From assembly GCA_016284515.1 (NCBI GenBank), contig JAEEOY010000040.1, positions 1-34,868 of the forward strand: 34,868 nucleotides of DNA, read 5' to 3'. Source of the stretch: Kiritimatiellia bacterium (GTDB taxonomy: Bacteria > Verrucomicrobiota > Kiritimatiellia > RFP12 > UBA1067). The position numbers were made by a program, and so were the translations under genes. Below, piece by piece: positions 1-34,868 of this stretch; positions within the stretch are counted from its first letter, which is position 1; each line of letters starts with the position of its first letter. Below the pieces are notes generated by a model. That model ran no database searches and was not told where the DNA came from. It saw nothing but the letters and a program-made list of their open reading frames with translations.

Positions 1-6
1 CTTTAG

Positions 7-26
7 GGTAATGATTACCAATTACC
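7..26. promoter_or_regulatory. palindrome GGTAAT-G-ATTACC plus extra ATTACC upstream of GCL operon
   Basis: Perfect 13-bp palindrome at 7-19 and repeated ATTACC at 21-26, just upstream of the TATAAT at 47-52. Confidence 0.5.
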
Positions 27-46
27 ATATGCACCCGGGGACGGGT

Positions 47-52
47 TATAAT
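47..52 (+). promoter_or_regulatory. -10 box TATAAT of GCL operon
   Basis: Exact TATAAT, 10 nt before ATG 63. Confidence 0.6.
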
Positions 53-62
53 AGCGGCACCT

Positions 63-1454
63 ATGAGCAACCAGCCGACACTATCAGACGCGCTTCAGGC
101 GCGGTTCTTCGCTCCGCTGCGCCGAAAGCGCACGCGGCGCGTCGGCGTTGAGCTGGAGTTGCCGGTTTGGAACCTCACGCCCGATGCGGCGACTGACTTC
201 TCCGCCGTCCATGCGGCGACCGAGGATTTCCTTTCGCGCTTCCCGTTCTCGGACTATGTGCGGGACGACGAAGGCGCGGTATACCGCGCGACCGATCCCG
301 CTACCCGCGACGAGCTTTCCTTTGACTGCTCATACAACACTCTCGAGCTGTCCTTTGGCCCGGGTGAGGACCTGAACGAGACGCACCGCCGATTTGTGTC
401 CTACTATTCGGCGCTTCAGGACGCGTTCGGACATCACGGACACGCTCTTACCGGAATGGGGATCAATCCGCGCTGGCGCGTGAACCGGGAGTCCCCGATA
501 GGCAACGGACGCTACCGCATGCTTCTCCACCACCTGAAGTCGTATTCCAAGTACGGCGGATCGCCCCAGTTCCACGACCATCCCGACTTCGGGCTATTCT
601 CCTGCTCGTCGCAGACGCAGGTCGACGCCGATGAAGATACTTTGGTTCCGCTCATCAACACATTCAATCTGCTGGAGCCGTTCAAGGCGGCTCTCCTCGC
701 CAACTCCCCGTTCGGCGAGCGAAGCGAGACGCTGTGCGGACGCGACGCGCTCTGGAGCAAGAGTCTCCACGGCCTCAACCCGCACAACTGCGGAATGTAC
801 GGCGTGACCCTTCGCTCACTTGCGGACATCGAGGGATACCTCGAGTCGACAAGCGTCTACTGCGTGGAGCGGGGAGAGCGCTACATCAACTTCGCGCCAG
901 TTCCGCTGCGCGAGTATCTCGGACTCGGCACGGTTGTCGGCGAATACTGGGACGGAGCGGCGAAAGTCCACCGCCGGTGCCTCATCACGCCGTCTCCCGC
1001 CGATGTAGCCTGGCTCAGGCCCTTCAAGTTCGAGGACCTAACTCAGCGCGGCACGGTCGAGTTCAGGTCTGTCTGCGAGCAGCCCGTCCGCGAGGCGTTC
1101 GCCTCCGCCGCGTTCCACGCCGGACTCTCCGAGTGCGTCGGCGAGCTTCTCGCGCTGCTGTCCGAGGACACGGTCCTATACGGACACGGCTACGGCGCGA
1201 CGGAGCTGCGCGGGATGATGATACGCCGCGCGTGGCCGTCCTTCGTAGACCGCGCGGACCTCAAGGCGCAGCTCCACCGCATCCTCGACATCGCGGAGAG
1301 GGGCCTTGCGCTCCGCGGCTTCGGCGAGGAGCCGCTTCTCGACCCGCTGCGCGAACGCGCCGACACGCTCGCGAGCCCAGCGCGTGAGCATCTCTCCCGC
1401 CTCGAGCGCGGCGAATCGCTCGACTCGATCGCGAAAGACTACGGCAGTCTGTAG
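63..1454 (+). CDS. glutamate-cysteine ligase-like protein (GCL paralog 1)
   Basis: ORF of 463 aa with RVGVELELPVWN near the N-terminus and ..GINPRWRVNRES.., carboxylate-amine ligase-like; next gene is also GCL-like. TATAAT at 47-52. Confidence 0.7.
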   Translation: MSNQPTLSDALQARFFAPLRRKRTRRVGVELELPVWNLTPDAATDFSAVHAATEDFLSRFPFSDYVRDDEGAVYRATDPATRDELSFDCSYNTLELSFGPGEDLNETHRRFVSYYSALQDAFGHHGHALTGMGINPRWRVNRESPIGNGRYRMLLHHLKSYSKYGGSPQFHDHPDFGLFSCSSQTQVDADEDTLVPLINTFNLLEPFKAALLANSPFGERSETLCGRDALWSKSLHGLNPHNCGMYGVTLRSLADIEGYLESTSVYCVERGERYINFAPVPLREYLGLGTVVGEYWDGAAKVHRRCLITPSPADVAWLRPFKFEDLTQRGTVEFRSVCEQPVREAFASAAFHAGLSECVGELLALLSEDTVLYGHGYGATELRGMMIRRAWPSFVDRADLKAQLHRILDIAERGLALRGFGEEPLLDPLRERADTLASPAREHLSRLERGESLDSIAKDYGSL

Positions 1455-1464
1455 GAGGCCCGAC

Positions 1465-2730
1465 ATGATAGACGTCAGACTTCCAGAGTTGCGGGCGCAC
1501 GCGTTCGAGGGGAACTTCGGACTCGAGCGCGAGGCGCTGCGCGTGACGGACGAGGGACGGATGGCGCACACGCCGCATCCGTTCTCCGCCGACCATCCGC
1601 GCGTTGTCCGCGACTTCTGTGAGAACCAGACCGAGATCAACACGCGCGTCTGGCCGAGCGCGGAGGAGGCGGTGGCGGAGCTTGAGTCGCTGAACGCGGA
1701 TATACTGCGGGAGATCGCCGCTAAGAACGGAGAACTGCTGTGGCCGTTCTCGAACCCGCCGCCGCTTGAAGGGGAGGACGACGTAATCCCGGCGAAGTTC
1801 ACCGGACACCGCGCCGGGAAGTCCGCATACCGCGACTACCTCTCCTCGAAGTACGGACGCTACCTGATGACGTACTGCGGAATCCACGTCAACTTCTCCT
1901 TCGGCGAGCGTCTTCTCGCCGCGTCGGGCGCGGACAGGAATGCGCTCTATCTGCACGTCGCGTCCGAGTCCGTCGTCTGGGGCTGGATCGTCGTAGCGCT
2001 TACCGCGGCGAGTCCGCTCGTCGACGTCTCGTTCCTCTCGCGCGAGTCGGGAAGTAGGCATGTCCCCTCGGACGTTTTCACCGGCTTCGCCTCCGTGCGC
2101 TGCGGCGATCTCGGATACTGGAACCACTTTGCCCCCGTGAACGACTACTCGGGCGTAAAGGCGTACGCCGACGCGATACGCGGGTATGTGCGCCGCGAAC
2201 TCATCGCCGCGCCGAGCGAACTCTACTATCCCGTGCGCCTCAAGCCGCGTGGCGCGAACAGACTCGAGACCTTGGAGGAGGAGGGAATCGATCACCTGGA
2301 GCTGAGATGCGTCGATCTGAATCCGTTCGCCGACGGACTCGTCGATGCGCGCGACATAAGGTTCGTTCAGCTCTTTCTCCTGTGGTGCGCGGCGCGTCCG
2401 CAGGCATGTCTCACGGAGTTCGTGCAGGTCCAGGCAGTGCGCAACTTCAAGAACGCCGCGCGCTACGACCTCGACCTCGCGAACATCACGCTGCCGGACG
2501 GCACGTCCGCGTCCGTCCGCGACACGGGGCTCAGGCTGCTTGACTCGATGGGACGGTTCTTCGCGGACTTCCCGCGCGAAGAAGCGGCGGATATAATCGC
2601 GTTCGAGCGCGGAAAGCTGGAGCATCCGGAAAGCCGCTACGCGGCGCGGGTCCTTGAGCGCTTCGGAGGAACGTTTGCGGAAAAGGGGCTGGCGCTCGCC
2701 CGGAAGCTGACGGAGGACGCCAATGTGTGA
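1465..2730 (+). CDS. gshA: glutamate-cysteine ligase (GshA/GshF N-terminal type, GCL paralog 2)
   Basis: In-frame ATG at 1465 preceded by GGAGG; protein MIDVRLPELRAHAFEGNFGLEREALRVTDEGRMAHTPHPF..DFCENQTEINT matches the GshA/GshF ligase signature. Confidence 0.8.
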   Translation: MIDVRLPELRAHAFEGNFGLEREALRVTDEGRMAHTPHPFSADHPRVVRDFCENQTEINTRVWPSAEEAVAELESLNADILREIAAKNGELLWPFSNPPPLEGEDDVIPAKFTGHRAGKSAYRDYLSSKYGRYLMTYCGIHVNFSFGERLLAASGADRNALYLHVASESVVWGWIVVALTAASPLVDVSFLSRESGSRHVPSDVFTGFASVRCGDLGYWNHFAPVNDYSGVKAYADAIRGYVRRELIAAPSELYYPVRLKPRGANRLETLEEEGIDHLELRCVDLNPFADGLVDARDIRFVQLFLLWCAARPQACLTEFVQVQAVRNFKNAARYDLDLANITLPDGTSASVRDTGLRLLDSMGRFFADFPREEAADIIAFERGKLEHPESRYAARVLERFGGTFAEKGLALARKLTEDANV

Positions 2731-3499
2731 GCTTCTCGGATTTTCATCGCGTCGGCGCAGAAACGTCACGCCCCTCCTGCGGGAGTTCTTCTCGCACGCC
2801 GAGCGGCATCCGCACGGATGGGGCCTCGCGCGCTTCGTGGACGCGTCCGCCCCGCAGATCGAGAAGGAGCCGGTGAAGGCGACGGAGAGCGAGACGTTGC
2901 GGCGAATTCTCGACGAAGGCGTTGAAGCGCGGACACTTCTCGGGCACATTCGCCTCGCGACGGTCGGGACGATGGAATACGCGAACTGCCATCCGTTCTC
3001 AGAGACGGACAACTCCGGCCGTGTTTGGACGCTCGTCCACAACGGGACTATTTTCTCTGGCGGGGCGCTTAACGACTATCTCGGCGTGCAGTTCGGCGAG
3101 ACGGACTCGGAGCGCGTCCTTCTCCACTTCATTGCGCGCGTCAACCGCCGGCAGTTCAGGCTGGGGCGCCCGCTTGACGAGAAGGAGCGCTTCGACGTTC
3201 TCGCATCAGCCATCGCCGCGCTCGCGAAGGGGAACAAGCTCAATCTGCTGATATTCGACGGAGAGGTGATGTATGCGCACACAAACTTCCGAGGGGCGCT
3301 TCATTTCCTGAAGGACGAAGACTCGATCGCATTCTCCACGCAGCCGCTTTCCTACGGCGAATGGCATCCTGTCCCGTTCACAACTCTCGTCGCGGTGAAG
3401 GATGGGAGGTTCGTTCGAGAAGGCTCGCCGCACGGAAAAGAGTACATCCACAATCCCGAAGACTACCAGATGGTCTACATGAACTACTCGCGGCTGTGA
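2723..3499 (+). CDS. class II glutamine amidotransferase (YafJ/EgtC-like)
   Basis: [10 protein letters not shown]-terminal Cys2, [21 protein letters not shown] and HNGTI motifs; start overlaps the preceding stop by 8 nt. Confidence 0.85.
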
Positions 3500-3569
3500 C
3501 GGTCGGCCATAGGCTGAGACTATGGATGAATACGGGAATTTCCTATTATCAACATGGCGGCGGATTTTA

Positions 3570-3575
3570 TATAAT
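3570..3575 (+). promoter_or_regulatory. -10 box TATAAT for pdxST
   Basis: Exact TATAAT; an upstream in-frame ATG (3574) overlaps it, so 3607 (AAGGAG Shine-Dalgarno) is the better start. Confidence 0.55.
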
Positions 3576-3606
3576 GTCAGAACAGACAACGAGAAGGAGA
3601 TTCGAA

Positions 3607-4479
3607 ATGGCAGACAGGCAGGAACTGAACCGCAACCTCGCGCAGATGCTCAAGGGCGGCGTGATAATGGACGTGACTACGCCAGAGCAGGCGAAGATCG
3701 CCGAGCAGGCGGGCGCGTGCGCCGTGATGGCGCTCGAGCGCATTCCGGCCGACATACGCGCGGCGGGAGGCGTTTCGCGCATGAGCGACCCCGCGATGAT
3801 CAAGGGCATACAGGCGGCGGTGTCGATTCCGGTGATGGCGAAGTGCCGCATCGGACACATCGCCGAGGCGCGCATCCTAGAGGCGATCGAGATCGACTAC
3901 ATCGACGAGTCCGAGGTGCTTTCTCCCGCGGACGACGTGCGGCACATTGACAAGAACAAGTTCAACGTTCCCTTCGTCTGCGGCGCGCGCGACCTCGGCG
4001 AGGCGCTCAGGCGCATCGGTGAGGGCGCGACGATGATCCGCACGAAGGGCGAGCCCGGTACTGGCGACGTCGTCCAGGCCGTGAGGCACATGCGCAAGAT
4101 GCAGAGCGAAATTCGCCGCGTCGTGTCGCTCCGCGAGGACGAGCTCTATGAGGCGGCGAAGGAACTCGCCGCGCCGCTCGACCTGGTGAAGTATGTGCAC
4201 GAGAATGGCAAGCTCCCCGTCGTGAACTTCGCGGCTGGCGGAGTCGCGACGCCCGCTGACGCCGCGCTCATGATGGAGCTTGGCGCGGAGGGCGTTTTCG
4301 TCGGCTCGGGAATCTTCAAGTCGGGCGATCCCGCGAAGCGCGCTTCCGCGATCGTGCAGGCCGTCACGAACTGGCAGGACTCGAAGCTTCTCGCGAAGCT
4401 CTCCGAGAACCTCGGCCCCGCGATGGTCGGCATCAACGCCGACGAGATCGAGACGATCATGGAAGAGCGAGGGAAGTAG
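3607..4479 (+). CDS. pdxS: pyridoxal 5'-phosphate synthase lyase subunit PdxS
   Basis: [62 protein letters not shown].., highly conserved PdxS sequence. Confidence 0.97.
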
Positions 4480-4500
4480 TCGTTAGTCGATAGTCGTTAG
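4477..4500 (+). repeat. short tandem repeat: TAGTCGTTAG direct repeat / AGTCGWT heptamers
   Basis: TAGTCGTTAG at 4477-4486 and 4491-4500; 7-nt units AGTCGTT-AGTCGAT-AGTCGTT starting in the pdxS stop codon. Confidence 0.8.
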
Positions 4501-4512
4501 TGGAAGAACTGC

Positions 4513-5067
4513 ATGAAGGTCGGTGTTCTATCTGTTCAGGGCGCGTTTGCCGAGATGGCTGCGCACTGGCGCGCGCAGGGCGCGGAGACGTTCGAGATAC
4601 GGCAGCTGTCGGACCTCGACCGCGGCATGGATCTTCTTGCGCTCCCGGGTGGCGAATCGACGGTGCAGGGGAAGCTACTGAAGGACCTAGGGCTCTTCGA
4701 TCCGCTAAAGGCGAAGATCGACGGCGGACTTCCCGTGTACGCGACATGCGCAGGGCTGATCCTCCTTGCGGAGAAAATCGACGACCCCGGGCGGCGCGAC
4801 GACACAAGACCAGAGAAGTGGTTCGGAGCACTCCCCGTCGCGGTCAGGCGCAACGCCTACGGGCGGCAGCTCGGAAGCTTCACCATGCGAGGAGACTTCG
4901 ACGGAAAGCACGACTTCCCGATGACGTTTATCCGTGCGCCGGCGATAACGGACGTGCTCTCGCCGGACGTCGAGGTGCTCTCGACGTTCGACGGCGCGCC
5001 CACCGCAGTCCGCTGGCGCAACATCACGGGCTTCACATGGCATCCGGAGCTCAACGCGATGGCCTAG
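4513..5067 (+). CDS. pdxT: pyridoxal 5'-phosphate synthase glutaminase subunit PdxT
   Basis: MKVGVLSVQGAFAEMAAHWRAQGAETFEIR..LALPGGESTVQGKLL..YATCAGLILLA; adjacent to pdxS. Confidence 0.96.
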   Translation: MKVGVLSVQGAFAEMAAHWRAQGAETFEIRQLSDLDRGMDLLALPGGESTVQGKLLKDLGLFDPLKAKIDGGLPVYATCAGLILLAEKIDDPGRRDDTRPEKWFGALPVAVRRNAYGRQLGSFTMRGDFDGKHDFPMTFIRAPAITDVLSPDVEVLSTFDGAPTAVRWRNITGFTWHPELNAMA

Positions 5068-5079
5068 GCTCAGAAATGG

Positions 5080-5085
5080 TATAAT
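5080..5085 (+). promoter_or_regulatory. extended -10 (TGG-TATAAT) of lysR-type gene, predicted leaderless transcript
   Basis: TGGTATAAT with 6 nt between box and ATG at 5092. Confidence 0.7.
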
Positions 5086-5091
5086 GTCCGC

Positions 5092-6021
5092 ATGACACTT
5101 CAGCAGCTCAAGTATGCGGACGCAGTCGCGACGTGCGGGAGCATCAGCGAGGCCGCGCGGCGCGTCTTCGTCACGCAGCCCACGCTCACCGAGTCGATAC
5201 GCGCGCTCGAGGAGGAGCTTCGCACCGCAATCTTCACCCGGTCCGCGCGCGGCATCGTCGTCACGCGCGAGGGCGAGGAGTTCCTCGCCTCGGCGCGGCA
5301 GATCCTCGACGACGCCGCGAGGATCCAGGAGAAGTACACGGGCAAGGCGGTGAGGAAGCCGCAGTTCGCCGTCTCCTGCCAGCACTACGCCTTCGCGGTC
5401 GAGGCGTTCATGGAGGTTGTTAAGGAATGCGATTCGGCTTCCTATGACTTCACGCTGCGCGAAACGGTCACAAGCGAGATCATCGACGACGTCGCGCGCC
5501 GCCGCAGCGAGATCGGCGTAATGTACCTCTCGACCCGCAACGAGCGGGTGATCTCGAAGCTGCTCAAGAAGGAAGGGCTCGGTTTCAACGGGCTTTTCGT
5601 GTCGCATCCGCATGTGTTCCTCGGTAGGCGGCATCCCCTTGCCAAGCGCAAGGGCGGCGTCACGCCCGAGGAGCTCGACGACTATCCGTTCATCTCGTTC
5701 GAACAGGGAGCCGAGAACGCGCTCTATTTCGCGGAAGAGGTGATGCCATCCATCGACCGCAAGAAGAACATCCGCGTGCGCGACCGCGCCACCATGACAA
5801 ACCTCATCCTCGGGCTCAACGGATTCACCGTCGCCTCTGGTGCTCTGTCCAGAGATCTCAACGGTCCCGACGTCATCGCCGTGCCGCTCAAGATGGACGA
5901 GATAATCCGAGTTGGGCTCGTGACGCAAAGCGATGTGCCACTATCGGCGGCCGGCAAGATCTTTGAAGCCGCTATCCGTCGTCGCTGCGCCGAGCGCAGC
6001 TACGACGACGCAGGACTTTAG
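5092..6021 (+). CDS. LysR family transcriptional regulator
   Basis: MTLQQLKYADAVATCGSISEAARRVFVTQPTLTESIRALEEEL.. typical LysR winged HTH plus LysR substrate-binding domain. Confidence 0.93.
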   Translation: MTLQQLKYADAVATCGSISEAARRVFVTQPTLTESIRALEEELRTAIFTRSARGIVVTREGEEFLASARQILDDAARIQEKYTGKAVRKPQFAVSCQHYAFAVEAFMEVVKECDSASYDFTLRETVTSEIIDDVARRRSEIGVMYLSTRNERVISKLLKKEGLGFNGLFVSHPHVFLGRRHPLAKRKGGVTPEELDDYPFISFEQGAENALYFAEEVMPSIDRKKNIRVRDRATMTNLILGLNGFTVASGALSRDLNGPDVIAVPLKMDEIIRVGLVTQSDVPLSAAGKIFEAAIRRRCAERSYDDAGL

Positions 6022-6049
6022 GTTCCTTCCGCTCGGCCAGCAATCGAGC

Positions 6050-6096
6050 TTACACCCGCTGGGGACGGTTTGTGGCTGGCGTTACAAATAATGTAA
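6050..6096. promoter_or_regulatory. tandem operator/UAS upstream of PII-amtB: TTACA half site (6050) and TTACA-AATAA-TGTAA (6082-6096)
   Basis: Perfect 5-bp inverted repeat with 5-nt spacer; a second TTACA exactly 32 bp upstream. Confidence 0.65.
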
Positions 6097-6127
6097 TAAT
6101 ATTCGTATTCCCCTTGTAAAATGGGGG

Positions 6128-6145
6128 TTGGCACGGTTTCTGCTA
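6128..6145 (+). promoter_or_regulatory. sigma54 -24/-12 promoter for PII-amtB
   Basis: TTGGCACG-GTTT-CTGCTA; matches YTGGCACG-N4-TTGCW with a single T->C change and correct GG/GC spacing. Confidence 0.75.
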
Positions 6146-6189
6146 ATCATGTTTCGTTGCCGCGATGGTCGTGGCACAAGAAAGGAAAC

Positions 6190-6531
6190 ATGAAACTGAT
6201 CATAGCCTACATTCAGCCCGAGAGACTGAATGCCGTCAAGCAGGCGTTGTTCGCCCGCGAGATATACAAGATGTCCGTGACAAATGCGCTAGGTTGCGGA
6301 AAGCAGGGCGGGTACCTGCACTTGTACCGTGGCGCTGTGGAGGAAGTGACGCTCCACAAGAAGATGCGACTTGCGATTGCGGTCAACGACAATTACATCG
6401 ACAAGACGATCGACGCCATAGTAGATGGGGCGCGCACTGGGGAAATCGGCGACGGAAAGATCTTCGTCCTTCCGATGGACGAGTGCGTGCGAATAAGAAC
6501 CGGGGAACGCGGCCCGTCCGCGATAGGATAA
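6190..6531 (+). CDS. PII family nitrogen regulatory protein (atypical T-loop, no Tyr51)
   Basis: [82 protein letters not shown] signatures; followed by amtB. Confidence 0.93.
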
Positions 6532-6546
6532 AGGAGAGCAAATAAA

Positions 6547-7842
6547 ATGGAACCTGAAATAACCACTGCAGCAGTTCAAACCAACCTGAACGTAGTATGG
6601 ACCCTCATCGCCGGCATCCTCGTCTTCACGATGCAGGCGGGCTTCGCGCTCGTCGAGACCGGCTTCACCCGCGCCAAGAACGCGGCGAACATCATGATGA
6701 AGAACTTGATGGACTTCGCCGCGGGCTCCCTGGGATTCTACATCCTCGGAGCGGCGCTGATGTTCGGCGCGACGAAGCTTGGCGGCTGGCTCGGATGGGG
6801 GGGCTTGGGCATGCCGTCGCTTTCGACCGGCGAAGGCGTCTGGGACTGGACGTTCCTGTTCTTCCAGACGATGTTCGCCGCGACCGCCGCGACCATCGTG
6901 TCCGGCGCGGTCGCTGAGCGCATCGAGTTCAAGAGCTACCTCATCTACTCTGTGATCGTCAGCGCGATCGTGTATCCGATCAGCGGACACTGGATGTGGG
7001 GCTCGCTCGCGGGCGAGGCGTCGCAGGGCTGGATCGAGGCCCTCGGCTTCCACGACTTCGCGGGCTCGACGGTCGTCCACTCCGTCGGCGGATGGATCGC
7101 CCTCGCAGGCGCAATCGCGCTCGGTCCGCGCATCGGAAAGTACCGCCACGACGGGAAGGCGAATCCGATCCCGGGGCACAGCCTCGTCCTCGGCACGCTC
7201 GGCGTTTTCCTCCTGTGGATCGGCTGGTTCGGATTCAACCCCGGCTCCTACACCCAGGGCATCGGCTCCATCGGACGCGTCGCGATGACCACCAACCTCG
7301 CCGCGTGCGCCGGCACGATCGCCGCGCTCGTCACCGCCTGGGTGATCATGGGCAAGCCCGACCTCACCATGGCGCTGAACGGCTCGCTCGCGGGCCTCGT
7401 CGCGATCACCGCTCCGTGCGACCTCGTGACCGCCAACGCGTCGATCATCATCGGACTCGTCGCCGGCGTGCTCGTTGTCCTCTCGGTCTTCGCGCTCGAC
7501 AAGATCCACATCGACGACCCTGTCGGCGCTGTGTCGGTCCACTGCGTGAACGGCGTCTGGGGCACGCTCGCCGTCGGACTCTTCGCCGCGCCGACTGCGG
7601 CGGGCTACGGAAATGAACTCGTCGGGCTCTTCTACGGCGGCGGATTGAAGTTCCTCGGCGTGCAGCTGCTCGGCGCAGGCGCGACGGCGGTCTGGGCGTT
7701 CGGCACGGGCGCGGCGATCTTCTTCGCGCTGAAGAAGCTCGGCATCCTCCGCGTCAGCGCCAAGACCGAGCTCAAGGGCCTCGACCTGACCGAGCACGGA
7801 CAAGACGCGTACGCCTCGTTCCAGTTCTTCAGCAACACCTGA
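6547..7842 (+). CDS. amtB: ammonium transporter (Amt/MEP)
   Basis: FTMQAGFALVETGFTRAKNAANIMMKNLMDFAAGSLGFY.. and ..GGWIALAGAIALGPRIGKY.. are diagnostic Amt motifs. Confidence 0.97.
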   Translation: MEPEITTAAVQTNLNVVWTLIAGILVFTMQAGFALVETGFTRAKNAANIMMKNLMDFAAGSLGFYILGAALMFGATKLGGWLGWGGLGMPSLSTGEGVWDWTFLFFQTMFAATAATIVSGAVAERIEFKSYLIYSVIVSAIVYPISGHWMWGSLAGEASQGWIEALGFHDFAGSTVVHSVGGWIALAGAIALGPRIGKYRHDGKANPIPGHSLVLGTLGVFLLWIGWFGFNPGSYTQGIGSIGRVAMTTNLAACAGTIAALVTAWVIMGKPDLTMALNGSLAGLVAITAPCDLVTANASIIIGLVAGVLVVLSVFALDKIHIDDPVGAVSVHCVNGVWGTLAVGLFAAPTAAGYGNELVGLFYGGGLKFLGVQLLGAGATAVWAFGTGAAIFFALKKLGILRVSAKTELKGLDLTEHGQDAYASFQFFSNT

Positions 7843-7910
7843 TTAAGCAACTGGGTGTCACCAAGAATTCAGAAATCCAAATACAACATCGTAAAAAAGG
7901 AATCATAAAA

Positions 7911-8726
7911 ATGAAAGCAACCATAGCAATCCTGGCCGTCGCCGCGTCCTTCGCGGCGGCGGCGGAAGAAGCGGCGGCGGAAGAAGCCAGCGAACCGGCC
8001 ACTGCCTCTCCCGGGAAATTCTCCGCCGAGGTCTCCGTCGATGTGCTTAGCGACTACATCTGGCGCGGAAAGATCTGCAACGGGAATCCCGTCTGGCAGC
8101 CGAGCGCCACGCTTGCCTACGAGTACGGCGACTTCGGCAAGGTCTCCGCCAACGTCTGGGCCAGCATGGACCTAACCCACCGCCGCGGCACGATGAACGC
8201 GAGCCGGCATGCATGCGGAATCCAGGAGCTCGACTACACGCTGGCGTACGCCAACTCGTTCGGTCCCGTAGACGTCGAGATCGGGCACATCTGGTACTCG
8301 TTCCCCTACGGCAACGGACGCTCCACCGAGGAGCTCTACGGAACAGTGGCGTACAACAACCCGATCGCGACCCCGTCGCTCACGGTGTACTGGGACTATC
8401 TCGACACCGCTGGTAACGACGTCTCGGCCGTCTACGCGACGTTTGCGCTCTCGCGTGACTTTGAGCCGGTCGAGAAGCTGACGGTCACACCATCCGCCGC
8501 ACTGAGCTTCGCCGACCATGCCTACACCGGCTCGTCCGGCGGCACTGAGGCGACCGACTTGACACTCGGCGTCGCGGCGTCATACGCCGTTACGGAGTGG
8601 TTGTCGCTGGGCGCGCAGCTCAACTACACCTGGACACCCTCGCGCACTCTCCGCAACGAGGGATACATGGGCGAAGGCGAGCACCAGATCGTCTGGGGCG
8701 GCGTAAACGCAACGCTCTCGTTCTAG
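7911..8726 (+). CDS. putative outer-membrane beta-barrel porin (TorF/Gcw_chp-like) downstream of amtB
   Basis: Signal peptide-like N-terminus; SAEVSVDVLSDYIWRGKICNGNPVWQPSATLAYEYGDFGKVSANVWAS; C-terminal beta strand ending in F. Confidence 0.65.
   Translation: MKATIAILAVAASFAAAAEEAAAEEASEPATASPGKFSAEVSVDVLSDYIWRGKICNGNPVWQPSATLAYEYGDFGKVSANVWASMDLTHRRGTMNASRHACGIQELDYTLAYANSFGPVDVEIGHIWYSFPYGNGRSTEELYGTVAYNNPIATPSLTVYWDYLDTAGNDVSAVYATFALSRDFEPVEKLTVTPSAALSFADHAYTGSSGGTEATDLTLGVAASYAVTEWLSLGAQLNYTWTPSRTLRNEGYMGEGEHQIVWGGVNATLSF
7956..7985 (+). repeat. two perfect tandem copies of GCGGCGGCGGAAGAA (15 bp)
   Basis: Direct read; encodes AAAEE-AAAEE after the signal peptide of the porin. Confidence 0.9.
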
Positions 8727-8743
8727 TTTAAGCGTAAATCTTG

Positions 8744-8785
8744 CCTGCGGCGCGGTTCCGTACTTGTTCCCGCGCCGCAGGTTTT
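8744..8785 (+). terminator. rho-independent terminator after the porin gene
   Basis: CCTGCGGCGCGG (8744-8755) / CCGCGCCGCAGG (8770-8781), perfect 12-bp stem followed by TTTT. Confidence 0.8.
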
Positions 8786-8812
8786 GCCTCAAGAAGCCGA
8801 CGGAGCAGGAAC

Positions 8813-10633
8813 ATGGAAGGAGTTTACAGAATTGCCGCTGCAACGCCGCGCCTCCACCTAGGGGACGCGGCGGCAAACGCGAAGGAGCTTGTGCGGCTCG
8901 CCAAGGCCGCCGCCAGGGATGGGGTATCTGCGATCGTATTCCCCGAACTGTGCCTGACCGGATATACCTGTGGCGACATGTTCTTCCGCGACGAGCTTCT
9001 CCGCGCCGCGTCAGCGGCGGTTGAGGTGTTTGCCGCCAAAACAGCATCCCTGCCGCTGGTCTCAGTCGTCGGACTGCCGATTGCTGATGGCCCGGCAATA
9101 TACAACGCAGCGGCCGTCGTCCACGGTGGAAAGGTGGTCGGAACCGTCCGCAAGCGCACTCTGCCGAACTACGGCGAATACTACGAGCGGAGGCAGTTCA
9201 CGCCTGCGCCCGCCGGCGAGCCGCTTGCCGTCTTCGACGTCGGTTCGTTCCGGTTCGGCGTCGAGATCTGCGAGGATCTTTGGACGCCCGTGCCGCCGAG
9301 TTCGCTGATGGCGGAATGCGGCGTCGACGTGGTGTTCAACCTTTCCGCCAGCACGGAATTCCTTGGCAAGTCGCAGAAGCGCCGGTCGCTCGTCGAGCAG
9401 CAGAGCCTGCGCCTCGGGTGCGCCTACGCGATGGCATGCGCCGGCACTGGGGAGTCGAGTTCCGACGCGGTCTATGGCGGATGCCCGCTCATCGCCGTGG
9501 AAGGCAGGACGGTTGCCGAGGGCAAGATGCTGCGCGCCGCGCCCCAGATCGTCGCGGCGGACGTCGATGTTGCCGCGGCCCGTCACCGCAGAAGGAGCAC
9601 TTCTTCTGTCTACTGCTCCCGTTCCCTCGCCGGTGTCGGCCAGCAGACGCAGCTGGTCGCCGTCTCCGCCCAGGTGCCGGAGTCGACGCCGTCCGTCCTC
9701 TCCTGCTCGCCCTTTCTGGACGAGTATGGCGAGGACCGATGGTGGCGTAGGCTTCTGGACATCCAGGCGGCGGGACTCGCGCGGCGCATGGCGAGCGCCT
9801 CCGTCGGGCGGCTTGTCGTCGGCGTGTCGGGCGGTGCGGACTCCGCGCTCGCGCTTCTTGGCGCCTCTGCGGCGCTCGACCGGATGGGGCTTGAACGCGA
9901 CAGTCTTCTTGCCGTCGTCATGCCTGGGTTCGGATCGACGAAAACCACGCAGAGCCGCGCCGTCGCGCTGGCGGAAGCGGTCGGCGCGTCGGTACGCGTC
10001 GTTGACATCCGCGAGTCGTGCCGCAGGCACCTCCTCGAGATAGGACATGTCGAGGGCGTTCACGACATCGCCTACGAGAACGCCCAGGCGCGGGAGCGGA
10101 CACAGGTCCTGATGGACCTCGCAAACATGGAACACGCGCTTGTAGTCGGCACGGGAGACCTCTCCGAGATCGCCCTCGGGTGGAACACATACAACGGCGA
10201 CCACATGAGCATGTACCAGATCAACGCATCCGTGCCGAAGACGATGGTGCTCGCAGCCCTGCGTCATATCGCGGAAGAATCGGAGGAAAGACTGGGCGAC
10301 ATTCTGCGCCGGACGGCCTCATCGCCGATTACGCCGGAACTTATCCCCGATGCCGCAGCCAACGACTCGGAGGTGCGGCTCGGTCCTTACGAGCTGCATG
10401 ACTTCTTCCTCTTTCACTATCTTGTGGATGGCGCGGCGGCGGACAAGCTGCGCGAAATGGCGCGAATTGCGTTTGCCGGGAAACATTCGCCCGAAGAGGT
10501 CGACGACACGCTTTGCAAGTTCATCAGACGTTTCCGCGCCGCCCAGTATAAACGCAACTGCGTCCCCGACGGTCCGAAAATCACGCTTTCCCTCTCCCCG
10601 CGCGCAGACTGGCGCATGCCTAGCGACATGTAG
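8813..10633 (+). CDS. nadE: glutamine-dependent NAD+ synthase
   Basis: N-terminal nitrilase domain (FPELCLTGYTCGDMF.., GVEICEDLWTPVPPSS) and C-terminal synthetase (VVGVSGGADSALAL). Start at 8813 rather than 8741, because 8741 lies in the terminator. Confidence 0.95.
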   Translation: MEGVYRIAAATPRLHLGDAAANAKELVRLAKAAARDGVSAIVFPELCLTGYTCGDMFFRDELLRAASAAVEVFAAKTASLPLVSVVGLPIADGPAIYNAAAVVHGGKVVGTVRKRTLPNYGEYYERRQFTPAPAGEPLAVFDVGSFRFGVEICEDLWTPVPPSSLMAECGVDVVFNLSASTEFLGKSQKRRSLVEQQSLRLGCAYAMACAGTGESSSDAVYGGCPLIAVEGRTVAEGKMLRAAPQIVAADVDVAAARHRRRSTSSVYCSRSLAGVGQQTQLVAVSAQVPESTPSVLSCSPFLDEYGEDRWWRRLLDIQAAGLARRMASASVGRLVVGVSGGADSALALLGASAALDRMGLERDSLLAVVMPGFGSTKTTQSRAVALAEAVGASVRVVDIRESCRRHLLEIGHVEGVHDIAYENAQARERTQVLMDLANMEHALVVGTGDLSEIALGWNTYNGDHMSMYQINASVPKTMVLAALRHIAEESEERLGDILRRTASSPITPELIPDAAANDSEVRLGPYELHDFFLFHYLVDGAAADKLREMARIAFAGKHSPEEVDDTLCKFIRRFRAAQYKRNCVPDGPKITLSLSPRADWRMPSDM

Positions 10634-10660
10634 CCTTTCACCCAACTGGCGATGGTGTGA

Positions 10661-10666
10661 TATAAT
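10661..10666 (+). promoter_or_regulatory. extended -10 (TGA-TATAAT) of lysE-like gene, predicted leaderless
   Basis: TGATATAAT, 7 nt before ATG 10674. Confidence 0.65.
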
Positions 10667-10673
10667 ATCCGCC

Positions 10674-11309
10674 ATGCTTTCGACCTACATAATCGGATGC
10701 GTCGCGCTCATCATCAAGCCCGGGCCGGACTTGTTGTGCACGCTCGCGACGGCAATCGCCGACGGCAAGGCGCGCGCCTCTACGCTCATGGCCGGACTCG
10801 TGCTCGGCTGCTGGCTGTGGATCTGGCTGCTCGCGGCAGGGGTGGCATCGTTCTTCACCACGCATCAAGGCGTGATGACGGCGATACAGCTCGTAGGGAT
10901 CGCCTACATCGCCTATCTGGCGATTGGATCGTTCAGGGAGGCAATCAACGGATTCCGCCATCGCACAGAGAACGCGCTCTGTCCGGCTGCGGCGAAAGGC
11001 TGGCGGCTTGTGGGACGCGGCGTCCTGATGGCGATGTCGAATCCGCTGACGATTCTCTTCTTCCTGGCGTTTCTTCCGAACTTCACGCAGCAGGAATCCG
11101 CATTCCCGCCCGCCGTGCAGGTGCTGCTCCTCGGTACGCTTTTCTGCGCGCTCGTTCCGTTCATCTACTTCCCGATCATCATCGCTGCGGACTTCTTCCG
11201 TGCGCGCCTGCTCGGTTCGGCAAAGGCGACGGCCTCGCTCAAGCTCGTCTCCGCTCTCATGCTCACGGCCGTCACGGTCATACTGTCCATGCCCATGTTC
11301 GGACTGTAG
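10674..11309 (+). CDS. LysE/RhtB family amino-acid exporter
   Basis: KPGPDLLCTLATAIADGKARASTLMAGLVLGCWLW.. and MSNPLTILFFLAFLPNF motif. Confidence 0.9.
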   Translation: MLSTYIIGCVALIIKPGPDLLCTLATAIADGKARASTLMAGLVLGCWLWIWLLAAGVASFFTTHQGVMTAIQLVGIAYIAYLAIGSFREAINGFRHRTENALCPAAAKGWRLVGRGVLMAMSNPLTILFFLAFLPNFTQQESAFPPAVQVLLLGTLFCALVPFIYFPIIIAADFFRARLLGSAKATASLKLVSALMLTAVTVILSMPMFGL

Positions 11310-11359
11310 ACTGTGTCGAATGGACTTATCCCGAAGGATCGGGTCTTAATGCGCTGGCC

Positions 11360-11390
11360 GTACGTTGGGCGGGCAACTGCCCGACCCGTA
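11360..11390 (+). repeat. GTACGTT-GGGCGGGCAACTGCCCGACCC hairpin, left flank of the MNT/HEPN module
   Basis: CGGGC-AACT-GCCCG stem with outer GGG/CCC; similar element at 12198-12220. Confidence 0.6.
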
Positions 11391-11432
11391 AAAACTTTTT
11401 GCGCCCGAAAAGCGGAAAATGACGGAATATGA

Positions 11433-11438
11433 TATAAT
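11433..11438 (+). promoter_or_regulatory. extended -10 (TGA-TATAAT) of MNT/HEPN operon
   Basis: TGATATAAT, 13-19 nt before candidate ATGs at 11452/11458. Confidence 0.6.
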
Positions 11439-11451
11439 ATTTGCACTTGAT

Positions 11452-11751
11452 ATGTGTATGCTGGACGAGATACGTGCGAAGCGGGATGAGATATACGCTA
11501 TCGCGAGGAGACACAAGGCCGAAAAGCTTTGGGTCTTCGGCTCCTGCGCCCGCAGGGAAGAGCGCCCTGACAGCGACGTGGATTTTCTTGTCAAATGGAT
11601 GCCGGGCGAGTATAGTTGGCGTAATGAACGTGCAATGTCATCCGCATATGAAAAACTGCTTGGCAGCAAAGTTGACCTTGTGGCATCTCGAATTCTGCCG
11701 CAGTCTCTTGGCTTTGCGCATCGTGTTTGCAAGGAGGCCGTGCCGGTATGA
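11452..11751 (+). CDS. mntA: MNT-type minimal nucleotidyltransferase antitoxin (MntA-like)
   Basis: GS-X10-DXD motif: GSCARREERPDSDVDFLV. The 11419 start overlaps the promoter, so 11452 or 11458 is used. ATGA overlap with the next gene. Confidence 0.88.
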   Translation: MCMLDEIRAKRDEIYAIARRHKAEKLWVFGSCARREERPDSDVDFLVKWMPGEYSWRNERAMSSAYEKLLGSKVDLVASRILPQSLGFAHRVCKEAVPV

Positions 11752-12143
11752 CGAATCCTTCGCTTTATCGTGATGATTCGCGTGTTCGGCACATGCTGGA
11801 TGCGATGGAACGGATAGCCGAGCTGAGCAGGGGGCTGGAGCGCGAACAATTGCGGCGGCATGAAAACACGACTGAGATGATCCTCTTTAATTTGATGGTG
11901 CTGGGTGAGGCAGCCAATAACATCACCCGTGAGTTTGCAGCCCAGAATCCGGATGTAGATTGGAAGGGGTTAGCTGGTGTTAGGCATAAGATTGTGCATG
12001 ATTATGCCGACATAGATTACGACACTATTTGGGATATACTGCAAAATGACATTCCGGTCGAATGTGAAAAAGTGAAAGCTGTCGCAGCAACACTTCCGCC
12101 GGAGCCAACGCTGCCACCTCCGAACATGGCGGATTTCCTGTAA
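11748..12143 (+). CDS. hepT: HEPN domain RNase toxin (HepT-like)
   Basis: RHKIVHDY = Rx4HxY HEPN motif; helical DUF86-like protein; overlaps the MNT gene by 4 nt. Confidence 0.88.
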   Translation: MTNPSLYRDDSRVRHMLDAMERIAELSRGLEREQLRRHENTTEMILFNLMVLGEAANNITREFAAQNPDVDWKGLAGVRHKIVHDYADIDYDTIWDILQNDIPVECEKVKAVAATLPPEPTLPPPNMADFL

Positions 12144-12197
12144 CCAATCTCAAACCGTAAACTGAAAATGAAAGGAACGGCAATCAGTCACTAACCG

Positions 12198-12220
12198 GTA
12201 CATAGGTGGGCAACGCCCCG
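12198..12220 (+). repeat. GTACATAGGTGGGCAACGCCCC, right flank element similar to 11360-11390
   Basis: GGGC-AAC-GCCC core, same orientation as the left flank copy. Confidence 0.5.
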
Positions 12221-12248
12221 TTAGCAGCCGGGCAGCAGAGACGACGGC

Positions 12249-12503
12249 GTGCATGTCTCCGCCATGCCCGACGAACTCGCCATCAGCGCGTTTTCCGCGG
12301 GCGAGGCCGATGCAATCACGGGGATGCCGTTCGGCACTGCAAAGCCTCCACGCGGTGAGGGAATGTCCGCTGAACGCTACGGCATGATCGAGGCGGCCTA
12401 CGAGGCAGGGTTTGCGCAGGGTGAACAGAGCCGCGTCTTCCCTCCGGTATCGGATATCTTCACCTCGACCACACATCGGCGCACGGCGCGCCGTCCGCGC
12501 TGA
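12249..12503 (+). CDS. short hypothetical ORF, possible gene remnant
   Basis: 84 aa ORF with no recognised family, between the TA module and the gltD promoter; no clear RBS. Confidence 0.25.
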   Translation: MHVSAMPDELAISAFSAGEADAITGMPFGTAKPPRGEGMSAERYGMIEAAYEAGFAQGEQSRVFPPVSDIFTSTTHRRTARRPR

Positions 12504-12521
12504 GGCCGAGGTTAGGTGGCA

Positions 12522-12568
12522 TTACAAGATTGCAACACCACGGCGCGGAGGAATTACAGGAATTGTAA
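12522..12568. promoter_or_regulatory. tandem operator/UAS upstream of gltD: TTACA-AGAT-TGCAA (12522) and TTACA-GGAAT-TGTAA (12554-12568)
   Basis: Two TTACA elements exactly 32 bp apart, the same as upstream of PII. Confidence 0.65.
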
Positions 12569-12600
12569 AGGATCGGACGGTAGGATCGGGTTTTGGTCGC

Positions 12601-12618
12601 TTGGCATGGGTTGTGCTA
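12601..12618 (+). promoter_or_regulatory. sigma54-like -24/-12 promoter for gltD-glmS
   Basis: TTGGCATG-GGTT-GTGCTA; GG (12603) to GC (12615) = 12 bp as in canonical sigma54 promoters; ATG 12632 lies ~4 nt after the predicted +1. Confidence 0.6.
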
Positions 12619-12631
12619 AATTGCACATGAT

Positions 12632-13987
12632 ATGCAACGAATACACGACATCTACCGTCCGACCGATGAACGCGTCACTGACTGGCGCGAGGTCGAACGT
12701 GCGCTCACCGACGAAGAACTCAAGGAGCAGACCTCGCGCTGCATGAACTGCGGACAGCCGTTCTGCCACGCATACGGGTGTCCGCTCGGCAACCTGGTCC
12801 CCGACCAGAACCGCGCCGTCGCGCAGGGCGACTGGAAGCGTGCCTACGCGCTCCTCTCGGCGAATTCCGACTTCCCCGAGTTCACCTCGCGGATATGTCC
12901 GGCATTGTGCGAGGCGAGTTGCGTGCACGGACTCGACGAGGAGGCGGTCATGGTGCGGCAGTCGGAGAAGCGCATCATCGAGACGGCGTTCGCCAACGGA
13001 TGGGTCGTGCCGCGTCCGCCGGAAAGGGAGAACGGCAAGTCCGTCGCCGTCATCGGCGCTGGGCCTGCGGGTCTTTCGGCGGCCGTCACCCTGCGCCGCC
13101 GCGGATTCGCGGTGACGGTGTACGAGCGCAGGAAGAACATCGGCGGACTCCTCCGCTACGGAATCCCGTGCTTCAAGCTGGACAAGGCGCTTATCGACAG
13201 AAGGCGCAAGGTTCTGGAGGCGGAGGGAATCCGGTTCGTGACGGACTGCGAGGTCGGGAAGGACGTCTCCGCGGAGTGGCTGAAGAAGGAGCACGACGCG
13301 GTAGTAGTGGCGATCGGAACGCCAGCAGCGCGCGACCTCAGGATCCCCGGACGCGAACTCGGCGGCATTCATCTCGCGCTTGAGCTTCTGGAAGGACAGA
13401 ATCGTTTCCTGACGGGGGAAATCACTGAGGCGCCGATCAACGCGAAGGGTAAGAAGGTCCTCGTGATAGGCGGAGGCGATACGGGCAGCGACTGCGTGGG
13501 CACGTCGATCCGCCAGGGCGCGGCGAGCGTGACGCAGATAGAGATCATGCCGAAGCCGCCGGACGAACGCGACGCCTCCACGCCGTGGCCGCTCTGGCCA
13601 TACATGCTGCGCACAAGCTCCAGCCACAAAGAAGGGTGCGTGCGGCGCTGGAACCTGAATTCGCTGAGGTTCATCGGCGATGGACATGTCTCCGGCGTTG
13701 AAGTGGAGACAGTCGAATGGGAGTTCACTCCCGAAGGCAGACCTGCGAAGTTCCACAGCGTGCCGAACACCAAGGAACTCATCGAGGCAGACCTTGTGTT
13801 CCTCGCGATGGGATTCACCGGCGTTCCGGCGGAGAATCCGATCGTCTCGCAGCTGAAGCTCGCGCAGACGCCGCGCACCGCCCTTGTCGCCGATCCCGCG
13901 CGGAACATCTTCTGCGTCGGCGACTGCGCGTCCGGCGCGTCTCTCGTCGTCCGCGCGCTCGCAAGTGGAAAATCACTACAAATCTAG
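12632..13987 (+). CDS. gltD: glutamate synthase small (NAD(P)H-dependent) subunit
   Basis: CMNCGQPFCHAYGCPLGNLVPDQN, FTSRICPALCEASC, IGAGPAGLSAAVTLRRRGFAVTVYE, GDCASGASLVVRALASGKSLQI. Confidence 0.96.
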   Translation: MQRIHDIYRPTDERVTDWREVERALTDEELKEQTSRCMNCGQPFCHAYGCPLGNLVPDQNRAVAQGDWKRAYALLSANSDFPEFTSRICPALCEASCVHGLDEEAVMVRQSEKRIIETAFANGWVVPRPPERENGKSVAVIGAGPAGLSAAVTLRRRGFAVTVYERRKNIGGLLRYGIPCFKLDKALIDRRRKVLEAEGIRFVTDCEVGKDVSAEWLKKEHDAVVVAIGTPAARDLRIPGRELGGIHLALELLEGQNRFLTGEITEAPINAKGKKVLVIGGGDTGSDCVGTSIRQGAASVTQIEIMPKPPDERDASTPWPLWPYMLRTSSSHKEGCVRRWNLNSLRFIGDGHVSGVEVETVEWEFTPEGRPAKFHSVPNTKELIEADLVFLAMGFTGVPAENPIVSQLKLAQTPRTALVADPARNIFCVGDCASGASLVVRALASGKSLQI

Positions 13988-13997
13988 GCAGGACACC

Positions 13998-15842
13998 ATG
14001 TGTGGAATAGTGGGTTTTACTTCACGGAACAGACCGGCGATTGGCCCGCTAGTCAACGGCCTCAGGCGGCTCGAATACCGCGGATACGACTCGGCGGGCG
14101 TAGCGCTTGAGTCTGCGGACGGCATAAAGGTATACAAGCAGACGGGGAAAGTCGCAGAGCTCGACAGCCTCCTTTCGCGGGCGCTCCCCGAAGGCGAGCG
14201 CGGCAAGTACACTCTCGGCATCGCGCACACGCGCTGGGCGACGCACGGACTCCCCACCGTCGCCAACGCGCATCCGCACATTGCCGACGAAGGCCGCCTC
14301 GCGCTTGTCCACAACGGCATAATCGAGAATTACGCGGCGCTTCGCGCTGGGCTTGAGAAGCGCGGAGCGAAGTTCCTTTCGCAGACCGACACCGAGGTCG
14401 TTGCGCATTTGGTCGCAGCGTTCGACAAAGGCGACTTTCTGACGGCCGTAGCCGAGGCGCTCAAGCGCGTCGAGGGGACTTACGGAATCGCTGCGATATC
14501 GGCGAGGCATCCTGGCGAAATGGTGGTTGCGCGCAAAGGAAGTCCTCTCGTCATAGGCGTAGGAGAAGACGACATCGTAGTCGCGAGCGATGTGTCTGCA
14601 ATTGTCGCGTACACCAGGCAGGTAATCTACCTAAAGGACGGCGACATAGCGCGCATCACGCCAAAAGGCGTGGACATCCACACCCTCGACAACTCGCCCG
14701 TCACGCGCGAAGTGCAGGAGGTGGACTGGGATATCGGCGCAATAGAGAAGGGCGGCTACGAGCACTTCATGCTCAAGGAGATATTCGAGCAACCAGACGC
14801 GCTCGCGAACACGATTCGCGGACGGCTCGACCCCGCGGGAGGAACGGCGTTCCTCTCTGGGCTCTCGCTGTCTCCGCGCGAACTGGCAGCCGTGAGGCGC
14901 GTCGTCATCGTGGGGTGCGGGACTTCGCTGCATGCAGGCATGGTCGGCAAGTACCTGTTCGAGAAGCTGGCCGACATTCCGACGGCTCCCGAGCAGGCGG
15001 CGGAGTTCAGGTACTCGAATCCGATTGTCGGGCCAGACGATTGGGTGATGGCATTGTCGCAGTCGGGCGAGACGGCCGACACGCTTGCGGCCGTCCGCGA
15101 GTCGATCAGGAAGGGCGCGCTCGTTTCGGGGCTATGCAACGTCGTCGGGTCCACGATCGCCCGCGAAGCCGGGCGGGGCGTATATCTCCACGCGGGCCCC
15201 GAGATTTCCGTTGCGTCGACCAAGGCGTTTACCGCGCAGGTGACGGCGCTTCTCATGACGGCACTTAAGCTCGGCAGGACGCGCCGCCTCTCGTTCGAGG
15301 ACGGCGATAGGCTTGTGAAGGAAATCTCACGCCTTCCCGAACTCGTCGGCAAGGTGCTCGAGGGCAACGATGCAATCGCGAAAGTCGCGGAAAAGTACGC
15401 GAAGGCGGACGACATGTTCTTCATAGGGCGAGGGATGCTGCATCCTGTTGCGCTCGAGGGGGCGCTCAAGATCAAGGAAGTCGCCTATGTGCACGCTGAG
15501 GGTTATCAGGCGGCGGAGCTAAAGCACGGGCCGATAGCGCTCCTCTCGGAGAAGACGCCGGTCGTCGCGCTGCTCGCCGACATCCCCGGCAAGGAGAAGA
15601 CGCTCGGCAACGTGCAGGAGTGCCGTGCACGCCTTGCGCCGGTTGTCGGTGTGGTGACGGAAGGCGACGAAGCCGCGGCCGCGGCGGTCACGGATGCGCT
15701 TGTGATCCCGAAGACCTGCGCGGAGCTGTCTCCCATCGTCACGGTGGTGGTGCTACAGCTTTTCGCGTACCACGTCGCTCGGCTTCGCGGATGCGAAATT
15801 GACCAGCCGAGAAATCTTGCGAAGTCGGTCACCGTAGAGTAG
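13998..15842 (+). CDS. glmS: glutamine--fructose-6-phosphate aminotransferase (isomerizing)
   Basis: MCGIVGFTSRNRP..LRRLEYRGYDSAG; SIS domains; C-terminal PRNLAKSVTVE. Start at 13998. Confidence 0.97.
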   Translation: MCGIVGFTSRNRPAIGPLVNGLRRLEYRGYDSAGVALESADGIKVYKQTGKVAELDSLLSRALPEGERGKYTLGIAHTRWATHGLPTVANAHPHIADEGRLALVHNGIIENYAALRAGLEKRGAKFLSQTDTEVVAHLVAAFDKGDFLTAVAEALKRVEGTYGIAAISARHPGEMVVARKGSPLVIGVGEDDIVVASDVSAIVAYTRQVIYLKDGDIARITPKGVDIHTLDNSPVTREVQEVDWDIGAIEKGGYEHFMLKEIFEQPDALANTIRGRLDPAGGTAFLSGLSLSPRELAAVRRVVIVGCGTSLHAGMVGKYLFEKLADIPTAPEQAAEFRYSNPIVGPDDWVMALSQSGETADTLAAVRESIRKGALVSGLCNVVGSTIAREAGRGVYLHAGPEISVASTKAFTAQVTALLMTALKLGRTRRLSFEDGDRLVKEISRLPELVGKVLEGNDAIAKVAEKYAKADDMFFIGRGMLHPVALEGALKIKEVAYVHAEGYQAAELKHGPIALLSEKTPVVALLADIPGKEKTLGNVQECRARLAPVVGVVTEGDEAAAAAVTDALVIPKTCAELSPIVTVVVLQLFAYHVARLRGCEIDQPRNLAKSVTVE

Positions 15843-15856
15843 CGCTACGCGCGCTC

Positions 15857-15878
15857 GGCGCTTTGAGATAAAAGCGCC
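15857..15878 (+). terminator. hairpin after glmS (possible terminator)
   Basis: GGCGCTTT-GAGATA-AAAGCGCC perfect 8-bp stem 15 nt after the stop, followed by TT only. Confidence 0.5.
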
Positions 15879-16141
15879 TTGTCCTTGGGTTTGTCGCGCA
15901 CCTTTTAAGTTTCATCGCAGTCATACCGCGATGTTTTACCTGCCACGTCCTGCCGATCGTTTCTCTCTCCGATTAACTGATGTAATTTTGCCGTCCGAAT
16001 CCAGTATTGCATAAATCTGATCAATAGTTGTATTGCTGCCCCAAGATGAACCTGTGACCCCAACCCAACCATTGCCGCGTAGTGATAAACCTCCTATCCA
16101 AGGGCGGGATCGGCGGTAAAACTGTAATGACGCATCGCGCG

Positions 16142-16160
16142 TGTTACATGAATTGTAACA
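16142..16160. promoter_or_regulatory. palindromic operator/UAS upstream of gltB: TGTTACA-TGAAT-TGTAACA
   Basis: Perfect 7-bp inverted repeat with N5 spacer; same TTACA-N5-TGTAA core as at 6082 and 12554. Confidence 0.7.
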
Positions 16161-16221
16161 GATGAGCTGTGGATATTGCGCGGAATGTGTGTCTTTGCGC
16201 CTGTGCGCTGGAAACATGTGC

Positions 16222-16239
16222 TTGGCACAGAGTGTGCTA
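16222..16239 (+). promoter_or_regulatory. sigma54-like -24/-12 promoter for gltB
   Basis: TTGGCACA-GAGT-GTGCTA; correct GG/GC spacing; distance to ATG (31 nt from the first T) identical to gltD. Confidence 0.62.
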
Positions 16240-16252
16240 TCGTATTTTCGAT

Positions 16253-20857
<4,605 letters not shown>

Positions 20858-20861
20858 CGCC

Positions 20862-20877
20862 GCGCTCGGTAGAGCGC
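20862..20877 (+). terminator. short hairpin after gltB (weak terminator candidate)
   Basis: GCGCTC-GGTA-GAGCGC, 5 nt after the stop, no U-tract. Confidence 0.3.
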
Positions 20878-20890
20878 ACGCGAAAAATGG

Positions 20891-20896
20891 TATAAT
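20891..20896 (+). promoter_or_regulatory. extended -10 (TGG-TATAAT) of ispA operon, predicted leaderless
   Basis: TGGTATAAT, 6 nt before ATG 20903. Confidence 0.7.
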
Positions 20897-20902
20897 ACGC
20901 GT

Positions 20903-21730
20903 ATGACGAATCCAGAGAAGTTGACGACAGATTACCTTGAGATAGTCGAGCGGACGCTTGACGAGGTCCTGCCGAAGCCGGGGGGGCGTCCGGCGGTGCT
21001 GAGCGAGGCGATGCGCTACGCCGTCGGAACGGGCGGCAAGCGCATACGTCCGCTCATATGTCTTGCGTCCGCGGCGGCGGTCGGCGGAAGGGCTGAGGAA
21101 GCGCGCTTCCCAGCGGCGGCGATCGAGCTCCTCCACAACTACACGCTAATCCACGACGACCTTCCGGCGATGGACAACGACGTCGAGCGCCGCGGCAAGC
21201 CGTCCGTCTGGGCAAAGTACGGCGAGGCGAACGCGATTCTCGCGGGCGACGCGCTGCAGGCGCTTGCGTTCCGCGCCGCGGCGGATGCGCCGCGCAACGC
21301 CGCGCAGATAGTCGCTGCGCTCGGCTCCGCGGGAGTCGGCGTCGTGCAGGGGCAGGTGGAGGATCTGGTGCGGGAGGATGGAAAGCACGCTGGCTCTGGC
21401 GGTCCTGCGCCACTGCCCGTCGAAGCCGTCGACTTCGTCTACACCCACAAGACAGCCGACCTCTTCGTGGCGGCCGCGACGATGGGCGGATACGCAGGCG
21501 GGGGGAGCGAAGCGGACATCGCCGCGCTGCGGGATTTCGCGCTCAACCTCGGGCTCGCGTTCCAGTACGAGGACGATCTTCTAGACGGCGACTCGCCGTA
21601 TCCGAGGGAGAAGACGGAGATGCTTGTGCGGCAGACGACCGAAGCGGCTGTAGCTGCGCTCTCGAAGCTGCCGGGCGACGCGACGTTCCTCGCGGCGCTC
21701 GCGGAAAAACTAGTGGGGAGAAAGGTCTGA
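20903..21730 (+). CDS. ispA: polyprenyl (farnesyl) diphosphate synthase
   Basis: GGKRIRPL, ELLHNYTLIHDDLPAMDND (DDxxD), FQYEDDLLD. Confidence 0.93.
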   Translation: MTNPEKLTTDYLEIVERTLDEVLPKPGGRPAVLSEAMRYAVGTGGKRIRPLICLASAAAVGGRAEEARFPAAAIELLHNYTLIHDDLPAMDNDVERRGKPSVWAKYGEANAILAGDALQALAFRAAADAPRNAAQIVAALGSAGVGVVQGQVEDLVREDGKHAGSGGPAPLPVEAVDFVYTHKTADLFVAAATMGGYAGGGSEADIAALRDFALNLGLAFQYEDDLLDGDSPYPREKTEMLVRQTTEAAVAALSKLPGDATFLAALAEKLVGRKV

Positions 21731-21732
21731 CG

Positions 21733-22200
21733 ATGAGGAAGTTCTGTCTTTTCGTGTCTTCCGGATTCGGACTCGGGCTTGTCGCGCCATTTGCACCTGG
21801 CACGTTCGGGTCCATACCTGGCGTGATCCTCGCGTACGGCGCGGCGGCGCTTGCGGTTCCGTTGCAGATACTCTCCGCGCTTGGCTTTGCGTTCCTTGCC
21901 GTTCCGTTCTGCGACATCGCCGAGCGCGAGCTCGGGATAAAGGACGACGGCAGGATAACCGCGGACGAGTGGATGCTGTATCCGATTTCGTTCATAGGCA
22001 TTCCGCTTCTGGAGCTTCCGTGGTGGTCGATGATCGTGTTCTTCTGCGTCGTGCGCGCGGTGGACATAATTAAGCCGTGGCCGTGCAGGGGGCTTCAGTC
22101 GATCCCGGGCGGACTCGGCATCGTGATCGACGACTTCGTCGCAAACATCTACTCGCTCGGAATCAACTGGGCGATCTACTGGTACTTCTTCCATGTCTGA
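21733..22200 (+). CDS. pgpA: phosphatidylglycerophosphatase A
   Basis: APFAPGTFGSIPGV, DDGRITADEWMLYPISF, FFCVVRAVDIIKPWPCRGLQSIPGGLGIVIDDFVANIYS. Confidence 0.93.
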   Translation: MRKFCLFVSSGFGLGLVAPFAPGTFGSIPGVILAYGAAALAVPLQILSALGFAFLAVPFCDIAERELGIKDDGRITADEWMLYPISFIGIPLLELPWWSMIVFFCVVRAVDIIKPWPCRGLQSIPGGLGIVIDDFVANIYSLGINWAIYWYFFHV

Positions 22201-22864
22201 CCACATCATACGCGTCACCGATCCATGCAAGCCCCTCGAGTTCGACCTGTCGCGTCCGCTCGAGATCGAGGTCGGCTGCGGCAAGGGCAAGTTCCTCACC
22301 GCGCGCGCGGCGGAGAACCCCGACTGCGACTTCCTCGGCATCGAGCGCATGCTCGAGCGCGTGAGGCTGTTCGACGGCAAGTGCCGCCGCGGTAACATCG
22401 AGAACGCGAAGGTGCTCCGCCTCGAGGCGCTGTACACGTTCCACTACCTCCTCCCCGCGCACCACGCGCGCACGGTGTACGTGTTCTTCCCCGACCCGTG
22501 GCCCAAGAAGAAGCACCACTCGCACCGCCTGTTCGGTCCGCTCTTCCGCACTGCGCTCTGGAAGCGGCTCGAGGTCGGCGGGAAGCTCGAGTTCGCGACG
22601 GACCACAAGGAGTACTTCGACGAGGTGTGCGAGGGCTTCTCGGAGGACGCGCGGTACGAGCGCGTAGAGCCGATGCCGCGTCCGAAGGAAGTCTGGACCG
22701 AGTTCGAGACGATGTTCCGCGAGCAGGGGCTGCCCATATATTCCGCGGCGTGGAGGTCTCTTCCGGGCGAAGACCTGCCGCTCGAGCCGCTGACGATTCC
22801 GCCGGAGGCGGAGCCGCGCGAGGGGATTGTGCGCCGCGTTTCGTCGGAATATGGTAAAATATAG
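22193..22864 (+). CDS. trmB: tRNA (guanine-N7-)-methyltransferase
   Basis: LEIEVGCGKGKFL.. and VYVFFPDPWPKKKHHSHRL motif. Confidence 0.95.
   Translation: MSDHIIRVTDPCKPLEFDLSRPLEIEVGCGKGKFLTARAAENPDCDFLGIERMLERVRLFDGKCRRGNIENAKVLRLEALYTFHYLLPAHHARTVYVFFPDPWPKKKHHSHRLFGPLFRTALWKRLEVGGKLEFATDHKEYFDEVCEGFSEDARYERVEPMPRPKEVWTEFETMFREQGLPIYSAAWRSLPGEDLPLEPLTIPPEAEPREGIVRRVSSEYGKI
22855..22860 (+). promoter_or_regulatory. extended -10 (TGG-TAAAAT) at the 3' end of trmB for the downstream FMN-binding gene
   Basis: ATATGGTAAAAT; start of next gene at 22895 with AAGGAG Shine-Dalgarno. Confidence 0.5.
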
Positions 22865-22894
22865 GGGTTGAAACCAGACACAAGGAGAGGCTTT

Positions 22895-23347
22895 ATGAAG
22901 AAGATGCTCGGATTGCTCGTCAGCCTTACGCTGATCAGCGGCGCATGCGCCGCGGTGCTTGCCTACGTTAACTCCATAACGAAGGATCCGATCGCCGCGA
23001 CGGCCGAGAAGGCGCGCGAGGCGGCGAAGGCGGCGGTGCTGTGCGGCGAGGAGGGCTATGCCGTCGAAGGGCGCTCGGGCGAGGGCTACGGCGGTGACAT
23101 AGTGCTCATGGTCGGCTTCAAGAAGGACAAGAAGACGGTCATCTCCTACAAGGTGCTCCAGGCGTCCGAGACTCCCGGACTCGGCATGAAGCTCAAGACG
23201 CCCGAGTTCGCGGGGCAGTTCTCCGGCAAGGACGGCAGCGCGCTCAAGGTGAAGAAGGACGGCGGCGACATAGAGGCGATCACGTCCGCGACGATAACCT
23301 CGCGCGCGGTGTGCAAGGCCATAGCGGACGCGCAGAGCAAGCTGTAG
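22895..23347 (+). CDS. RnfG-like FMN-binding protein
   Basis: MKKMLGLLVSLTLISGACAAVLAYVNSITKDPIA.. and C-terminal DIEAITSATITSRAV flavinylation-type motif. Confidence 0.8.
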   Translation: MKKMLGLLVSLTLISGACAAVLAYVNSITKDPIAATAEKAREAAKAAVLCGEEGYAVEGRSGEGYGGDIVLMVGFKKDKKTVISYKVLQASETPGLGMKLKTPEFAGQFSGKDGSALKVKKDGGDIEAITSATITSRAVCKAIADAQSKL

Positions 23348-23357
23348 GCCGAGCCTG

Positions 23358-24263
23358 ATGGCGAAGAAGTCGAGCATAGCTACGAATCTCGAATATGCCG
23401 CGCTTCGCTGCGCGTGCGCGCTCGTGAACGCGGTTCCGTATCCCGCAGCGATGTGGCTTGCCGACGCGCTGGCCTTCTTCGCGGTGAGGTGCCTCGGCTT
23501 CAAGCGCGAGCGGACGGTGGAGCGGATTCGCTCCGTGTTCCCGGGAAAGTCCCTCGCCGAATGCCGCGCCATAGCGGTGCGCTCGCTCGCGAACGTCCTG
23601 AAGACGGCGGTGGAGATGATCCGCGCGCCTAAGCTGACAAGCGCGTGGATGGACCGCCATGTCGTCGACGGCAGGCTTTACAAGGACAGGTTGCAGGAGT
23701 ACGTCGACGAGGGCAAGGGAGTCGTCATAATGGTCCCGCATTCCGGAAACTGGTACATGGCTGCGTGGGCGATGGCGGCATACGGGCTTCCGCTCTTCGC
23801 GATCGCGGCGAGGCAGCGCAATCCGAAGATCGACGCGTGGATGAAGCGACAGTACGGAAGCGTGGAGGTGCTGGAGCGCGGCAGCGCGAGGACTCTCGTC
23901 GAGATCAAGGAGAAGCTCCGCACGGGAAGGGCCTTCGCGATTCTTCCCGATCTTCGCGTTCCGCATCCAGACGTCGAAGTCGACTTCCTCGGCGGGAAGG
24001 CGAACGTCAGCCACGCGGGCGCTATGTTCGCGGTGAGGTGCGGCAGCCCGATCATCGTCGCCATGATGCGGCGCGAGGGAGGAAGGCACGTCTTCGACCA
24101 TATCGGGACGCTCAGGCCCGATCCGGCGGCGACGGACAGAAAGGCCGAGGCCGCGCGCCTCACGCGGGAGGCAATGTCGATGATCGACGGCAGGCTAAAG
24201 GAGCATCCCGAGGACTGGTACTGGTACAACAAGCGCTGGATACTCCAGCCGGTGGAAAAATGA
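23358..24263 (+). CDS. lysophospholipid/lipid A acyltransferase (LpxL/HtrB-like)
   Basis: VVIMVPHSGNWYMAAWAM, RPDPAATDRKAEAARLTREAMSMIDGRLKEHPEDWYWYNKRW. Confidence 0.88.
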   Translation: MAKKSSIATNLEYAALRCACALVNAVPYPAAMWLADALAFFAVRCLGFKRERTVERIRSVFPGKSLAECRAIAVRSLANVLKTAVEMIRAPKLTSAWMDRHVVDGRLYKDRLQEYVDEGKGVVIMVPHSGNWYMAAWAMAAYGLPLFAIAARQRNPKIDAWMKRQYGSVEVLERGSARTLVEIKEKLRTGRAFAILPDLRVPHPDVEVDFLGGKANVSHAGAMFAVRCGSPIIVAMMRREGGRHVFDHIGTLRPDPAATDRKAEAARLTREAMSMIDGRLKEHPEDWYWYNKRWILQPVEK

Positions 24264-24967
24264 AGAAGAGGCGCAGACTTCCGTTCGACATCCTGTTCGA
24301 AGACGACGACGTGATCGTGATAGACAAGCCCGAGGGGCTTCTCACGACGCACACCAAGCTCGCCGGACGCGCCGCGCGCGAAGGCCAGCTTACGGCCGAG
24401 AACATCCTCAACGACTACGTGCGCAAGGGTCAGGCGAAGTCAAGAAAGCGCGTCTGGCTCGTCCATCGCCTCGACCGCGACACGAGCGGAGTCATGATGT
24501 TCGCGAAGTCGGAGGAGGTCGCGGAGAAGTTCCGCGCCGACTGGTCGAGCCTTACGGAGAAGACGTATCTTGCGCGGGTGCAGGGAATCATCGCCGAAGA
24601 GAGCGGAGTCTTCGAGAGCTATCTGCGCGAAGACGCGGACGGATTCCGGGTGAGGTCCGTCCCGGCTCCACAGGCGGGCAGGGCGCGGTCCGACGGACGC
24701 GAGGCGCGCTTCGCCCGCACGGAGTGGCGCAGGCTCTCGACGAAGGGCGGCACGACGCTTGTGGAGGTGAAGCTGAAGACCGGGCGCAAGAACCAGATCA
24801 GGGTGCATTTCTCCGAGGCGGGGCATCCGGTCGTGGGAGACGTGAAGTACGGCGGCAGGAGGGCGGACAGGCTGCATCTGCATGCGAGGACGCTGCGCTT
24901 TGTCCATCCGCGCACGGGCGAATGGCTCGAGTTCACCGCCGGACCACAGGAGTGCGATTTCGTTTGA
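24260..24967 (+). CDS. RluA family pseudouridine synthase
   Basis: EDDDVIVIDKPEGLLTT, VHRLDRDTSGVMMFAKS, LKTGRKNQIRVHFSEAGHPVVGDVKYGG; ATG at 24260 overlaps the preceding stop. Confidence 0.94.
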   Translation: MKKRRRLPFDILFEDDDVIVIDKPEGLLTTHTKLAGRAAREGQLTAENILNDYVRKGQAKSRKRVWLVHRLDRDTSGVMMFAKSEEVAEKFRADWSSLTEKTYLARVQGIIAEESGVFESYLREDADGFRVRSVPAPQAGRARSDGREARFARTEWRRLSTKGGTTLVEVKLKTGRKNQIRVHFSEAGHPVVGDVKYGGRRADRLHLHARTLRFVHPRTGEWLEFTAGPQECDFV

Positions 24968-25003
24968 ATAGGAAAATTAACACGACAACGAGGAAAGACT
25001 GAA

Positions 25004-25408
25004 ATGAAGGGCTTTGCAACGATAGAGGAGGCGCAGGCGTTCTTTTCGGGCGACAGGTTCGCGACCGAGAACGGAATGAGGCTCGAGGAGCTTGACGAGA
25101 ACCATTCCGTCACGAGCATGACGATCGACGCGCGGCACAGGAACGCGCTCGGCGGCGTGATGGGCGGGGCGATATTCACCCTCGCCGACCTCGCGTTCGC
25201 CGCGCTCACGAACGACCGCGAGAGGTCCGTCGTCGCGCAGCAGGTTAGCATAAACTACCTCTCCGCCCCGAAGGACGGACGGCTCGTGGCGACGGCGAGG
25301 TACAGGAAGGACGGACGCAGCTCGTGCGTCGTCAACGTAGACGTGACGGACGGCGCCGGGCGCGACATCGCGCAGTTCGTCGGCACGGGCTTCAAGCTGA
25401 AGGGCTGA
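25004..25408 (+). CDS. PaaI-family hotdog thioesterase
   Basis: HRNALGGVMGGAIFTLADLAFAALTND.. typical PaaI fold motif. Confidence 0.85.
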   Translation: MKGFATIEEAQAFFSGDRFATENGMRLEELDENHSVTSMTIDARHRNALGGVMGGAIFTLADLAFAALTNDRERSVVAQQVSINYLSAPKDGRLVATARYRKDGRSSCVVNVDVTDGAGRDIAQFVGTGFKLKG

Positions 25409-25416
25409 CAGGAGAA

Positions 25417-26598
25417 ATGAATCTTCCCGGCGCAGAGAGGAAAGTCCTCGTGCTCGGAAAGGGCGCGAGCGGAACGGCCGCGGCGAAGCTCGCCGAGGCG
25501 AAGGAATGCGACGTCGCCTTTGCGGACGGATACGGACTTGTCGTGGCGAGTCCGGGCGTGAGGGTGATGAGCGAGCTCGAGTACGGATGCCGCGAGCTGA
25601 AGCGGCTTGGAGTGAAGATGCTCGCGGTCACGGGCTCCAAGGGGAAGTCGAGCGTCGTGAAGTTCGTAGCCGACGCGCTCAATCTCGCGGGGATGCGCGC
25701 GACGCCGTGCGGAAACTACGGTCTCCCCGTTTCGGAGCTTGCCAACCAACTTTCAACTTCCGGTCTTCAGCTTTCAACTCCAACATGGGCCGTGGTCGAG
25801 GTGTCGTCGTTCATGATGGAGACGACGAACCTTCCGCCAGACACGTTCGAGGCTGCGGCGATACTCAACTTGCAGGAAGACCATCTCGATCGCCACGGTT
25901 CAGTTGAAGTCTACCACGCGCTGAAGCGGCAGTTGCTTTCGATGACGCGTCCAGAATGCGCGTTCGACATGTCGGTTTTTGAAGGGCATCGCATCCTCGA
26001 AAGCGTGTGCAAAGATGGCCCCGACGAGATATATGCGGACTCCTATTTCGACAATCCCGTCCTTTCGCGCAATGCACTTGCGGCGATACAGCTTCTCAAT
26101 GCCGCAGGAGTCGACGACAAGACGATCCGCCGCGCGTTCCTCGCCTTCGAGCCGCTGCCGCACCGCATGCAGACCGTCGCCGAGATCGACGGCGTCCGGT
26201 ATGTCGACGACTCCAAGGCGACTTCGATCGCGGCGCTTGTCGCCGGCGTGAAGATGGTTCCGAAGCCGTGGGTCTTTAGTTCCGGGCGGAACGTCCGCCT
26301 TATCGCCGGCGGGCTACCCAAGGGGGACGACCCAAAATCCGCAGTCCCCATCTTGACAGAGCGGGGCAAAAAAGTGTATCTTATAGGACAATGCGCGGAG
26401 GAGTTTCGTTCCGCCTGGTCCGACGCCGTCGACTGCGAGGTCTGCGGCACGATGGAAAGGGCGGTCGAGGCTGCGAGGCGCGACGCGGAGAAGGGCGATA
26501 CGGTGCTCCTTTCGCCTGGAACCGCGAGTTTCGATCAGTTTAAAAGTTTCGGGGAGCGCGGGGAAGTCTTCGCGCGACTCGTCAAAAAAGAAGGATAA
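25417..26598 (+). CDS. murD: UDP-N-acetylmuramoylalanine--D-glutamate ligase
   Basis: AVTGSKGKSSVV, WAVVEVSSFMME, ILNLQEDHLDRHGS, YVDDSKATS, LSPGTASFDQF. Confidence 0.94.
   Translation: MNLPGAERKVLVLGKGASGTAAAKLAEAKECDVAFADGYGLVVASPGVRVMSELEYGCRELKRLGVKMLAVTGSKGKSSVVKFVADALNLAGMRATPCGNYGLPVSELANQLSTSGLQLSTPTWAVVEVSSFMMETTNLPPDTFEAAAILNLQEDHLDRHGSVEVYHALKRQLLSMTRPECAFDMSVFEGHRILESVCKDGPDEIYADSYFDNPVLSRNALAAIQLLNAAGVDDKTIRRAFLAFEPLPHRMQTVAEIDGVRYVDDSKATSIAALVAGVKMVPKPWVFSSGRNVRLIAGGLPKGDDPKSAVPILTERGKKVYLIGQCAEEFRSAWSDAVDCEVCGTMERAVEAARRDAEKGDTVLLSPGTASFDQFKSFGERGEVFARLVKKEG
25744..25783 (+). repeat. in-frame CTTTCAACT repeat inside murD
   Basis: CTTTCAACT at 25750-25758 and 25771-25779 (21 nt apart); encodes NQLSTSGLQLST just before WAVVEVSSF. 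Confidence 0.7.
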
Positions 26599-26605
26599 AA
26601 AGAAA

Positions 26606-27664
26606 ATGAACAAGCTCGGCATGGTTCTCGGACTCGCCGCGGTCTTCGCGGTCGCGGGTTGCAAGGATCCCAACTGGAATCGCAGGACCTCGAAGGACGA
26701 GGTCAAGAACGTCGGCACGACTGTGGCGCCGACCCCCGTGGAGGCCGAAGGCCCTGCAGCCGGCTATCCGGCGGCCGTGGAGCCCACTCCCATCGCCATT
26801 GAGGAGCAGCACTGCCACTGCGCTCCCGGGACGAAGCACGAGCTTCCCTGCGCGTGCGGAGCCCCCGACTGCCAGTGCGTCGTCATGAGGCACGATCCGA
26901 AGCCGCTTCCTCCGCCGGAGCCCGAGTACACGATCTACATCGTGCAGCGCGGCGACTACCTCGCCAAGATCTCCAAGAAGTACAACATCACGATCAACTC
27001 GATCAAGCGCCTCAACAACATGAAGGACGACACGATCCGCATCGGGCAGAAGATCAAGCTCCCCGGCAAGGTCGAGGTCGGCGAGCAGAAGGTGCCCGAG
27101 GGCGCGATCAAGGATGCACCCAAGGCGGCCAAGAAGGCCTATGCCCCGTATACGGGCGCGACGAAGGAGTATGTCGTCAAGTCGGGCGACACGCTCGGCG
27201 CGATCGCGTACGGGAACGGAATCAACATCCGCCAGCTCAAGGAGCTCAACGGACTCGAGTCCGACGTGCTCAAGGTCGGTCAGAAGCTGAAGATCCCCGC
27301 CGAGAAGGTCGTCAAGCCGGTCGAGACCGCGAAGGTGCAGCCTGCCAAGACCCAGGCGGTCGAGAAGAAGCCCGAGGCGCCCAAGGCCACGGCTGCCGTC
27401 GCCGAGGCGCTTACCCAGGTCGAGGAGGTCGACGCTGGCGAATCCGCCGAGCCTGTCGAGCCTGCAGTTTCGGAGCCCGCTCCCGTCGTTGACGACGCTG
27501 ATACCCTCACCTACACCGTGAAAGAGGGCGAGGATCTCGCAGACGTCTCCATCCGCTGGGGCGTGAGCGCCGCGGCGGTCCGCGAACTCAACAACCTCGG
27601 CGAAAACGACAAGCTGAAGGCCGGACAGGTTCTCAGGCTTCCCGCGGACGCCCAGCAGAACTGA
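26606..27664 (+). CDS. LysM-repeat cell-wall lipoprotein with Cys-rich segment
   Basis: Lipobox VAGC; three LysM domains (YIVQRGDYLAKISKKY, YVVKSGDTLGAIAYGN, YTVKEGEDLADVSIRW). Confidence 0.9.
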   Translation: MNKLGMVLGLAAVFAVAGCKDPNWNRRTSKDEVKNVGTTVAPTPVEAEGPAAGYPAAVEPTPIAIEEQHCHCAPGTKHELPCACGAPDCQCVVMRHDPKPLPPPEPEYTIYIVQRGDYLAKISKKYNITINSIKRLNNMKDDTIRIGQKIKLPGKVEVGEQKVPEGAIKDAPKAAKKAYAPYTGATKEYVVKSGDTLGAIAYGNGINIRQLKELNGLESDVLKVGQKLKIPAEKVVKPVETAKVQPAKTQAVEKKPEAPKATAAVAEALTQVEEVDAGESAEPVEPAVSEPAPVVDDADTLTYTVKEGEDLADVSIRWGVSAAAVRELNNLGENDKLKAGQVLRLPADAQQN

Positions 27665-27670
27665 CGCAAG

Positions 27671-28852
27671 GTGCGCAAGTCCGCACTAATCGCACTAGCC
27701 CTGGTTGTCGCGGCTCTCGTGGCACTGGGGCTTATCGTTCTCTGCAGCGCAAGCCAGGCGAACGGCATCAAGCTGCATAAGGACGCATACTACTTTTTCA
27801 ACAGGCAGATCGTCTACATAGCGGCGGGCGTGTTGATCGCCGTTGTCACCGCTTTCGTGGACTACAGGAAGTGGCGCGAGATACCTGGTGCGGCGTGGTT
27901 CATGTATGGCGCCGTCCTCGTGCTGATGGTGCTGGTGCTCCCGTATTTCATCGGGCACAAGGTCAACGGATCCTTCCGCTGGATCAGGCTCGGCCCTGTA
28001 AACCTGCAGCCGAGCGAGCTCGCCAAGCTGGCGATCGTCATCGTCGTCGCGGTGTGGATGGACCGCCTTGCCTGGCGCGTTGAGCTATTCGTCAAGGGCA
28101 CGCTGGTTCCGTTCATGCTGATCGGTGCGTACGCCTTCCTCGCGCAGCGCGAGCCCGACTACGGCTCTCTCATGGTGATCGCCGCCGCCGGCGCGCTCGT
28201 CATGTTCGTCGCAGGGGCGAGGTTCTGGCACATGTTTCCGCTTGGGCTTGCGGGAGGAGGGCTCGCGTTTGCGGCGATGTGCTTCAACGACAACAGGATG
28301 CGCCGCCTTATGGCGTATGTCAACGCCGCGTTCGGGAATGCCGCGGAGGCGGCGGAGAAGGTGCCGATCTCGAAGATGGACCCCGCGCAGTTCCAGGCCC
28401 ACATGGCGCTCGTCGCCTTCAAGAACGGCGGAATCGGAGGCGTCGGGCTGGGCGAATCCATACAGAAGCAGTACTACCTCCCCGAGTGCCACACGGACTT
28501 CATCTTCGCCGTGGGCGCGGAGGAGCTCGGTCTCTTTTTCTCGATAGGCGTCATCCTCCTCTTCACCGCCTTCTTCGCGCTGAGCATATATATCGCGCGG
28601 AACGCCTCCGACAGGTTCGGACGCTTCCTCGTCATCGGCATGTCGTTCATAATATTCTTCCAGGCGATGTTCAACCTCGGCGTCGTGTGCGAGGCGCTGC
28701 CGACGAAGGGTATGGCGCTGCCGTTCTTCAGCTACGGCGGGACCAACATGCTCTGCGCGTTTTTCGCAGTGGGCACGATACTTTCCGTCGGAATCCACTC
28801 CTACCGCGACAGGAAGCGCGTCCTCACGCGCAGCGTCGCGACAAGGGCCTGA
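27671..28852 (+). CDS. ftsW: FtsW/RodA/SpoVE family peptidoglycan glycosyltransferase
   Basis: GSFRWIRLGPVNLQPSELAKLAIV, AQREPDYGSLMV, LPECHTDFIFAVGAEELG, PFFSYGGTN; GTG start. Confidence 0.94.
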   Translation: MRKSALIALALVVAALVALGLIVLCSASQANGIKLHKDAYYFFNRQIVYIAAGVLIAVVTAFVDYRKWREIPGAAWFMYGAVLVLMVLVLPYFIGHKVNGSFRWIRLGPVNLQPSELAKLAIVIVVAVWMDRLAWRVELFVKGTLVPFMLIGAYAFLAQREPDYGSLMVIAAAGALVMFVAGARFWHMFPLGLAGGGLAFAAMCFNDNRMRRLMAYVNAAFGNAAEAAEKVPISKMDPAQFQAHMALVAFKNGGIGGVGLGESIQKQYYLPECHTDFIFAVGAEELGLFFSIGVILLFTAFFALSIYIARNASDRFGRFLVIGMSFIIFFQAMFNLGVVCEALPTKGMALPFFSYGGTNMLCAFFAVGTILSVGIHSYRDRKRVLTRSVATRA

Positions 28853-28856
28853 CGCG

Positions 28857-30140
28857 ATGGCTTCGCAGTTTCCAGAGTTTACCGTCACGTCGCTTACGGC
28901 TGAGCTGAAGCGCACGCTCGAGGGCGGATTCTCCAAGATCGTCGTCGAGGGCGAGATAAGCGGATGGCGCAGGTATCCTTCCGGACACTGCTACTTCACT
29001 CTCAAGGACGGCGGGGCGCAGATCTCCGCCGTGATGTTCGCGGGGCCCTACGAGGCGATCTGCGGCAGACATCCCGAGATGCGCGACGGACTCAAGGACG
29101 GCGCGAAGGTGAAGCTGTTCGCAAATGTCTCGGTCTATGCCCCGAAGGGAAACTACCAGCTCGTCGTCCTTTCTGCAAAGCTCGCCGGCCTCGGCGACCT
29201 CATGCAGCGCTACCTCGAGCTCAAGTCGAAGCTCGAAGCGGAGGGGCTCTTCGACCAGGCGCGGAAGCGTCCGCTCCCGAAGATGCCGCGCCGTATCGGA
29301 ATCGTCACGAGCGAGTCGGGTGCGGTCATCCACGACATGTGCACCGTCCTCACTCGGCGCTTCCCCAATCTCCTCATCCGCCTCTTTCCGTCGTCCGTCC
29401 AGGGCGCGGACGCTCCGAAGACGCTTGTCGAGGGCGTTGCGTACTTCAACTCCTTGTCCGCGGATGAGGCGCCGGACCTCCTCATCGTCGCGCGCGGCGG
29501 CGGAAGCTTCGAGGACCTCTTCTGCTTCAACGACGAGACGCTCGTGCGCGCCGTCGCCGCGTCGAAGATACCGACGATATCGGCGGTCGGACACGAGACG
29601 GACTACACTCTCTGCGACTTCGCGGCCGACAGGCGCGCGGGCACTCCGTCCATCGCGGCCGAGATCGCCGTCCCCGTGATGGACGAGCTCAAGGCGAAGC
29701 TCGACGCGCAGATGTCGCGCATCGTCTCGGCGCTGCGCTCCAAATACGAGTTCTGCGCCCAGCGCGTCGACAATCTCGCCGACTCTCTCGCGCCGGCGCT
29801 GGAGTCGCGCGCCTCCGACGCCGCGCACAGGGTGGAGGTGCTTTCCTCGGCGCTTGGCGTCGCTCTCTCCGCGCGCGCCACCGACGTCGCGCACAGGCTG
29901 GATTCGCTCTCGTCCGCGCTGGGATCTTCCATCGTCCTGAACCTCACGCGCCGGGAATCCGAGTTCGAGCGGCTGAGGACGAAGCTCGCGATGCTTTCTC
30001 CGTATTCCGTGCTGGAGCGCGGATACTCCCTCACCACCGACGCGTCCGGCGCAGTGGTGAAGTCTGCGGACCAGGTGAAGCCGGGCGACGTGATCAGGAC
30101 CCGCCTCGCCTCGGGCGCGCTGAGTTCGACCGTAACATGA
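28857..30140 (+). CDS. xseA: exodeoxyribonuclease VII large subunit
   Basis: VEGEISGWRRYPSGHCYFTLKDGGAQISAVMF, RIGIVTSESGAVIHD, VARGGGSFEDLFCFNDE, AVGHETDYTLCDFAADRRAGTPS. Confidence 0.96.
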   Translation: MASQFPEFTVTSLTAELKRTLEGGFSKIVVEGEISGWRRYPSGHCYFTLKDGGAQISAVMFAGPYEAICGRHPEMRDGLKDGAKVKLFANVSVYAPKGNYQLVVLSAKLAGLGDLMQRYLELKSKLEAEGLFDQARKRPLPKMPRRIGIVTSESGAVIHDMCTVLTRRFPNLLIRLFPSSVQGADAPKTLVEGVAYFNSLSADEAPDLLIVARGGGSFEDLFCFNDETLVRAVAASKIPTISAVGHETDYTLCDFAADRRAGTPSIAAEIAVPVMDELKAKLDAQMSRIVSALRSKYEFCAQRVDNLADSLAPALESRASDAAHRVEVLSSALGVALSARATDVAHRLDSLSSALGSSIVLNLTRRESEFERLRTKLAMLSPYSVLERGYSLTTDASGAVVKSADQVKPGDVIRTRLASGALSSTVT

Positions 30141-30158
30141 AAAAGGCAGGACAGGCAG

Positions 30159-30806
30159 ATGAACGCAGTATTCTTCGACGTTGACGGAACTCTCTTCGAC
30201 ACGCGCGCCGACCTCGCGGCGACGGTAAACCACACGCGGCGGGACCTCGGCTTCCCCGAGCTTCCCGTCGAGGCGGTGATCACGCACGTGGGGCAGGGCG
30301 CGCGCTACCTCCTCGAGCACGCGATACCGGAGGCGAAGGTTCCCTACGAACAGCTCTGGGAGATATTCAGGAGCCACTACGCCGAGCACTGCTGCGAGAC
30401 CGTCGCGCCGTATCCGAACGTGAGGCGCACGCTCGACGAGCTCGCCGCGCGCGGATGGAAGCTCGGGATCAACACGAACAAGCCCAACTTCGCCGTGAAG
30501 CTCATTCTCGAGAAGTTCGGCTTCGCGAGGTACTTCGGCGCGGCGGTGGTCGCGGGGGGCGACGGAGTGCCGCTGAAGCCGGACGCGCAGTCGCTCCGCG
30601 CGTGCGCGGCAAGGCTCGGCGGGCACCGGCTATCGTCGCACGACTGGATGGTCGGCGACAGCTGGACGGACATGCAGGCCGCGTCAAATGCCGGAATTAA
30701 GGGCGCTTTCTGCACTTTTGGCTTTGGAAGGCTCAACGACTCCAGATGCACCGTTAAGATAAATCGTTTCGAAGAACTCCTTCGGCACTTGAAAGCCGAG
30801 GACTAA
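30159..30806 (+). CDS. gph: HAD-family phosphoglycolate phosphatase-like
   Basis: FFDVDGTLFDTRADLAATVNH; MVGDSWTDMQAASNAG. Confidence 0.85.
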   Translation: MNAVFFDVDGTLFDTRADLAATVNHTRRDLGFPELPVEAVITHVGQGARYLLEHAIPEAKVPYEQLWEIFRSHYAEHCCETVAPYPNVRRTLDELAARGWKLGINTNKPNFAVKLILEKFGFARYFGAAVVAGGDGVPLKPDAQSLRACAARLGGHRLSSHDWMVGDSWTDMQAASNAGIKGAFCTFGFGRLNDSRCTVKINRFEELLRHLKAED

Positions 30807-30812
30807 ATATGG

Positions 30813-30818
30813 TAAAAT
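30813..30818 (+). promoter_or_regulatory. extended -10 (TGG-TAAAAT) of rpmH operon
   Basis: TATGGTAAAAT 35 nt before ATG 30853; GAAAGGAAG Shine-Dalgarno downstream. Confidence 0.6.
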
Positions 30819-30852
30819 ATCCGCTCATTTCAGTTGAAAGGAAGAATCAATC

Positions 30853-30990
30853 ATGAAGATGACATGGCAGCCCTCTAAGATCAAGAGGAAAAGGAAAATC
30901 GGTTACCGCGCCCGCAAGGCGACCAAGGGAGGCCGCAAGGTCCTCGCATCCCGTCGTGCGAAGGGGCGCAAGCGCCTCACGCAGGTCTAA
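30853..30990 (+). CDS. rpmH: 50S ribosomal protein L34 (below the ORF-track length cutoff)
   Basis: [45 protein letters not shown], translated directly from the sequence. Confidence 0.95.
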
Positions 30991-31003
30991 GGACGTAGCC
31001 GGC

Positions 31004-31342
31004 ATGTCCACGCGGCTCCCCGGCGCGAAGTACAAGCGTATCTTCGACCGGGGGCGTTCCGTAAAGGGACGTCTCCTAGTCGCGTGGCGGTTATCGTCTC
31101 CCGACGCCGACCGGCAGGCCGGCGTCGTCGTTTCAAAGAAGAGCTTCCACGATGCGGTCGACCGCAATCGCGCGAAGCGCCTCCTGCGCGAGGCGTATCG
31201 TCTTCTCGTCAAGGAAGGCGCGATGCCCGCGAACACGGAGTGGATATTCATCGGCCGCGCGGCGCTCCGCGGCAGGCGATGCGCCGATGTAATGGAGGAG
31301 ATGAAATGCCTCGCGTCTCGCGATTCGCGTCCGAGGCATTGA
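31004..31342 (+). CDS. rnpA: ribonuclease P protein component
   Basis: [26 protein letters not shown]; position directly after rpmH. Confidence 0.9.
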
Positions 31343-31611
31343 TTCTCCTCGTTCGCGCCTACCAGATCGTCCTTTCGCCGATTATGGGCGGCGCCTGCCG
31401 TTTCGAGCCCAGCTGCTCCAACTACATGATAGAGTCGCTCCGCGTCCACGGTCCGTTCAAGGGGACCCTGCTCGGGCTCTGGCGGATCCTTCGCTGCCAT
31501 CCCTTTGGCGCGCACGGCTACGATCCCGTGCCGCCCCGCGGCCGCTGGCGCTTGCGCAACGAGGCGGAATCGGGTAAAATGCACTCCATGAAAAGCGAGG
31601 AACCTAAATGA
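31306..31611 (+). CDS. yidD: membrane protein insertion efficiency factor YidD
   Basis: In-frame ATG 31306: [66 protein letters not shown]. Confidence 0.93.
31575..31580 (+). promoter_or_regulatory. internal -10-like TAAAAT at the yidD 3' end, upstream of nth
   Basis: TAAAAT, 7 nt before the in-frame ATG at 31588 (MKSEEPK*). Confidence 0.4.
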
Positions 31612-32261
31612 CCGTCGCCGACATACCGTCCGTGGACAGGGCGCTGAAGCGCGAGTTCAAGGCGCACAGCGCGCCGATAATCGAGCTCATCGAGGCGCAG
31701 ACGCACGATCCGTTCTGCGTGCTCGTCGGGACGATACTCTCGGCTCGCACGAAGGACGCGTGCACCGCAGGGGCGGTGCGGCGACTCTTCGCCGAGGCGG
31801 AGGGGGAGCGCTTCGCTCCGTCCGACCTCGAGCGCCTTCCGGAGGCGAAGATCGAGAAGCTCATATTCCCCGTCGGCTTCTACCACGACAAGGCGCGCCA
31901 CCTGAAGGCCCTGCCGAAGGTGTTGAAGGAGAAGTTCGGCGGCGTGCTGCCGAAAACCGTCGAGGAGCTGTGCGAGCTTCCGGGCGTCGGACGCAAGACG
32001 GCGAACCTCACGGTAGCCGTCGGATTCGACCTTCCCGCCATATGCGTCGACGTGCATGTCCACAGGATATGCAACCGCCTCGGGCTCATAAAGACCAAGA
32101 CGCCGCTCGAGACGGAGATGACGCTGAGGAAGATACTCCCCGTCAGGTACTGGAAGACGTGGAACAGCCATCTCGTCTCGTTCGGACAGACGCGCTGCGC
32201 GCCGCTGCGTCCGAAGTGCGAGGGCTGCCCGATACGCCGCTTCTGCGAGGCGCAGGCCTGA
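31608..32261 (+). CDS. nth: endonuclease III
   Basis: [38 protein letters not shown]6-C-X2-C-X5-C FeS motif ([17 protein letters not shown]). Confidence 0.95.
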
Positions 32262-32292
32262 GAATGCGCGGCAGATGCGCCGCGGTTTTTGG

Positions 32293-32298
32293 TATAAT
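32293..32298 (+). promoter_or_regulatory. extended -10 (TGG-TATAAT) of thrH
   Basis: TTTTTGGTATAAT 24 nt before ATG 32323. Confidence 0.65.
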
Positions 32299-32322
32299 AT
32301 TCCCGCAAAGGAAACGAATAAG

Positions 32323-32922
32323 ATGAATGTTGTCTGCTTGGATCTCGAAGGCGTGCTTGTTCCGGAAATCTGGATCGCGTTTGCGGAGAAGACGGGAATC
32401 CCCGAATTCCGCCGCACGACGCGCGACGAGCCGGACTACGCCAAGCTCATGCGCTTCAGGATAGACCTGCTCGAAAGGCATGGTCTCGGATTGAAGGAGA
32501 TACAGGAGGTCATCGCGGGGGTGGATCCGCTCCCCGGCGCGAAGGACTTCCTCGACGCGCTCCGCGCGAAGACGCAGGTCCTGATACTGTCCGACACCTT
32601 CTACGAGTTCGCGATGCCGCTCATGAAGAAGCTCGGTTATCCGACGCTTATGTGCAATGCGCTCGAGGTCTCGCCGGAAGGGAAGATCACCGGCTACAGG
32701 ATGCGCTGCGACCACTCCAAGCTCACGACGGTGAAGGCGCTCCAGAGCTGCGGCTTCGAGACGATCGCGGCGGGAGACAGCTTCAACGACCTGGAGATGA
32801 TCCGCGCGTCGAAGGCCGGGTTCCTGTTCCGCTCGACGGACGCGATAAAGGCGGCGAATCCGGACCTCCCCGCGTTCGAGAACTACGAAGACTTCCTCCG
32901 CGGCATATGCGCCGCGCTCTGA
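32323..32922 (+). CDS. thrH: ThrH-type phosphoserine phosphatase/homoserine phosphotransferase
   Basis: MNVVCLDLEGVLVPEIWIAFAEKTGIPEFRRTTRDEPDY, ILSDTFYEF, AAGDSFNDLEMI. Confidence 0.92.
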   Translation: MNVVCLDLEGVLVPEIWIAFAEKTGIPEFRRTTRDEPDYAKLMRFRIDLLERHGLGLKEIQEVIAGVDPLPGAKDFLDALRAKTQVLILSDTFYEFAMPLMKKLGYPTLMCNALEVSPEGKITGYRMRCDHSKLTTVKALQSCGFETIAAGDSFNDLEMIRASKAGFLFRSTDAIKAANPDLPAFENYEDFLRGICAAL

Positions 32923-32923
32923 C

Positions 32924-33892
32924 ATGATTGCGACAATCCTGCTGGCTGCAGCCCCCATCGTGGCGTTCCCCTCCGAGGGAGCGCGGCTCCCCGCCATCGA
33001 CAAGGTGTACCTGATCGGCTCCACGCGCAAGGGCGACACGAACGTAGTCGTCAACGGCGAGAGCGTGTCCGTGTACCGCACGGGCGCGTGGGCGACGATG
33101 GTCGACGTGTCGGAGGGCTCGAACGACGTGTCGGTCGTCGCGCAGTCCGGGGAGTCTACGAACGTGTGGTTCCGCATCGCGAAGAAGCCGTTGGCGGGCC
33201 CGAACGCGACGCCCGCTCCGCCGAAGGTGTGGGAGAAGCTCGAGTACGCGAAGGACGAGGCGAAGGAGCCCCCGACGAACAAGGCGCCGAGCGAGATAAC
33301 GATCGTGCTCGATCCCGGGCACGGCGGAAGCGACACCGGCGCGGTGAGTCCGCACGGATTCTTCGAGAAGGACGCCAACCTCCTCACGGCGGCGCGCGTA
33401 AGGAAGGAGCTTGAGTCGCTAGGGTACAACGTCGTCATGACGCGCGAGGACGACACGTTCCCCTCGCTCTACGACAGGCCGAAGGTCGCGCACGCGAATG
33501 GCGCGGACGCCTTCGTGTCGATACACCACAACGCGCCGCCGTACGACAAGGATCCGCGCGAGCTGAGGTACCACGCCGTCTATTCGTGGAACGACATCGG
33601 CGAGGCGCTGTCGAAGGCGATAAACGCGCGGATGGCCGCGGAGTTCGACGGCGAGTTCAGGTCCAACGGGAACATGCACGCGAACTTCGCCGTGACGCGC
33701 AATCCGGAGATTCCGAGCTGCCTAATCGAGGCGGACTTCGTGACCTCGCCCGCGGGCGAGGAGGCGATTTGGAACGCGGAGCGCCGCGCGCGGATGGCGC
33801 GCGCTATCGCCGCCGGGATCGACGACTGGTGCAGGGGGCCGGTCAGTGCGTCCGGCGCCAGTCGCGAAGAGTCTGCCCCGTCCGAGCCTTGA
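32924..33892 (+). CDS. N-acetylmuramoyl-L-alanine amidase (Amidase_3)
   Basis: IVLDPGHGGSDTGAVSPHGFFEKDANLLTAARVRKELESLGYNVVMTREDD.. FVSIHHNAPP, SCLIEADFVTS. Confidence 0.93.
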   Translation: MIATILLAAAPIVAFPSEGARLPAIDKVYLIGSTRKGDTNVVVNGESVSVYRTGAWATMVDVSEGSNDVSVVAQSGESTNVWFRIAKKPLAGPNATPAPPKVWEKLEYAKDEAKEPPTNKAPSEITIVLDPGHGGSDTGAVSPHGFFEKDANLLTAARVRKELESLGYNVVMTREDDTFPSLYDRPKVAHANGADAFVSIHHNAPPYDKDPRELRYHAVYSWNDIGEALSKAINARMAAEFDGEFRSNGNMHANFAVTRNPEIPSCLIEADFVTSPAGEEAIWNAERRARMARAIAAGIDDWCRGPVSASGASREESAPSEP

Positions 33893-34868
33893 AGAAGCGC
33901 TTCAGGTAGGAGTCGGACCTCATCCCGCACCGCGCGGCGATGTGTCCGATTGGGACGTCCGACTTCAGCAGCTCGAAGACCTTCGCCAGCCTCACGGACT
34001 GTATCTCCTCCAGGATCGACTTTCCCGTCGCGGCGAGGAACCGCTTCTCGGCGAGCCTTCGCGAGCATGGCATCTCGGCGAGGATGTCCGCGGACGTTAT
34101 GCCTGTCGCGGCGTCGCGGCGGATGCGCTCTACGGCGTGCGCTACGACGGGGTCGTTCCTCACGAGCGCGCGCGACGACTGTCGGCGGACGAGCTTCGTC
34201 GGCGCGAACTTAAGGTGGCGCGGAGGGAGCTTCGGGTTCGCCATGAGCTCCGCGAGCAGGTCGGCCGCGAGGCGTCCGCCGCCGCGGAAGTCCTGCTCGA
34301 TGGACGACACCGTCGGTTCGCAGAGTTCGCAGTGCATCTCCTCGTTGTCGACGCTGACGAGCGTGAAGTCGTCGGGACAGGTCCAGCCGAGCCGGCGGCA
34401 CGCCTCGATGACCTGCACTGCCGCGTAGTCGTTGACCGTGAAGATTCCGACCGGGCGCGGGAGAGGCTTGAGGAACTTCGCGAAGCGCCTTTGCGCGTCC
34501 AGGGTGTCGCCGATGTCCCAGTTTTCGCCGAACGAGACGCATTTCGCGCCGGCCGCGGCCACTGCGGAGGAGAAGGAGTTCTCGCGGCCCTGGCTCCAGC
34601 GGGTGGGGACGCACCATCCGAAGAAGGCGTAGGAGGCTGGCTTCGTGAGCACCAGCTCGTGCGCGGCCATCCGCGCCGTCGCGTCCGGATCGTCGGTCAC
34701 TACATGGCGGGCGTGGAGCGCGTTTGTCGGGTCGGGGTCCATGTACACGACCGGCACCCCCCTGAACGTGCGCGCGAGGTCGAGGGAGTCCGTCTTGCTT
34801 CCCTCGATGATGCAGCCTGCCGGACGCCACTGGCCGAGAATCTCGGAGAGGGAGCGCGTCGTGCGCTC
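33843..34868 (-). CDS. XylR-like transcriptional regulator (LacI-type sensor plus AraC HTH), N-terminus beyond the window edge
   Basis: Minus-strand ORF stays open to the last base (GCIIEGSKTDSLDLARTFRGVPVVYMDPDP..); C-terminal AraC helices VPIGHIAARCGMRSDSYLKRFFKARTGQTLRDWRR. Confidence 0.9.
   Translation of the reverse strand, partial: ERTTRSLSEILGQWRPAGCIIEGSKTDSLDLARTFRGVPVVYMDPDPTNALHARHVVTDDPDATARMAAHELVLTKPASYAFFGWCVPTRWSQGRENSFSSAVAAAGAKCVSFGENWDIGDTLDAQRRFAKFLKPLPRPVGIFTVNDYAAVQVIEACRRLGWTCPDDFTLVSVDNEEMHCELCEPTVSSIEQDFRGGGRLAADLLAELMANPKLPPRHLKFAPTKLVRRQSSRALVRNDPVVAHAVERIRRDAATGITSADILAEMPCSRRLAEKRFLAATGKSILEEIQSVRLAKVFELLKSDVPIGHIAARCGMRSDSYLKRFFKARTGQTLRDWRRTH

Follow-up and report, generated by a model that had tools for sequence, protein, structure and literature searches.

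A conserved operon of two divergent ligases and a class II amidohydrolase in rumen Kiritimatiellae, a candidate glutathione-less gamma-glutamylcysteine module in a predicted cysteine regulon

Gamma-glutamylcysteine (gamma-Glu-Cys) without the synthetase GshB is known in haloarchaea and has been proposed for Methanobrevibacter and Methanosphaera of the rumen (PMC7278568), the stand-alone ligase of these methanogens being related to the N-terminal half of GshF. The locus described here likewise has glutamate-cysteine ligase (GCL) genes without GshB, but it differs in combining two ligase classes (GCL1 and GCL2) and a putative Ntn gamma-glutamyl hydrolase (GAT2) in one operon of a predicted cysteine regulon. 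Ergothioneine synthesis also pairs a GCL (EgtA) with a class II amidohydrolase (EgtC) that removes the gamma-glutamyl group; unlike that pathway, the present one is accompanied by no EgtD in 11 genomes, and GAT2 and GCL1 score far below the EgtC and EgtA cut-offs. In yeast, Dug2/Dug3 cuts glutathione at its gamma-glutamyl bond (PMC6508711), again with a class II GATase domain acting on a thiol peptide; the likeness to Dug3 is one of proposed function, not of sequence comparison, and here there is no glutathione pathway and no Dug1 or Dug2 partner was recognised in the operon. GCL2 aligns to the ligase half of the GshF (GshAB) proteins of other Verrucomicrobiota (L114-L118), but stops before the ATP-grasp half and forms a long-stemmed clade of its own. 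The CmbR cysteine regulon of streptococci, which includes the glutathione-related gshT, is likewise governed by a LysR-type regulator of cysteine genes (PMC5131005), although in other organisms and with another operator; the likeness is one of regulator type. Our best reading is that the trio is a variant of gamma-Glu-Cys metabolism without glutathione, set in a predicted cysteine regulon.

The window, which is the whole stretch of 34,868 nucleotides analysed (contig C262 of a 3.86-Mb assembly, 92% complete), begins 62 bp before GCL1 (Table 1). On re-checking, the three open reading frames and the tight operon of the initial annotation were borne out, all on one strand, with a gap of 10 nt between GCL1 and GCL2 and an overlap of 8 nt between GCL2 and GAT2. 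As judged from their sequences, they are genuine genes rather than chance reading frames, because orthologues are collinear in about 20 other metagenome-assembled genomes (MAGs). The nitrogen genes PII, Amt, GltB/D and GlmS also lie close by in the window.

Table 1. Coordinates of the features of the window discussed in the text
Feature	Position	Strand	Description	Model or evidence
Promoter element TACCAATTACC of the trio	16..26	+	-35 side	1 mismatch to TTCCNATTANC; compared with L007, where the GCL1 promoter is complete
TATAAT of the trio	47..52	+	Probable -10	Agrees with L007 in its distance from the start; consensus over 51 sites
GCL1	63..1454	+	Divergent plant/alphaproteobacterial-type (GCS2) carboxylate-amine ligase, 463 aa	PF04107
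GCL2	1465..2730	+	Stand-alone GshF-type N-terminal glutamate-cysteine ligase without ATP-grasp half, 421 aa	PF04262
GAT2	2723..3499	+	YafJ/EgtC/Dug3-like class II (Ntn) amidohydrolase, 258 aa	PF13230
ATAGGCTGAGACTAT	3509..3523	+	Predicted LysR-type operator (T-N11-A) of pdxST	Sole match in the window, 0.05 expected
TTCCTATTATC	3540..3550	+	-35-side element	Fixed distance from the box
TATAAT of pdxST	3570..3575	+	Probable -10	Sequence and consensus
PdxS	3607..4479	+	PLP synthase lyase subunit, in the same predicted regulon	NF003215, 501 bits (cut-off 395)
PdxT	4513..5067	+	PLP synthase glutaminase subunit	TIGR03800, 151 bits (cut-off 105.55)
LysR-type regulator	5092..6021	+	Proposed binder of the ATAG-N7-CTAT box	PF00126/PF03466
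LysE/RhtB-family exporter	10674..11309	+	Also neighbours the module in L008, L019, L028 and L065	TIGR00949, 83 bits, under cut-off

Conservation in relatives is extensive. The loci that share the trio come mostly from rumen MAGs titled Kiritimatiellae, Verrucomicrobia or Lentisphaerae, and their collinear orthologues are 66-89% (GCL1), 51-91% (GCL2) and 49-90% (GAT2) identical to those of the window. GCL2 adjoins GCL1 in 22 of 25 loci from genome contigs, and nearly every one of these 22 whose contig continues has GAT2 next. The usual order is GCL1-GCL2-GAT2; it is GAT2-GCL1-GCL2 in L023 and, across a contig break, probably GCL2-GAT2-GCL1 in G039, while GCL1 lies about 11 kb from GCL2-GAT2 in L106 (genome G141) and on a separate contig in G013. 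Two GAT genes in G039, one per ligase, were considered and set aside, as the two end-of-contig pieces (residues 1-152 on C69 and 193-258 on C24) have the look of a single gene interrupted by a gap in the assembly. Pairwise identities are mosaic (L008 and the window share 89% in GCL1 and 62% in GCL2); the set of genes is thus retained even where one of them has been exchanged or has diverged. Among 58 relatives, GAT2 orthologues are present in 9 of 11 genomes with GCL2 versus 0 of 47 without it (Fisher 5e-9, uncorrected for relatedness), the two exceptions (G048 and G050) being genomes whose contig stops at or just past GCL2; GCL1 occurs solely in genomes with GCL2 (5/5). Across 388 genomes of the phylum, GCL1 was found in 7, none of them outside Kiritimatiellia, and every one of these 7 is among the 11 that have a close relative of GCL2 (p=1e-12, uncorrected for relatedness). 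Several genomes have GCL2 without GCL1.

We searched the genome of the window (92% complete) and 10 relatives for markers of the familiar thiol pathways. Neither a GshB-type ATP-grasp protein nor the ATP-grasp half of GshF was present in any of these 11 genomes, the same was true of the ergothioneine marker EgtD (PF10017), and GGT and BshC were missing from all 11, while positive controls gave matches in these searches; only weak, generic ATP-grasp matches (20-27 bits) appeared elsewhere. The genomes are MAGs of 75-100% completeness, and these absences rest on the agreement between them. The glutathione, ergothioneine, bacillithiol and GGT routes were accordingly rejected for these genomes. 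The lack of gshB and of ergothioneine genes that had been read from the window alone therefore extends to the genome and its relatives, and no complete glutathione or ergothioneine pathway that might account for the genes turned up elsewhere in the genome. The interpretation first given from the sequence is supported in part, namely for a gamma-glutamyl ligase/hydrolase pathway that lacks GshB and ergothioneine genes; the operon is conserved, and GAT2 co-occurs strictly with GCL2.

GCL2 is a PF04262-type glutamate-cysteine ligase (174 bits, E=5e-51). Its residues aligned to E. coli GshA E27, E29, D60, F61, E67, H150, N152, R235, Y300, E328 and R330 are kept in every covering row, and a twelfth position, aligned to Y241, shows a Y/F exchange (Y in 21 GCL2s, F in 2); from structure papers, we take these to be metal, glutamate and cysteine-pocket residues. 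The match to the GshF model NF002688 (230 bits) covers only model positions 12-413 of 756, in agreement with the original description of GCL2 as lacking the ATP-grasp half, and lies under the cut-off of 425 for two-half proteins (NF002688/TIGR01435), against 616-917 bits for complete GshF of other Verrucomicrobiota. In a tree that has few outgroups and carries long-branch warnings, the GCL2s all group together on a single long stem, and a recent truncation of Verrucomicrobiota GshF is unsupported by it.

GCL1 belongs to the GCS2 superfamily (PF04107, 48.2 bits, E=1e-12, gathering cut-off 21) and, by sequence, makes up a subfamily of its own within the GCL fold. It lies outside the class-3 plant/alphaproteobacterial GCLs, scoring 37.1 bits with TIGR01436 (cut-off 463.15), where true class-3 GCLs on Ruegeria and Paroceanicella plasmids reach 663-670 bits; plasmid matches to GCL1 are at 23-25% identity only. 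Nor is it an EgtA: GCL1 of the window gave no match to TIGR03444 (cut-off 370.8) at E<=0.1, and its orthologue in L025 scored 21.8 bits. An AlphaFold2 model of moderate quality (pLDDT 73.5, pTM 0.82) has as its best Foldseek match the plant GCL 2gwc (E=1e-14, TM 0.70), followed by YbdK. The initial annotation had left room for GCL1 belonging to a different family, and its place in the GCL superfamily, with a plant GCL as nearest fold, removes that doubt. E30, E32, E95, Q184, D188, R227, E333 and R335 are invariant in 20 orthologues and the two true class-3 GCLs; with the catalytic E-x-E and E-x-R intact, GCL1 is probably enzymatically active. Several family motifs differ from those of the two true GCLs (ELPV/EKFG, QTQVD/QVNLD, CGRD/SWRS, RSVCEQ/RGADGG), and for that reason a distinct acceptor is possible. 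Mean column identity in the orthologue alignments is 78% for GCL1 versus 57% for GCL2.

GAT2 matches PF13230 (98.6 bits, E=4e-28), and its nearest solved relatives by profile are the YafJ-like PDB 1te5 and EgtC 4zfj. The N-terminal Cys2 nucleophile is intact and present in the orthologues checked (where the reading frame was called late, the MCE start was recovered by reading upstream), and Arg77, Asn107-Gly108 and Asp128 are invariant among orthologues, which gives GAT2 the residue set of a class II (Ntn) amidohydrolase (Cys2, Arg, Asn-Gly, Asp). The earlier label of YafJ/EgtC-like class II enzyme holds in fold, nucleophile and profile, but the score of GAT2 with the curated EgtC model TIGR03442 (52.1 bits, cut-off 218.65) is too low for it to count as an EgtC. 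We know of no established substrate for proteins of the YafJ family.

The main new result is that the operon is predicted to belong to a cysteine/sulfur regulon. The strict promoter comprises ATAG-N7-CTAT, 20-23 nt, ATTA within TTCCGATTACC and TATAAT; it is found upstream of the GCL1, PdxST, MetY and CysK operons, and a LysR gene adjoins it. Over 51 sites, the consensus reads cATAGG-N5-CCTATg ... TTCCGATTACCC ... TATAAT, where the bases used in the search are fixed by construction and the TTCC, ACC and TATAAT parts are free. Since the window starts so close to GCL1, part of its promoter lies outside, and the box of the trio would fall beyond the first base; the remaining part matches L007. The single box of the window sits 98 bp upstream of PdxS, and a second site in the same genome precedes MetY-OMP-CysK on another contig (C157). 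ATAG-N7-CTAT occurs 36 times against 1.7 expected in 408 kb of related, partly overlapping loci, most often 45-200 bp upstream of GCL1, PdxS, MetY or GCL2. When ATTW is required 20-23 nt downstream, there are 45 matches in 20 genomes versus 8 for the reversed pattern, and the readable downstream genes are mostly MetY, CysK, the DUF3034 gene, PdxST, GCL1 or GCL2. Further sites precede another MetY-CysK pair and a carbonic-anhydrase-like gene accompanied by an HD gene, and a small number are unrelated or fall inside genes; in L151 the box precedes a DUF3034 outer-membrane protein, followed by LarE/BioB.

A T-N11-A dyad upstream and a LysR gene nearby are the marks of a LysR-type regulated promoter, and the predicted sites have both. 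In seven loci (L019, L065, L127, L128, L136, L148, L158), orthologues of the LysR of the window (70-93%) are found close to boxes that precede pdxS or metY, and we propose this regulator as the binder of the box. Families f6 and f15 yielded no such box; in them CysK and GCL1 are preceded by an Rrf2-type palindrome of 17 bp, ACRACY-N5-RRTTGT (13 matches versus 0.2 expected, counting both orientations and overlapping loci), and an Rrf2 gene adjoins CysK; an initial version with an N6 spacer gave no matches, and the N5 form was read off the sequences. Because the LysR-type box and the Rrf2 palindrome precede the same genes in different families, two unrelated cysteine switches appear to control the same enzymes. 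Riboswitch or T-box control was also considered, and no Rfam match was found in the window or 27 related loci.

We think it probable, with reservations, that the operon is a glutathione-less gamma-Glu-Cys module of the predicted cysteine regulon, and that it buffers cysteine by synthesis and GAT2 cleavage. Cysteine or gamma-Glu-Cys is the simplest substrate because the operon lies in a predicted cysteine/sulfur regulon. With the activities and direction of flux that we infer, GCL2 would join glutamate and cysteine (with ATP and Mg) to gamma-Glu-Cys, and Cys2 of GAT2 would attack the gamma-glutamyl bond to release glutamate and cysteine, or cysteine from a gamma-Glu-Cys adduct. GCL1, under the same promoter, would belong to this pathway too, and the simplest role for it is that of an additional gamma-Glu-Cys ligase that differs in kinetics or control. 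The LysR-type regulator would switch the trio along with MetY, CysK and PLP synthesis, which would allow freshly synthesised cysteine to be stored safely and later supplied to Fe-S, thiazole, biotin and LarE sulfur chemistry. On the other hand, it would be unusual for two ligases to serve one product, the changes at the EKFG, QVNLD, SWRS and RGADGG motifs fit a changed acceptor, and co-regulation and neighbours do not fix the substrate.

These points bear on a rival explanation, which follows the reading of the initial annotation: GCL1 would glutamylate a non-cysteine acceptor, for example an amine, homocysteine or some other sulfur amino acid, which GAT2 would deprotect at a later step, so that the trio would make a novel thiol or protected sulfur compound. 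GCL1 is a separate and more conserved subfamily with changed motifs and an intact catalytic core, it is always an addition to a genome with GCL2, the predicted regulon also takes in MetY (homocysteine), and EgtA/EgtC sets a precedent for adding and then removing the gamma-glutamyl group (PMC7278568). However, the trio is not accompanied by any tailoring enzyme of an EgtB/D-like or comparable kind, the recurrent partners being ordinary cysteine, PLP and sulfur-cofactor genes, and we hold this explanation to be possible but rather unlikely. The more specific scheme of two ligases with two products, with GCL2 making gamma-Glu-Cys, GCL1 glutamylating another sulfur amino acid or amine and GAT2 unmasking the product, seems to us a little more doubtful still; if true, a low-molecular-weight thiol or protected sulfur carrier not yet described would exist in rumen Kiritimatiellae under the control of the cysteine regulon.

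It is very improbable that GCL1 replaces the lost ATP-grasp half as a non-homologous enzyme that couples gamma-Glu-Cys with glycine or some other residue, the product being glutathione or an analogue of it. Such a role would fit the absence of GshB and of the GshF ATP-grasp half, the restriction of GCL1 to genomes with GCL2 and the ability of the GCL fold to activate carboxylates; yet it is the gamma-carboxylate of glutamate on which the GCL-fold ligases known from this branch act, several GCL2 genomes do without GCL1, and we know of no precedent for a GCL-fold enzyme replacing an ATP-grasp glutathione synthetase. As for GAT2, its class II GATase fold is shared with GlmS and PurF, and with nitrogen genes close by in the window it could be a glutaminase that releases ammonia, or a YafJ protein with a house-keeping role that happens to sit in the operon, and not the product hydrolase. 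Its orthologues, however, are found solely in GCL2 genomes and have no synthase domain, and PII, Amt, GltB/D and GlmS are not constant neighbours across loci, which makes this reading quite unlikely.

The low-molecular-weight thiol of uncultured rumen Kiritimatiellae was not stated in the literature found, which held incidental mentions only. The gamma-Glu-Cys module gives a testable answer, namely gamma-Glu-Cys with dedicated recycling, it is linked to a predicted cysteine regulon readable from DNA alone, and the acceptor of GCL1 can be screened directly. Its recurrent neighbours are CysK, MetY, the DUF3034 outer-membrane protein, PdxST or pyridoxamine kinase, ThiF/G/H, LarE, BioB, PatB and a LysE/RhtB exporter, most of them confirmed by curated models; ThiG was named from weak PdxS similarity and its position in the thi operon, with no NCBIfam match at 1e-12. 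In L021 the trio is enclosed in the order ThiF-[trio]-ThiG-ThiH. One such neighbourhood runs CysK-MetY-DUF3034-GCL2-GAT2, and L106 offers a complete example, Rrf2 / CysK-MetY-OMP-PdxK-GCL2-GAT2.

The 17-bp palindrome ACRACY-N5-RRTTGT was found 13 times, against 0.2 expected, with some of the loci overlapping (related loci L024, L025, L064, L068, L106, L108 and L109). CysK, GCL1 and outer-membrane protein genes lie downstream of it, and in L106 CysK is adjoined by an Rrf2/CymR-like gene. Based on these sequences, we propose that the palindrome and the Rrf2/CymR-like gene form a candidate second cysteine switch, operating in families other than those with the ATAG-N7-CTAT box.

In L121, L122 and L159, the promoter of the predicted cysteine regulon stands before a gene of the carbonic anhydrase family (PF00484), with an HD-domain gene next in line and, in L159, a second MetY as well; we speculate that these genes might have a part in hydrolyzing sulfur gas. 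The predicted regulon also directly includes DUF3034-type outer-membrane protein genes (L131, L140, L141, L155), possibly channels for sulfur compounds.

Coordinates of features in the window and in related loci
Locus	Positions	Feature
Window	63-1454	GCL1; C89, C181, C225, C243, C267, C338
Window	6190-20857	After the trio, nitrogen assimilation: PII, Amt, outer-membrane protein, NadE, LysE/RhtB, GltD, GlmS, GltB
L008	1902-5173	Mosaic operon
L021	5370-11366	Thiamine-thiazole gene order enclosing the trio: ThiF-GCL1-GCL2-GAT2-ThiG-ThiH
L027	508-1919	GCL1 split between two frames
L030	6001-7050	GCL1 short by about 120 residues

Identity of the L008 operon to the window is 89% for GCL1, only 62% for GCL2 and 69% for GAT2, a mosaic which suggests replacement in place. 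The six tabulated cysteines are invariant across 20 GCL1 orthologues, and redox control through them is possible. The broken GCL1 genes reflect either gene decay or assembly error.
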